NCBI RefSeq assembly: GCF_004151485.1
Contig: NZ_SBFF01000007.1
Location: 186,001-250,000, forward strand
Origin: Sphingosinicella sp. CPCC 101087
GTDB taxonomy: Bacteria; Pseudomonadota; Alphaproteobacteria; Sphingomonadales; Sphingomonadaceae
DNA: 64,000 nucleotides
Reading direction: 5' to 3'
Shown here piece by piece: positions 1 through 64,000 of this stretch. Position numbers and translations under genes: made by a program. The notes under the pieces are model-generated. The model saw nothing but the letters and a program-made list of their open reading frames with translations. It ran no database searches and was not told the DNA's origin. Each line of letters opens with the position of its first letter. Position 1 is the first letter of the stretch.

Positions 1-1944
1 ACCTTTGTCGGTGAGGGGGTCATACGTTCGGACGACATCCTCGCTGACCCACGCTACGGCAAGAACGCGCCACACCGGGGCATGCCCAAGGGGCACCTGC
101 CTGTCCGCAGCTATCTTGCCGTTCCCGTGGCGTCGCGCTCGGGCGAGGTCATCGGCGGCCTGTTCTTCGGGCATCCGGAGCCAGGCAAGTTCGGTGACAA
201 TCACGAGAGATTGATGGTTGGGATAGCGGCCCAGGCTGCCATCGCGATCGACAATGCACGCCTCTACCAAGCGGCGCAGCGCGAGATCGACGAACGCCGC
301 CGCGCCGAGGAACGACTTCTTGAGTTCAACGAGAACCTCGAAGAGCGGGTCGCGGAAGAAATTGCGGGGCGCACGAAGGCGGAGGAAGCGCTGATGCAGG
401 CGCAGAAAATGGATGCCGTCGGCCAGCTGACGGGCGGCATCGCGCACGACTTCAACAACCTGCTGACGATCGTGACCGGCAACATCGACATGGCGGCCCG
501 TGCCATGGACGCGGCCGGAAAACCCGACCCGCGGGCTCGGCGCGCGCTCGGCAACGCGCTGAAGGGCGCCGAACGAGCGGCTGCGCTCACGCAGCGCCTG
601 CTCGCATTTTCCCGCCGCCAGCCGCTGGCGCCAAAGGCTCTCGACGCCGATCGCCTCGTCGCTGGCATGTCCGACCTCCTCAACCGGGCCTTGGGCGAGA
701 CGGTCAGCCTCGAGATCGTGACGAGCCCGGGCCTGTGGCGGGTCGAGGCCGACCCGAACCAGCTCGAGGCGGCCATTCTGAACCTCGCCGTGAACGCAAA
801 GGACGCCATGCCCGGCGGGGGGACGGTGACGGTCGAAACGGCGAACGCGCGCCTCGACGAGGCCTATGCGGCCGAGCACGCCGAGGTGGCCCCGGGCCAA
901 TATGTCGTCATCGCGGTGACGGACACGGGCGTGGGGATGTCGAAGGAGATCGCGGCGCGCGTGTTCGAGCCGTTCTTCACGACGAAGGAAGTGGGTCGAG
1001 GCACGGGGCTTGGGCTTTCACAAGTCTATGGCTTCACCAAGCAGTCCGGCGGCCACGTGAAGATATATTCGGAGGAGGGGCGAGGCACGAGCGTCAAAAT
1101 CTACCTGCCCCGACTGATCAGCGATGTGCAGGTCGAGCAGGAAGGCGCCGGCGCAGGCGTGGAGGTGAGCCGAGCTCGAGAAACAATCCTCGTGGTCGAA
1201 GATGATGACGACGTGCGGGCCTATTCGGTCGAATGTCTGCGCGAGCTCGGCTACCGCGTGCTCCAGGCACATGACGGTCCGACAGCGCTCCGGGTCCTGG
1301 AGAGGGAGGAGCAGCCGGTCGATCTCCTGTTCACCGACGTGGTGATGCCGGGAATGACGGGTCGGGAACTCGCCGACCAGGCACGCGAGAAGTTGCCGAA
1401 CCTGAAGGTGCTCTACACGAGCGGCTATACCCGCAACGCTATCGTCCATGGCGGCCGTCTGGACGAAGGGGTCGAGATGATCGGAAAGCCGTTCACCTAT
1501 GAGATGCTGTCGACGAAGATCGCCGACGTTCTCGACAAGGGTCGAACGGGACGCATCCTCCTCGTCGACGACGAGGCAACGCTCCGCATGTTCGCGTCGG
1601 AGGCCTTGGGTGCCGCAGGCTACGCCGTCGATGAAGCAGCGAGTGGAGCCGAAGCGTTGGCGCGTGTGCGGGCCGGCCGGGGCTGTTATGACGCCGTGGT
1701 CCTCGATGTGCAGCTTACGAATTCAGCGGGCGACACGGTCGCCTTCGAGCTGCGAGGATCCAATGCCGACCTGCCGATATTGCTCGCGAGCGAGGAGCCG
1801 GTCGATGATCTCGTCGCACGAGTCGCCGGGGACCGTTGCATGGGGGTGATCGCCAAACCCTATAACGCCGCGAAGCTTACCCGGGCGCTGGAGGCGCTGG
1901 GAGCCCGATGTCGGGTAGGCGGCGTCCAGGCGAGTAATGGCTAG
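1..1944 (+). CDS. Hybrid sensor histidine kinase, GAF-HisKA-HATPase-REC-REC (5' end outside window)
   Basis: The frame is open from base 1, so the start lies upstream; 647 codons are visible. Codons 1-85 are the C-terminal half of a GAF domain (ends AAIAIDNARLYQ), followed by a charged coiled coil. The H-box is GGIAHDFNNLL with the phospho-accepting His at codon 149. The ATPase domain has an N-box near codon 260, DTGVGM near 308 and GRGTGLGLSQVYG near 332. Two receiver domains follow: REC1 about 396-515 with Asp446 (TDVVMPG) and REC2 about 519-640 with Asp569 (LDVQL). From the family, this is a cytoplasmic kinase that senses through GAF and passes phosphate to its own receivers. The missing N-terminus may carry further sensor domains. 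No output domain is seen, so a separate phosphotransfer protein or regulator is probably needed. Confidence 0.9.
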   Translation, partial: TFVGEGVIRSDDILADPRYGKNAPHRGMPKGHLPVRSYLAVPVASRSGEVIGGLFFGHPEPGKFGDNHERLMVGIAAQAAIAIDNARLYQAAQREIDERRRAEERLLEFNENLEERVAEEIAGRTKAEEALMQAQKMDAVGQLTGGIAHDFNNLLTIVTGNIDMAARAMDAAGKPDPRARRALGNALKGAERAAALTQRLLAFSRRQPLAPKALDADRLVAGMSDLLNRALGETVSLEIVTSPGLWRVEADPNQLEAAILNLAVNAKDAMPGGGTVTVETANARLDEAYAAEHAEVAPGQYVVIAVTDTGVGMSKEIAARVFEPFFTTKEVGRGTGLGLSQVYGFTKQSGGHVKIYSEEGRGTSVKIYLPRLISDVQVEQEGAGAGVEVSRARETILVVEDDDDVRAYSVECLRELGYRVLQAHDGPTALRVLEREEQPVDLLFTDVVMPGMTGRELADQAREKLPNLKVLYTSGYTRNAIVHGGRLDEGVEMIGKPFTYEMLSTKIADVLDKGRTGRILLVDDEATLRMFASEALGAAGYAVDEAASGAEALARVRAGRGCYDAVVLDVQLTNSAGDTVAFELRGSNADLPILLASEEPVDDLVARVAGDRCMGVIAKPYNAAKLTRALEALGARCRVGGVQASNG

Positions 1945-2390
1945 ACTGGGTCAAACAGCACTGTCTTCAACCCACCTTGAAGACAAGGGCTGCCCGGGCG
2001 CCATCGTGCACCCGAATATTCCGAACGGGTTACGTGAACGACCGATTGTCTTTGCGCGCATGTTCGTTCCAACGACCTTTGTTCGGCAGGGACCGCGCTG
2101 CCGGCTCGGTCACTCAGCAGGTTAGCAAGTGGCGAAAGCCCAGCTCTCTGGTGATCTCCGCGAGGATCGCCCGCAGCTCTCCCAATGGCGCGGCCGAGCC
2201 AATGTCAGCCGCGAAGGGGCCTTTCGTGAACTGCGCGAGGCGATCTCGCGGGATCATTCATTGGAGCGCGATGCTCTCGTACAGATTTCGACGTCGCTAC
2301 TCCCATCCGGCCAGGTGTCGTAAGTTCCATCGTTGGACCGTGACCTTTGGCCTATGGCGACGCGGCTCGCGCTGTGGCATCATTCCGCTG
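1945..2390. other. Intergenic stretch with one gene remnant
   Basis: Between the hybrid kinase and the HisKA_3 kinase I see no intact gene. The short open frames here have no recognisable domain, except a minus-strand one at 2114-2257 that resembles a LuxR autoinducer-binding domain and is listed separately. The stretch looks like decayed coding DNA. Confidence 0.5.
2114..2257 (-). pseudogene. Remnant of a LuxR-type regulator (N-terminal part only)
   Basis: A 47-codon minus-strand frame starts at an ATG directly after an in-frame TGA and ends at TGA. Its second half, with LGELRAIL and EITRELGFRH, matches the pattern I know from the first helix-strand of LuxR autoinducer-binding domains in alphaproteobacteria, where it would normally run on to about 240 residues with a C-terminal HTH. 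Nothing downstream continues the domain. It is probably a truncated relic, perhaps once a quorum-type regulator beside the two kinases. The call rests on a short motif; chance resemblance is possible. Confidence 0.4.
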
Positions 2391-3539
2391 GTGGCAAACC
2401 AGCTTAGACACCAGCATCACGGGATTTTTTGCCTCGCAGCGCTGATTGCGTGGATTGCCTGGGGTTGGCCTGCGCTCGAGGCACTGATGACCGGCGCGAC
2501 ATTCCGCGGTTCTCCTGTGCCAGTGCACTGGCTCGTCCCCTTCGCGCTCTTCGGAGCGACGGCACTCGGCACGATGGTCCTCAGCCTGCCAAGGACCGTC
2601 CACTGGACCTTGCTGGGCCTCCAGCTGGCTTCCGTCGTGACGATGACGATGATCGTCCCCTGGGCCGGCATGTCGGAATTCCTCATCATCATCGCCTGGC
2701 AGGCTGCGATGCTGACCACGCCCGCCAAGGCGCTGAGCTGGGTCGCCTTTCAGACGCTGGTGATGATGGGCGCGCTTGCGCAAACCCTGACCCTCGATCT
2801 GTGCTGGGTCATCGGCGAATCCGTCGCGCTGCAGCTGTTGCTCGTCTTCACGGCACAAGCGCTACGAAGGGAGGCGAAAGCGGCGCGCGCTCTGGCCGAG
2901 ACGAACAGAGAGTTGCGCGCCGCACAGGCGATCATCGCCAACACGGCGCGCGACGCGGAGCGCCTGCGCATTTCGCGCGAGCTGCACGACGCGTGGGGCC
3001 ACGAGCTCACCGCGCTGGGCTTGCAGCTCGAGATCGCAAGCCAGGTGACCGAGCCCGGCCGCGGGAACGACCATGTCGTGCAGGCGAAAGGCCTGGCTCG
3101 CGCCCTCCTCGCCAAAGTACGCGACGTCGTCGCCACTCTGCGCGACGCTGAACGCTGCGATTTGAAGGTTGCACTGGAGTCGCTTGCGCAAAGCGTCCCT
3201 ATACCGGCCGTCCATGTGGACATCTCGTCCGAGGTCCGGGTCGATCCCGACCAGGCCCACGCCTTGATTCGATGCGCGCAGGAAGCCGTGACCAATGCCG
3301 TCAGGCATTCGGAAGCGGCTAACCTGTGGCTTCAGGTGACCTCGGACGGGGAAGGCGTACGACTTATCGCCCGCGACGACGGCAGCGCGCGGCCCGTCGC
3401 TTCCTCTCCTGGCTGCGGGCTCGTCGGAATGCGGGAGCGGCTGGAGCATCTCGGCGGCAGGCTGGCGGTCCGGACGGGAATCGATCTCGGCTTCACCGTC
3501 GATGCCTGGTTGCCTTCCCGTGCGTCGAAAGCCGTGTGA
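2391..3539 (+). CDS. Membrane sensor histidine kinase, HisKA_3 (NarL/DesK-type)
   Basis: The N-terminal third has five or six hydrophobic segments, so the sensor part is in the membrane. A short coiled coil leads into a HisKA_3 domain whose site is ISRELHDAWGHEL, His199 counted from the GTG at 2391. The C-terminal HATPase_c domain has an N-box (EAVTNAVRHSEA), DDGS and CGLVGMRERLEHLGG, all typical of two-component kinases paired with NarL-type regulators. The start is uncertain: the frame is open from 1977, with an ATG at 2271 and the GTG at 2391; I prefer 2391 because it leads straight into the first membrane helix, but no strong ribosome site is seen. The kinase stop overlaps the start of a response-regulator remnant by 4 bp, so the kinase may now be orphaned. 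Confidence 0.8.
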   Translation: MANQLRHQHHGIFCLAALIAWIAWGWPALEALMTGATFRGSPVPVHWLVPFALFGATALGTMVLSLPRTVHWTLLGLQLASVVTMTMIVPWAGMSEFLIIIAWQAAMLTTPAKALSWVAFQTLVMMGALAQTLTLDLCWVIGESVALQLLLVFTAQALRREAKAARALAETNRELRAAQAIIANTARDAERLRISRELHDAWGHELTALGLQLEIASQVTEPGRGNDHVVQAKGLARALLAKVRDVVATLRDAERCDLKVALESLAQSVPIPAVHVDISSEVRVDPDQAHALIRCAQEAVTNAVRHSEAANLWLQVTSDGEGVRLIARDDGSARPVASSPGCGLVGMRERLEHLGGRLAVRTGIDLGFTVDAWLPSRASKAV

Positions 3540-3760
3540 TCCGCGCCATCCTCGTCGATGATCAGACGCTGGTCCGTCAAAGCGTGCGCCTGCTCGAACC
3601 GGTGCGCATAGAGAGGGGGTGGGAGAAGCGAGCCGTGGCGAGGAGGCGCTGGCGAGCGTTCCGAAGCGCAGGCCGGACGTTCTGGTCGACAAGGCCGGTC
3701 CCAGCCGCGTCGCTGACACGGCGCACTGCCTGCGACGGCTAGGGTGGCGGGGCGCCCTTA
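3536..3760 (+). pseudogene. Decayed NarL-type response regulator (receiver fragment)
   Basis: A GTG at 3536 overlaps the kinase stop (GTGA), the usual arrangement for a kinase-regulator pair. The frame begins VIRAILVDDQTLVRQSVRLL, a clear receiver start with the acidic pair, then loses homology. From about 3619 another frame continues the receiver with GEASRGEEALA and RPDVLVD. This implies at least one frameshift near 3600-3619. The rest of the receiver and the whole LuxR-type HTH are missing; the next gene ends at 3812 on the other strand. It looks like the dead cognate regulator of the preceding kinase. Confidence 0.65.
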
Positions 3761-3811
3761 GCCGCCCAGCCCGCGCCGGCGTCTTCGCGTGCTGCCCGGC
3801 CGTGAGAAGGG

Positions 3812-5800
3812 TCAGTGCCCGCCGAAGCGCAGCCGCACGCCGGCGTTCAGGACGAAGCCTTCCGTCGGCGCCCACACGTCCACGGTCCACCGCCCGTCCG
3901 GCGCGCGCCGCGGCAGGAGGAGCGGATCGTAGCGCGTCTGGCGGACGCCGAGGATGTTCTCCGCATTGGCGAACAGGCTGACCTTGCCGAGCACGATCTC
4001 GCCAAGAATGCCGAGATGGAGATAGGGGCGGCTCTCGGAACGATAGGGGTTATCCTCCAGCGACTGGCGGCCGGTATAATAGGCCTCGATCCCGATGCGG
4101 CCCTTCCCATGCTCCTCCCACATTGCCACCGCGCCGGCCGTGTGGCGGGGCGTCAGGGGAACCGGCCTGCGGCCTTCGCCGAGCTCGGCCGGCTCGGTCG
4201 CATCGACATAGACATAGCTGCCGGTGACCGAGAAGGCGTTCCATCGATAGCGCAGCAGAAGCTCGGACCCGCGTATCCGCGTCTCACCTTCGACGTTCAC
4301 CAGCCGGACGCGGTCCGCCGCGACCGGCTCCAGACGCGTGGCATTGTCGATATTGGAAGCGAAGAAGGTGACGCTCCCCTCGAGCGGCCCGCGTGCATAG
4401 CCGATGTCGAGCGACCCGGTTTCGGCCGTCTCGGCCTCGAGGCCGGTCAAGGGCTCCAGCCGGGACAGACCGGCGGCCTCGATCTCCTCGACGAAGGGCG
4501 TGGGCGCATAGAAGCCCCGTCCGACCGAGGCGCGGATCGTCCAGGGCCCGGGCCGGTAGAGCGCCGACAGGCGCGGGCTCAGCTGCGATCCATATTCGCC
4601 GTGGACATCGAGCCGCGCGCTTGCCGCCAAGGTCAAATCGGAGCGCAGATCATGCTCCACCTGCGCGAACGCGCCGGGAACGTCATGCGTGTAGTCGAAG
4701 ACGGGAAAGGCCTCCGAACGGAAGCTGTCGGACTGGAATGCCATGCCTGCGACCCATGAGGTCGCATCCGAGCGTCCGGCCAGCGAGGCTTCCGCGAAAA
4801 GCGTGCCGTGGCGGTCCTCCTCGACGGCATCGCCGAACCGATGCCGATGGTCCTGCGTCATTCCGGATGCGCGCAGGTGCAAGGCCCCGAGCCTCTCGAC
4901 CGGAAACTCGGCGACCAGCCCCGCGTCGAGGCGGTCGGTGTTCTGCGCCTGCGCAAAGGGCCGGCCGTCCGGAGCGGTGCGGCCGCGAAGCGTGCCTCCT
5001 TGGCGCTCTTCCGTCATGGCTCCTGCAGTGACGAACGCCGAAGCGCCGTTTCCGCCCTGCCAGAACAGGCGCGGGCGGGCCGTCCACCGCCCGTAGAAGG
5101 GGATGTCGAGCCAGCCGTCGCCGTCGAGGTCGTGACGGCTCTGCCGGTGCGCGCCGCCGGTGATCGAACCGCTCCAGCCATTGCCCAGCGGCGAGGCGAG
5201 ATAGGCGGTCAGGTCCTGCCCGTCCCGGGTCGTCGCATTGGCGAGGACTTCGCCTTCGACCTCCTCCCCGGGCCGCCGCGAGACGAGGTTGATCACGCCG
5301 CCCAGCGCCGACGGCCCATAAAGGGCGGACGCGGCTCCCTTGATGACTTCGACCTGGCCGAGATCGGTGGGCGGGATCTGAAGGAGGCCGATCGACGAGG
5401 CCTGTCCGCCGTACAGCGGCAGTCCGTCGGCGAGAAGCTGCGTGTAGCGGCCCTCCATGCCCTGGACCCGGATATTCGCAGCGCCCAGAGCGGGGGAGGT
5501 GACCTGGACGCGCACGCCGCCAGTTTCGTTGACGAGCATGGCGATATTGCCCGGCCGCATCAGCAGCTTCTCCTCGATCTCCTCGCGAACGATCACCTCG
5601 ACCCGGATCGGCTCGTCCTGCACCCGCCGGCGCGAGCGCGTGCCCTGGACGATGATGTCGTCCTGCTCTTCTTCTTCCGCTTCCTCCTCATGCGCCTGCG
5701 CGGTGGCGGCCGGCGCCTGCGCCAGCACCGCCGAAGCGAAGGGGAGGGAGGCCAGGAGGGAAATGGAGCCGAGCGAGGCGATGGACACGGCACTGTTCAT
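3812..5800 (-). CDS. TonB-dependent outer-membrane receptor
   Basis: Imports an unknown ligand across the outer membrane using TonB energy. From the ATG at 5800 the protein is 662 residues with a signal peptide (MNSAVSIASLGS..., cleavage around ASAVLAQ), then a very acidic stretch, a DDIIVQGTR segment like a TonB box, a plug domain including VEVIKGAASALYGPSALGG, and a C-terminal beta-barrel ending in LRLRFGGH. It has no STN signalling domain, unlike the receptor at 17972. An upstream ATG at 5839 would add 13 residues before the signal peptide and is less likely. No siderophore or cobalamin genes are adjacent and I found no cobalamin riboswitch upstream, so the substrate stays open. Confidence 0.88.
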   Translation of the reverse strand: MNSAVSIASLGSISLLASLPFASAVLAQAPAATAQAHEEEAEEEEQDDIIVQGTRSRRRVQDEPIRVEVIVREEIEEKLLMRPGNIAMLVNETGGVRVQVTSPALGAANIRVQGMEGRYTQLLADGLPLYGGQASSIGLLQIPPTDLGQVEVIKGAASALYGPSALGGVINLVSRRPGEEVEGEVLANATTRDGQDLTAYLASPLGNGWSGSITGGAHRQSRHDLDGDGWLDIPFYGRWTARPRLFWQGGNGASAFVTAGAMTEERQGGTLRGRTAPDGRPFAQAQNTDRLDAGLVAEFPVERLGALHLRASGMTQDHRHRFGDAVEEDRHGTLFAEASLAGRSDATSWVAGMAFQSDSFRSEAFPVFDYTHDVPGAFAQVEHDLRSDLTLAASARLDVHGEYGSQLSPRLSALYRPGPWTIRASVGRGFYAPTPFVEEIEAAGLSRLEPLTGLEAETAETGSLDIGYARGPLEGSVTFFASNIDNATRLEPVAADRVRLVNVEGETRIRGSELLLRYRWNAFSVTGSYVYVDATEPAELGEGRRPVPLTPRHTAGAVAMWEEHGKGRIGIEAYYTGRQSLEDNPYRSESRPYLHLGILGEIVLGKVSLFANAENILGVRQTRYDPLLLPRRAPDGRWTVDVWAPTEGFVLNAGVRLRFGGH

Positions 5801-6232
5801 GGGACGAATGACGCTGTTCTCTTCTCTGATCGAAGGCAAGGCGGCCGCCCTGAAGACGGCACGACGATGATTGCCCTGTCATCGGGCGGGCCGAAGCAGG
5901 GTCCGCGAACCTGCCGAAGCCCGCCACGCGAATGCCTGATGTTCTGCCGGCCGCGGGTCAATACCGAGATCGTCGGAATGGAAGCGACGAATGACCGAAT
6001 CGTGCCCAGGGGGTTCGACGCGGAAGCGCCGGCGCTCGGGTTCCCGGAGCCGCGCCGAAGGCGAGCGAACATGGGAAGAGGCGGGCGCAACCCGCAGCCG
6101 GGACCAGAAAGGAGCGGCGGGCCGGCACCATCATCATGAAGGCTGCCGCAACGGTCAGGGTCGCGGCAGCGCCCCGACCGGCACGGGATTCTCCTCGCGG
6201 GCTGGAGCCGGGTTCGATGGGCAGCGAGGTCC
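5801..6232. other. Intergenic region, nothing recognised
   Basis: The space between the TonB receptor and the DUF885 gene (both on the minus strand) must hold the receptor promoter. I looked for cobalamin-riboswitch boxes and Fur-like inverted repeats on the minus strand and saw none that convinced me. Open frames here lack domain features and look like chance frames in GC-rich DNA. Confidence 0.5.
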
Positions 6233-8068
6233 CTAGGCCGGCGCGGCGATCCAGCGTTCCACCTGGGCTTCGAGCACGGGCAGCGGAACGGACCCCTGGC
6301 CCAGCACCATGTCGTGGAACCGCTTCTGGTCGTAGCGGGCGCCCAAGGCGGTTTTCGCGCGATCGCGGAGCGCCAGGATGTGCTGCATGCCCACCTTGTA
6401 GGACGTCGCCTGTCCGGGATTCACGAAATAGCGGCGGATCTCCGAACGGATCTTGCCGATCGGCTGTGGCGAGTTGGCGGTGTAGAATTCCAGGGCCTGA
6501 GCCTCGCTCCAGCCCTTGGCGTGGATGCCGGTGTCGACCACCAGCCGGATCGCCCGCCAGATCTCCCGGCCGAGCCGCCCGAAATCGCTGTGGGGATCCG
6601 TGTAGAACCCCATCTCCTTCGCCAGCCGCTCCACATAGAGTCCCCAGCCCTCGCCATAGGCGCCGTAGAACGTGTGGTTTCGGAACTGCGGCTGGCCGGT
6701 CATTTCCTGGGCCAGCGCAATCTGCATGTGATGGCCGGGCCAGCCTTCGTGATAGGAGGTTCCCTCGATCTCGTAGAGGGGCGTCGCCCGCGTGTCGGCC
6801 AAGTGCACATAGTAGATGCCTGGCCGCGAGCCGTCGGGAGCGCTCGACGAATAATGGGCGGCCCCGCCGGGCTCCTCGCGGAACGACTCCACGCGCCGAA
6901 CGACGAGCTCTGCCCTGGGAATCCGCCCGAACTGCTCGGGAAGCCGCGCCTTCATTCCGGCAAGATAGCCTTCCGCCAGCCGCAGATATTCCGCCCGGCC
7001 GGCATCGTCGTTGCTCACGTAGAAGCGGTCGCCCTCGCGCAAGTGGACGAAGAATTCCTCCAGTGGCCCGGCAAAGCCGATGGTCGCCTTCAGCGTCTCC
7101 ATCTCGCCGCGGATCCGCCGGACCTCCGAAAGGCCGAGTTCGTGGATCGCGTCCGCGGTCATGCCGGTGGTGGTCTGAAGGCGAAGCATCGCATTGTAAT
7201 AATTGGCGCCATCGGGCAGCGATCCGGCACCGCGCGGCTCGGCGCTGGCCTGCTCGCGGTCCGATCCCAGCCAGGCGCCAAGCCGTTCGTATGCCGGCTT
7301 CATCGAACCGGTCATCGCTTCGGCGACGCCGGCGAGAAGCCGCCGCTCCCCCGCCTCGTCGATCTTGCCCGCACTTCGCAACGCCGCCGCCTTGGTCCTG
7401 GCGTCGGCGAACAGCGCGGAATTGGCGCCACCGTCGAACGGCGCCCCGGTGATGAGCCGCTGCGCCTCCTCCAGCGACTGATCATAAGCGAAGCGGGGCA
7501 TGCGTATGCCGGCGGCCGCGGCCGCTTTCGCCCGCTCGAGATAGATGTCGATCGTCGGACCGAGGGCCGCCACGCGCTTGGCATAGGCCTCCATGTCCGC
7601 CGGCTCGTCCACCCGGTGCTGGTTGATCAGGAAATTGGGAAGACCGGTATGGGGGCCGCCCCGGTCGAAGATGTAGGCGTGCTTGCGCCATTGCGCGTAG
7701 GTCTCGGCCCGCTCGAGCTCGAGCGCCCACATCTCGTAGGAAACCCGGGCATTCTCGCTGAGCGTCGCGGGGTCGAACCGTTGCCGCATCTCCGCGACGC
7801 TGCGCCTGCGCCAGGCCAGGCGTTCTGCCGCGGCGGCGTCGCTGGGGTCGGTGAGCTGATCCTGCTTGTCCTTGCGGCCCAGTTGCGTGAGCTGCTCCGG
7901 ATCCTGTTGAAGCTCGGCCTCGAACGCCGCGTCCAGGAAAGCCGTCAATTCCGCATCGGCCGTCGCGGCGCCAACCGCAGCCGCCGGGCGTCCTTGCGCC
8001 CGCGCCGTCGAGGCCGCCACCAGGCCCGCAGCCATTCCCAGCCCGAAATCGCGTCGTGAAAATCGCAC
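6233..8068 (-). CDS. DUF885 family protein, putative exported metallopeptidase-like hydrolase
   Basis: About 611 residues from the GTG at 8068. The N-terminus carries a twin-arginine signal (RFSRRDFGLG followed by a hydrophobic stretch and ARAQ), so export to the periplasm by Tat is likely. The DUF885 hallmark YHEGWPGHHMQ lies near residue 440, within a sequence that looks like a zinc-binding HExxGH-like helix, and the C-terminal part (VGMQHILALRDRAKTALG) also fits the family. Members have been linked to peptide or ester hydrolysis, but the reaction is not settled. The GTG has a good ribosome site (GGAGA); an in-frame ATG at 8092 is an alternative that lengthens the n-region by eight residues. 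It stands alone. Confidence 0.85.
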   Translation of the reverse strand: MRFSRRDFGLGMAAGLVAASTARAQGRPAAAVGAATADAELTAFLDAAFEAELQQDPEQLTQLGRKDKQDQLTDPSDAAAAERLAWRRRSVAEMRQRFDPATLSENARVSYEMWALELERAETYAQWRKHAYIFDRGGPHTGLPNFLINQHRVDEPADMEAYAKRVAALGPTIDIYLERAKAAAAAGIRMPRFAYDQSLEEAQRLITGAPFDGGANSALFADARTKAAALRSAGKIDEAGERRLLAGVAEAMTGSMKPAYERLGAWLGSDREQASAEPRGAGSLPDGANYYNAMLRLQTTTGMTADAIHELGLSEVRRIRGEMETLKATIGFAGPLEEFFVHLREGDRFYVSNDDAGRAEYLRLAEGYLAGMKARLPEQFGRIPRAELVVRRVESFREEPGGAAHYSSSAPDGSRPGIYYVHLADTRATPLYEIEGTSYHEGWPGHHMQIALAQEMTGQPQFRNHTFYGAYGEGWGLYVERLAKEMGFYTDPHSDFGRLGREIWRAIRLVVDTGIHAKGWSEAQALEFYTANSPQPIGKIRSEIRRYFVNPGQATSYKVGMQHILALRDRAKTALGARYDQKRFHDMVLGQGSVPLPVLEAQVERWIAAPA

Positions 8069-8251
8069 AGCAGCTCTCCATTCTTCCGGCATCTTCGCCT
8101 CTTCGCGGGACGATCTTAGCGCGTCGTCCCGTCCGGATCGACTCGCTGCGCGAAAATCGATCGGCGGCCTTCAATCGGTGCCCGCACGGCGCATTCCGTG
8201 GACGAGGCAGGGCAGGGGCCTCACCGTCCGCGCCACCGACGACTCGGTTCA

Positions 8252-9589
8252 CTATTCGACCTCATGATGCTCCATGCCCTCCCCGATCATATCGCGCAGC
8301 GTTTGCAGCGCCGATCCGAGGGCTTCAAGGCCGGGCGAGCCCAACGCCAGGCGGACGGCGCCAGGCGCGTAGCCTGGACTCACCGCAAAAGCCTCTCCCG
8401 GGGTAACCGCAATGCCCCGGCGCAGCGCCTGGGCTGCAAAGCTTTCCCCGCGCCACGGCTCGGGCAGGGGCAACCATGCGTGGAGCGCACGCGAGTCCGC
8501 GCAAAGTCTGTCAGCACCGAGGATCTCACGGGCGAGCGCCTGGCGCGCCAGAGCGTCGGCCCGTTTGCGCTCCATGACGATTTGCGCATCTCCGCTGTTC
8601 ATCCAGTGGCATCCGAGCGCGACGGAGGCGCCGGCTGCCGACCAGGCACCCGCACGTAACGTGACTGACAGGGACTGGACGAGGGATCGGGGTGCGACGA
8701 GCAGGCCCACCGTCAGGCCCGGCGATACCCGCTTCGAAAGGCTGTCCACATAGATGACCTGGTCCGGGGCAAGTGCCGCCAGGGGGAGGACCTCCGGCGC
8801 AAGGAAGGTGTAGATGCCATCTTCGATGGCCATTATTCCGGTATCCGTCAGCAGACGTGCCCATTCCCGGCGGCGCAGATCGGACATCGAAACGCCGAGC
8901 GGACTGTGGAGCGTCGGTTGAAAATAGACTGCGGAAAGTCTCGTCGACTGGTGCGCTTCACGAGCGGCCTCGGCAGAGACCCCTTGCTCGTCGAGGTCCA
9001 GCGGCACGAGCGTCACGCCGAGTCGCTCGGCTATCCCTTTCACGACCGGATAGGTGATCGCCTCTATGCCCACGCGCTCGCCCGGCTTCGCCAGCGTCGA
9101 CAGGGCAGCGGCGATCGCCTGCCGCCCGTTTCCCGCGAACAGGATCTTCGCCGGGTCCGGCAGCCACTTTGCCCTGGCCAGGAAGGCCGCGGCTATCTCC
9201 CGGAATTGCGGCGTACCTGCGACGCTGATCGGGCGTAGCGCGGCTTCGGAGGATGGCGAAGCCGCCCAGCGCCGCAGGCTCGAACGCAGCAGCGCTTCGC
9301 AGCCCTCCGGCCATGAAGCTACCAACTCGAGATCGATCAGTCCGACGGAAGGATCGACGAGAGGCGGATCGGTTCGGGGCGGCGCGTTGAGCACGAACGT
9401 CCCTCGACCGATCTCCCCCGCGGTCAATCCGCGCCGCTTGAGCTCCCGATAGACGCGGGCCGCGGTGGAAGGTGCGATGCCGCGCCGATAGGCGAACTCG
9501 CGCAGCGGAAGCAGCTTTTGACCGGACCGCAGAGCGCCCCCTGCGATTTCGCCAGCGATTTCGTCCGCTATGGATTTGAAGTCGGGCAT
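8252..9589 (-). CDS. MocR-type transcriptional regulator (GntR HTH fused to aminotransferase fold)
   Basis: 445 residues from the ATG at 9589. The first 70 residues are a GntR winged helix (GIAPSTAARVYRELKRRG and GRGTFVL); the rest is a fold-type I aminotransferase domain with the PLP lysine in DSLSKRVSPG (Lys286). MocR proteins such as GabR and PdxR bind direct repeats in the control region of a divergent target and respond to PLP or an amino-compound aldimine. Here the divergent neighbour is the DinB-SDR operon, and a four-copy repeat array lies in the 90-bp gap, which makes that operon the likely target. The effector cannot be read from the sequence. Confidence 0.9.
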   Translation of the reverse strand: MPDFKSIADEIAGEIAGGALRSGQKLLPLREFAYRRGIAPSTAARVYRELKRRGLTAGEIGRGTFVLNAPPRTDPPLVDPSVGLIDLELVASWPEGCEALLRSSLRRWAASPSSEAALRPISVAGTPQFREIAAAFLARAKWLPDPAKILFAGNGRQAIAAALSTLAKPGERVGIEAITYPVVKGIAERLGVTLVPLDLDEQGVSAEAAREAHQSTRLSAVYFQPTLHSPLGVSMSDLRRREWARLLTDTGIMAIEDGIYTFLAPEVLPLAALAPDQVIYVDSLSKRVSPGLTVGLLVAPRSLVQSLSVTLRAGAWSAAGASVALGCHWMNSGDAQIVMERKRADALARQALAREILGADRLCADSRALHAWLPLPEPWRGESFAAQALRRGIAVTPGEAFAVSPGYAPGAVRLALGSPGLEALGSALQTLRDMIGEGMEHHEVE

Positions 9590-9598
9590 AACGTCCAA

Positions 9599-9663
9599 AT
9601 TGCACCGAGTACAATAAAGCTATTGCACCGACATGCATCGAACGCAATTGAACTTTGCATCGA
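9599..9663. promoter_or_regulatory. Candidate MocR operator: four copies of a 9-bp direct repeat
   Basis: The motif TTGCAYCGA, all on the plus strand, occurs at 9600-9608 and 9623-9631 (TTGCACCGA, both preceded by A), 9633-9641 (ATGCATCGA) and 9655-9663 (TTGCATCGA). Spacings are 23, 10 and 22 bp, so copies lie on nearly the same helix face. A -10-like TACAAT (plus, 9610-9615), read on the minus strand as TATTGT, sits between the first two copies. The array fills the gap between the MocR gene and the DinB operon. Direct repeats are the known binding pattern of MocR regulators; binding here is inferred. Confidence 0.6.
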
Positions 9664-9679
9664 AACTCGGAGGCGCCCG

Positions 9680-10231
9680 ATGTCACCAACGTCCAGACGA
9701 TCCCCAACCCCGAGATTGGCCCCTCTGAGCATGCTGCTTCGATTCAAGGCCTGGGCGAACGACATCACCTTCGCCACGGTCGCGGCCCTGCCGGAAGGGG
9801 AGGCCTTGCGCCCCCGTGCAACACGATATCGAAACATCGTTCACACGCTCAATCACGCGTTTGTCGTGGAGGAGATATTCCGCGCGCATCTCACTGGCGG
9901 TCGCCACGGCTATGCCAGCCGGAATACGGAGGTGACGCCGCCACTCCACGCGCTTCGCCGCAACGTCCAAGCCATGGACGCCTGGTATATCCATTATGCG
10001 GAATCGCTCGGCGAGGCCGAACTCGACGAGATCATCCACTTCGAATTCGTTGGCGGTGGGAATGGGGCGATGAGCCGGGAAGCAATCCTCTTCCACTTGG
10101 TGAACCACGGCACCTATCATCGAGGATTCGTCGGCGACATGCTGAATCAAAGCGGCATTACACCGAACCCCACCGATCTGACGGTCTACCTCCGGGACGT
10201 CGTCGGCGCGCGAGCGGGAGTCACGCCATGA
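9680..10231 (+). CDS. DinB-family protein, putative metal-dependent enzyme
   Basis: 183 residues, a four-helix DinB/YfiT fold. The likely metal triad is His59 (TLNH), His143 and His147 (NHGTYHRGFVGDML), the signature end of the family. Some DinB-like proteins are thiol transferases, many have no known activity. The start at the ATG 9680 has GGAG 8 bp upstream; the open frame extends further back without homology. The stop overlaps the next gene by 4 bp (ATGA), so DinB and the SDR are co-translated. Divergent from the MocR regulator and probably controlled by it. Confidence 0.88.
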   Translation: MSPTSRRSPTPRLAPLSMLLRFKAWANDITFATVAALPEGEALRPRATRYRNIVHTLNHAFVVEEIFRAHLTGGRHGYASRNTEVTPPLHALRRNVQAMDAWYIHYAESLGEAELDEIIHFEFVGGGNGAMSREAILFHLVNHGTYHRGFVGDMLNQSGITPNPTDLTVYLRDVVGARAGVTP

Positions 10232-10983
10232 TCGTCCTGGTCACGGGCGCGACATCCGGGTTTGGCACCGCGATCGCCACGCGCTTTGCTTCGGAGGGAC
10301 ATCGGATCGTCGCCGTCGGACGCCGAGCCGGACGGCTTGCCGAGCTCCGTTCGACATTGGGCGGGAATCTGGTGCACATCGTCGAACTGGACGTAAGGCA
10401 GCGCGAACGCGCCATCGAGACGCTCGGGGCGCTTCCAGCGGATTTCAGCCCGATCGATGTGCTGGTAAACAATGCCGGACTGGCACTCGGCCTCGAGCCG
10501 GCGCATCGCGGGCGTCTCGACGACTGGGACGCAATGATCGACACGAACATCAGGGGGCTGACCTATGTGACCCACGCCATATTGCCGAATATGGTCGCCC
10601 GGAACCGTGGGCACGTGATCAACATGGGAAGCGTCGCGGCCCTCTACCCCTATCCGGGGGGGAACGTTTATGGAGCGACCAAGGCCTTTGTCCGGCAGTT
10701 CTCCCTCAATCTGCGCGCCGACCTGACGGGTACGAAAGTCCGCGTGACGGACATCGAGCCCGGACTCGTCGGCGGAACGGAATTCTCGGCCGTCCGGTTC
10801 GGCGGCGACGCCGAACGGGCGGCGGCACTCTATGATGGCGCGGATCCGCTCCTGCCGGACGACATCGCGGATGCAGTGCACTGGGTTGCGAGCCGACCCG
10901 CGCGAGTCAATGTCAACGCCATCGAACTGATGCCGGTGACGCAGTCCTTCGGGCCGCTGCAGGTGTCGCGCGGCGCGGCGTGA
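10228..10983 (+). CDS. SDR-family oxidoreductase, YdfG-like
   Basis: 251 residues with the Rossmann motif TGATSGFG (6-13), NNAG (81-84) and catalytic Ser135, Tyr148 and Lys152 (YGATK). Length and the ending (EIEPGL, then VNVNAIELMPV) match the YdfG group, NADP-dependent dehydrogenases acting on serine, allo-threonine and 3-hydroxy acids. The GRR after strand two favours NADPH. It overlaps the DinB gene and belongs to the operon divergent from the MocR gene. A substrate related to amino or hydroxy acids would fit a PLP-sensing regulator, but that is inference. Confidence 0.88.
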   Translation: MIVLVTGATSGFGTAIATRFASEGHRIVAVGRRAGRLAELRSTLGGNLVHIVELDVRQRERAIETLGALPADFSPIDVLVNNAGLALGLEPAHRGRLDDWDAMIDTNIRGLTYVTHAILPNMVARNRGHVINMGSVAALYPYPGGNVYGATKAFVRQFSLNLRADLTGTKVRVTDIEPGLVGGTEFSAVRFGGDAERAAALYDGADPLLPDDIADAVHWVASRPARVNVNAIELMPVTQSFGPLQVSRGAA

Positions 10984-11219
10984 CGTCGGAGGGCAGCGCA
11001 GCGCCGCACATCGCCTTTTCAGCCAAGTCTTGCGTCGAGGGATGCGGCAACGGGCGGTGAATTGCCGTACCGGGCCCCCGCCGCAATCGGGTGTCCGGAC
11101 CAGCCTTCGTTCCTGCCGCCGCCGCACGGGATCCGCCTGCGCGGCCTTGCGGCAAAGCCTCTGCTTCGCCTGCTTCCTCGTTCCTGGGGCGTCGACGGCC
11201 GCTCGCGCGTGTTCCGGAA

Positions 11220-11255
11220 TTGACATCGATTCGACGATTAGCTAATCGTCGAATC
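11220..11255 (+). promoter_or_regulatory. Promoter and 28-bp perfect palindrome in front of the sdpR-like gene
   Basis: A -35 hexamer TTGACA (11220-11225) is followed by a perfect inverted repeat from 11228 to 11255, half-site GATTCGACGATTAG, whose last base touches the ATG. GCTAAT at 11241-11246, the centre of the palindrome, is a fair -10 (spacing 15). The expected transcript start is within a few bases of the ATG and there is no ribosome site, so a leaderless mRNA is plausible. The palindrome is the obvious operator for the ArsR-type protein encoded next. Confidence 0.75.
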
Positions 11256-11552
11256 ATGAGCCATGTGTTCAAGGCCATTTCGGATCCCACGCGGCGGCGC
11301 GTCTTGCAGCTCCTGCGCCACGGCCCGATGAGCGCCGGCGAGCTTTGCGAGCACTTTCACGTCTCCAAGCCCACCATGTCGGCACATTTCTCGGTGCTGA
11401 AGGAGGCCGACCTCGTGCACGTCGAGAAAGCCGGCAAGTCCGTCATCTATCACCTCAAACTGTCCGTGCTCGAAGAGGCACTGCTCGGCTTCGCGCATTC
11501 GGTCGGCTTGGGCGCAGAGGCGGAGCCGGCAAGGATGGAGACGCAGCGATGA
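11256..11552 (+). CDS. ArsR/SdpR-type autorepressor
   Basis: 98 residues forming one winged-helix domain: FKAISDPTRRRVLQLLRHGP at the start, the recognition region SAGELCEHFHVSKPTMSAHF and the wing KAGKSVIYHL. It lacks the paired cysteines of metal-sensing ArsR proteins; His in EHFHV is the only likely ligand. This matches the SdpR subfamily of autorepressors, which work with an SdpI-like membrane protein. The start is the ATG directly after the palindrome, since the open frame upstream shows no homology. The stop overlaps the next gene by 4 bp. Confidence 0.85.
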   Translation: MSHVFKAISDPTRRRVLQLLRHGPMSAGELCEHFHVSKPTMSAHFSVLKEADLVHVEKAGKSVIYHLKLSVLEEALLGFAHSVGLGAEAEPARMETQR

Positions 11553-11941
11553 ACAAATCCGTCACCGAAATCCGCACCGGGCTGGCCTGGGCCGGCGGCA
11601 TCGTGCTGCTGGCGCTGGGCGCGCGATTCGCGTTCAACCAAGGCCATATCGACCACGATGCCATGCTTCGCATCGTCATCGGCGCGAACGGGCTCATGAT
11701 CGCCTATTTCGGCAACCGCGTGCCCAAGGCGGTCGCGCCCAGCGCCTGCGCCCAGCAGGTCGCGCGGTTCGCCGGCTGGTCGATGGTACTCAGCGGCCTC
11801 GTCTATTCCGGGCTCTGGATCCTTGCGCCGATTCCGGTGGCGATCACGATCGGAACCGCCGCCGTGGCGGCAGGCGCGATCGCGACGCTGGGCTATTGCC
11901 TCAGGCTGCGATTGCGGGCGCGGAACTATGACAATTCGTGA
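11549..11941 (+). CDS. Small multi-spanning membrane protein, partner of the SdpR-like repressor
   Basis: 130 residues with about four hydrophobic segments (VLLALGARFAF, IVIGANGLMIAYFGN, LSGLVYSGLWIL, AAVAAGAIATLGYCL) and a basic tail. I do not recognise a specific family; the position right after an SdpR-like repressor and the conserved GNRVPKA loop suggest an SdpI/YhfC-like inner-membrane protein. In Bacillus, SdpI is an immunity and signal-transducing protein that sequesters SdpR; whether that holds here is unknown. The gene overlaps the repressor stop by 4 bp, so the pair is translationally coupled and under the same palindrome. Confidence 0.65.
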   Translation: MNKSVTEIRTGLAWAGGIVLLALGARFAFNQGHIDHDAMLRIVIGANGLMIAYFGNRVPKAVAPSACAQQVARFAGWSMVLSGLVYSGLWILAPIPVAITIGTAAVAAGAIATLGYCLRLRLRARNYDNS

Positions 11942-12073
11942 GGAAGGCCGGCCGGCATCACGGCAACATAAGCCCTGAGCGCGCGCGGTGAACGAGCGGG
12001 CGTGCCCGGATCGGCCGCGTGGCCGATGAAACCGTGATCGCCCCTTTCCGGTTGAAGCCGGCAGGAGGGTTTC

Positions 12074-13003
12074 ATGAGCGCTTCCCGCAACGCGATCGTC
12101 CTGCCGCCGCCTCTGGGAGGCTGGGTGGACAATTTCGCGGCGGACCTATTCTCCCCGCAGGAAGGCCCGACCTTCGATTTCACGAGCCCGGCCGGCGAGC
12201 CGGCGCTCATCCCGGCGGATTCCGTTTCCTGGCGCGTGTTCAGGAACCCGGTCACCTTGTTCATCGGGGGCGTGACCGCCGTCCTGCTCGAACTGGCCGA
12301 GCCGCGCGTGCGCGACGGCGTCTGGCAGAATAGTTCCTTCCGCACCGAGCCGATGGGGCGGCTTCAGCGCACGGGGCTGGCCGCCATGGCAACCGTGTAC
12401 GGCGCGCGCAGCCGTGCCGAAGCGATGATCGCGGGCGTGGGCCGCCTGCACGCGCAGGTGGCCGGCCGAACCAGCGAGGGTCAGGCCTATCGGGCCGACG
12501 ATCCCGAACTGCTCGACTGGGTACAGGCGACCGCCAGCTTCGGCTTCCTTTCGGCCTATTCGGCCTATGCCCGCCGCCTGTCGGACGCCGAGCTCGACCA
12601 AGCCTATGCCGAAGGGGCGGTGCCGGCCCGGCTCTACGGCGCCGACGGCGCGCCGACCTCCCGTGCCGAGATCGAGGCGCTCTTCGATGCAATGCGCGGC
12701 CGGCTCGTTCCGTCGCCGATCGTCTTCGAGTTCCTCGACATCATGCGGACGGTGCCGGCGCTTCCCGCTCCGGCGAGGCCCGTGCAGCGGCTCCTGCTCA
12801 AGGCGGCGGTGGGGATTCTTCCCCTGTGGGTGCGCCATCGGCTGGGCCTCGGTGCGGATTGGGGCCTGAGGGGCTGGGAGCGGCGACTCGTCCGGCTGCT
12901 GGGCGGAAGCGGCGAGCGGCTGCTGATCCGCGCCTCACCGGCAGTGCAGGCTTGCCGCCGGCTCGGACTTCCCGACGATTATCTGTGGACGAGATCGCGC
13001 TGA
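12074..13003 (+). CDS. Oxygenase MpaB/DUF2236 family protein
   Basis: 309 residues. VSWRVFRNPVTLFIGGVTAVLLELAEP and the following run of helices (DGVWQNSSF, RLQRTGLAAMATVYG, VGRLHAQVAGRT) match DUF2236 proteins, related to latex-clearing protein Lcp and the fungal MpaB oxygenase, which hold a b-type haem. His in VGRLHAQV is a candidate haem ligand or base. A GGAGG-type ribosome site precedes the ATG. It lies 40 bp before the Clp1-like gene on the same strand, so it may share a transcript, although I see no functional link. Substrate unknown. Confidence 0.8.
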   Translation: MSASRNAIVLPPPLGGWVDNFAADLFSPQEGPTFDFTSPAGEPALIPADSVSWRVFRNPVTLFIGGVTAVLLELAEPRVRDGVWQNSSFRTEPMGRLQRTGLAAMATVYGARSRAEAMIAGVGRLHAQVAGRTSEGQAYRADDPELLDWVQATASFGFLSAYSAYARRLSDAELDQAYAEGAVPARLYGADGAPTSRAEIEALFDAMRGRLVPSPIVFEFLDIMRTVPALPAPARPVQRLLLKAAVGILPLWVRHRLGLGADWGLRGWERRLVRLLGGSGERLLIRASPAVQACRRLGLPDDYLWTRSR

Positions 13004-13043
13004 CCGGCCGACACCGGCCGGGCCGCGGCGCGTTCACATAGTC

Positions 13044-13898
13044 ATGGACGAGCCCGGCCTGCATCTTCCGCCCCCTTGGGAATCGGCGCTGCTTCGGGGC
13101 ACCGCCGCGCGCCGGCTCGTGGTGCTCGGGCCGACCGACGTGGGCAAAAGCCGCTTCATCGACGCCCTGGCGGCGCGCCGGCCGGACGCCTGGCTGGTCG
13201 ATCTCGATCCAGGCCAGAAGATGATCGGTGCGCCGGGAACCGCCGCGCTCGGCAGGCACGGCGGCGCGATGCCGGAGCGGTTCGTCTTCCTCGGAAGCAC
13301 CGCGGTCGGGAGCTTCCGGGCGCTCGCGGCCGCGGGCGCCGAACTCGCCGCCTCCACCGGCCCTGACCCCGTCATCGTCAATACGCCCGGCCACGTCGCC
13401 GGTGCGGGCGCGCGGCTCCAGGCGATGATCCTCGCCGCGCTGGATCCGGACCTCGTGGTGGCGATCGGGGCAGGGCGGCCGCTCGAGGCCGAGCTTGCCC
13501 GCTTGCCCGCATTGGACAGGATCGCGATCGAGCCGTCGCCCTTCGCCCGACGCAAGACGAAAGGGCTGCGCCGGGCGGTGCGGCAGGCCGGCTTCGCGGC
13601 GGCGCTGGCGGACGCCGGACAATGGTCGCTCTCCCTGGGCCGGGTGGGGTTCGAGCCGGGGGCGCCGCAGCCAACAACTGGAACCGCCCGAGCGGTGTGC
13701 GCCCTTGCCGACGAGGAAGGCGAAGCGATGGAGATTGCGATCTTGATCGCCAAGGATGCGGATCGGGGCACCTTCCTGTCGCGCCCGCCGGTTCGCCCGC
13801 CCGCGCGGATCCTGCTCGGAAAGATGTGGGCGCAGCCGTCCGAGTCCGGATGGATCCTGCAGGAACGGCTCGCGCCGTCCTGGGAGGAAGCGCCCTGA
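13044..13898 (+). CDS. Clp1/Grc3-type P-loop polynucleotide 5'-kinase-like protein
   Basis: 284 residues. The features of the Clp1_P family occur in order: Walker A GPTDVGKS (29-36), the clasp/Walker B region DLDPGQ followed by APGT (53-66), LGSTAVGS (83-90) and NTPGHVAGAGARL (113-125), nearly the same as NTPGWVxGxG in eukaryotic Nol9/Grc3. These enzymes phosphorylate the 5'-OH of RNA and act in tRNA splicing and rRNA processing. The C-terminal 100 residues are variable and may bind RNA. The next gene, two bases further, encodes an RNase Z-like nuclease, which supports a role in RNA end processing. No clear ribosome site precedes the ATG. Confidence 0.82.
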   Translation: MDEPGLHLPPPWESALLRGTAARRLVVLGPTDVGKSRFIDALAARRPDAWLVDLDPGQKMIGAPGTAALGRHGGAMPERFVFLGSTAVGSFRALAAAGAELAASTGPDPVIVNTPGHVAGAGARLQAMILAALDPDLVVAIGAGRPLEAELARLPALDRIAIEPSPFARRKTKGLRRAVRQAGFAAALADAGQWSLSLGRVGFEPGAPQPTTGTARAVCALADEEGEAMEIAILIAKDADRGTFLSRPPVRPPARILLGKMWAQPSESGWILQERLAPSWEEAP

Positions 13899-13899
13899 A

Positions 13900-14889
13900 A
13901 TGCGTCCGAACCTCCATCCGCGCCTGGTCAACGGCCGTTTCGGCGATCCCGGCTTGTTCGTCGAGATGCTGCACCGGCGCGAGGCTTTGCTGTTCGACCT
14001 GGGCGACCTTTCGCCGCTTTCGACGCGCGACCTGCTGCGAGTCGGCCATGTCTTCGTGACCCACATGCACATGGATCATTTCATCGGATTCGACGCGCTG
14101 CTGCGGGTGTCTGTCGGACGCCAGAAGACGATCCGCATGGTCGGCCCGCGCGGCTTCGCCGATCGGGTGCACCACAAGCTTCTTGCCTATGAATGGGACC
14201 TGGTCGATCGCTACGAAGCCGACCTGGTGTTCGAGACGACCGAAATGCTCGCGCACAAGCGGACCCGTCGCGCGCGTTTTCGTTTCAAGCGCGCCTTCGC
14301 CCGGGAGGATCTCGATGAGGCCGAGGCGCCCGACGGGATCGTCGCCGCCGGAGACGGATTTACGGTGCATGCGAGCCTGCTCGAGCATCATGGACCATGC
14401 CTGGGCTTCGCCGTGGCCGAGCCGGAGCATGCCAATGTCTGGAAGGTGCGCCTGACCGAGCGGGGCCTGCCGACCGGACCATGGCTTCAGGCCCTGAAGC
14501 GGGCGGTCGGGCAAGGAAGAAGCGGCGACTGGCCGATCGCCCTGCCCGACGGGACCAACGTCCCGCTCGGCCGGCTTCGCGACCTCGTCACCCTGAGCGA
14601 GGGACAGAAGATTGCCTATGTCACCGACGTCGGCGACACGCCTGCGAACCGCGCCGCCATCGTCCGGCTGGCGCGAGGGGCGGATCTAATGTTCATCGAA
14701 GCGAGCTTCGCCGCGTCGGATGCCGATCGGGCGCGGGCACGCGCCCATCTCACCACCCGCGCCGCCGGGGAGATCGCCCGCACGGCCGGCGTCCGCCGGG
14801 TCGAGCCGTTTCATTTCTCGCCGCGCTACGAGGGAGAAGAGGCGCGCTTGCTGGCCGAGGTGGAGGGGGCGTTCCGGGGGGAGGCGTGA
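13900..14889 (+). CDS. RNase Z-like metallo-beta-lactamase-fold nuclease
   Basis: 329 residues. The zinc motif HMHMDH (His55, His57, Asp59, His60), a central TDVGDT, and the C-terminal HLTT and HFSPRY motifs are those of the RNase Z/ElaC group; HFSxRY in particular is diagnostic. FIEASF matches the conserved strand before it. The middle (about 120-250) is longer and more divergent than in E. coli RNase Z and I do not see a clear flexible arm, so it may not be the housekeeping tRNA 3' endonuclease. It starts one base after the Clp1-like stop with GGAGG upstream, so the two are co-expressed. Together they look like a dedicated RNA-processing or repair pair. Confidence 0.82.
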   Translation: MRPNLHPRLVNGRFGDPGLFVEMLHRREALLFDLGDLSPLSTRDLLRVGHVFVTHMHMDHFIGFDALLRVSVGRQKTIRMVGPRGFADRVHHKLLAYEWDLVDRYEADLVFETTEMLAHKRTRRARFRFKRAFAREDLDEAEAPDGIVAAGDGFTVHASLLEHHGPCLGFAVAEPEHANVWKVRLTERGLPTGPWLQALKRAVGQGRSGDWPIALPDGTNVPLGRLRDLVTLSEGQKIAYVTDVGDTPANRAAIVRLARGADLMFIEASFAASDADRARARAHLTTRAAGEIARTAGVRRVEPFHFSPRYEGEEARLLAEVEGAFRGEA

Positions 14890-14967
14890 GGCGCCCGACG
14901 ATTACCCCCGCGAGGTCACCGTCTCGCGATCTTCCGCCGGCTTTTCGTCGGCGACGCGCCGAAGCGC

Positions 14968-15387
14968 CTAGTTGCGCCGGCTTTCGCGATGGGCGCGTAT
15001 CTCCTCGTCGGTGAGCTTGCGGATGCTGGAGATCTGGCACCGGTTGGGACCGATCGCGCTGGGCACGATCAGCTCGGCGTCGGAGCCCGTGCACACCCAG
15101 TTGCTGCCGCCGCGCGAGCGGATTCCGATCCGCAGCGACCAGTCGACATCGGGGCAGGGCCCGAACAGGTCGAGCCTGTAGACGTCGTTCGCGCCGACAT
15201 TGACGTGGACCGTTTCGTCATCGAGCGGAGCGAAGCCATTGACCTGCTCGGCGCGGAAGCATTGCCGTCCTTCGCCTTGTGCCGAAGCGGATGCCGGGCT
15301 GCCGGCATCGGTGCAGGCCGCGAGCGTGCCCAGGCCGGCGAGCAAGGCGAAGGCGATCGGGGCCCGGCGGTGCAATATGGACTGCAT
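14968..15387 (-). CDS. DUF6491 family lipoprotein
   Basis: 139 residues from the ATG at 15387, which has an excellent GGAGG site. The signal peptide ends in LAAC, a lipobox, so it should be lipid-anchored in the outer or inner membrane. The mature part has RQCFRAEQVNGFAPLDD, a C-x-D-xxW segment, WVCTGSDAELIV and RCQISSIRKLT, the pattern of DUF6491, a small domain with paired cysteines common in sphingomonads and of unknown function. It is downstream of the outer-membrane barrel gene on the same strand, 110 bp away. Confidence 0.78.
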   Translation of the reverse strand: MQSILHRRAPIAFALLAGLGTLAACTDAGSPASASAQGEGRQCFRAEQVNGFAPLDDETVHVNVGANDVYRLDLFGPCPDVDWSLRIGIRSRGGSNWVCTGSDAELIVPSAIGPNRCQISSIRKLTDEEIRAHRESRRN

Positions 15388-15497
15388 GGCATCCTCCTTG
15401 ACCGGCTGAACGCCCGGACGGGCAAAATGTGGCGTCCGGCGGCAACTTGCCGCCGGACGCTTGAAGTCGGGTCGCTGGCAAGCACCCAAGGCAGGCC

Positions 15498-16187
15498 TCA
15501 GAAGCGCAGACCGATGCCCGCGCTCACCTGGTGCCGGCTGAGCCCTACCGCCGCGCCAGGGAGGTCCTCGTCGGCGGAGAGGAAGCGGGCGGTGCCATAG
15601 TCGGTATAGACATATTCGACCTTGCCGTAGAGGGCCGACGTGAAGGCGAGCTCCACGCCGCCGCCGAGATGATAGCCGTCGCGGGTCCGCGACGCCTCGG
15701 CGAAGTCGGCATCGAGCGGATCCTCCTCCTCGACATCGCTGTCGTAGGAGAATTCGACCTTGCCGTTCGAATAGCCGCCCTTGGCGTAGACCAGGAAGGT
15801 CGGCGAGACGGCGAAACCGGCGCGGACGCCCGCGGTGAAGTTGCGGCCGGTTCCGACGCAGCCGAGATCGTCGCCGGCGATTTCGGCGCACCGATCCATA
15901 TCGGACAGCTCGACGCCGCCATAGGCACCCAGCGTCATCCATTCGCCGACCGGAAAGTCGTAGCCGGCTTCGATCCCGTAATTGATCCCATTCTCGTCGT
16001 CGGAGACGGTCAGCAGCTCGTCGCCATCCTCGTCCTCGTCATCGTCGGGATTGGGGATCTGGGTGGAGGCCGAAACGCTCTCCCAGCCGATCCGGCCTTC
16101 GACTCGAAATCCGGTCAGGCTTTCCGCCTGGGCCGGGACGGCAAGGCTGGCCGTCGCGAGCAGGGCCGCGACAGAAATCACTTTCAT
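15498..16187 (-). CDS. Outer-membrane beta-barrel protein (OmpA-like barrel)
   Basis: 229 residues with a clear signal peptide (SLAVPAQA) and a small eight-strand barrel: alternating strands such as GINYGIEAGYDFPVG, FLVYAKGGYSNGKVEF, LYGKVEYVYTDYG and a C-terminal HQVSAGIGLRF ending in Phe, as needed for BAM-mediated insertion. An acidic loop near residue 47 (DDDEDEDGDE) and a second one (DSDVEEEDPLD) may bind divalent cations. There is no peptidoglycan-binding OmpA domain. Divergent from the ECF sigma gene, with hairpins in the gap, so the sigma factor might affect it. Confidence 0.82.
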   Translation of the reverse strand: MKVISVAALLATASLAVPAQAESLTGFRVEGRIGWESVSASTQIPNPDDDEDEDGDELLTVSDDENGINYGIEAGYDFPVGEWMTLGAYGGVELSDMDRCAEIAGDDLGCVGTGRNFTAGVRAGFAVSPTFLVYAKGGYSNGKVEFSYDSDVEEEDPLDADFAEASRTRDGYHLGGGVELAFTSALYGKVEYVYTDYGTARFLSADEDLPGAAVGLSRHQVSAGIGLRF

Positions 16188-16225
16188 GATGAACTCCCAA
16201 AAGAGCGGTTGCTAAATCCCCGGTT

Positions 16226-16290
16226 GGAGCAAGGGCAGGCGGGGGTGCCCGCCCTTGCTCCGGCTCGGTGCGGGCCCCCGATACGGGGGG
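16226..16290. repeat. Two hairpins in the divergent region between the barrel and sigma genes
   Basis: GGAGCAAGGGC (16226-16236) pairs perfectly with GCCCTTGCTCC (16251-16261) around a 14-base G-rich loop; a second hairpin CCCCC-GATAC-GGGGG follows at 16276-16290. The larger one begins 39 bp upstream of the barrel gene ATG and could be in its 5' untranslated RNA or be a protein-binding palindrome. There is no U tract, so it is not an ordinary terminator. Confidence 0.6.
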
Positions 16291-16472
16291 TGTGAATCGG
16301 GGACCCGCTCACCCTGACGACACCGGCGCGGCAAACCCGCATTCGCCCCCCTGCTCAGACGAATCGAACGGACTGGTGGACAGTCGACAGGGGCCGCCTT
16401 ATCCTCGCCGCCTCTCCTCATTCTGACGGGAAAGTGGCGGCGGTCGGCGCATTCAGCATGGCCAGGGGATCA

Positions 16473-16988
16473 ATGACGGGCACCGGCCTGGAGGCCGTGT
16501 TTCTGAACCACCGCGCGCCGCTGCTGCGGTTCCTGCGCGCGCGGGGCGCCGGCGATTCGGCCGAGGACCTGTTGCAGGAGCTGTGGATCAAGGCAGCCGC
16601 GGGCGCCTCCGGCCCGATCGCCGAGCCGCTCGCTTATCTTTACCGCACCGCGAACAATCTGATGCTCGATCGGCGGCGCTCGGAACTGCGCAGCGCCCGG
16701 CGCGACCAGGACTGGACCGACGTCACGGGCGGCGCGGTCACCGGCGTGTCGGACGCGCCTTCCGGCGAGCGGGTGCTGATCGCCCGCGAGCGGCTAGAGG
16801 CGGCCGAGACGGCCCTGAAGGCGCTCGGCGAGCGGACCGAACATGTCTTCCGCCGCTTCCGGGTGGAAGGCGTCAGCCAGCGCGAGATCGCCGACGAGCT
16901 GGGAATCAGCCTCAGCGCCGTCGAGAAGCATCTCCAGAAGGCCTATCGGGCGCTCATCGAGGTCAGGAGGCGGCTCGATGCGGAATGA
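16473..16988 (+). CDS. ECF sigma factor, FecI-type
   Basis: 171 residues from the ATG at 16473 (in-frame starts at 16434 and 16458 are less likely). Region 2 includes LLQELWIKAA and PLAYLYRTANNLMLDRRRSE; region 4 includes FRRFRVEGVSQREIADELGISLSAVEKHLQKAYRAL, a typical sigma-70 region 4 HTH. FecI-type factors are activated when a TonB receptor with an STN domain signals through FecR. The next two genes are exactly FecR and such a receptor, so this is the cytoplasmic end of the cascade. Its targets probably include its own operon. Confidence 0.9.
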   Translation: MTGTGLEAVFLNHRAPLLRFLRARGAGDSAEDLLQELWIKAAAGASGPIAEPLAYLYRTANNLMLDRRRSELRSARRDQDWTDVTGGAVTGVSDAPSGERVLIARERLEAAETALKALGERTEHVFRRFRVEGVSQREIADELGISLSAVEKHLQKAYRALIEVRRRLDAE

Positions 16989-17024
16989 GAAAGCCGGCGG
17001 CGTCATGGCACAGAGGTGGCATTG

Positions 17025-17963
17025 ATGCAGGGGACGAAGGAACGTATCGAGGAGGAGGCGATCGGCTGGGTCGTGCGGCTGCGCGATGCCGGGCCGGAGG
17101 AATGGGAGGCGTTCACCGCCTGGCTCGAGGCCGATCCCGTCCATGCCGCCGCTTATGAGGAAATGGCCCTGGCCGACGAGGATTGGGGAGGGCTCGGCCG
17201 CGCCGCGCCTTCGCCGGCGCCGGCACGCCTCGTGCGCGAAGCTCCGCCGCAGCGGCGCTGGGCATCGCGGCGGACGTTCCTCGGCGGGGCGATCGCCGCC
17301 GCCTTGGTCGGAATGATCGGCTATGGCGCCATCGGGCCGGGCGACTCCGCTTATGCCGTCGCGACCGGTGCCGGCGAGCGCCGCACCGTCACGCTGGCGG
17401 ACGGCAGCCGCATCGATCTCAACGGCGACACGCGGCTGATGCTGGACCGCGAGCGGCCGCGTTTCGCGCGAATCGAGCAAGGCGAGGCCTTGTTCACCGT
17501 CGTCCACGACGAGGCACGACCGTTCGAGGTGGCCGCGGGCGACGACCTGCTGCGCGACATGGGCACCGTGTTCAACGTGGAGCGCGATCCCGGCCTGCTC
17601 GAGGTCGGAGTCGCGGAAGGGGCGGTCGTCTTCAATCCCGACGCGGAAGCGGTTGCGATCGACCCGGGAATGGTTCTCCGGCACCGGCCCGGACAGGCGC
17701 CCGAGCTGCTCCGCCGCGAGCCGGAAGCCGTCACCGGGTGGCGGGACGGACGGCTGATTTACGCCTCGGCAACCGTCGGCGAAGTCGCCGCCGACCTCTC
17801 CCGCAATCTCGGCGTCCCGATCGCCGCCGCCCCGGAAGTGTCACGGCGCGCCTTCACCGGCGTGATCGTGCTCGAACGGGAGCCAGCAGGCGCGATCGAC
17901 CAGGCCGCCCTCGTGCTCGGAGTCGGGGCGCAGCGCTCCGGCGACGGCTGGATCCTGAAGTAA
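17025..17963 (+). CDS. FecR-type transmembrane anti-sigma/sigma regulator
   Basis: 312 residues from the ATG at 17025 (AGAGG 8 bp upstream). Domains: cytoplasmic DUF4880 (EEAIGWVVRLRD, WLEADPVHAAAYEEM, residues 8-50), a membrane segment after RRTFLGGAIAA (about 80-105), the periplasmic FecR domain (GERRTVTLADGSRIDLNGDTRL and RPFEVAAGDDLLRDMGTVFNV, about 115-200) and a C-terminal STN-like subdomain (GEVAADLSRNLGVPI). It relays the receptor signal to the sigma factor encoded just before it. The TonB receptor starts 8 bp after its stop. Confidence 0.92.
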   Translation: MQGTKERIEEEAIGWVVRLRDAGPEEWEAFTAWLEADPVHAAAYEEMALADEDWGGLGRAAPSPAPARLVREAPPQRRWASRRTFLGGAIAAALVGMIGYGAIGPGDSAYAVATGAGERRTVTLADGSRIDLNGDTRLMLDRERPRFARIEQGEALFTVVHDEARPFEVAAGDDLLRDMGTVFNVERDPGLLEVGVAEGAVVFNPDAEAVAIDPGMVLRHRPGQAPELLRREPEAVTGWRDGRLIYASATVGEVAADLSRNLGVPIAAAPEVSRRAFTGVIVLEREPAGAIDQAALVLGVGAQRSGDGWILK

Positions 17964-17971
17964 AGGAGCCG

Positions 17972-20341
17972 GTGAGACTCGCCACGACCTCGATCGCGGC
18001 CGCGGTTGCGCTGTCCCTGACATCGGCTGCCGAAGCCGCCGGGCGCCATCGGCTCGACCTGCCGGGCGGGCGGCTGGGCGACGCTATCGTCGCGCTCGGG
18101 CGCCAGGCGGGAGTCAGCATCGGCGTCTCCGATCCGCAGCTCGCCGCCGAGCCGGTTCCGGCCGTCCGAGGCCACCTCACCGTCGAGCAGGCGCTGCGGC
18201 GGATGCTCGACAGGAGCCGCGCCCGCTTCGTCGCGGTAGACGGCCGGACCTTTCGCATCGTCGCCCGTCCGGCGCGCATCGCCGGGCGACGGTCGGACCG
18301 CCCCGCGGCGCCTTCGGCTGGTCCGCCGCCACCGCCGCTCGTGCTCGACGAGGCGATCGTCGTCACCGGAACGCGGCGGCCGGTGCGGCTCTCATCCTAT
18401 TCCGGCGGCGCCTATATCGTCGGTGGGGAGGATCCCGAGCTTCGGCAGGGCTTGCGGGGCAGCGATGCCCTTGTGTCGCGCCTGCCGGTGGTCGCGTCGA
18501 CGCATCTCGGCCCCGGGCGCAACAAATTGTTCATCCGCGGGATCGCCGATTCGAGCTTCAGCGGATCGATCCAGGCGACCACCGGCCAGTATCTCGGAGA
18601 GACGCGGCTCAACTATAACGCGCCGGACCCCGACCTGCGTCTCTACGACGTCGAACGGATCGAAATCCTGCAGGGGCCGCAAGGGACGCTCTACGGCGCC
18701 GGATCGCTGGGCGGGATCATCCGCGTCATGCCCAACGCACCGCGCACCGACCGGGTGGAGGGCACGGTGTCGCTGGGCGCTTCGCTGACCCAGCATGGCG
18801 ACCCGGGTGCCGACGGTGCGGCGATGCTGAACCTGCCGCTGGTCGACGACCGGATCGGTTTTCGGGCCGTCGCTTATGCGTCGACGGAGGGCGGCTATGT
18901 CGACGATGCCGGCCGCAAGCTCGAGGACGTGAATCGGGTCCGGATCCAGGGCGGCCGGGCGGCGCTTCGGCTGGAATCGGAGGGCGGATGGACGGTGGAC
19001 TTCGGTACCGCCGCCCAGCGGATCAGGGGCGAGGACGGCCAGTACGCGGACCGCGATGCGCCGCCGCTGACTCGCGAGAGCGCCATCGCGCAGCCGTTCC
19101 GGAGCGACTATCTCCTCGGCGACGTCACGATCCGCAAGGATTGGGGCGAGGTCAGCTTCGTCAGCTCGCTGGGCCTGGTCAGGCAGAAGATCGAGGAAAC
19201 CTACGATTCGACCGTCTTCGGAGGCGATCCGCGGGTCTTCATCCAGGAGAATGAGACCACCCTCATCGCGGCCGAGAGCCGGCTGTCGGGAACCGGCGGG
19301 CCGCTGGTCGACTGGGTCATCGGCACCAGCCTTGTGAGCAACGAGACGCAGCATCGGCGCCAGTTCGGCCCTGTCGCCGGGCCGGAGCTTCTGCCCGGCG
19401 TGACCAACGAGGTGCGCGAGGCGGCAGCGTTCGGCGAGGCGCGCGTCGCGCTAGCGCCGGGGATCACCTTCACCGGGGGCGGACGGCTCGCCCATGCGCT
19501 CGTCTCCGGCGCCTCGCTCGGGGAATTCAGGCTCGTGCTGGAGCCGCTCAGCGGCCCCAAGGCGGACCGCAGCCAGACCGTCTTCCTGCCTTCGGCCGGT
19601 TTGGCTGCCGAGATCAATCCGCGGCTGAGCCTGTTCGCGCGCTATCAGGAGAGCTTCCGCCCCGGCGGCCTGGCCGTCTCGGGCGATTTCATCCGGCGCT
19701 TCCGAAGCGACGACGTTGCGACCCTCGAAGCTGGGATACGCTACGGCCAGCCGGGCCGCGGACGGTTCGACGCCTCGGCCTCCGTCGCCTATACGCGCTG
19801 GAGCGATATCCAGGCCGACACGGTGACGATCGAGGGCTTCCCGACCACCGCCAATATCGGCGACGGGCGAATCTATTCGCTGGACATGCGGATCGGATGG
19901 CGGCCGCTGTCCGGACTCGAGCTCGAAGCCGCCGCGCTGCTGAACGACAGCCGGGTCAGCAACCCGGCGCCCAGCATCGTGATCTCGCCCAATTTTCCGC
20001 TTCCCAACGTGGCCGACTTCACCGGGCGGCTCGGCGCCGAATATCATGCCGCTTTGGCCGACCGGCTCGACCTCAGCCTGTCCGCCGCGGCACGCTATGT
20101 CGGCGAATCGGTGCTCGGCGTCGGGCCCGTGCTGGGAGAGGAGCAGGGCGAATATGTCGACGTGAGCCTCGGCGCCCGCCTCGACCGTGGCCCGCATTCG
20201 CTTTCGCTCACCGTCACCAACCTTCTCGACGAGGTCGGCAACCGCTTCGCGGTCGGATCGCCTTTCACCCTGATCGAGCAGAGGCAGATCACGCCGCTGC
20301 GGCCGCGAACCGTACGTCTGGGCTGGCAGCTCAGATTCTAA
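17972..20341 (+). CDS. TonB-dependent transducer with STN domain
   Basis: 789 residues from the GTG at 17972 (AGGAG site). A signal peptide (ALSLTSAAEAA) is followed by an STN signalling domain (LPGGRLGDAIVALGRQAGVSI ... RMLDRSRARF, about 28-90), a Pro-rich linker, a TonB-box-like DEAIVVTGTR, the plug (FIRGIADSSFSGS, VERIEILQGPQGTLYGAGSLGG) and a barrel ending in VRLGWQLRF. The STN domain contacts FecR, so ligand binding outside the cell both drives uptake and switches on the sigma factor. The ligand is unknown; no transporter or catabolic genes are nearby to indicate it. Confidence 0.92.
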   Translation: MRLATTSIAAAVALSLTSAAEAAGRHRLDLPGGRLGDAIVALGRQAGVSIGVSDPQLAAEPVPAVRGHLTVEQALRRMLDRSRARFVAVDGRTFRIVARPARIAGRRSDRPAAPSAGPPPPPLVLDEAIVVTGTRRPVRLSSYSGGAYIVGGEDPELRQGLRGSDALVSRLPVVASTHLGPGRNKLFIRGIADSSFSGSIQATTGQYLGETRLNYNAPDPDLRLYDVERIEILQGPQGTLYGAGSLGGIIRVMPNAPRTDRVEGTVSLGASLTQHGDPGADGAAMLNLPLVDDRIGFRAVAYASTEGGYVDDAGRKLEDVNRVRIQGGRAALRLESEGGWTVDFGTAAQRIRGEDGQYADRDAPPLTRESAIAQPFRSDYLLGDVTIRKDWGEVSFVSSLGLVRQKIEETYDSTVFGGDPRVFIQENETTLIAAESRLSGTGGPLVDWVIGTSLVSNETQHRRQFGPVAGPELLPGVTNEVREAAAFGEARVALAPGITFTGGGRLAHALVSGASLGEFRLVLEPLSGPKADRSQTVFLPSAGLAAEINPRLSLFARYQESFRPGGLAVSGDFIRRFRSDDVATLEAGIRYGQPGRGRFDASASVAYTRWSDIQADTVTIEGFPTTANIGDGRIYSLDMRIGWRPLSGLELEAAALLNDSRVSNPAPSIVISPNFPLPNVADFTGRLGAEYHAALADRLDLSLSAAARYVGESVLGVGPVLGEEQGEYVDVSLGARLDRGPHSLSLTVTNLLDEVGNRFAVGSPFTLIEQRQITPLRPRTVRLGWQLRF

Positions 20342-20351
20342 GCTGATCGAG

Positions 20352-20369
20352 TCCTTCCTGTCGGAAGGA
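20352..20369 (+). terminator. Hairpin after the Fec-type operon
   Basis: TCCTTCC-TGTC-GGAAGGA forms a 7-bp stem with a 4-base loop 11 bp after the receptor stop. There is no following U tract, so intrinsic termination would be weak; it may only protect the 3' end. Confidence 0.4.
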
Positions 20370-20493
20370 GGGCCTGACCTCCCGATGCGAAAATCCTTAC
20401 ATCTCGCGGTGCGGGTCTCCTCCCTTCGCGCCGTCTCCCGCTCGAATGCGCCGTCTTTCCGTGCGGCATCGAAGAGCGAGGGGAACCCACCGA

Positions 20494-23400
20494 ATGCGTC
20501 ACCTGCTGGCCTGCACCTGCCTGACTCCGGCCCTGTTGGCCTTTGCCGGCACCGCTCAAGCCGAGCGCGTCATCAACTCCGACATCACGACGCCGGTGCG
20601 CACGTCCACCGCGACCAACGGCTCGCCCGACGACATCGAAGTCACCGACGACGGCTCGATCGTTCTCGGCTCCGGCACGGCGATCACCATCGACAGCAAC
20701 AATGACGTCGAGAATGACGGCGAGATCGAAATCGAGGACGCAAGCGATGCGACCGGCATCCTCGCCCAGCCGGGGCGGACGGGCAACATCACCAACTCCG
20801 GCACGATCTCGATCATCGAGGACTATACGGCCGAGGACGATGACGACGACGACGACCTGGACGGGCCGTTCGCCACGGTAAGGCGCAATCACGGGATCCG
20901 GATCGCCCCGGGCGGGACGTTCACCGGAAACGTGGCCAATAGCGGGGCGATCACCGTCGAAGGCAATGACTCGGCGGCCATCGCGCTCGACAGCGCGCTC
21001 GCAGGATCGCTCAGCCACAGCGGCGCCATCACCGTCCTGGGCGACGACTCGGAAGGTATCAGAGCGGGCAATGTCAGCGGCGACGTGACCATCAACGGGA
21101 CGATCGGCGTTCGGGGCAAGAATTCGGTCGCTGTCGCGCTGGGCGGCGATATTGGCGGCGCGCTGGTCTTCCAGGGCACGATCACGACCACCGGCTACCG
21201 CACCACGACCGTGCCGGCCGATACGGACGATCTCGATGCCGACGACCTGCTGCAGGGCGGGTCAGCGGTCATCATCGGCGGCGACGTCGACGGCGGCATC
21301 CATCTCGCGGCGCCGCCGCCCGACCTCGACGAGGACGAGGATGACGAGGATGACGACGGGGTCGACGACGCCGAGGAAGGCACCGCCAACATCACGGCTT
21401 ATGGCAAGGCTCCGGCCATGCGGATCGGTGCCGCCGATCGTGCGGTCACGATCGGGGCAGTGGAAGGCGCCGACGGAGGCCATGGCCTGGTCATCGACGG
21501 ATTGATCGCCGGCCACGGCCTCTATGAAGGCGTCGACGGCAACGGCCTGGTGATCGGCGGTCTGGGCGGCGACGTCACCATCGTCGGCGGGATGACGGTC
21601 AACGGCGTGGTGAGCGCGAGCGCGAACGACGCCAGCGCGACGGCGATCCGGATCGGCGCCGGGGCGACCGTCGCGGAGATCGAGATCAATGGCGCCGTCT
21701 CGGCGGAAGCGGGAACCGGAAGGGGCCTGACCGGCACTGCCATTCGGATCGAGGACGGCGCCAACGTGTCGACCATCCGCAACACCGGGACGATCGTGGC
21801 GGGCGCCGGCAAGGATGCGGTCGCGACCGCCATCGTCGATCGTTCGGGCGGCGTCGGCCTGGTCGAGAATAGCGGCTTGATTCGCGCCACCGGAGAGCCC
21901 GGATCGGCGATCGCAATCGACTTGCGCGCCAACGGATCGGGCGCGATAGTGCGCCAGCTCGAGGCGGAGGAGGATGCGGACGCGCCGCGGATCGCCGGCG
22001 ACCTGCTGTTCGGGGCCGGCGACGACCTGCTCGACGTCGCCGACGGCACGATCGCCGGGACGACCCGGTTCGGCGCCGGCGACGACCGGCTCGTCCTTGC
22101 CGGAGACGCCGCTTATACCGGCGCCGTCGAGTTCGGTGCCGGATCGAATGCGATGACGCTGACCGGAACGTCCGCCTTTGGAGGAAGCGCCGACTTCGGC
22201 GGCGTCTCGGGAACGCTCATGATCGGCGACGATGCCCGGTTCGAAGGCTCGCTCGCCGGCAGTACGGGGCTTGCCGTTACCGTCGACGGCGGCCGCTTCG
22301 CGGTCACCGGTACCGGTCGGGTCGATCTCGCCTCGCTGGCGGTCAGCGACGGCGGAGCAATCGGCATCAGCATCGACGCGGCCGGCAATGCGAGCACGCT
22401 TTTCGACGTCGCCGGCGAGGCCAGCTTCGGCGAGGGCTCCGAGCTGCAGGTCCGGCTCAACAGCATCGGCGGATCGGAAGGTCGCTACGTCTTCCTGGAA
22501 GCCGGCTCGATCAGCGGCGCCGACAATCTCGAATTCGACGATTCGACGCTTCCGTTCCTGTTCGGCGGCACCGTCGAGGCGGAGGAGGGGGGCGAGCTCG
22601 CCGTCACCATCTCCCGCAAGACGGCGCAGCAGCTCGGGCTGAACGATTCGTCCAGCCGGGCCTATGACGCCATCTTCGCGGCGCTCGACGCCGATGCCGA
22701 GATCGGCAGCGTGTTCCTCGCCATCGAGGATGCCGAGACGGTCCAGGCGCAGTTCGCGCAGATGCTGCCCGATCATGCCGGCGGCGTGTTCGAGACGGTG
22801 ACCCTCGGCTCGCGCGCCACCGCCCGCTTCCTCGCCGATCCACGCGCGCCGTTGGCGGATCTCGGCGCCGGCTGGGGCTTCTGGCTGCAGCAGGTCGGCT
22901 GGGGCACTTCCAAGGACCTCGGCGACACCGCCTCCTACGACGTGACGGGGTGGGGCGCCTCGGGAGGCGCCGAGCGCAGCGTCGGCGATATCGGAAGCTT
23001 CGGCGCTTCCGTCGCCTACCTCAACGGGCGCGACGCGGACGGCGAGAACGATAACGAGGTCCGATCCGAGCAGTTCGAACTGGCCGGCTATTGGCGCGGC
23101 CAATGGGGTGGGCTGCGCGCCCATGCACGGGCCTCCGCCGCGATGATCGACTTCAGCGGCAAGCGCTTCTTCGAAGGCGTCGGCCTGGACGGCGATACGG
23201 TGACGCGTACCACCCGCGGAAGCTGGAACGGCGAGCTTTACTCGTTGGCGGCCGGGCTTTCCTACGAGATGCGTTTCGGCCGGATGACGCTGCGGCCCGC
23301 GGCGGCGATCGACTATTACCGGTTGAGCGAGGACGGCTATACCGAGGAGGGCGGCGGCGAATCCTTCGACCTGATCGTCGAGAGCCGGACCAGCGACGAA

Positions 23401-23712
23401 CTGGCCGCGGCTGCGACGCTGACGCTGGGTTATGATTTCGGCAGCCTTACCCGGGAGGGCACCTGGTTCCGCACCGAAATCGAGGGCGGCCGACGCCAGA
23501 TCCTGGGCGGCGAGCTCGGCGCAACCACTGCCCGGTTCGGGGACGGCGACCCGTTCACGCTGCTTCCCGAAGATAGGACCGACGGCTGGACCGGAAGCCT
23601 TCGCGCGGTAGGCGGGAACGGCGCCACCCAGATCGGCGCCGAGGTGCATGCCGAAGAGCAGAACGGGCGGGCGTCGGTCGCCCTCCGGCTGTCGGTCGGA
23701 ATCGGCTTCTGA
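20494..23712 (+). CDS. Autotransporter (type V secretion) with acidic passenger
   Basis: 1072 residues from the ATG at 20494, preceded by GAGGGGAA. Signal peptide to about residue 25 (ending GTAQA), then a long beta-helical passenger of short valine/glycine repeats (NSGTISI, NSGAITV, INGTIGV and similar). It has an Asp run near 115, an Asp/Glu-rich loop with DDDGVDDAEEG near 285-300 and RTX-like GAGDD turns near 507 and 527, all suggesting calcium binding. From about 790 (GWGFWLQQVGWG) a 12-strand autotransporter barrel runs to the C-terminal Phe. It sits 150 bp after the Fec-type receptor; I see no catalytic triad, so it is more likely an adhesin or surface-layer-like protein than a protease. 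Confidence 0.87.
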   Translation: MRHLLACTCLTPALLAFAGTAQAERVINSDITTPVRTSTATNGSPDDIEVTDDGSIVLGSGTAITIDSNNDVENDGEIEIEDASDATGILAQPGRTGNITNSGTISIIEDYTAEDDDDDDDLDGPFATVRRNHGIRIAPGGTFTGNVANSGAITVEGNDSAAIALDSALAGSLSHSGAITVLGDDSEGIRAGNVSGDVTINGTIGVRGKNSVAVALGGDIGGALVFQGTITTTGYRTTTVPADTDDLDADDLLQGGSAVIIGGDVDGGIHLAAPPPDLDEDEDDEDDDGVDDAEEGTANITAYGKAPAMRIGAADRAVTIGAVEGADGGHGLVIDGLIAGHGLYEGVDGNGLVIGGLGGDVTIVGGMTVNGVVSASANDASATAIRIGAGATVAEIEINGAVSAEAGTGRGLTGTAIRIEDGANVSTIRNTGTIVAGAGKDAVATAIVDRSGGVGLVENSGLIRATGEPGSAIAIDLRANGSGAIVRQLEAEEDADAPRIAGDLLFGAGDDLLDVADGTIAGTTRFGAGDDRLVLAGDAAYTGAVEFGAGSNAMTLTGTSAFGGSADFGGVSGTLMIGDDARFEGSLAGSTGLAVTVDGGRFAVTGTGRVDLASLAVSDGGAIGISIDAAGNASTLFDVAGEASFGEGSELQVRLNSIGGSEGRYVFLEAGSISGADNLEFDDSTLPFLFGGTVEAEEGGELAVTISRKTAQQLGLNDSSSRAYDAIFAALDADAEIGSVFLAIEDAETVQAQFAQMLPDHAGGVFETVTLGSRATARFLADPRAPLADLGAGWGFWLQQVGWGTSKDLGDTASYDVTGWGASGGAERSVGDIGSFGASVAYLNGRDADGENDNEVRSEQFELAGYWRGQWGGLRAHARASAAMIDFSGKRFFEGVGLDGDTVTRTTRGSWNGELYSLAAGLSYEMRFGRMTLRPAAAIDYYRLSEDGYTEEGGGESFDLIVESRTSDELAAAATLTLGYDFGSLTREGTWFRTEIEGGRRQILGGELGATTARFGDGDPFTLLPEDRTDGWTGSLRAVGGNGATQIGAEVHAEEQNGRASVALRLSVGIGF

Positions 23713-24129
23713 CGACGAGCGCTGGCCGGCGGGCCGAACTCGCCGGCCAGGCCGTGGCGCGTGGCAAGCTGGAGCGATGCTCATCGTCCATCGATCATGC
23801 CCGGGGGCGCTACGGGATATGCCGCGAAGGTCGGGAGTGGCCTTCCGACCGGGCAGGCTGATCGGTCGAAGGTCGATTTTCCGCCGCCGGCCATGGATCC
23901 CGATCACGATCCGAGGCGTTCTATCCGCGCCCTGACTCCGAAGCGCCAGGTCCAACGACCCGCTCGTGCCTTGTTCCGCCTGTCCCGGATCCGAAACGGT
24001 CCGTGGCCGCGACGTTGCGCGCGCACGACGGTGCGAGGCCGCAAGCCGGAACGCCGGAAGCTAAGACTCTGTTTCGATTGAGCCGGGCCGCGTTCCGCAC
24101 CCCGGAAATTCTCGCAACGGAGTCCATTC
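23713..24129. other. Intergenic region with a terminator-like hairpin
   Basis: Apart from the hairpin at 23722-23750 just after the autotransporter, no gene, tRNA or repeat is evident. Open frames across this stretch have no recognisable features. It must contain the promoter of the EF-hand gene. Confidence 0.5.
23722..23750 (+). terminator. Strong hairpin after the autotransporter gene
   Basis: CTGGCCGGCG (23722-23731) and CGCCGGCCAG (23741-23750) form a perfect 10-bp stem with a 9-base loop, 9 bp past the stop. It lacks a U tract; it may end transcription together with Rho or stabilise the mRNA. Confidence 0.5.
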
Positions 24130-24615
24130 ATGTCTCGAATTGCCTTACTGACCGGCCTTGCCGTGCTGGCCGCGCCTGTCGCAGCCCAGCCGGCCGAGGA
24201 TCCCGCCGCCGATCCAAGCGGCTCTCCGCAAACGACCCAGCCGCAATCGCCGCCTCCAGAGGCGACGCCGCCGAGCGAAATGCAGCCGCCGTCGAGCGAT
24301 ATGCAGCCGCCCGCGGGCGCCGACCCGCAAACGCCGCCTTCGTCCACGCCCAGCCCCGGCCAGGGACGGCCCGCCACGCCCGAGGAAGTGGGGTCGCTGG
24401 TCCAGGGCGAGTTCCCGACCCGGGATTCGGACGGCGACGGAAGCCTCAACCAGGCGGAATTCTCCACCTGGCTGGGCGAGCTGGTTGCGCGTTCTCCCAG
24501 CGGAAGTCCGCCGACCGAAGAGCAGATCGCCTCTGCGTTCACGCAGACCGACGCGGACGGCAACGGTTCGATCAGCCCGAGCGAAATGACCGCGCTGCTG
24601 GCACGGTCGCGCTAG
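24130..24615 (+). CDS. Secreted EF-hand domain protein
   Basis: 161 residues. A signal peptide ([11 protein letters not shown]) is followed by a Pro/Ser/Gln-rich low-complexity linker (about 25-85) and two EF-hands: [13 protein letters not shown] and [14 protein letters not shown], both with a full set of calcium-ligating positions. Such small periplasmic or cell-surface proteins are common in sphingomonads; a role as calcium sensor or buffer is inferred. It follows the acidic autotransporter, which may also bind calcium, but nothing in the sequence links their expression. Confidence 0.85.
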
Positions 24616-24711
24616 AGGCGCCCGCGAGCCTGGTTCGCGCCGTCTGGCGCGAGGGGACCGGGCTCTTGCGTGCCCCGCAGCTGCGAAGCGGACGCGGAGG
24701 CGGGGCGCCAA

Positions 24712-24748
24712 GGGGCGGGGCAGGCGGATATCCCGCTTGCCCCGCCCC
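24712..24748. repeat. Long hairpin upstream of recR
   Basis: GGGGCGGGGCAGGCGG (24712-24727) pairs with CCGCTTGCCCCGCCCC (24733-24748) with one mismatch around a 5-base centre. It lies between the EF-hand and recR genes and overlaps the candidate recR -35 region. There is no U tract on either strand. It could be a Rho-dependent 3' end of the EF-hand transcript. Confidence 0.5.
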
Positions 24749-24772
24749 GCCTCCTCCCCATATCCGTGCGCT

Positions 24773-25369
24773 ATGGCTTCCCAGGAAATCGAGGCGCTGA
24801 CCCAAGCGCTGGCGCGGCTGCCCGGGCTGGGCCCGCGATCGGCAAGACGCGCGGTGCTGCACCTCATGAAACGGCGCGAAGCGGCGCTGAGGCCGCTGCT
24901 GCGTGCGCTCGAGCGGGTGAACGAGACGCTCTCGGTCTGCTCCGCGTGCGGGAATGTCGACACCTCCGATCCGTGCACGGTGTGCGCCGATCCACGCCGC
25001 GACGATCGCTTGCTTTGCGTCGTCGAGGAAGTCTCGGATCTCTGGGCGCTGGACCGCTCCAGGCTTTTTCCGGGCCGCTTCCACGTGCTCGGCGGGCGGC
25101 TTTCGGCGCTCGAGGGGGTCCGTCCGGAGGATCTCGGCATCGACCGGCTGATCGGCCGCGTCGCCGCCGGCGGTATCGACGAGGTGGTGCTGGCGATGAA
25201 CGCAACGCTCGAGGGCCAGACCACGGCGCATTATCTGGCCGAACGGCTGGAGGCCTTTCCCGTTCGAGTCACCCAACTCGCGCACGGTCTGCCGGTCGGC
25301 GGCGAGCTCGACTATCTCGACGAAGGAACGCTCGCCCAGGCGCTTCGCGCCCGACGGCCGGTCGCCTGA
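24773..25369 (+). CDS. recR: Recombination mediator RecR
   Basis: 198 residues, the usual RecR length. HhH region [19 protein letters not shown]4 zinc finger (CSACGN ... CTVCAD, about 57-72), and a Toprim domain ([17 protein letters not shown] ... [20 protein letters not shown]) are all present, as is the C-terminal Walker-B-like [22 protein letters not shown]. RecR works with RecO and RecF to load RecA on gapped DNA. The usual dnaX-ybaB genes are not upstream. No ribosome site precedes the ATG; a TTGCCC/ATATCC promoter 8 bp upstream would give a leaderless mRNA. Confidence 0.95.
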
Positions 25370-25592
25370 AGAAGCCGCATGGGGTTCGCCGGCCGCACGG
25401 CGCATCGACGGACGGCGACCGAAGCGCGGCCTAGTCCGCCTCTCGCGCAGGGATTCACGTCGCCGACGGAGCCTTGCCCCGGTGGGCGGAGCCGATGGAG
25501 ATTCGTTCCCGCCCTTGCTGGCGATCGCTATGCCGGCGTCCCTCGGCAGGTCTCCCCGCGGAATGTGCAGGGAAAGGCGGGTTCTCGATTCC

Positions 25593-25620
25593 TTGAAGAA
25601 TTGGCGATTTGGCCTTACAT
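25593..25620 (+). promoter_or_regulatory. Candidate promoter of def, giving a leaderless mRNA
   Basis: TTGAAG (25593-25598) and TTACAT (25615-25620) are spaced 16 bp. The ATG of def follows 7 bp after the -10 box and has no ribosome site, so transcription would begin at or next to the start codon. Confidence 0.5.
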
Positions 25621-25627
25621 CGCACCC

Positions 25628-26170
25628 ATGGCGCTGCTTCCCATATACGAGACACCGGATCCGATTCTTCGGCAGATTTCCTCGCCCGTCGAGGAGGTTA
25701 CCGACGAGCTTCGCACGCTCATCGACGACATGTTCGAGACGATGTACGCTGCGCCGGGCATCGGCCTCGCCGCCATCCAGGTGGGCGTGCCCAAGCGGCT
25801 GCTCGTCATCGACCTCCAGGAGCCAGAGGAAGAGGAAGGCGAGCCTGTCCGCAATCCCCTGGTCTTCATCAACCCGGAGATCCTCGAGACCTCCGAGACG
25901 ACCAAGCCCTATAATGAAGGCTGCCTCTCGCTACCCGAGCAATATGCCGAGGTGCTCCGCCCCGACCGTGTCCGCGCCCGCTGGCTGGACAGGGACGGCA
26001 AGTCGCACGAGGCGTGGATCGACGGGCTATTGGCGGTGTGCCTGCAGCATGAGATCGATCATCTGAACGGCGTCTTGTTCATCGACCATCTCTCGCGCCT
26101 CAAGCGCGACATGATCATGAAGAAGCTTATCAAGGCCCGGCGTGAAATGGGCGGCCGCCGCGCCGCCTGA
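25628..26170 (+). CDS. def: Peptide deformylase
   Basis: 180 residues with all three signature motifs: GIGLAA (44-49), EGCLS (97-101) with the metal Cys99, and QHEIDH (140-145) with the metal histidines and catalytic Glu. It removes the formyl group from nascent proteins in the cytoplasm. An acidic insert EPEEEEGEP sits at 65-73, as seen in alphaproteobacterial enzymes. The usual fmt partner is not adjacent. The start was set at [12 protein letters not shown] because homology begins there. Confidence 0.96.
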
Positions 26171-26309
26171 CGGCGCCGTCCGGCCCAAGCTACATCGCAT
26201 CGCAGATCGGCCCGGCGCGGGCCATGGCCGCTCGCTCCATCGCCTGCGACGTTCGGTACGATCCTTTTCTCGGCCTGAATCCATCCAGTCCTTTCGGACC
26301 AGGGCGCTC

Positions 26310-26789
26310 TCAGCCTTCGCAGCGGATCAGGCCGACGTCGGCAATGCTCTCCGAGTCGAACAGCAGGGCATTCGCCGATTCGGCGAAGCGCAGTTCCAGC
26401 ACGTCGTCCCGCTCCGGGCCTTCGGCGGTGCAGCGCGACGCGATATCATAGCCGCCCGGCGCCTCGCGCACGTCGGCGAAGCGGCAGACCGACCCGGCCG
26501 GGGTCCTGAGCTCCGTCTCGGTGATGGTCCAGGCCGCATTCTCGCACAGGCCCTCCTCGGCGGCCCAACGGCCGACGAAACGGTGCGTCCCTTCCCGCTG
26601 CTGGTTGGATGATTCCGGGCCGCCGGCAATCCCCAGCCCGAGCGAAGCGTTGATGTCCGCATCCGGGAGCGGTTCAGCCACCTCGTTGGCGACCTCCACG
26701 TTGTCGACCGGCGCATCGGCCGACGGCTCCGCCCGGCACGCGGCCAGGACGAGGAGCATCGCTCCCCCAATCGCACTTGCCCTCATCAT
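26310..26789 (-). CDS. Conserved hypothetical lipoprotein
   Basis: 159 residues (a second ATG directly follows the first). The signal peptide ends in VLAAC, a lipobox. After an acidic linker, a small domain of about 90 residues runs from GRWAAEEGLCENAAWTIT to GLIRCEG with four cysteines (GLC, SVC, SRC, IRC) probably forming two disulfides. The pattern 'RW...C.....i....i' is like small periplasmic lipocalin-like proteins in sphingomonads, but I do not know a function. Stands alone, convergent with def. Confidence 0.7.
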   Translation of the reverse strand: MMRASAIGGAMLLVLAACRAEPSADAPVDNVEVANEVAEPLPDADINASLGLGIAGGPESSNQQREGTHRFVGRWAAEEGLCENAAWTITETELRTPAGSVCRFADVREAPGGYDIASRCTAEGPERDDVLELRFAESANALLFDSESIADVGLIRCEG

Positions 26790-26891
26790 GAGCCCTATAG
26801 CGCATTTCTTGCCCCCGGTGTTCCACTGCCGGCTTGAGCCGCCGCGCCCTCTGCTCTAGGTTCGCATTTCGTTCCCGTCTCGGAAGGCGCC

Positions 26892-28217
26892 ATGGACCCG
26901 TTCGTAAGCCTGTTGCTCGCACTCGCCACACTCGCTTTGGGCCTTCTCCTAGGCTGGATGATCGGGCGAGCCCGGGCCGGCGCGCTCGCCGAGGAGCGTG
27001 GCAAGGCGGCCGACCAGCTTCGTGCCGAGCTCGCAGCGGCTTGCCAGGCGCGTGACGAGGCGCAGCGGGACCTTTCCAGCCTGCAGGCGGATGCGCGCCA
27101 CTTCGACACGCGGATGAAGGAGCTGACGGAGGCGAAGGAGGCGCTGAGCGCTCAGTTCCACGAAATCGGGGCCAAGCTGCTCGGCGAGGCGCAAAAGCAG
27201 CTGATCGAGCGCGCCGACGCCCGCTTCAACCAGGCCAGCGAGAAAAGCGAGGCTCAGTTGAAGGCCTTGCTGCAGCCCGTCGAGGCGACGCTCAAGCGCT
27301 ACGAGGAAGGGTTGAGCAAGGTGGAGAAGGAGAGGGTCGGCAGCTACGAGGCGCTGCGCGAAGCGGTGACCCTGCTCCATTCGGGCCATCAGCAGGTTCG
27401 CGACGAGACCGCGAAGCTGATCAACGCGCTGCGATCGAGCCCGAAGGCACGGGGCCAATGGGGCGAGCAGAGCCTCAGGAACGTGCTCGAGCAAGCGGGC
27501 CTGTCGCCCTTCGCCGACTTCCGGTCGGAAGTATCGGTAGACACTGCCGACGGCCGTCTTCGGCCGGACGTCATCGTCAGGCTGCCCGGCGGCCGCAAGC
27601 TCATCATCGATGCCAAATGCTCCCTGAACGCCTTCCTCGACGCCAGCGAAGCGGTCGACGAGACTCTCCGCAAGGCGCATCTGCAGAAGCATGCCGCGGC
27701 CATCCGCAACCATGCGCAGCAGCTCGGCTCGAAGAATTACTGGGAGCAGTTCGGCGACGCGGCCGACTATGTCATCCTCTATATTCCGGGCGAGCATTTC
27801 CTGACCGCCGCGCTCGAGCAGGACGAACGGCTGTGGGAATGGGCCTATGAGAGAAGGGTGTTGCTGGCGACTCCGACCAACCTGGTCGCGATCGCCCGCA
27901 CGGTCGCCAGCGTGTGGCGGCAGGAGCGACTCGCCGAGGAAGCGGCCGAGATCGCCCGCCTCGGCAAGGAGCTGCATTCGCGACTGGCGACGATGGGCGG
28001 CCATGTCGCACGGCTGGGCCGCAACCTCGAGCTCGCCAACGGCGCCTACAACGCTTTCGTCGGCAGCCTGGAAAGTCAGGTCATGAGTCAGGCGAAGAGG
28101 TTCGAGACTCTGGAAGTGTCGAGCGGATCGAAGGAGATCGAGCCGCTGCCGGTGGTCGAAACGGCGCCCCGTCCGCTGGCAAAGCTGTCCGGGGGCACAG
28201 CGGAAGCGGCGGAGTAG
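26892..28217 (+). CDS. rmuC: DNA recombination protein RmuC
   Basis: 441 residues: an N-terminal membrane helix (VSLLLALATLALGLLLGW), a long coiled coil (about 35-190), then the conserved nuclease-like RmuC domain with SSPKARGQWGEQSLRNVLEQAG, KLIIDAKCSLNAFLDA, NYWEQFGDAADYVILYIPGE and ALLATPTNLVAIARTV. E. coli RmuC limits recombination at inverted repeats; the domain belongs to the PD-(D/E)XK group. Its stop is 3 bp from that of fhs on the opposite strand. Confidence 0.93.
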   Translation: MDPFVSLLLALATLALGLLLGWMIGRARAGALAEERGKAADQLRAELAAACQARDEAQRDLSSLQADARHFDTRMKELTEAKEALSAQFHEIGAKLLGEAQKQLIERADARFNQASEKSEAQLKALLQPVEATLKRYEEGLSKVEKERVGSYEALREAVTLLHSGHQQVRDETAKLINALRSSPKARGQWGEQSLRNVLEQAGLSPFADFRSEVSVDTADGRLRPDVIVRLPGGRKLIIDAKCSLNAFLDASEAVDETLRKAHLQKHAAAIRNHAQQLGSKNYWEQFGDAADYVILYIPGEHFLTAALEQDERLWEWAYERRVLLATPTNLVAIARTVASVWRQERLAEEAAEIARLGKELHSRLATMGGHVARLGRNLELANGAYNAFVGSLESQVMSQAKRFETLEVSSGSKEIEPLPVVETAPRPLAKLSGGTAEAAE

Positions 28218-28220
28218 GGC

Positions 28221-29891
28221 CTAGGACAATCCGACGATCAGGCCGTTCTGGTCGAGGCCCATGCCTTCGGCCGAAGGCATGCTCGGCAGGCCCGGCATGG
28301 TCATCAGGTCGCCGCAGACCGCGACGACGAAGCCGGCGCCGGCGGAAAGGCGCACCTCGCGAACCGGGACGACATGGTGGGTGGGGGCGCCGAGCAGCAC
28401 CGGATCGGTCGAGAAGCTGTACTGGGTCTTGGCCATGCAGACCTGCAGCTCGCCATAGCCTTCATGCTCCCACTGGTGGAGCTGGGCGCGGACGCCGGAA
28501 TTGGCGATCGCCTCGTCGGCCCGGTAGATGCGTGTCGCGATGGTGTTGATCTTGTCGAACAGCTTCATGTCGGAGTCGTAGAGCGGTGCGAATTGGGCCC
28601 AGCCGGAATCGGCGAGTGCCGCCACCCGCTCGGCGAGCGCTTCGGCGCCGGCGCCGCCGTCCGCCCAATGGGTAGCAAGCACTGCCTCGACCCCATGGGC
28701 GGCGGCAATCTCCCTGACCGCCTCGACCTCCGCCGCCGTGTCGGTGGCGAAATGATTGATGGCGACCACCGCGGGGACGCCGAACTGGCGTATATTCTCG
28801 ATGTGGCGGGCGAGATTGACTCCGCCGGCCCGAACCGCCGCCACATTCTCGGCGCCGAGATCGGCGCGCGTGACGCCGCCATTATATTTGAGCGCCCGCA
28901 CCGTCGCCACGATCACCGCCGCGGCAGGATGGAGACCGGCCTGTCGGCACTTGATGTCGAAGAACTTCTCGGCGCCGAGGTCCGCACCGAACCCCGCCTC
29001 CGTCACGACATAGTCGGCCAGGCCGAGCGCTGCGCGAGTCGCAATCACGGAGTTGCAGCCATGGGCGATGTTGCCGAACGGACCGCCATGGATGAAAGCG
29101 GGATTGTTCTCGAGCGTCTGGACCAGATTTGGCTTGATCGCGTCGGCGAGCAGGACGGTCATCGCGCCATCGGCCTTGAGATCGCGCGCCGTCACCGGCC
29201 TCTTGTCCCGGCGATAGCCGATGACGATCCGCCCGAGCCGCTCGCGCAGGTCCGCCAGATCCTCGGCGAGGCACAATATCGCCATGATCTCCGAAGCGAC
29301 GGTGATGTCGAAGCCGGACTGGCGCGGAAAGCCGTTGCCGACGCCGCCGAGCGACTGGACGATCGATCGCAGCGCCCGGTCGTTCACGTCGAGGACCCGT
29401 TTCCAGACGATCCTGCGCAGGTCGATGTCGAGCGCATTGCCCCAATGGATATGGTTGTCGATCAGAGCGGCGAGCAGGTTGTGCGCGCTGGTTATCGCGT
29501 GGAAATCACCGGTAAAGTGGAGATTGATCTCCTCCATCGGCACGACCTGGGCATAGCCGCCGCCGGCGGCGCCGCCCTTCATGCCGAAACAGGGGCCGAG
29601 CGAGGGCTCGCGCAGGCACAATATGGTCTTGCGGCCGATCCGGCTGAGCCCGTCGGCGAGGCCGACGGAGGTGGTCGTCTTGCCCTCTCCGGGCGGCGTC
29701 GGATTGATCGCGGTGACGAGGATTAGCTTGCCTTGCCGGGCGTCGCGGCGTGCGGCGAGCCAGTCCAGCGAGATCTTCGCCTTGGTCCGCCCATAGGGCT
29801 CGACCGCTTCGTCGGGGATTCCGATCCGGGCGGCGACCTCGCCGATCGGGAGCAAATGCGCGGCCCGTGAGATCTCGATGTCGGTCGGCAT
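28221..29891 (-). CDS. fhs: Formate-tetrahydrofolate ligase
   Basis: 556 residues from the ATG at 29891 with a GGTGGGGGGA site; the family is about 557. The ATP site [14 protein letters not shown], the [23 protein letters not shown] block and [13 protein letters not shown] are highly conserved. It activates formate to 10-formyl-THF in the cytoplasm, feeding purine synthesis and Met-tRNA formylation; purN and def are elsewhere in this window. The open frame extends back to 30134 without homology. The C-terminal codons contain a 22-bp palindrome (listed separately). Confidence 0.95.
28260..28281. repeat. 22-bp perfect palindrome inside the 3' end of fhs
   Basis: CATGCCTTCGG followed by its exact reverse complement, at 40-60 bp from the fhs stop and 43 bp from the rmuC stop. 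As RNA from either strand it folds to an 11-bp stem. It codes for part of MPSAEGM near the fhs C-terminus. Confidence 0.6.
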
Positions 29892-30018
29892 CCATTCCCC
29901 CCACCAATGTTCGGGCGATCGTATGTGTTGGTTACGGATGCATAACCGAAGTCGAACGCAACGGGGAAGGGCCACGGTGGGCGCCCGCCGACGGGCCCGG
30001 TTTGCGGCGGCCGCTGCC

Positions 30019-30702
30019 TCAGATCGATCGGCGCAGGCGGATCGTGCCGGCGGCGCCGGAGAGGACCAAAGTGTCCCCGTCCGGGTGCTGGATCGAGACG
30101 GGCCCGGAGAGCAGGCCAAGCACGCGCTGCTCATGCTGCATGGCGGGCTCCGGACAGGCCATGCGGGTCGCGGCGATCGGCCCCGGCCGCAGCGCCGCGT
30201 CCGAAATCGAATAGGCGCCGGAGAAGCGATTGCAGCCGGCCTGGCCGCTGATCCGGTCGGCGGTGAAGCTCAGATGATAGGCCTGGCCGGAGACCGGCGC
30301 GCCATCGATCGCGACGATCGACCAGCTGGTGTCGGCCAGGCTCCCCGGCGGCAGTATCTCGCCGCCGCAACCGTTGAAGGTCCTCCCGTCCAGCCGGGCA
30401 GTCACCGTGTCGGCATAACGACGGTCGCTCATGCCGTCGCTGCATTCGCGGCGAACGATGTCCAGCGTCAGGCGATCGGTCACATAGCGCCGGCCGTTCG
30501 GCGTCGGTTCCGGCGAGGGTGCAGCGACGGAGACCGGCGCGCCGTCAGGCGATTCCCAGGTCATTCGCCCTTCGGCGATGGTCACCGCCCAGAAAGGCTC
30601 GGTGCCGAGCGCCCGATAGGGACCGGCGGCGGGGGGGTCCGACGGCAGCGCGGTCGTGCAGGCGGAAAGGGTCAGGGCGACGAGTAAAGCGGCGCGTTTC
30701 AT
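30019..30702 (-). CDS. META-domain lipoprotein (HslJ-like) with a COG3650-type N-terminal domain
   Basis: 227 residues from the ATG at 30702. Lipobox LSAC after a short signal peptide. Residues 28-110 ([21 protein letters not shown] ... [19 protein letters not shown]) match a COG3650-like domain; residues 125-225 are a META/HslJ domain ([44 protein letters not shown]). Such proteins are envelope-associated; E. coli HslJ is linked to novobiocin tolerance. Function here unknown. The frame stays open far upstream, but homology starts at the lipoprotein signal. Confidence 0.85.
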
Positions 30703-30893
30703 ATCGAGGCCTCCATCGGAATCGGGATCGCAGCCTACACGCGTTGCAATGCAATCCATCCCGGTTTCGCGGCCCCGGAAGAGCGGACTTCGACAGGCGC
30801 TGGGCGAACCGCCCTGTGCGCTGTCCTGGGCCGCCTGCCGGGGCCGGCCGCCGGAACAAGCGATGAACGGGTGCCGGGGATGCGCGTTCCCGC

Positions 30894-31697
30894 TCACAGC
30901 CCGCGGCGGCGGAACTGATTTACCACTTCGTAGGCCATGACGGCCGCCGCTACCGCGGCGTTGAGGCTGTCGGCCCTGCCGAGCATCGGGATCTTCACGA
31001 CGACGTCGCAGGCCGCGGCATAGTCGGCCGGCAGGCCGGCCTGCTCGTTTCCGACCAGGATGAAGGCGGGCTTGCGATACGTCGGCTGCTGATAGTCGAT
31101 ATCGGTCTCGAGGCTGGTGCCGACGAGTTCGCCTTCGCCGTCGCGCAACCAGCCCAGGAATTCCGCCCAGGGAGCGGCGGCGATCCGCTGCGTGAAGAGG
31201 GCGCCCATCGACGCGCGCACCGCCTCCACCGAAAAAGGATCCGCACATTCGTCGACCAGGATCAGGCCGCCGGCGCCCGCGGCGTCCCCGGTGCGCAGGA
31301 TGGTCCCGATATTGCCCGGATCGCGCAGGGCCTGGGCGACGATCCAGAGCGGCGCGGCGTTGCGGTCGATCTGGCGGAGCGAAGTATCGAAGGCGCGGTA
31401 GATGCCCAGCACCGTCTGCGGATTTTCCTTGCCGGAGATCTTGTGGAGGATGTCGGCACTGGTCTCGATCGCCTCGCCGCCTTGCGCCTCCGTCTCGTCG
31501 ATCAGCCGGTGGAGCAGGGGATGGGCCGCATCGCTGTAGAAGAGGAGTTGCGGCAGCACGCCCGCCTCGCGCGCCTCGGTGAGGATTCGCAGGCCCTCGG
31601 CAAGGAAGAGACCTTCGCGGCGACGGTTCTTCTTGTCGCGCAGGCCGCGGGCCTGCTTGACGAGCGGGTTGGAGAAAGCGGTGATCGCGCGGGGCAT
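30894..31697 (-). CDS. TrmH/SpoU-family RNA 2'-O-methyltransferase
   Basis: 267 residues from the ATG at 31697 (an ATG at 31742 would add 15 residues). An N-terminal substrate-binding part (NPLVKQARGLRDKKNRRREGLFLAEGLRIL) precedes the SPOUT knot with motif 1 QALRDPGNIGTILRTGDAAGAGGLIL, motif 2 FILVGNEQAGLP and motif 3 IPMLGRADSLNAAVAAAVMAYE, which bind SAM. It methylates a ribose in rRNA or tRNA; the RlmB/TsnR-like layout suggests 23S rRNA, but the target cannot be fixed from sequence. Confidence 0.88.
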   Translation of the reverse strand: MPRAITAFSNPLVKQARGLRDKKNRRREGLFLAEGLRILTEAREAGVLPQLLFYSDAAHPLLHRLIDETEAQGGEAIETSADILHKISGKENPQTVLGIYRAFDTSLRQIDRNAAPLWIVAQALRDPGNIGTILRTGDAAGAGGLILVDECADPFSVEAVRASMGALFTQRIAAAPWAEFLGWLRDGEGELVGTSLETDIDYQQPTYRKPAFILVGNEQAGLPADYAAACDVVVKIPMLGRADSLNAAVAAAVMAYEVVNQFRRRGL

Positions 31698-31841
31698 GGA
31701 TCGTTTGTCCTCCGTCGCCCGGCAAAGCCAGGGCCCAAGCAAGCCGTCCGGGTGATCCCTAGGCCGTCTGAATGCCAGGTCCAGCCCATCTCGAGCCTCG
31801 CCGAAGCGCCGGCGCGAGGAATCGAAAACCGGCTTCTCCCG

Positions 31842-32123
31842 TCACTCTTCGTGAAACCTCGCCTCGACCAGGTCTACCAGCTTCTCCAGCGCCGTCTCGG
31901 CGCCGAAGCCGGAAGCGCTGATGGTGATCGAATCGCCCATCGCCGCGCCGAGCATCATCAGGCCCATGATGGACGTGCCGCACACCTTGGTTCCGTCCTT
32001 CTCCACCTCGATCTGGGCGTCCACCTGCGACGCCAGGGTCACGAACTTGGCGCTCGCACGGGCGTGGAGGCCGCGCTTGTTGCGCACCTCTACGGTACGG
32101 CTGATCACAGGCTCCAGGTCCAC
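31842..32123 (-). CDS. HPr-family phosphocarrier protein
   Basis: 93 residues from a GTG. The active-site motif GLHARASAKF has the phospho-His at 20, and the regulatory serine region CGTSIMGLMML has Ser51. Together with EIIA-Man, RapZ and HprK downstream in transcription order this is the regulatory PTS of alphaproteobacteria: phosphate from EI (not in this window) goes via HPr to EIIA-Man, and HprK phosphorylates Ser51. No sugar permease is present, so the role is regulatory. It is the last gene of the cluster, 175 bp after EIIA. Confidence 0.92.
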   Translation of the reverse strand: MDLEPVISRTVEVRNKRGLHARASAKFVTLASQVDAQIEVEKDGTKVCGTSIMGLMMLGAAMGDSITISASGFGAETALEKLVDLVEARFHEE

Positions 32124-32298
32124 GATCGAAGGCGGTCGGAAGCGGCCTTCCGCGGCCGCGCGCGAGGCGGCAAGCCTGATAATGGCGTCACGACGGCGTC
32201 GCCCCTTCGGTCACGGTGAAACAGCACCGCTCCGTCCACTTCCTTGCCGGACAGCAAGATCCAACCGTCAAGACCATCTCCAACCGTGGACCTGAAGT

Positions 32299-32703
32299 CT
32301 ATGCAGCCTCGCCGAGAATCTCGGAGGCGACGGAGATGTATTTGCGGCCGGCCTCGCGTGCCGCGGCCACGGCGGACTTCACGTCCATCGTCTTGCGCGC
32401 GCCCTCCAGCCGGATGAGCATCGGCAGGTTGACGCCGGCGATCACCTCGACCTTGTCGGTCTTCATCAGAGAGATGGCGAGATTGGACGGGGTTCCGCCG
32501 AACAGGTCGGTGAGGATGATGACTCCGCTGCCGTCATCGACCTTGGCGACCGCCCTGGCGATGTCGTCGCGCCGCGCCTCCATGTCGTCATCGGCGCCGA
32601 TGCAGATCGGCTCGACCCGGTCCTGGGGGCCGACGACGTGCTCCATCGCGACGATGAACTCGGCCGCGAGTCGGCCATGCGTCACCAGCACCAGACCAAT
32701 CAT
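32299..32703 (-). CDS. PTS EIIA component, mannose-type
   Basis: 134 residues, a single EIIA-Man domain: MIGLVLVTHGRLAAEF with phospho-His9, ILTDLFGGTPSNLA and VIAGVNLPMLIRL. There are no IIB, IIC or IID parts, so it does not transport mannose but relays phosphorylation as part of a regulatory PTS. The start follows the rapZ stop by one codon boundary, so the two are in one transcript. Confidence 0.93.
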   Translation of the reverse strand: MIGLVLVTHGRLAAEFIVAMEHVVGPQDRVEPICIGADDDMEARRDDIARAVAKVDDGSGVIILTDLFGGTPSNLAISLMKTDKVEVIAGVNLPMLIRLEGARKTMDVKSAVAAAREAGRKYISVASEILGEAA

Positions 32704-33666
32704 TCATTCACCTTGAAAGCCGTCGTTCGCCGTCGTTTCCGTCGAACCTGTTCCTGCAGAACGCGTCCCTGTGGATCGCTCGATGCCGTCGCGCGGCGGC
32801 GTGGCGAGGTCGCGATGATCCACCGTGGGCGAAAATCCCGCCTTGCGCAACCGTGTAGCTACCCGTTCGGCGACATGAACCGACCGATGTCTCCCCCCGG
32901 TACAGCCGAACGCGACCGACACGTAGGACTTGCCCTCGGCGCGATAGCGCGGGAGCAGGGTGAGGAGCAAATCCTCGATCCGGCCGAGCGCTTCCTCATA
33001 GACCGGATCGGCGGCGATATGCGCGGCAACCTCAGATTCGAGCCCGGTAAGGTCCCGCAGGCTCCTTTCCCAGTGAGGATTGCGCAGGAAGCGCATGTCG
33101 AACATCAGATCGGCGTTGCGCGGAATGCCCCGAGCGAATCCGAACGACATCAAGGTGAGGGTCGGCGCGTCGTCGCCGCCGAAGCGATCGCGGATCTGCT
33201 GGCGCAGCAGGTTCGAATCGCTGTCGGTGGTGTCGATGACATGATCGGCCCAGCGGCGCAGCGGAGCGGCAAGCTCGCGCTCCTCGGCAATTCCATCGGT
33301 GGCGGGCCGGTCCGGAGCAAGCGGATGGCGCCGCCGCGTCTCCGAATAGCGGCGCAGCAGCTCCGTCGTCTGGCAGTCGAGATAGAGGGTCTCGATCGGC
33401 GCGCCATCTCGTGCCAGCTTCTTCACCTGCCGCACGATGCGGTCCGCGTTGAACCCGCGGGTGCGGCTGTCCAAGCCGATGGCCAGCGGCCGCTGGCGGT
33501 CTGCGCCGGCCGGGAGCGGCGTCGCGAGCAGGTGGGTGAGCAGGCTCAGCGGCAGGTTGTCCACGACCTCCCAGCCGAGATCCTCCAGAGTCTTGAGCGC
33601 CGTCGTCTTGCCCGCACCGGACAGGCCGGTGACCAGCAGGATCCGCTTCGGATCGGCGCGCGCCAT
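32704..33666 (-). CDS. rapZ: RNase adapter protein RapZ
   Basis: 320 residues, slightly longer than the usual 285 because of a Ser/Thr/Gly-rich tail. Walker A GLSGAGKTTALKTLED, DNLPLSLL, DSRTRGF, the central DTTDSDSNLLRQQI region and the C-terminal GCTGGRHRSVHVAERVA are all conserved. In E. coli RapZ guides RNase E to the GlmZ RNA; in alphaproteobacteria it is known mainly from its place beside hprK and ptsN-like genes. It follows hprK by 3 bp. Confidence 0.94.
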   Translation of the reverse strand: MARADPKRILLVTGLSGAGKTTALKTLEDLGWEVVDNLPLSLLTHLLATPLPAGADRQRPLAIGLDSRTRGFNADRIVRQVKKLARDGAPIETLYLDCQTTELLRRYSETRRRHPLAPDRPATDGIAEERELAAPLRRWADHVIDTTDSDSNLLRQQIRDRFGGDDAPTLTLMSFGFARGIPRNADLMFDMRFLRNPHWERSLRDLTGLESEVAAHIAADPVYEEALGRIEDLLLTLLPRYRAEGKSYVSVAFGCTGGRHRSVHVAERVATRLRKAGFSPTVDHRDLATPPRDGIERSTGTRSAGTGSTETTANDGFQGE

Positions 33667-33669
33667 GCT

Positions 33670-34110
33670 TCAGTCGCCCATTCCGAGCAGCCGAAGCGCG
33701 GCTTCGACCTTGATCGGCGCCGAAGGCTCCCGCGCGTCGAGCCCGACGACCGGTATGGCGATTCCCGCCACCATCCTGGTCTCGGCGTCCTCCGGAAGCC
33801 GGACGGTGGCGAGGTCGAGATCGATGAACAAGGCGACGGGGACGTCCCGCACCGCCGGATATTCGAGAATGCCGACGCCGCGAAGCTCGATCTTGCCGGC
33901 GATCGTCGCCGGTGCCGCGGCGAGCAGACGGCCATTCTGCCGCCGGACCAGGGTATAATCGTCGCTGACCAGGGCCGCCCCCCGGTCGATCAGGCGCAAG
34001 GCGAGGTCGGACTTGCCCCGGCCCGAACGGCCCCCGATCAGTACGGCGCGGCCGTCGATGGCGACACAGGAGGCGTGGACGTTCTCGGACGAAAGCGACG
34101 GCGTGTTCAT
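33670..34110 (-). CDS. hprK: HPr kinase/phosphorylase, short alphaproteobacterial form
   Basis: 146 residues, only the C-terminal catalytic domain of the Firmicute enzyme. Walker A GGRSGRGKS (26-34) and the signature ELRGVGILEYP are clear. It phosphorylates a serine in HPr in response to metabolites. It overlaps the chvG end by 4 bp and precedes rapZ by 3 bp in an operon with chvI-chvG, coupling envelope/acid sensing and carbon regulation. Confidence 0.93.
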   Translation of the reverse strand: MNTPSLSSENVHASCVAIDGRAVLIGGRSGRGKSDLALRLIDRGAALVSDDYTLVRRQNGRLLAAAPATIAGKIELRGVGILEYPAVRDVPVALFIDLDLATVRLPEDAETRMVAGIAIPVVGLDAREPSAPIKVEAALRLLGMGD

Positions 34111-35672
34111 GCGGCGACTCCCGGGAAGCGGACCACGAAGCGCGCCCCCGGGCGCCCGTCGCGGCGGTCCTCGACCTCGATCCGGCCACCATGGCCCTCG
34201 ACGATCGCCCTCGCAATGGCAAGGCCGAGGCCGGAATGGCGACCGAAATCCTGTTCGGGCCGCATGCTGTGAAAGCGGGTGAAGATCGCCTCGCGCGCGT
34301 CCGCCGGCACGCCCGGCCCCTCATCCTCGATCGTCACGAGGACCTGGTCGCCGACGGCCGTGGCTCGGATCTCGACCAGTCCGCCCGCCGGGGAGAAGGA
34401 GATGGCGTTGTCGACCAGATTGTCGAACAGGCGCGCCAGCCGCGATTCGTCTCCCGGAACGACGGCGGAGCCGACTCGCGGCCGCGCAAAGGCGATCTCC
34501 ACGCCCTGCTTGCCGCGCCCCTCCCAGCTCGGCAGCATCGATTCGATAAGCCGGCCGAGATCGACCGGCTCGAACCGCGCCCGGGACAGCTCGGCGTCCA
34601 GCCGCGACGCCTCGGCGATGTCGACCACGAGCCGGTCGAGCCGGGCGACGTCGTCCCGGACCACGTCGAGAAGCTGGCGGCGGAGGGCCGGGTCCTCGAC
34701 CCGCTCGAGCGTGTCGACTGCCGAGCGAAGGGAAGCCAGCGGGTTCTTGAGCTCGTGGGTCACGTCGGCGGCAAAGGCTTCCGTCGAATCGATCCGCTGA
34801 CGCAGGCTCTGGGTCATGTCGTGCAGCGCCCGTGCGAGCAGGCCGATCTCGTCACGCCGGGCCGGCAGGACGGGAACATCGACCTCGCGCGCCCGGCCAA
34901 GGCGGACGCGGTGAGCGGCGATGGCCAGCGCGCGAAGCGGCGCCGCTATAGTGCGGGCGAGAAAGCGCGACAGCAGGACCGAGAGAAGAACGGTGCCGGC
35001 GAGGATCAGGGCGAGAGAGAAGCGCTCCGCCCGTACGACCCGCCTGATGTCGCGGGCGTTGACGGTGAGCAGCAGAACGCTCTTCCCGCGCTCGATCGCG
35101 GCCGCAGCGCTGATATAAGCGGTCCCCTCCGGCGCCCTGCGCACCTGCGTGACCGGCGTTCCGGAAGCAAGCGCCGCCTCTGCCTCCGGCCACGCGCCGA
35201 GGCTATCGCGTGCGGGCGGGACGAAGGGCTCCGGCGGGCTGGCACCGACGATCGCATCGAATCCGTTGTCGAGCGCCCGCGCCACCCCCCGATACCAGGC
35301 CTCGGTCGCCGGATCGCGCAGCTCGTAGGTCGGCGCCGCGCCGGCCCAGCTGTCGGCCACCTTGGTCCCGGACCGGTCGTAGACCCGAAGCCGAACCCCC
35401 AGATCGCGGCCGAGCCGCACCAGGGCGGGCTGGCGGCCCTCGGCGGGTACGGCGGGAAGGACGTGGGCGATCATCACCGTTTCGGACTTCGTCTGCTCGA
35501 TCCGAGCCTCGGTGAGACGGCTGCGGAAGCCGTCCAGATAGAAGAGGCTGCCGGCAAGGATGATGATCGCGAAGATGTTGACCGCCAGGATCCGCTGGCG
35601 GAGCGACAGGCGGCGCGACCAGCGCAGTCCCAGCTCGCTGTCGTCACTCCTCGGCAAAACGGTATCCGACAC
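34107..35672 (-). CDS. chvG: Sensor histidine kinase ChvG
   Basis: About 521 residues from a GTG at 35672. Two membrane helices ([19 protein letters not shown] and [19 protein letters not shown]) flank a periplasmic domain of about 200 residues; HAMP, HisKA with the His in [14 protein letters not shown], and HATPase_c ([32 protein letters not shown]) follow. ChvG/ExoS responds to acid and envelope stress through ExoR in rhizobia. The start is uncertain: it overlaps the chvI end (35644) by up to 29 bp; the frame is open back to 35768. Confidence 0.9.
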
Positions 35673-36351
35673 CGTAGAGTGTCTCGATGGCCTTGAACTC
35701 GCCGTCCACCTCGCGGAACTTGCGGCGCATCCGCTTGATGTGGCTGTCGATCGTGCGATCGTCGACATAGATGTCGTCCTGATAGGCGACGTCCATCAGC
35801 TGGTTGCGCGATTTCACCACTCCCGGCCGTTGCGCCAGCGCCTCCAGGATCATGAACTCCGTCACGGTCAGCGTCACGTCGCGGCCGTTCCAGCTCACCC
35901 GATGGCGCGCGGGATCCATGCGAAGCCGGCCGCGGACGATCTCGACGGCCGCCGCTTCGTCGGATTCCTCTGCCGGCTTGGCGCGCATCTCGGTGCGGCG
36001 AAGCACGGCCCTGATGCGGGCGATGAGCAGCCGCTGGGAGAAGGGCTTGGTGATATAGTCGTCGGCGCCCATGGCGAGCCCGAGCGCCTCGTCCAGCTCC
36101 TCGTCCTTGGAAGTGAGGAAGATGACTGGAAAGTCGCTCTTCTCCCGCAGCCGGCGAAGCAGCTCCATGCCGTCCATGCGGGGCATCTTGATGTCGAGGA
36201 TAGCGAGGTCGGGGGGATTGTCGGCAAGCGCCTTCAAGGCCGCCTCGCCGTCGGAATAGAGACGGGTGATGAAGCCCTCGGACTGCAGCGCGACGGACAG
36301 GGAGGTGAGGATGTTGCGGTCGTCGTCGACGAGCGCGATCGTTACCGACAT
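35644..36351 (-). CDS. chvI: Response regulator ChvI
   Basis: 235 residues: receiver with Asp53 ([12 protein letters not shown]) and KPFS, then an OmpR/PhoB winged helix ([36 protein letters not shown]). Partner of ChvG. The pair is divergent from pckA as in Agrobacterium and Caulobacter relatives, where this locus links envelope/acid sensing with gluconeogenesis. First gene of the transcript chvI-chvG-hprK-rapZ-EIIA-HPr. Confidence 0.95.
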
Positions 36352-36504
36352 GCTATCCTGATCTCCTCTGGCGCCGAGGTTTAGCCAAGCGCGCGGCGGG
36401 GGGCTACCCTTTGACGCGGCACGACGCCTCCGATATGGCGCGAGGCATTCGACTGGCGTCCGCTTCTTGCAGGCGTGCAACCCATTCTGCCTAGGGGAAA
36501 TCAG

Positions 36505-38148
<1,644 letters not shown>

Positions 38149-38172
38149 GCCCAACCACAGCGACCTTCATCA

Positions 38173-38212
38173 GGGAGCGTGCCGGCGAGGGCCGGCGCGC
38201 TCCCTTTTCTTT
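38173..38212 (+). terminator. Intrinsic terminator of pckA
   Basis: GGGAGCGTGCCGGC and GCCGGCGCGCTCCC form a 14-bp stem (one G-T pair) with a 4-base loop, followed by TTTTCTTT. A textbook terminator 25 bp after the stop. Confidence 0.9.
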
Positions 38213-38225
38213 GGGGAGAAAGAGA

Positions 38226-38684
38226 ATGCGTGATCACGAACCTCGGCTTTTCGCTGATGATGCGGCCGTGCGAAGGGTGGGGGAGGGGCTGCTTGCCCGC
38301 AGTCTGCCCAAGGCCGAATGGACGCATGAGGCCCATCTCGCCGCCTGCGCCTGGCTCGTGCTCGAGCGGGCCGACCTGGATCCCGAGGGCGACCTGCCCG
38401 ACCTGATCCGGCGCTACAATGAAAGCGTCGGCGGCGTGAACGATTCGACCCAGGGCTATCACGAAACGATCACCCAGGTGTCCATCCGCGGCGTGCGATG
38501 CAGCCTGGCGCATTCGTCGGGCGCGCTGGTCGAGCGGGTCAACGCCCTGCTGACGTCGCCGGAGGGACGGCGGGACTGGCCGCTGCGATTCTATAGTCGA
38601 GAGCGTCTCTTCTCGGTGGAGGCGCGGCTGGGCTGGATGGAGCCCGACCTGGCACTGCTTCCGGACGTCCCTCAGGCCACCTAG
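38226..38684 (+). CDS. Conserved hypothetical protein
   Basis: 152 residues, no signal peptide or membrane helix. Starts at an ATG with GGGGAGAA upstream, right after the pckA terminator. Conserved-looking motifs are AEWTHEAHLAACAWLVLER, DLIRRYNESVGG, GYHETITQVSIRG and RRDWPLRFYSRERLFS; the His residues in WTHEAH and GYHET might bind a metal. I have seen this type of small protein in sphingomonads and other proteobacteria without an assigned function. Confidence 0.7.
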   Translation: MRDHEPRLFADDAAVRRVGEGLLARSLPKAEWTHEAHLAACAWLVLERADLDPEGDLPDLIRRYNESVGGVNDSTQGYHETITQVSIRGVRCSLAHSSGALVERVNALLTSPEGRRDWPLRFYSRERLFSVEARLGWMEPDLALLPDVPQAT

Positions 38685-38754
38685 AACATGAGTTTACCGA
38701 CGCGCATGCTGGGCAGCGACCTGGCTCAGGTCCCGGACCGGTACGAACGCGGCT

Positions 38755-39231
38755 TCACGCCCCGGCGGCAGGCGGCCGCGCCTCGATCGCGGGGATCGGC
38801 TCGACCCTGAGGCAGGCGCCGTCGGCGCCGACCACTTTCATGCGCGCGCCAGCCGGGGCATCGGGCCCGCGCGCCGCCCACACCCCGTCGCCTACCTTCA
38901 CGCGGCCCTCGCCATTCTCGATGGCGGTGACGACGGTGACGGCCTGACCGACGAGGCGGGCGGTCCGGTCATTGAGCAAAGGATCGCTGCTCGGCACCGG
39001 ATTGCGCTCATAATGGCGGCGGCCGCCGAAGACGGCGGCCATTGCAAGCAGGCCGAACAAGGCCAGCTGGAAGGGTAAAGGAAGCGGCAGAAGGGCGACC
39101 AATATGCCGGTCGCCGCCGCCGCCGCCGCCATCCAGACGAGGAAGACGCCCGGAACGAAGAGTTCGAGTATGCCCAGGAGTGCCGCTGCGATCAGCCACC
39201 ACCAATGCGCGTCGAGCCCGCCTGGGATCAC
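38755..39231 (-). CDS. NfeD-family membrane protein
   Basis: 158 residues: three membrane helices ([52 protein letters not shown]) and a C-terminal OB fold ([37 protein letters not shown]). Short NfeD proteins pair with a stomatin-like protein in membrane microdomains; the gene overlaps the SPFH gene by 4 bp (ATGA), the standard pairing. Confidence 0.9.
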
Positions 39232-40202
39232 GAACGCCCACCTTCGAACGGGCCCGGTCGCCGCGTCGGGGCAGCGACGATCCCCTCTTCCTCCGTCTCC
39301 TTCCCGAGCGCGGCGCGCGCGAGCTCGCCGATCCCGCCAAGCGTTCCGATCAGCTGCGTCGCCTCGACCGGGAACAGGATCGTCTTGGCATTGGGCGAGC
39401 GGGCGAACTCGCTCACCGCCTCGACATATTTCTGCGCAATGAAATAGTTGATCGCCTGGGCGTTACCGCCGGCAATCGCCTGAGAGACCATCTGGGTCGC
39501 CTTGGCCTCCGCCTCCGCTTCGCGCTCGCGGGCCTCGGAATCGCGGAAGGCGGCTTCGCGCCGGCCTTCGGCCTCGAGGATCTGCGACTGCTTCTGGCCC
39601 TCGGCGCGCAGGATCTCCGAGGCCCGGCTCCCCTCCGCCTCGAGGATGACGGCGCGCTTCTCGCGCTCCGCCTTCATCTGCCGGCCCATCGCATTGACGA
39701 TGTCGGCCGGCGGCCGGATGTCCTTGATCTCGACCCGGGTGATCTTGACCCCCCAGGATTCCGTCGCCTGATCGACCACCGACAGCAAGCGTGCATTGAT
39801 CTCGTCGCGCTTGGAAAGCGTTTCGTCGAGGTCCATCGATCCCATCACGGTGCGCAAGTTGGTCGTGGTGAGCTGCATGATGGAGAGATAGAGATCCGAA
39901 ACCTCATAGGCCGCCTTGGCCGCATCCAGCACCTGGAAGAAGACCACGCCATCGGTCGAGACCATGGCATTGTCCTTGGTGATGATCTCCTGGCCCGGGA
40001 TATCGAGCACCTGCTCCATCATGTTCACCTTGCGGCCGACCCGATAGAAGAGCGCCGGGTAGAAGTTCAGGCCGGGCCGGGCGACAGTGGTGAAGCGACC
40101 GAAATATTCTATCGTATATTGATAGCCCTGGCGGACGATCTTCACACTCGCGAACAGGTAGAGCAGGACAAAGGCGATTAGGATGGCTATCCCGAGACCC
40201 AT
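39228..40202 (-). CDS. qmcA: SPFH/stomatin-like protein, QmcA-type
   Basis: 324 residues: an N-terminal membrane helix ([20 protein letters not shown]), then SPFH domain ([26 protein letters not shown] ... [24 protein letters not shown]) and a long Glu/Ala/Arg coiled coil ([21 protein letters not shown]). It scaffolds membrane microdomains, often with NfeD, whose gene overlaps its end. GGAGGAAGGA precedes the ATG. Divergent from the CitE-like gene. Confidence 0.92.
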
Positions 40203-40278
40203 GGCGATTCCTTCCTCCGCTTGAAGCAATATCATGTAGACAAAGCCGAATTCATCCAAGCAGAATCGGACACGGGAC

Positions 40279-44125
<3,847 letters not shown>

Positions 44126-44137
44126 TCACAGGCGGCG

Positions 44138-45319
44138 ATGACCCCGGCCGCCCGAACCCAGGCGGCGATCGAGCTGCTCGACGAGATCATCGTCGCGGCG
44201 CGCGAGAGCGGGGCGGCGGCGGACACGATCGTCGCCCGATATTTCAGGACCCGCCGCTATGCCGGAGCCAAGGACCGGCGGGCGGTGCGCGATCTCGTCT
44301 TCCGCGCGGTCCGGCGGGCCGGCGAGCGGCCGGCGAGCGGCCGAGCCGCGATGATCGGCCTTGCACGCGAGGATCCGGCGCTGCTCGCCGGGTTCGACGG
44401 CTCCGCCCATGGTGCGGCCCCCATTCAGGAGGACGAGTCGGGAGCCGAGGCCGGCATCGCTCCCGCCTGGCTGGTTTCGCGCTTCGATCCGCTCGTCACG
44501 GCGGACGAGCTGCCGGCGCTGCTCGAACGGGCGCCGCTCGACCTGCGTGCGAACCGACTCAGGGGCACGCGCGAAGCAGCGCTCGACGCTGTGGAAGGTG
44601 CGGTGGCGACGCCGCATTCCCCAATCGGCCTGCGCCTCGCCGAAGCGACAAAGGTCGAGGATTCGCAGGCGTGGCACTCTGGCCTGGTCGAGGTGCAGGA
44701 CGAAGGAAGCCAGCTCATCTGCCTCGCTTGCGGAGCCGCGCCGGGCATGCTCGTCATCGACCTGTGCGCCGGCGCCGGCGGCAAAACGCTGGCGCTCGCC
44801 GGGGAAATGGCGGACCAGGGCCGCATCCTGGCCTGTGACACCGATCGCGGCCGGCTCTCGCGCATTGCCCCGCGGCTCGGCCGCGCCGGCGTGTCGGCGG
44901 TCGAGACGCGCCTGCTCGACCCCGGGCGCGAGGCGGCCGCGCTCGAGGATCTGGCCGGTGCGGCCGACATCGTCCTGGTCGATGCGCCCTGTTCCGGAAC
45001 CGGCACCTGGCGACGCAACCCAGAAACGCGCTGGCGGGTTACACCCGAGCGGCTGGACCGGCTGACGAAGCTGCAGGCGCACCTGCTCGACCTCGGCGGT
45101 GCGCTGCTCAAGCCCGGCGGCCTCCTCGTCTATGCAGTCTGTTCGCTGCTGAGCGAGGAGGGAAGGGACCAGGCCGAAGCGATGTCCGCCCGTTCATCGC
45201 TGGTTCCGGAGCCGGTCCTTATGGCCGCGGGACGTGTCGCCGGTCCGGGGCGGCTGCTCGGCCCGGCGCACGACGGCACGGACGGCTTTTTCGTCGCAAG
45301 GTGGCACCGCCCGTGTTAG
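44138..45319 (+). CDS. RsmB/NOP-family rRNA m5C methyltransferase
   Basis: 393 residues: NusB-like N-terminus ([14 protein letters not shown] ... [10 protein letters not shown]), then a Rossmann methyltransferase with [26 protein letters not shown] (SAM), [20 protein letters not shown] (catalytic-loop Cys) and [12 protein letters not shown] (second Cys). RsmB methylates C967 of 16S rRNA; the exact site here is inferred. It follows guaB closely and precedes a TPR gene. Confidence 0.88.
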
Positions 45320-45345
45320 ATCCATCGAGTGGAATGGAGAATTTG

Positions 45346-45870
45346 ATGCGCTTTACGCCAATTGCCCTTTCGGTCGCGCTCGTTGCCGCGACCATGGCCA
45401 GCACCGGGTTCGGGCAGCGGCCGGACGACCAGATCGATCCGCGCTCGGCCGCCCTCGTCCAGCAGGCGCAGCAGCTCAGCGCATCGGGTCGGCATGACGA
45501 GGCGATCAACCTGCTCGAATCCGCTCTCGCCGTGGACCCGCGCAACCGGTCCGCTTACATCTGGCTCGGCAAGGTCGCCCAGGCGCAGCGCCTGCCGGGC
45601 AAGGCGATCCGCATGTACGGCCTCGCGCTGAAGATCGAGCCGAACGACGTCGCCGCGCTCGAAGGCCAGGGCGAAGCCTATGTCCAGCGCGGCGCCGTGG
45701 ATCGGGCCCGGGCCAATCTCGCTCGGGTGCGTACCTTGTGCAGCCAACCCTGCCCGCAGGCGCAGCAGCTCGCCGCCGTGATCGAACGCGGTCCGCCCGC
45801 CGAGGTGTTGGCGTCGCAACGCCCCGACCAGGGCGCTCCGACCGAGACCCCGGAGCCGCGGCGGAACTAG
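45346..45870 (+). CDS. Exported TPR-repeat protein
   Basis: 174 residues from the ATG at 45346 (GGAG 6 bp upstream). Signal peptide [18 protein letters not shown]; three TPR-like helical hairpins ([90 protein letters not shown]) and an unstructured tail. Two cysteines (TLCSQPC) may form a disulfide. Likely a periplasmic scaffold; partner unknown. Confidence 0.85.
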
Positions 45871-45956
45871 AAGCCGTCATTGCCGAGGTTACCGGCGAAC
45901 CCCCGAGTCCAGAAGGGTCCTGTTCTCCGGCCCGGCGCTCGTCGGATTATAACGAT

Positions 45957-46814
45957 TCAACGGGGCGGTTGCGGCTCGCTTCGTCCGAGCTCCCGAGCGA
46001 TCGCGACAAATTCCTCGATGCTCAGCGTCTCGGCCCGTCGCGACGGATCGATGTCGAGCCGGTCGAGCGCCTCGAGCGCGCCATGGAGAGACTGGAGCGA
46101 TCGGCGCAGCATCTTGCGGCGCTGGCCGAATGCCGCCGCCGTCAGCCGCTCCAGGTCCGCGGCCCTGACGCCTTCGGGCCGAGGCCCGGGCACGATGTGG
46201 ACGATCGCGGACATGACCTTGGGCGGCGGGACGAAGGCCGAGCGGTGGACCTTCATCGCGAGCTTCGGCTCGGCGCGCCACTGGGCGAGGACGGCGAGCC
46301 GCCCGTAAGCGGACGTGTCGGGGCGGGCGACGATCCGTTCGGCCACCTCGCGCTGGAACATCAGGGTGAGCGATCGCCACCAAGGCGGCCAGGCTTCGCC
46401 GCCCAGCCAGCGGACCAGCAAGGCCGTCCCGACATTGTAGGGGAGGTTGGCGACGATATGTGCAGGCCCGACCGCCTCGGCCTCATCGACGGCCAAGGCG
46501 TCTCCCTCGATGACCTGCAGCCGGCCCGCCGCCGCCGCCCCGAGCTCGGCCAGCGGAGCCAGGCAGCGCCGGTCGCGCTCCACCGCGACCACTTCGGCGC
46601 CTTGCCGCAATAGCGCGCGGGTCAGGCCACCGGGTCCGGGGCCGACCTCGTAGACACGCTCGCCGTCGAGAGCGCCGGGAATGGCGGCGATCCGATCGAG
46701 CAATTGCTCGTCGAGGATGAAATTCTGGCCGAGCGCCCTGGAGGCGGCGAGGCCGTGACGCGCTATGACCTCGCGAAGCGGCGGGAGGTCCTCCACCCCT
46801 GTCGGGCCGGTCAT
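45957..46814 (-). CDS. rsmA: 16S rRNA dimethyladenosine transferase RsmA (KsgA)
   Basis: 285 residues. [31 protein letters not shown] (SAM), [15 protein letters not shown] (NLPY catalytic motif) and RRKMLRRSL are diagnostic. It dimethylates A1518/A1519 near the 3' end of 16S rRNA during 30S assembly. The start overlaps the pdxA stop by 4 bp; last gene of lptD-surA-pdxA-rsmA, the same order as in many proteobacteria. Confidence 0.95.
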
Positions 46815-47815
46815 TTCTCCGGGCTGTGCGCCGCCGCGAGCCGCCGCGCGCATTCCCCCGCCGTGCGGATCGCGGCGATCATCGCGCCCGGATCGGCCAT
46901 GCCGCGGCCGGCAATGTCGAAGGCGGTGCCGTGGTCCGGCGACGTTCGGACGATCGGCAGGCCGAGCGTCACGTTGATCCCCTCGTCGAAATGGAGCGCC
47001 TTCAGCGGGATCAGCGCCTGGTCGTGATACATGCAAAGCGCCGCGTCATATTCGCGCCGGCGGCGCTCGTGGAACATCGTGTCCGCGGGATGGGGGCCGC
47101 TGACCTCGTAGCCTTCGGCGCGCAGCCGCTCGATCGCCGGGGCAATCACTTCGATCTCCTCGCGGCCGAGCGCGCCCTGTTCGCCGGCATGCGGGTTCAG
47201 CCCGGCCACGGCGATCCGCGGCTGCTCGATTCCGAACTGACGCTGCAGCCCCTTGATCGCCGCGCGACCCTTGCAGAAGATGAGATCGGCGCTCAGCGCC
47301 TCCGGCACCTCCTTCAGCGCGATGTGGGTGGTGACCGGGATCACCCGCAGCGTCGGCCCGGCCAGCATCATCGCGGTAAGGTCCCGCGCGACCCCGCATC
47401 GTTCGGCGACAAACTCGGTCTGGCCCGGATGACCGAAGCCGACCGCATAGAGCCGCGCCTTGGAAACCGGCCCGGTGACCAGCGCGGATGCGGCGCCGGA
47501 GCGGGCGAGGCCGACGGCAAGCTCCAGCGCATCCAGCGAGTTGCGGGCGCCGACCAGGTCCAGTCCTCCGGGCGGCGTGGTCACGTCGGCGACCCGTATG
47601 ACGGGGAGGGCGCTGCCGAAGGCGGCGCAGGCCTCCGCCGGCTCGTCGATGATCTCGATCGGGCCCTTCCAGACGGCTCGCAGGGCGGCGACGTCGCCGA
47701 CCGCGAAGAAGGGCGGCAGCCTTTCGGCCGACCTCCGCTCCCAGCTCTTGGCGATGACTTCGGCGCCGATCCCGGCCGGATCGCCAAGCGATACAGCGAG
47801 CGGCGCCGCCCCCAT
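46811..47815 (-). CDS. pdxA: 4-hydroxythreonine-4-phosphate dehydrogenase
   Basis: 334 residues. [17 protein letters not shown] at the start, [34 protein letters not shown] and [14 protein letters not shown] are signature blocks with the zinc-binding histidines. It acts with PdxJ in the DXP-dependent PLP pathway in the cytoplasm. Between surA (1 bp away) and rsmA (overlapping 4 bp). Confidence 0.95.
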
Positions 47816-47816
47816 G

Positions 47817-49151
47817 TCAGCGATAATCGATTACCGCGTCGCGACGAAGGTCGCGCAGGTAGCGCTGGGCGCGGCGGTTCGCCCGTTCTTCCCTCAACCG
47901 ATCTTCGATCTGCTCGGGATTGGGCGCGCTCGCCTGCTCGGGATCGTCGCGGCCGCACAGCACCAGCACATTGACCCGCTCGGCCGATCCGAACGGCGAG
48001 GTCGCCTGGCCGACGTTCAGCGTGAGCAGCATCTGCTGAAGCTGCGGCGGAAGCTCGCGGACCTGGACCTGATCGTTGGAGATCAGTTCGGCTCCGAGCG
48101 AGGATGCCACTTCAGGTGCGCGGCCGCAGCCGCCCATCGACTGCGTGCTCTCGGCAAGCTGCTGGGCGCGGGCCTGCGCCTGCGCCTCGGTGGTGCCGGC
48201 AGGCAAGGCCAGCGAAAGCTGCATCAGGCTCAGCACCGCGTCGCGCGGATCGGCGACGAGGATCTGGCGCGAATCGGCCAAGGCGACGATCGAGAAGCCG
48301 CCCGGCACGGCGATCGGATCGGTGACGGCGCCGGGTGGAAGCTGCGTCACCACCGCGGAAAGCTCCGGCGGCAGTTGCTCGGCACGAACCCAGCCGAGAT
48401 CGCCACCCACGGCAGCGGTCGAGGCCTCGGAGAATTGGCGGGCGTAAGCGGGGAAAGAAGCGCCGTTGCGTATCTGCTCGACGATGCGCGTCGCATTGGC
48501 GCGGGCCTCGGCCTGCGTCTCCGGCGTCGCCGACAGGAAGATCTCGGCGACGCGGTATTCGGACGTGCCGCGGGATTCGTTGAGGCGCTCGACGATCGCC
48601 TGGACCTCGTCCTCGCCGACCGTCACGAACGGCTCGACCAGGCGGCCGCGCAGGCGCTGCCAGGCGATCTCGCCGCGGATCTGGCGCTTCATCGATCGCT
48701 CGGACGAGCCGATCGACCGGAGGAAGGCGGCGAAGCTCTCGGCATTCTGGTTGAAGCTCTGGGCGAAGCGGGCGAAATACTGATTCACCTCGCTCTCGTC
48801 GACGGTGATGTCTTCCTGTGCCGCTGCCTGAATCTGCAGCGTCTCGTCGATCAGGTTGCGGAGCACCTGCTGACGCACCCGCTGTATTTCCTCCGGCGGC
48901 AAGGTCACCCGGTTCGACGCCAGGATCAAAGCCAGCCGATGATCGATGTCGGTCTCGGTGATGACGTCGCCGTTGACGATCGCGGTCGCGGTGCGGACGT
49001 TGGGATTTTGCGGACCGACGAACTGAACGTCGCCGGGAATGTTCAGGGGCTGGCCCGCGCCCGCGGGCTCGTCCTGCGCACCCGCCGTGGTCGACAGCAG
49101 GGAAGCGGACAACAGGACAGCGGCCCTAGGAAACCTACCGAGCTTCATCAT
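47817..49151 (-). CDS. surA: Periplasmic chaperone/peptidyl-prolyl isomerase SurA
   Basis: About 444 residues from the first of two adjacent ATGs (49151, 49148) just after GGAGGA. Signal peptide SASLLSTTAGA; a SurA N-terminal domain (AIVNGDVITETDIDHRLALIL ... LIDETLQIQAAAQEDI), then two parvulin regions (YRVAEIFLSATPE ... GGDLGWVRAEQLPPEL; VQVRELPPQLQQMLLTL). It helps fold outer-membrane proteins, including the LptD encoded just upstream in the operon. Confidence 0.93.
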   Translation of the reverse strand: MMKLGRFPRAAVLLSASLLSTTAGAQDEPAGAGQPLNIPGDVQFVGPQNPNVRTATAIVNGDVITETDIDHRLALILASNRVTLPPEEIQRVRQQVLRNLIDETLQIQAAAQEDITVDESEVNQYFARFAQSFNQNAESFAAFLRSIGSSERSMKRQIRGEIAWQRLRGRLVEPFVTVGEDEVQAIVERLNESRGTSEYRVAEIFLSATPETQAEARANATRIVEQIRNGASFPAYARQFSEASTAAVGGDLGWVRAEQLPPELSAVVTQLPPGAVTDPIAVPGGFSIVALADSRQILVADPRDAVLSLMQLSLALPAGTTEAQAQARAQQLAESTQSMGGCGRAPEVASSLGAELISNDQVQVRELPPQLQQMLLTLNVGQATSPFGSAERVNVLVLCGRDDPEQASAPNPEQIEDRLREERANRRAQRYLRDLRRDAVIDYR

Positions 49152-49277
49152 TCCTCCAATAAAGGCAGGCACTTGTCCTGCACAAACCTTGCTGAACCGA
49201 AGCTTAGCGAGCTTTCCCCGACGAGAGATAGTGGTTTCGCAGCGAGGTCGCCCCTTCGCAACCCCCTCGCAAGATCC

Positions 49278-51488
49278 TCATATCCCCAGATTCTTCAGCG
49301 CCACCCGGATCAGGAACGTGTTGCCACGCCGCGCGTCTCCAGTCGTCTCATAGTCGCGCCGCCAGGTGACGCCAAGCTCGATGCAGTCGTCGTCATAAAG
49401 GATGCCGAGACGGTGACGCACCGGATCGTACCCGTCGGCGAGCGAAAGCTGATCTTCCCGCCGCCCGGTCAGGTCTATCACGGTGGAGCCGAAGATCGAC
49501 CAGTAGCGGGCGAAGCCGACGCGGCCGCCGAGCCTGATCTCCTCCCGATCGCGCAGATCCTCAATGGCCGGATCGATGTTGCGGTCGAGCCTCAGGTAGC
49601 CGACCGTGGCATAGGTCTGGCGGCCGCCGACCGTGGCGTCGATCTCGTTGCGCCGGATGGCGAAGCTGTTCTTGTCCACCCGGAACCGATGGACGAGGTT
49701 GAGCCGCCGCCCGATCCTCACCGTGGTGCGGCCGACGAAATCGGAGAAGCGGCCCGAAAGTCCGGTGCCGGGCGGGAGGATCGTCTCGCGCGTGCTCAAC
49801 CGGTAGCTCTGGCCGATGTTGGTCCGGACGGAGAGGCCGCGCAGGTCGACGGCCCAGTCGGCCCCGTAAGTGATCCGAACGCCGTCTTCCCAGCGATCAT
49901 AGCCGGGGAAGCGGTTCAGGGCGAACAGGTTCGAATCCTCGAGGTCGACCGAGCGGGCATCCTCGTTGGGAATATCCATATTGTTGGTCGGCGGCGATGC
50001 GACGACCTGGACCCGCGGTGTGACCCGCTGCGTCCCGCCGAGGAAATTGCCGACCAGCGGCCAGCGCAGATCGGCCGCGACGGCGGCGATCAGTCGGCCG
50101 TTCCAGCCTTCCTCGCCGCGATAGATGTCGGTCTGGGTGAGGTGGGTCTGATTGGCGTGGTACATGTCGCCACGGCCGAAGGCGGTGAGCACCAGCTCCT
50201 GGCCGAAGGGCGTAATCCCCCGCCGCTCCCAGCGGGCGCTGGCGAAGGCGCGCTGCGTGTCCTGTCCTTCGGTGCGCAGGATCGAGAGGCTGTTGGTCTG
50301 GACCTCGACCTGGCCGCCCAGCCAGGGATCGTCCAGGCGCCACCGAGCGTCGATCGCCGGCAAGGCGATGGGCTGCATCCCGTCGACGTCGGTGATCCGC
50401 AGCCCCTGAAATGCCCAGCCGGCGATGGAAACATAGCTGTCGGAGCCGATCCGCTCGGCTTCGACCACCGAGCGCAGGCGGTCATCGCGCGAAATGTCGT
50501 AGCGGCTGAGGAAGGTGCGATCGGTGACATAGCGGCCCGCCGCCGTCACACTCCATTCCGGGCTCAGCTGGAAGCGGCCATTGCCCTCGATATAGCCCCT
50601 TATTCCCTTGTCGGCTCCGGGATCCGGCTGCGCCGGATCGAGCGGCAGGCGGGAGCCGTGGGTGATGAAGCCGCGCAGCTGGAAGGCGCCGGTCGAGGTG
50701 AGATGGCGATACTCCGCCTCCAGCATCGGCAGGACGTCGGTATAGACGTGCGGCGTGATCGTGGTGTCGCGGTTCGGCGCCAGCCGGATGTAATAAGGGG
50801 CGCTGACCTCGAAGCCGTTGCGGCGGCTGAAACGGATGTCGGGGACCAGCAGGCCGCTGCCGCCCCCCTGGCTGCCGTCCGGATGCGACAGGCCGGGCAA
50901 GGCGATGATCGGCCTTCCGAACAGGTTGAGGCTGGCGCCTTCATAGGTGATCCGGTGGCGGACCGGATCGTGGACGACGCGCACCGCGTTGATCTGCCAG
51001 GTCGGCTCGCGCGGACAGCCGTCCGCGTCGACCACGGCGCAGGGCGTGTAGGCGGCATTCTCCAGCGTCGTGAAGCCTTCCTCGCGCTGCGCCCGGACCG
51101 CCGCCAGCCGTCCGCCATCCTCGAGCACGAGCAGCAGATTCTCGATCATGCCGTCGCGAAGATTGTCCTCGAGAAGGACGTTGTCGCCATAAGCGACGTC
51201 GCCGGCCGGACTGGTCACGCGGACGCCGCCTTGCGCGCGCACCTCCCCGCTCGCCCGGTCCCAGGTGACGGAGTCGGCGCGAAGGCGATAGCCCTCGCGG
51301 TTCATGCGCACCTCGCCGGAGACGGTGACGACGTCGCTATTGTGATCGTAAGTGAGCTGGTCGGCGCTGAACGCGATCGTGTCCGACGCCTCGGCCGCCG
51401 GAGCGTCGGGGACCTGCGCCGAGGCCGCATAGGAAGCGGTCAGCAACAGAGGCAGCGCGGTGCGGCAGATCGTTTGAAAAGTCTTCAC
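49278..51488 (-). CDS. lptD: LPS-assembly outer-membrane protein LptD
   Basis: 736 residues from a GTG. Signal peptide, then an N-terminal OstA/LptA-like jellyroll (SADQLTYDHNSDVVTVSGEVRMNREGYRLRADSV), the LptD plug region with Cys residues (YTPCAVVDADGCPREPTW) and a large C-terminal barrel ending in FLIRVALKNLGI. It inserts lipopolysaccharide into the outer leaflet. First gene of the operon with surA; divergent from pepA. Confidence 0.95.
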   Translation of the reverse strand: MKTFQTICRTALPLLLTASYAASAQVPDAPAAEASDTIAFSADQLTYDHNSDVVTVSGEVRMNREGYRLRADSVTWDRASGEVRAQGGVRVTSPAGDVAYGDNVLLEDNLRDGMIENLLLVLEDGGRLAAVRAQREEGFTTLENAAYTPCAVVDADGCPREPTWQINAVRVVHDPVRHRITYEGASLNLFGRPIIALPGLSHPDGSQGGGSGLLVPDIRFSRRNGFEVSAPYYIRLAPNRDTTITPHVYTDVLPMLEAEYRHLTSTGAFQLRGFITHGSRLPLDPAQPDPGADKGIRGYIEGNGRFQLSPEWSVTAAGRYVTDRTFLSRYDISRDDRLRSVVEAERIGSDSYVSIAGWAFQGLRITDVDGMQPIALPAIDARWRLDDPWLGGQVEVQTNSLSILRTEGQDTQRAFASARWERRGITPFGQELVLTAFGRGDMYHANQTHLTQTDIYRGEEGWNGRLIAAVAADLRWPLVGNFLGGTQRVTPRVQVVASPPTNNMDIPNEDARSVDLEDSNLFALNRFPGYDRWEDGVRITYGADWAVDLRGLSVRTNIGQSYRLSTRETILPPGTGLSGRFSDFVGRTTVRIGRRLNLVHRFRVDKNSFAIRRNEIDATVGGRQTYATVGYLRLDRNIDPAIEDLRDREEIRLGGRVGFARYWSIFGSTVIDLTGRREDQLSLADGYDPVRHRLGILYDDDCIELGVTWRRDYETTGDARRGNTFLIRVALKNLGI

Positions 51489-51595
51489 CAGGGTGCCTTG
51501 AGGCCTGACGCGGGCGCCAGCCTATTGCACCGGAGGCCGCCGGCTGCAATGGCGGCAGTTTCCGCATACAGCTTTCGCGCGAGGAGATCCGCGTC

Positions 51596-53071
51596 GTGAT
51601 CAAGGTCAGTTTCGCCGCCAAGCGTCCAAAAGGCGCCTATGCGCTCGCCGTGCCCGTCCGCAGCGACGACATGCTGCACGACCGGCTGGCGGGCCTGGAC
51701 GACAGCGCGCGCACGCTGGCTGCCCGGTCCGCGGAGGCGCAGCGGTTCGAGCGCGAAATCGGTGCGATTGCCGAGACGTTCATCGAGGAAGGCGATATCG
51801 CCCGCCGGCTCCTCCTGGTCGGCTATGGCGGCCGCCAGGAGAGCGCGGCAACCCACGAGCGGGTTGGGGGCGCCCTGACCGCCAAGCTGCTGACCTCGGG
51901 CGAGACGAAACTGGTGATCGATGCGGCCGGGCTCGACGCCCGATCGGCGGCGCGACTGGCGTTCGGCGCGGCGGCGCGCAGCTGGCGGCACGACGTCTAT
52001 CGGACCCGGCTCGGGCGCAAGCAGAGGCCGACGCTCGAGGAAGTGATCATCGTCGGCGCAGACAAGGGCGTCGAGGCGGAATGGAAGCGCGAGGCGGCGG
52101 TGCTGAAAGGCCTCGACCTCACCCGCCAGCTGGTCAGCGACCCCCCCAACATCATCTATCCCGAAACCTTCGTGGACAAGGTGCGCGAGGCCATGGACGG
52201 CCTCGGCGTCGAGATCCAGGTGCTCGACGAGAAAGCGATGCGCAAGCTCGGCATGGGTGCGCTGCTCGGCGTTGCCCAGGGTTCGGCGCGGCCGCCGCGG
52301 CTGCTGGCGATGCGCTGGAAGGGCGCGCCTTCGTCGAAGAGGAATGTCGCGTTCATCGGCAAGGGCATCACCTTCGATACCGGCGGCATCTCGATCAAGC
52401 CGGCCCAAGGCATGGAAGCGATGAAGTGGGACATGGGCGGGGCCGGAGCGGTGGCCGGCGCGATTCTGGCGCTGGCGGCGCGCAAGGCCAAGGCCAATGT
52501 GGTGGGCGTATGCGTGCTCGCCGAGAACATGCCCGATGGCAATGCCCAGCGGCCGGGCGACATCGTCACCTCCATGTCGGGCCAGACGATCGAGGTGATC
52601 AACACCGACGCCGAAGGGCGGCTTGTGCTCGCCGACGCGATGACCTGGACGCAGCGGGAGCACAAGCCGGAGGTGATGATCGACCTGGCCACGCTGACCG
52701 GAGCGATGATCGTCAGCCTCGGCCACGAATATGGCGGCCTGTTCGCCAATGACGACGGCCTGGCCGAGCGGCTCGCGGAGGCGGGTCGGGAGAGCGGAGA
52801 CAAATTGTGGCGGATGCCGATGGGCGATGCCTATGACAAGATCATGGATTCGCCCATTGCCGACATGAAGAATGCCGGCGCCCGCGAGGCGGGATCGATC
52901 ACTGCCGCCTGCTTCCTCGGCCGCTTCGTCGAAGAAGGCGTGAAATGGGCGCATCTCGACATTGCCGGAATGGTCTGGGCCGACAAGCCGAGCCACCTCT
53001 ACGACAAAGGCGCGACCGGCTACGGCGTCGCCCTGCTCGACCGCTACGTTGCGGACAATCACGAAGGGTAG
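51596..53071 (+). CDS. pepA: Leucyl aminopeptidase (M17)
   Basis: 491 residues from a GTG with GAGGAG 9 bp upstream. Signature NTDAEGRLVLADAMTW with the metal-binding Asp/Glu; GKGITFDTGGISIKPAQGMEAMKWDMGGAGAV carries the catalytic Lys and Asp ligands. Cytoplasmic, two-metal. Some M17 enzymes also bind DNA. The N-terminal domain is more divergent than the catalytic one, as usual. Confidence 0.93.
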   Translation: MIKVSFAAKRPKGAYALAVPVRSDDMLHDRLAGLDDSARTLAARSAEAQRFEREIGAIAETFIEEGDIARRLLLVGYGGRQESAATHERVGGALTAKLLTSGETKLVIDAAGLDARSAARLAFGAAARSWRHDVYRTRLGRKQRPTLEEVIIVGADKGVEAEWKREAAVLKGLDLTRQLVSDPPNIIYPETFVDKVREAMDGLGVEIQVLDEKAMRKLGMGALLGVAQGSARPPRLLAMRWKGAPSSKRNVAFIGKGITFDTGGISIKPAQGMEAMKWDMGGAGAVAGAILALAARKAKANVVGVCVLAENMPDGNAQRPGDIVTSMSGQTIEVINTDAEGRLVLADAMTWTQREHKPEVMIDLATLTGAMIVSLGHEYGGLFANDDGLAERLAEAGRESGDKLWRMPMGDAYDKIMDSPIADMKNAGAREAGSITAACFLGRFVEEGVKWAHLDIAGMVWADKPSHLYDKGATGYGVALLDRYVADNHEG

Positions 53072-53210
53072 GGGCCCGACCCCTTCCGAACAATCGGCCG
53101 GGCGGCCGGGGGGCCGCGATCTGGGCACCTTGTCGCTCGATCGAGGCGGCGCGGGACTATGGCCGTCCGCGATTCTGCATCCAAGCTCCCACCGGTAGCT
53201 CGAGCCGCCG

Positions 53211-54446
53211 TCAGGCGCAGGCAAGTGCCACAAGCGCCTGCTCGGCAGCCCTAACGCCGGTGAGACAGGCGCCGTGCGCCGTCGAGAAGACGTGGCGCGA
53301 ACAGGCTTCGCCGGCGAAGAACAAGCGGTTCTCGACCGGGGCCGCGAGCTGCCGGCGCGCGGCGGAATGGCCAGGAAGCGCATGGCTGTACGACCCGCCG
53401 AAATGGCCCGCCGCGCCCCAGGCTGAGCCGACAAGCGGGCGCAATCTCGCGCGGAAGCCGCTTCCGAACAATGCCGCAAGCTCCTCCATCGCAAACTCGG
53501 CCGCTCCCGCTTCGCCCTCGGCCTCGAGGGCGCGCGCGTGGGGCCCGCCGAAAAAAGCTTCGATCACCGGCCGGCCGAACGGCCTGAGATAGTAGCTTCC
53601 CGTCTCGGCGCGATGAGGATTGCCGATCAGATGGCGGTCGGGCTCGATCTCCCCCGCGCCGTCGAGAGCCAGGAACATCTTGTTCGCCAGGCCGAGGGGC
53701 AACCGCTCCGCGGCTTCGGTCTTGGCGTCGAGCGGCGGATCGAAGCGCAGGCGTTCGGCGGCGAGCACGGCCGTCCCCACGGTGACGATCGCGGCGCGCG
53801 CCGAGAGCGTGCCCTGCGGAGTATGGAGCGCGAGCCGGGCACCCGCGCGATCCACACGCTCGACGGAGCAATCGAGCGCGATCGGCAGGCCGGATGCGGC
53901 AGAAGAGATCAGGGTGCCATAGCCGGCCGGAATGCGCCAGTTGGTGCCGCTGTCCGCCGCGTCATAGGCCTGCTCGTCGCGTACGGAGATCGAGGAGAGC
54001 GATGCCCCGCTGATGTAGAAGCTGCGCGTCTCCAGATAGGCATTCCAGGGCGAGGCGGGTTCAAGCGCGTCGGCGGCGCAGTCGCTCACCGGAGGCGCCT
54101 CGCGTCGCCGCCGCTCGAATGCCTCCGATGCCGCGGCCGCCGCCGACTGCTCCTCGGGCGGGAAGCCCAGGTCCGCATATTGGCGACCCCAGTCCGGCGG
54201 CCTCCGGTCCACGGCGAAGCCGAGGCGCTCGGCGAGCTGCAGCCAGGGATTGCGATCCGCCGAATGCAGCCAACCGCAACCGAGATCGAGCGGCAGACCG
54301 GCCCGCTCCAGGGTCCAAGCCCGCCCGCCTATCCGGTCGCCCGCCTCGACGATGAGGAAGGAGAGAGGCTCGCGCGCCAGCCGGCGGCCGGCTGCGATTC
54401 CGGCCGCGCCGGCACCTATGATGATGACATCCAACTCTGCCGCCAT
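53211..54446 (-). CDS. Flavin-containing amine oxidase-family protein
   Basis: 411 residues from the ATG at 54446 (GGAGG upstream; an upstream ATG at 54491 would add 15 residues). FAD motif VIIIGAGAAGIAAGRRLA with GDRIGGRAWT, and the C-terminal FFAGEACSRHVFSTAHGACLTGVRAAEQAL typical of monoamine oxidases and polyamine oxidases. Substrate unknown. Convergent with pepA. Confidence 0.88.
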   Translation of the reverse strand: MAAELDVIIIGAGAAGIAAGRRLAREPLSFLIVEAGDRIGGRAWTLERAGLPLDLGCGWLHSADRNPWLQLAERLGFAVDRRPPDWGRQYADLGFPPEEQSAAAAASEAFERRRREAPPVSDCAADALEPASPWNAYLETRSFYISGASLSSISVRDEQAYDAADSGTNWRIPAGYGTLISSAASGLPIALDCSVERVDRAGARLALHTPQGTLSARAAIVTVGTAVLAAERLRFDPPLDAKTEAAERLPLGLANKMFLALDGAGEIEPDRHLIGNPHRAETGSYYLRPFGRPVIEAFFGGPHARALEAEGEAGAAEFAMEELAALFGSGFRARLRPLVGSAWGAAGHFGGSYSHALPGHSAARRQLAAPVENRLFFAGEACSRHVFSTAHGACLTGVRAAEQALVALACA

Positions 54447-54626
54447 GCGTGCCTCCGCGGGGCAGATGCCCGGCAATGCCGATGGTTCCATCCGCCCAGA
54501 TCCAATATGCGACGGGGTCGGCGAGCCGATACCGCGATCGATCGCTCAATCCTGGCGCTTGCTCCGGCGCTGCGCCGCGCCTAGAGAGCCGCCGCAATCT
54601 CATCCAGACACGGAGCTTTATCGGCC

Positions 54627-55049
54627 ATGGCGACCGAGCGGACCTTTTCGATCATCAAGCCCGACGCGACGCGGCGCAACCTGACCGGCGCGATCACCAA
54701 GATGCTGGAGGATTCCGGCCTGCGCGTCGTCGCCTCGAGGCGCATCCACATGACCAGGGAGCAGGCAGAGGGCTTCTACGCCGTTCACAAGGAACGCCCC
54801 TTCTTCAACGACCTCGTCAGGTTCATGACCTCCGGCCCGGTCGTCGTTCAGGTCCTTGAAGGCGAGAATGCGGTCGCGCGCAACCGCGAGGTGATGGGCG
54901 CGACCAATCCCGAAAATGCCGACGAGGGTACGATCCGCAAGACCTATGCGGAGTCGATCGAGGCGAACAGCGTCCACGGCTCCGACAGCCTGGAAAATGC
55001 GAAGATCGAGATCGACTTCTTCTTCAAGCCGGAAGAGATTGTCGGCTGA
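54627..55049 (+). CDS. ndk: Nucleoside diphosphate kinase
   Basis: 140 residues, standard length. [13 protein letters not shown], the active-site histidine in NSVHGSDS near residue 117, and the R-x-x-M-G-A-T-N-P block are conserved. It equalises NTP pools in the cytoplasm. Followed by a strong terminator at 55096. Confidence 0.96.
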
Positions 55050-55095
55050 TCGCTCCCGGCGCCTGCCGGGATCGGATCATTTCCGCTTACGAGAA

Positions 55096-55131
55096 GCGAG
55101 CCGTTCCGGCTTCACCGGACGGCTCGCTTTT
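55096..55131. terminator. Bidirectional intrinsic terminator
   Basis: GCGAGCCGTTCCGG and CCGGACGGCTCGC form a long stem with one mismatch around TTCA, followed by TTTT on the plus strand (ndk); the minus strand has a shorter T-rich stretch for the gene ending at 55154. Confidence 0.85.
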
Positions 55132-55153
55132 GTTCATGGACTTGCGACCCGGT

Positions 55154-55801
55154 CTATGACCCCGACCGGCTCCGCCAGAGCGCGTCCAGCCGAGCCTGTG
55201 CCTCGCCGGGAGGCACGGCACCGACCCGAGCAAGACCGCGCAGCTTGACTTCGTCGCCGCCGAGCAGGCCGCCTTCCTCGATCCGATAGCCGAGATCATA
55301 GAGGGCGACGTCGGTGTGTCGCTCGCCGCCGACGAAGAAGCCGGTTTCGATTGCGACCGGCAAGCGTGCATCGCCCCGCCGGTCGGCCTCGTCCCGGCGC
55401 AGCCGCACCAATGCCCGTCCGAACCAGCCCGCCTCGATACGCGGCTCGCTCACCGTCTCGACCGCATCCGCCTGCAGCGGCGTGGGGAAGAGAATGCGCT
55501 GATCCTGGATCGTCTGGGCGGGGTCCGCGGGCGCGAGGGCGAGCTTGCGTCCTTCGCGGTCCGGCGTGCCACGCAGCAACAGGGTCTGCGCCGCTGCCGA
55601 GGCCTGGCGGCGCGCCGCCGCCTTGTCCGCTTCCTCCGCGGTTCGCTGCTGATAATTGTTCCACAAGGTCAGGCCGGAAATGGTCACCGCGGCGAGGCCG
55701 AGCAGCTCCGCGAGCGTCAGCCAGCGCCGGCGGGTCTTCGCGGCCTCCGCTTTCTCCGCCGTGCTCGAAGGCGGGGGCGAGGGCGGAATTTCGTCAGTCA
55801 T
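55154..55801 (-). CDS. Hypothetical single-span membrane protein
   Basis: 215 residues from the ATG at 55801, overlapping the purN stop by 8 bp. A short Pro-rich N-terminus, one membrane helix (LAELLGLAAVTISGLTLW) with basic residues before it, a coiled coil, then a soluble domain of about 150 residues (RILFPTPLQADAVETVSEPRIEAGWF, VAIETGFFVGGERHTDVALYDLGYRIEEGG). I do not recognise the family. Co-transcription with purM-purN is clear from the overlap but a metabolic link is not. Confidence 0.7.
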   Translation of the reverse strand: MTDEIPPSPPPSSTAEKAEAAKTRRRWLTLAELLGLAAVTISGLTLWNNYQQRTAEEADKAAARRQASAAAQTLLLRGTPDREGRKLALAPADPAQTIQDQRILFPTPLQADAVETVSEPRIEAGWFGRALVRLRRDEADRRGDARLPVAIETGFFVGGERHTDVALYDLGYRIEEGGLLGGDEVKLRGLARVGAVPPGEAQARLDALWRSRSGS

Positions 55802-56414
55802 CGGACCCGCCTTCCCGACCCTCGCCGATGGCGCCGCGAAGCTCGTGCGCATAGCGTTCGAGCGCGGCCGGGTAGAGCTCGTGCTCCGCCTCGAGCACCC
55901 GCGCGGCGAGGCTGTCGGCATCGTCGCGCGGCAGGATCCGCACCCTCGTCTGGGCGATGACGGGTCCGGAATCCAGGTCCGCCGTCACGACATGGACCGA
56001 GCAGCCGGCATATTCGTCTCCCGCGAGCAGCGCGCGCCGATGCGTGTCGAGACCCTTGTGCAGCGGCAGCAGGGAGGGGTGGATGTTCAGGATTCGGCCC
56101 TCCCACCGTTCCACGAATTCGGGCGACAGCAGGCGCATATAGCCGGCCAGCGCGATCAGCTCGACATCATGCTCGCGGAGCACCGTGTCGAGCTTCTGAT
56201 CGAATAGGCGCCGCTCCATGCCCTTGTGGCTCAAGGACCAGGTCCTGAGACCCAGCCGCTTCGCGAGCACCACCCCGCGCGCCTCGGGCACGTTGGAGGC
56301 GACCAGAACGATCTCGTAGGGCCGGTCCGGATCGCGCCGCTTATGCTCGGCAAGCGCGAGCAGGTTGGAGCCGCGGCCGGAGATCAGGACCGCGACTCGG
56401 ACCTTGTCAGCCAT
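55794..56414 (-). CDS. purN: Phosphoribosylglycinamide formyltransferase
   Basis: 206 residues. [47 protein letters not shown], the catalytic [12 protein letters not shown] and [15 protein letters not shown] are diagnostic. It formylates GAR with 10-formyl-THF, which fhs can provide. Overlaps purM by 8 bp. Confidence 0.96.
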
Positions 56415-57501
56415 GGAAGGTGGCGCTCCAGGCGTCCCGGGCGAACCAGGTGCCGCGGCCGCCGGAGACGGTGCAGCCGCGCTCGCCCTCCTCCAGCCGG
56501 CCGATCTCGAAGACCGTTTCCCCCGCTCCGGCAAGAGCGTCGGCGACCTCGGCGGCACGGCCCGGCGGAACGATCGCCACCATGCCGACGCCGCAGTTGA
56601 ACGTACGCGCCATCTCCGCCGGCTCGATGTTGCCCTCGGCGTGGAGGAACGCCATCAGTCGCGGCTGCGGCCAGGCGTCGGCGGAAACATGCGCGTGAAG
56701 CCCCTCGGGCAGCACCCTCGGAACATTCTCGAGCAGCCCGCCGCCGGTGATGTGGGCGAGGGCCGAAATGCCGCCGGCGCGGATTTGCGGGAGAAGCGCG
56801 CGAACATAGATGCGTGTCGGTTCCATGAGCGCGTCGATCAGGAGCCGGTCCTGGTCGAACAAAGCGGGGCGGTCGAGCTTCCAGCCCCGATCCCCCGCAA
56901 GACGGCGGACAAGCGAATAGCCGTTGGAATGGACCCCGGACGAGGCGAGGCCGAGGATGAGATCGCCGGCCGCGACCTTGTCGCCGGTCAGCGCCTGGCC
57001 ACGCTCAACGGCGCCGACGCAGAAACCGGCAAGATCATAGTCGCCGGGCGCGTACATGCCCGGCATTTCCGCCGTCTCGCCGCCGATCAGCGCGCAGCCG
57101 GCGATACGGCAGCCCTGGGCGATCGAGGCGATCACCCGCTCGGCTACCTGGCCTTCGAGTTTTCCGGTCGCGAAATAGTCGAGGAAGAAGAGCGGCTCGG
57201 CGCCCTGCACGACGAGATCGTTCGCGCACATCGCGACGAGGTCGATTCCGACGCCCTCGTGCCGGTCATGGTCGATCGCGAGCTTGAGCTTGGTTCCGAC
57301 CCCGTCATTGGCGGCGACGAGCAGGGGATCGCTGTAGCCGGCCGCCTTGAGATCGAAGAATCCGCCGAAGCCGCCCAGCGACGCGTCGGCGCCGGGGCGG
57401 GCCGTCGCCCGGGCGAGCGGGGCGATCGCCTTGACCAGGGCATTGCCGGCGGCGATGTCCACACCGGCCTTGGCATAGGTATAGGATTCAGGGTCGCTCA
57501 T
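56407..57501 (-). CDS. purM: Phosphoribosylformylglycinamidine cyclo-ligase
   Basis: 364 residues. [50 protein letters not shown] and [16 protein letters not shown] are the conserved PurM blocks. It makes AIR, step five of purine synthesis. The operon is purM-purN-hypothetical, divergent from the DUF2066 gene as is usual in alphaproteobacteria. Confidence 0.96.
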
Positions 57502-57616
57502 CGGCGCGGGCTTAGATGGGAATCGCCGAAAGTGGAAACCGGTTTTGGAGGCCCCGCTGGCGTGATTGCCTGAGAACAAGCTTGGATTTCCACCCTCGAC
57601 TCGCCAAAAGGCGGCC

Positions 57617-58837
57617 GTGAAGCGTTTCCGCCGTCTCTCCCTCGCCGCGATTCCCGCTGCCATTCTCGCGCTCGTCGCGGGCGCCGGCCTCGTCTACGCC
57701 CAGCTCGAAGGGGAGGATCGCGGCATCCCCCCGATCGACAGCACGAGCAATTTCGAGGTCCTCGGAATCCAGGTCGACGTCAGCGCCGACAATGCCGAAG
57801 AGGCACGAGTCGAAGGCTGGCGGCGAGCCCAGGCGGAAGGCTGGCGCATGCTTTGGTCGCGCACGACCGGCCGGCCGCCGGCGCAGGCGCCGAGGCTCGC
57901 CGATTCGGTGCTGAACTCGATCGTTTCCGGAATCGTCATCGAACAGGAACAGATCGGCCCGCAGCGCTATGTCGCGCGTCTGGGCGTGCTGTTCGACCGG
58001 GCGCGCACGGGCCAGATGCTCGGCGTGCAGGGGCTGGTGCGCCGCTCGGCGCCGATGCTGGTCATCCCGGTGATGACGACGGGTTCGACGCCCTACAGCT
58101 TCGAGTTCCAGAACGAATGGCAGCGGGCCTGGGCCCAGTTCCGCACCGCCGCGAGCCCGATCGACTATGTGCGGACGTCCGGAGCAGGCATCGATCCCTT
58201 GCTGCTCAACCGTGCCCAGGCGGGGCGCCGCGGGCGCGGCTGGTGGCGGATGCTCCTCGACCAATATGGCGCCGCCGACATACTCGTCGCCGAAGTGGAC
58301 CTGCGCCGCCTTTATCCGGGCGGCCCGGCACTCGGCCTGTTCACCGCCCGGTTCGGACCCGACGCCGAGATACTCGGCCGATTCAGCCTGCGCGTCCCCG
58401 CCTCCGGAGACATCGGCCGGATGATGGAAGAGGGCGTGCGGCGGATTGACGCGATCTATACCCGTGCGCTCGAGGCTGGCGTGCTGCTGCCCGATCCGAG
58501 TCTGGTGATCATCGAGCCCGAGGTGCAGGAGGCGGTCGAGGAGGCGGTTCTCGAAATCGAGCTGCCCGAACCGGTCACCCAGGTTCCGGTCGGGCCGATC
58601 GCGACCTTCAATCTCCAGGTCGACACGCCCGACCCGGACTCGGTGCAGCGCGCGGAGCTTGCGATCAGTCGGGTGGGCGGCGTGACCTCGGCAATCACCA
58701 CCAGCCTGGCGCTCGGCGGAACCTCGGTGATGCGCGTGACCTATTCCGGGGACGCCGCCGCTTTCCAGGCTGCCCTGCAATCGCAGGGATGGCAGGTGCA
58801 GGCGATCAACGGCAATACATTGAGAATATCGCGCTAA
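57617..58837 (+). CDS. DUF2066-family membrane-anchored protein
   Basis: 406 residues from a GTG with only a weak AAGG site. An N-terminal signal or anchor ([22 protein letters not shown]), then a conserved domain ([59 protein letters not shown]), and a C-terminal beta-alpha subdomain that resembles a heavy-metal-associated fold ([26 protein letters not shown]) without the CxxC. DUF2066 genes regularly sit between purM and hdaA; function unknown. Confidence 0.8.
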
Positions 58838-58895
58838 TCGGTGAATCGGTCTTGATTCGCAGGGGCCGAGGCGGTCAGGATCCAGGGGAGTGTCG

Positions 58896-59522
58896 ATGGG
58901 GGCGAACCAGATCGCGTTGCCGCTGGACTGGCCGGTCGCCGACCGGGAGGAAGATTTCCTTCTGTCGGAAAGCAACCGCGCGGTCTTCGAGCATTTGCGC
59001 CGCTGGGCGCTTTGGCCGGTCATGGCGACCCTGCTCACCGGACCGCGCAAGTCGGGCCGCAGCCTGCTCGGCCGCATTTTCGTCCGCAAGACCGGCGGGC
59101 GACTGTTCGACAATGCCGAGAGTCATGACGAAGAGACCCTGTTCCACGCCTGGAACGAAGCCCAGGCCCGGCGCAAGCCGCTGCTCGTCATTGCCGACTC
59201 GCCGCCGCCCCGCTGGCAGGTAACGTTGCCCGACCTCAGATCCCGGTTGGCAGCGACGCCGCAGGTCGAGATCGGCCCGCCCGACGACCTCCTGCTCGGT
59301 CAACTGATCGTCAAGCTGCTCGGCGACCGCGGCATCGCGGCGCCGCCGGACCTGCCCGATTATCTGGTGCCGCGGATCGAACGGACCTATCTGGCCGTTC
59401 TCGAGGTGGTGGACGTTCTCGATCATGTCATGCTTTCCCACCATAGGCGGATGACCGTTCCGCTGGCGCGCAAGGCGCTGGACGAGGCGGGGCTGATCGG
59501 ACGGATGAAGGGTCGAGCTTGA
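58896..59522 (+). CDS. hdaA: DnaA-homologue regulator HdaA
   Basis: 208 residues from the ATG at 58896 (AGGGGAG 5 bp before). The N-terminal QIALPLDW is the sliding-clamp-binding motif by which Hda is recruited to DnaN; an AAA-like fold and a C-terminal helical lid ([36 protein letters not shown]) follow. It promotes hydrolysis of DnaA-ATP to limit re-initiation. The Walker A site reads GPRKSGRS with Arg55 instead of Lys (see findings). Precedes ppk1 by 4 bp. Confidence 0.85.
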
Positions 59523-59526
59523 AGCG

Positions 59527-61710
59527 ATGGAGCAGGGTGCCGCCAGAACCGCCGCAGAGGCGACTCCCGAGGAGGAGGGCGACCCGTCGCCCCTGGCCCA
59601 AGCACTCTATTTCAACCGCGAATTGTCCTGGCTCGCCTTCAACCGGCGCGTGCTGGAGGAGGCGTGCAACAAATCCCACCCCTTGCTGGAGCGGCTGCGT
59701 TTCCTGTCCATCTCCGGCAACAATCTCGACGAATTCTTCATGGTCCGCGTCGCCGGCCTAAAGGCACAGCAGCTTCTCGGCCTGGAGGAAAGGTCGGCCG
59801 ACGGCCTCGCCCCGGGCCAGCAGCTCGCGGCGATCGCGGCCGAGGCGGATGCGCTGACGGCAAGCCAGCAGGAGGTGTGGAGCGCCCTGCGCGGACTACT
59901 TCGCGAGGCCGGCGTCACCGTCATCGGCAATGACGAGATAAGCGAGGATGACGGCGCCTGGCTGAAGCAGCATTTCGACCATCACATCTTCCCGGTGCTG
60001 ACGCCCCAGGCGATCGATCCGGCTCACCCCTTTCCGTTCATCCCCAACCGGGGCTTCTCGCTGATTTTCGACCTGAAGCGGATTGCCGACGGCGAGCCGC
60101 TCCGCGAGCTGCTGATGGTGCCCTCGACGCTGCCGCGATTCATCCGGATTCCCGGCCCCGCGGCGCGCTATGTCGCGATCGAGACGGTGATCCGGCGCCA
60201 GATCGCCAGCCTGTTTCCGGGCTACGAGCTGCGCGGCGGGGGCGCTTTCCGGATCATCCGCGACAGCGACATCGAGATCGAGGAGGAAGCGGAGGATTTG
60301 GTCCGCTACTTCCGCTCGGCCATCAAGCGGCGGCGACGCGGCCGCGTCATCCGGCTGAAGCTCGAAGCCGACATGCCCGACGAACTGGTCGCCCTCGTCC
60401 GCGAAGGCCTCGACGCCAGCGAAGCCCTGGTTTTCGAATCGACCGGCTTCCTCGGCATCGCCGACCTGGAGCTGCTGGTCGAGGAGGACCGCCCGGACCT
60501 CAAGTTCGTTCCGTTCTCGCCGCGTTTCCCGGAGCGCATCCGCGAATATGGCGGCGACTGCTTCGCGGCGATCCGCGCCAAGGACATCGTCGTCCACCAT
60601 CCTTATGAGAGCTTCGAGGTCGTGCTCGCCTTCCTCCGCCAGGCTGCGGCCGACCCGGAAGTCGTGGCCATCAAGCAGACGCTCTACCGCGCCGGCAAGC
60701 AATCGGCGGTGATCCGCGCGCTGATCGACGCCGCCGAGGCCGGCAAGTCGGTCACCGCGGTGATCGAGCTGAAGGCCCGTTTCGACGAAGAGCAAAATCT
60801 GATGTGGGCGGCGGCGCTCGAGCGGGCCGGCGTCCAGGTCGTCTACGGCTTCATCGAGTGGAAGACCCACGCCAAGATGTCGATGGTCGTCCGGCGCGAG
60901 GACAGCGGATACCGCACCTATTGTCATCTCGGGACCGGCAATTACCATCCGGTGACCGCGCGGATCTACACCGACGTCAGCTTCTTCACCGCGGATCCGC
61001 GGGTCGGCCACGACGTGTCGCACATGTTCAACTACATTACCGGCTACATCGAGCCGCGCGGGCTGCAGGTCATCACCATGTCACCGTCGCAGATGCGCGA
61101 CCGCTTGTGCACGCTGATCGAGCGCGAGATGGACAATGTCCGGCAGGGGCGGCCGGGCGGAATCTGGGCGAAGATGAATTCGCTGGTGGATCCGGCGATC
61201 ATCGACCAGCTCTATGCCGCAAGCGCCGCGGGGGTGGAGATCGACCTGGTCATTCGCGGCATCTGCTGCCTGCGTCCCGGCGTTCCCGGCCTGTCCGAGA
61301 ACATAAGAGTGAAGTCGATCGTCGGCCGCTTCCTCGAGCACAGCCGTATCTGGTGCTTCGGCAATGGCGAGGAGCTGCCGAACCCGGAGGCCGAAGTCTA
61401 TATCAGCTCGGCAGACTGGATGCCGCGCAATTTCGACCGTCGGGTCGAAATCGCCGTTCCGATCGAGAACGCAACCGCCAAGGCCCAGCTGCTCGACCAG
61501 GTGATGGTCGCCAACATGATCGACAACGAGCAGAGCTGGCGCCTCGATTCCGATGGCCGCTATCACAGGCTCCACCCGGGACCCGACGAGAAGGCGTTCA
61601 ACCTCCATCACTATTTCATGACCAACCCGTCGCTGTCGGGTCGCGGCGCGGCCCTGCGGTCGAGCGGCGCCTTTCCCAAGAAGCTGCGGCTCCCGCGCGC
61701 TCATCATTAG
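59527..61710 (+). CDS. ppk1: Polyphosphate kinase 1
   Basis: 727 residues. Four domains: N-terminal helical ([18 protein letters not shown]), head ([16 protein letters not shown]), and two catalytic C1/C2 domains with the phosphorylated His467 in [18 protein letters not shown] and [17 protein letters not shown]. It makes polyphosphate from ATP at the membrane. The ppx gene follows 14 bp later on the same strand, so synthesis and breakdown share a transcript. Confidence 0.96.
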
Positions 61711-61724
61711 GCATCATCGATATC

Positions 61725-63185
61725 ATGTTCGCCTCGAAGCCGGTCGCCATCATCGACATCGGATCCAATTCCGTGCGCCTGGTCGTCTATTCCGGCGCCA
61801 AGCGCATCCCGTCGGTCATCTTCAACGAGAAGGTGATGGCCGGCCTCGGCCGGGAGATGGGCGAGACACGAGCGCTCGGCGAACCCGCCCAGCTCAAGGC
61901 CCTGCACGCGCTGGAGCGCTTCCGCCGCCTGATCCGGCAGATGGGCGTCGTCCGCACTCGCGTCGTCGCCACCGCGGCGGTGCGCGAGGCGTCGAACGGA
62001 GCGGAGTTCCTCGACCGGGTCCGCGCCATCGGCTTCGAGCCGCGCGTGCTGACGGGCGAGGAGGAAGCGAAGGCCGCCGGGCTCGGCGTCGTATCCGCCA
62101 TTCCAGAAGCTGACGGCATCGTCGGAGACCTGGGCGGAGGCAGCCTCGAACTCGCCGAGGTGACGAAGCGAAAAGTGACCCGCCGCGTATCGCTCCCGCT
62201 CGGCGTGCTTCGGCTCGGTGAGGCGATACGCGAGGACCGGCTCGCCCGAAAGGTCGCGAAGGCCGTGGCCGGAGCCGGGTTCGACGGGGCCGGCGAGGGG
62301 AGACCCTTCTACATGGTCGGCGGGAGCTGGCGCGCGCTGGCCCGAATCGACATGGCACTGATCGGCCATCCGCTGCCGATCACCCACGAACATGCGATGG
62401 CGGCAACCCGCCCGCGCGAGCTTCGCGAGGTGCTGCCGGGGCTCGGCAGGGAGGCCCTTCGCGGCATCCCCTCGGTTTCGTCGAGCCGCATACCGACGCT
62501 TCCGGTCGCCAGTCAGCTGCTCGAAGCCCTGGTCGATGCGCTGCGTCCGTCGGCGCTGATCGTCTCCAGCTTCGGGATCCGCGAGGGGCTGCTCTACGAC
62601 GAGCTCGGACCGAAGGCGAAGAAGCTGGATCCGCTGATTGAGGCGGCGCGCGAGGTGGGCAGCGGGCTCGGGCGCTTCGCCCAGCATGGCGCCTTGCTCG
62701 ACGCCTGGATCGCGCCGGTGTTCGACGACGGGCCGAAGGCGGCTCGGCTTCGACTCGCCGCCTGCCACCTTTCGGACATCGCCTGGGCCGCCCATCCCGA
62801 TTTCCGCGCCGAACGGGGAGTCGACATGGCGCTGCACGGCAACTGGGTGGCGATCGACGCTCCGGGCCGGGTGATGATCGCCCAGGCGCTCTTCTCCAGC
62901 TTCGGCGGCGGGCGCGACCTGCCCTATCCGGAGGTAGCGGCCTTGTGCACGCCGGAGCAGCTGCGTCGAGCCTCGCTGTGGGGCTATGCGATGCGGCTCG
63001 GGCAGCGCCTCAGCGGCGGCGTTGCCGTCGGCCTCGAGCGGAGCAGCCTCTCGCTCGTCGGCGATGTCCTGCGCCTCGGGCTCCACTCGGCGGACGCCGC
63101 CTTGCTCGGCGAGCCGGTCGAGCGCCGGCTGAGAAATCTCGCTGCGGAGTTCGGCCTGAGGCACGAGGTGCGGGTCGGCGCCTGA
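61725..63185 (+). CDS. ppx: Exopolyphosphatase/GppA-type phosphatase
   Basis: 486 residues. Actin-like phosphatase: AIIDIGSNSVRLVVY, VATAAVREASNGAEFL, VLTGEEEAKAAGLGV, GIVGDLGGGSLELAEV are the canonical motifs; the C-terminal half has an HD-like helical domain (SDIAWAAHPDFRAERGVDMALHGNW). It hydrolyses polyphosphate and perhaps pppGpp. Directly downstream of ppk1. Confidence 0.94.
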   Translation: MFASKPVAIIDIGSNSVRLVVYSGAKRIPSVIFNEKVMAGLGREMGETRALGEPAQLKALHALERFRRLIRQMGVVRTRVVATAAVREASNGAEFLDRVRAIGFEPRVLTGEEEAKAAGLGVVSAIPEADGIVGDLGGGSLELAEVTKRKVTRRVSLPLGVLRLGEAIREDRLARKVAKAVAGAGFDGAGEGRPFYMVGGSWRALARIDMALIGHPLPITHEHAMAATRPRELREVLPGLGREALRGIPSVSSSRIPTLPVASQLLEALVDALRPSALIVSSFGIREGLLYDELGPKAKKLDPLIEAAREVGSGLGRFAQHGALLDAWIAPVFDDGPKAARLRLAACHLSDIAWAAHPDFRAERGVDMALHGNWVAIDAPGRVMIAQALFSSFGGGRDLPYPEVAALCTPEQLRRASLWGYAMRLGQRLSGGVAVGLERSSLSLVGDVLRLGLHSADAALLGEPVERRLRNLAAEFGLRHEVRVGA

Positions 63186-63282
63186 GGAACCGGAAGCGAA
63201 ATCGGCTTCGAGTTGACACCCTCGCAGGCCGCGTCGCCGAAACGCCGAACGTCCGGGCAACCGCCCGAACGCAATCAAGCTG

Positions 63283-63591
63283 TCAGCCGCAGTCGAACGC
63301 CTCGACCCGGTTCTGAGAGTCGAGACGGACGTTCAGGCGGTCCTGGCGGAAATCCATCGTCACCGCATCGCCCGGGCGGATCCAGCGCAAGGTGCGCGCG
63401 CCGCTGCGGCGCAGCGCCTCGGCACCGAGCTCGCTCGTCGCCGGCTGCCCCGCCAGATCCTGGAGCCCTTCCGCCGAGCAGGTGAAGCCGGAGTCGCCGC
63501 CGCCGGCCGGCGGCTCGCCGGGCGTGCCGCCCGGCGGCACGGTGGTGCAGGCGACGGTGATCGGGAGCAAGGCTGCGGCAAACCACTTCAT
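63283..63591 (-). CDS. I78-family peptidase inhibitor-like lipoprotein
   Basis: 102 residues. Signal ending TVACTT, a lipobox. After a Gly/Pro linker: FTCSAEGLQDLAGQPAT, TLRWIRPGDAVTMDFRQDRLNVRLDSQNRV and a terminal DCG, the pattern of inhibitor family I78, with two cysteines forming a bond. Likely protects the envelope from serine proteases or an unidentified peptidase. It overlaps the rnd stop by 4 bp. Confidence 0.83.
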   Translation of the reverse strand: MKWFAAALLPITVACTTVPPGGTPGEPPAGGGDSGFTCSAEGLQDLAGQPATSELGAEALRRSGARTLRWIRPGDAVTMDFRQDRLNVRLDSQNRVEAFDCG

Positions 63592-64000
63592 GGGATCGTC
63601 TCCGGCTCGGTTCGGGTCATGACCAGCTTTCCCCCCCGGATCGCGAAGGCGAGGCGCCCCTCGACGAGATCGAGGGCGTCGCGCCCGAACTCCTCGAAGC
63701 GCCAGCCCTCCAATATGCCCAGTCCCTCACGCCGACCCGCCGCGAGCTGCTCGAGCTCGTCCGCGCGTGCTACCAGCCGGGGCGCGACATTGCTCTCGCG
63801 AGCGCGGACCTTGAGGAGCAGCTTCAGGAGGTCGGCGACGAGTGCGCCCTCTCGGCCGAGTCCGGGGCCGCGCTCGTCGCGGGCCGGCATCTCCGAGGCG
63901 GGGAGGGGGTCGGCATTATTGAGCGCCTCCATCATGCGGGCGCCGATATCGTTGGACTTCCAGGCGGCGGACAGACCGCGGACCTGGCCGAGCCCTTCCT
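63588..64000 (-). CDS. rnd: Ribonuclease D, C-terminal part (continues past the window)
   Basis: The frame is open at base 64000; about 136 codons are visible. EGLGQVRGLSAAWKSNDIGARMMEAL and LLKLLLKVRARESNVAPRLVARADELEQLAAG match the HRDC region that follows the DEDD nuclease domain in RNase D; the catalytic half is outside the window. RNase D trims the 3' ends of tRNA precursors. Confidence 0.85.
   Translation of the reverse strand, partial: EGLGQVRGLSAAWKSNDIGARMMEALNNADPLPASEMPARDERGPGLGREGALVADLLKLLLKVRARESNVAPRLVARADELEQLAAGRREGLGILEGWRFEEFGRDALDLVEGRLAFAIRGGKLVMTRTEPETIP

Follow-up and report, generated by a model that had tools for sequence, protein, structure and literature searches.

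Why should a gene for a Clp1/Grc3-type kinase lie one base upstream of a gene for an RNase Z-like hydrolase in a sphingomonad? The two genes were found in the window, i.e. the whole stretch of 64,000 nucleotides of Sphingosinicella sp. CPCC 101087 DNA that was analysed, and a preliminary description of these letters had seen in them a dedicated RNA end-processing or repair pair. The reading preferred here, which we hold with a probability of about one half, is that the two genes form one functional unit, a nuclease-kinase RNA end-processing machine that most likely heals breaks, chiefly in tRNA. The locus comprises the following features.

12074..13003, + strand: MpaB/Lcp-type oxygenase gene upstream of the pair (PF09995, E 3.2e-55)
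13044..13898, + strand: Clp1/Grc3-family polynucleotide 5'-hydroxyl kinase-like gene, 284 aa, with a CLP1_P match
13128..13151, + strand: Walker A motif GPTDVGKS in the translation, kinase residues 29-36, aligning with 'GPTDVGKS' of Clp1
13900..14889, + strand: RNase Z-like metallo-beta-lactamase-fold (MBL) hydrolase gene of the PRK02126 subfamily, 329 aa
14062..14079, + strand: zinc-binding motif II HMHMDH, nuclease residues 55-60, with H55, H57, D59 and H60 invariant in 38 rows
14464..14481, + strand: GP motif GLPTGP of the flexible arm, nuclease residues 189-194, placed by the GxPxGP definition given in PMC3161902 and by alignment with ELAC1 and RNase Z
14812..14829, + strand: C-terminal HFSPRY, nuclease residues 305-310, with H305, S307, P308, R309 and Y310 invariant in 38 rows

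As the preliminary description had noted, a single base (13899) separates the kinase stop codon from the nuclease ATG. The ORF listing allows a longer start for the nuclease (13756); the start was put at the ATG at 13900 because most homologues align from the same residue. The MpaB/Lcp-type oxygenase gene is regarded as a neighbour, and we do not count it in the kinase-nuclease system. Downstream of the pair, positions 16434-20341 hold a row of ORFs that were named by eye as sigma factor-like, FecR-like and TonB receptor-like.

The assignment of the 284-aa product to the Clp1/Grc3-type kinases, already made in the preliminary description, is supported by family and by fold. Indeed, the product matches the Pfam domain CLP1_P with 60 bits for a cut-off of 26.6 (E 3.5e-16; profile positions 1-180 of 188), and the Pfam search found no other Clp1 domain in it. 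Compared by sequence with the PDB, it retrieves human and C. elegans Clp1 as the top two (E about 0.001), followed by two unrelated chains and then by two Grc3-type chains. Its structure was modelled with AlphaFold2 from an input of three sequences only, and confidence in the model is modest (mean pLDDT 54.7; pTM 0.58; ten-residue pLDDT means of 53-85 across residues 11-140 and below 50 across residues 187-284). The first 21 PDB entries that Foldseek ranks for this model are all Clp1, Las1-Grc3 or LAS1L-NOL9 entries, and SRP GTPases enter the list at rank 22 (E 0.016). The translation contains the GPTDVGKS, DLDPGQ and NTPGHVAGAGARL motifs that had been reported. Furthermore, the likeness to Clp1/Grc3/Nol9 kinases extends to the Walker A motif, the Walker B-like DLDPGQ region (DxDPGQ), the clasp and the lid-like stretch SPFARRKTKGLRR, which align with human and C. 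elegans Clp1, the lid by sequence alignment alone. The clasp, NTPGHVAGAG, keeps its glycines and differs from that of Clp1 by an H in place of W; linkage or fusion of kinases of this type to an RNase Z-like enzyme is a second difference from the Clp1/Grc3/Nol9 kinases. In its small size, the protein resembles the bacterial Clp1 of Thermus scotoductus, which phosphorylates RNA according to the sections of PMC6777427 devoted to it, and by analogy the window's kinase would have RNA 5'-OH kinase activity.

The 329-aa product is likewise supported as RNase Z-like, as had been proposed, by family and, through a fused homologue, by fold. It scores 382.9 bits against the NCBIfam model PRK02126 (NF002558; labelled 'ribonuclease Z'; cut-off 315), which is the only ribonuclease Z model that it passes, and when compared by sequence with the PDB it finds ELAC1 first (6.3e-15), the RNases Z of B. 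subtilis and E. coli being also among the best. The HMHMDH, HLTT and HFSPRY motifs noted earlier are all in its translation. In an alignment of 38 rows, drawn from the 80 nuclease loci fetched, the zinc-site residues H55, H57, D59, H60, H163, D243 and H305, which by analogy would be the zinc ligands, are invariant, as is H283, and E267 is kept at 90% or more. The catalytic residues of both predicted enzymes, as far as alignments and models tell, are intact. The RNase Z fold was assigned through the MBL half of L122, a relative in which kinase and nuclease are fused. The model of this fusion has pLDDT values above 90 over most of the MBL half, with a poor kinase half; it is best matched by two complexes of RNase Z with tRNA(Thr) (TM 0.76-0.77 by target), and the 50 matches listed include no Clp1 entry.

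The protein thus shares with RNase Z, RNase BN and ELAC1 (the short form of tRNase Z) the fold, via L122, the zinc ligands, the HxSPRY end and GxPxGP. Unlike them, it remains far below true RNase Z cut-offs (114.1 bits against TIGR02651, for a cut-off of 292.95), lacks an exact PxKxRN, and in the alignment with solved RNase Z relatives reads IEAS at the HEAT position and HLT at the HST position. These are marks of the tRNase Z family, which PMC3161902, in the part that defines them, gives as a flexible arm with GxPxGP, PxKxRN, HEAT and HST. The preliminary description had seen no clear RNase Z flexible arm in the nuclease, and this must be corrected, GLPTGP conforming to GxPxGP at residues 189-194, in the position of the arm. 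In the alignment with solved relatives, it falls opposite the GP stretch of human ELAC1 and of B. subtilis RNase Z; its residues G193, W195 and K200 are the same in all 38 rows, and the first P varies among homologues.

The arm motif also bears on an explanation in terms of nucleotide salvage or signal turnover, in which small cyclic nucleotides would be hydrolysed by the MBL protein, the P-loop protein acting as a nucleoside or nucleotide kinase. The nuclease does reach 51.3 bits with a cyclic-nucleotide phosphodiesterase model whose cut-off is 400, and two MBL-fold structural matches of the L122 fusion model are titled as AMP- or GMP-bound. The presence of the arm GP motif, the RNase Z-tRNA complexes that are the best folds of the same fusion model, and a kinase for which no nucleotide kinase family exceeds its cut-off in Pfam or NCBIfam nevertheless make this explanation quite unlikely.

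The N-terminal region of the nuclease is of interest for the choice of substrate. PxKxRN is linked in the relevant part of PMC3161902 to inhibition by CCA, i.e. CCA anti-determination, and no exact PxKxRN occurs in nuclease residues 1-48. The TIGR02651 match of the nuclease, too, begins only at profile position 49. This absence is softened by a PRLVN stretch in the region, whose N11 is invariant in the 38 rows, and by a fused relative that matches from position 24. With no exact motif, the nuclease may not be stopped by CCA. CCA is encoded by all five credible tRNA genes (among 7 ARAGORN matches) in 800 kb of host sequence, so that ordinary 3'-trailer cutting is not obviously needed there. A second, housekeeping RNase Z, which the preliminary description had suggested looking for elsewhere in the genome, was not recovered with TIGR02651, the model run over the whole genome: the sole match in the host genome (E<=1e-5) is the window nuclease itself, below the cut-off.

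Do the two genes belong together? The preliminary description had made this depend on conserved adjacency in relatives, and in such a simple form adjacency is not conserved. Among the 80 loci that bear a nuclease relative (the best 80 of 94 confirmed, some of which stop at contig edges), only L049 and L122 have a linked kinase; the kinase profile behind this count was made of eight rows, one of which (L126, wrong strand) is not a kinase. At L049, the kinase and nuclease genes overlap by one base. At L122, from Ectothiorhodospiraceae, they are fused in one ORF (4038-5963). The word 'fused' used in the preliminary description therefore does not apply to the window, where there are two genes, and does apply elsewhere. 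Five complete single-ORF fusions were found (L122/L129, L140, L142, L141 and L228), together with a sixth, L188 in genome G231, in which the nuclease frame runs back into the C-terminal part of a kinase until the contig start truncates it. The fusion ORFs measure 641 aa in G201, 641 aa in G290, 795 aa in G510 (with a long upstream start) and 679 aa in G903, the last one (L228) having been met in a search of the phylum of a Geobacter MAG. In every fusion, the kinase is N-terminal and the MBL domain C-terminal, which is the gene order of the window, and the fusions are spread over several families and two phyla. As the two enzymes are one polypeptide in these other lineages, kinase and nuclease belong together, which establishes their pairing at the level of sequence. 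The 'dedicated pair' of the preliminary description is thereby upheld as a joint occurrence, its role in RNA end processing or repair remaining at the stage of inference.

The frequency of this association was estimated in a sample of 398 genomes spread over the window's phylum, the set being presumably the same for the kinase and nuclease searches. The nuclease was found in 11 of them (E<=1e-30), of which 7 lie over the PRK02126 cut-off. The four fused nucleases among the 11 score 263-277 bits, under this cut-off of 315, so that fused MBL halves are relatives rather than certified members of PRK02126. CLP1_P was found in four genomes (E<=1e-6), namely in the operon of the window and in the fusions of G201, G290 and G510. 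With G231, which carries the contig-cut fusion, as a fifth kinase genome, the kinase is linked to the nuclease in 5/5 cases in this sample. For four linked kinases out of four, the hypergeometric chance is 3.2e-7; counting related genomes together as three lineages raises it to 1.6e-5. The absences in the genome searches are soft, as only part of the first-look candidates was scored by the profile searches: at most eight (CLP1_P), six, or five (nuclease) per genome.

These data weigh on the view that the two genes are chance neighbours in the window's genome. Adjacency of separate genes in one relative only (L049) would fit it, as would the nearest relative, which has no kinase at the locus. 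The fusions across several families and two phyla, with the 5/5 linkage in the 398-genome sample, make it highly improbable. Chance adjacency is largely refuted by the fusions.

The linkage is nevertheless far from general. At 78 of the 80 nuclease loci (best 80 of 94, some ending at contig edges), no linked kinase was found. Among 26 genomes picked for the nuclease, CLP1_P exceeds its cut-off in four, the kinase being linked in two and unlinked in the two others, G525 and G533, where kinase and nuclease lie on different contigs. In the second phylum, that of the Geobacter MAG, CLP1_P is present in 45/297 genomes, in one of them as a fusion. No such nuclease was detected in the flanks of 34 stand-alone kinases of this phylum, which extended to 1.5 kb at most, or to about 5 kb in 11 cases, and were shorter near contig ends; a fusion would not fit into the frames of the other ten (278-407 aa). 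Many bacterial Clp1 proteins thus work without such a nuclease nearby, and most such nucleases do without a linked kinase.

In the window's order, CLP1_P over cut-off was found in one genome out of 147, the window's own; the corresponding counts are 2/78 in the order of G201 and 1/145 in the order of G510. CLP1_P-type kinases occur in 0.9% of bacterial complete genomes, as given in the survey part of PMC6777427. The share of 45/297 in the phylum of the Geobacter MAG can be compared with this 0.9%.

The phylogenies suggest how the pairing came about. In a kinase tree of 43 sequences, the five complete fused kinases group together (100/100), a second clade (99/96) holds those of the window, L049, L143 and L144, and the remaining 34 sequences are stand-alone kinases; this tree has long branches and 12 of its 40 inner branches open, and both it and the nuclease tree are midpoint-rooted. 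In the nuclease tree (58 sequences), the six fused nucleases group in one clade (100/100), and those of the window and L049 sit among unlinked sphingomonad nucleases. Since the fusions and the operon fall in separate well-supported clades, the pairing probably arose twice; the simplest reading of these trees is that two kinase subfamilies probably joined related nucleases independently. In the nearest relative of the host, Sphingosinicella terrae (L046, 4061-5966), the MpaB/Lcp gene stops 10 bases before the nuclease start with no kinase in between, and CLP1_P was not found at E<=1e-3 in the genome (G523). The kinase was therefore cleanly gained or lost in this group.

The fused kinases are also a long-stemmed clade in the kinase tree, as might be expected if the P-loop protein were no kinase and served the nuclease as an ATP- or GTP-driven regulator or targeting subunit. 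The H that replaces the clasp W of Clp1 in the window protein could be read in the same way, as could yeast Clp1, which lacks kinase activity (stated in the part of PMC6777427 that treats it). Such a role seems unlikely for a protein whose Walker A, DLDPGQ region, clasp glycines and lid-like stretch are retained and align with Clp1, all the more so as the small Thermus Clp1 is active in the assays described in PMC6777427 even though its lid is less well conserved.

If both proteins are enzymes, what could they do together? RNase Z products have a 3'-OH and a 5'-P, as described in the pertinent passage of PMC9181182. RNase Z thus already leaves a 5'-P, and a 5'-kinase is not needed after its own cut; the kinase being superfluous there, it should act on breaks that other enzymes make in RNA. 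In the end-healing mechanism preferred here, the substrate would be RNA, chiefly tRNA, cut by other enzymes that leave a 5'-OH and a 2',3'-cyclic phosphate. The kinase would add a phosphate to the 5'-OH end, and the RNase Z-like hydrolase would trim or clean the 3' end of the tRNA-type RNA, restoring a 3'-OH. The healed 5'-P and 3'-OH ends would suit an ATP-dependent ligase, CCA addition or turnover; in the window's host, they may pass to CCA addition or decay. From the families, the arm motif and the repeated linkage and fusion, we infer the chemistry at the 3' end, a tRNA substrate and a function in repair. End healing is favoured because the closest solved relative of the nuclease by sequence is ELAC1, and because, of the five fusion carriers searched, four have an ATP-dependent RNA ligase. 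ELAC1 is itself said, in the title of a paper, to act in the repair of cleaved tRNAs.

An ATP-dependent RNA ligase joins a 5'-P to a 3'-OH, according to the corresponding section of PMC9014305. The ligase family PF09414 was sought in nine kinase-bearing genomes, including five of the six fusion carriers (G201, G290, G548, G231 and G510). The four carriers with an RNA ligase (a raw count) are G201, G290, G548 and G231. In G201 and G290, which belong to one genus, and in G548, the ligase is of the TIGR01209 type (L221, L222 and L223) and lies away from the fusion, in the vicinity of a gene for an RNA ligase partner (TIGR03875). A PF09414 RNA ligase is present in G231, and G510 has a sub-threshold PF09414 match only. 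Among the control genomes, 6/14 have PF09414 matches. In the host genome, the only PF09414 match is sub-threshold and corresponds to the LigD DNA ligase; therefore, sealing is not supported in the window's genome. A fuller scheme, heal-and-seal tRNA repair, can be proposed tentatively: a two-headed Clp1-RNase Z enzyme would heal 5'-OH and 2',3'-cyclic phosphate ends, a Pab1020-family ligase would seal them in some fusion-bearing genomes, the pairing would have evolved at least twice (as fusion and as operon), and the RNase Z half would have lost the CCA guard motif and so would work on CCA-bearing tRNA.

The pair could also serve RNA decay, as a machine resembling Las1-Grc3 in which the kinase phosphorylates 5'-OH fragments, RNase J destroys them and the MBL protein removes structured 3' parts. 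The Las1-Grc3 and 'nuclease-kinase machinery' entries among the best folds of the kinase are in line with such a machine, as are an RNase J-like gene recognized by eye from its translation in the host genome and the lack of a PF09414 match above cut-off in this genome. It is made less likely by the 5'-P that RNase Z-type cuts already give, for which the nuclease would not need a kinase, and by the RNA ligases of four of the five fusion carriers searched.

Compared with known systems, the pair proposed here to heal RNA ends resembles Las1-Grc3 (LAS1L-NOL9) in that a Clp1-family kinase is paired with an RNA nuclease, physical joining being a trait of the fused polypeptides of other genomes. Las1 is a metal-independent HEPN nuclease, whereas the partner in the window is an RNase Z-type metallo-hydrolase. 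By analogy with T4 Pnkp and the bacterial Pnkp-Hen1, one unit would heal both 5' and 3' ends; the kinase and 3'-end domains of these systems are not known to be related to those of the window pair. PMC6777427 catalogues the Clp1-family kinases of bacteria and describes the activity of one of them; its main text contains neither 'lactamase' nor 'RNase Z'. No biological role or partner of these kinases was found in the parts of the literature consulted. Among the matches listed, the open-access literature gave no account of a Clp1-RNase Z fusion or operon, and the name PRK02126 was not found in the open-access literature searched. Both families are known; what we rate as new is the nuclease that joins the kinase in a proposed RNA machine of the nuclease-kinase kind. 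The RNase Z-like fusion offers a concrete partner for bacterial Clp1-family kinases. Should the pair heal tRNA, it would represent a novel type of RNA repair enzyme; should it supply a decay pathway instead, bacteria would have their own equivalent of the nuclease-kinase machines of eukaryotes.

Two neighbourhoods met during this analysis deserve mention. In Sphingomonas deserti (L143, G525:C2), an unlinked Clp1-type kinase gene (7764-8600, - strand) is divergent from genes at 8685-10185 (+ strand) that encode a nucleotidyltransferase-like protein and a calcineurin-like phosphoesterase, which hints at another RNA-repair-like set. In eleven loci, mostly from Desulfobacterales (L063, L070, L072, L076, L083, L085, L090, L094, L103, L105 and L113), a gene for a small conserved protein of about 148 aa precedes the nuclease gene, and a RecJ-like gene lies farther upstream in nine of the eleven, the names having been given by eye.
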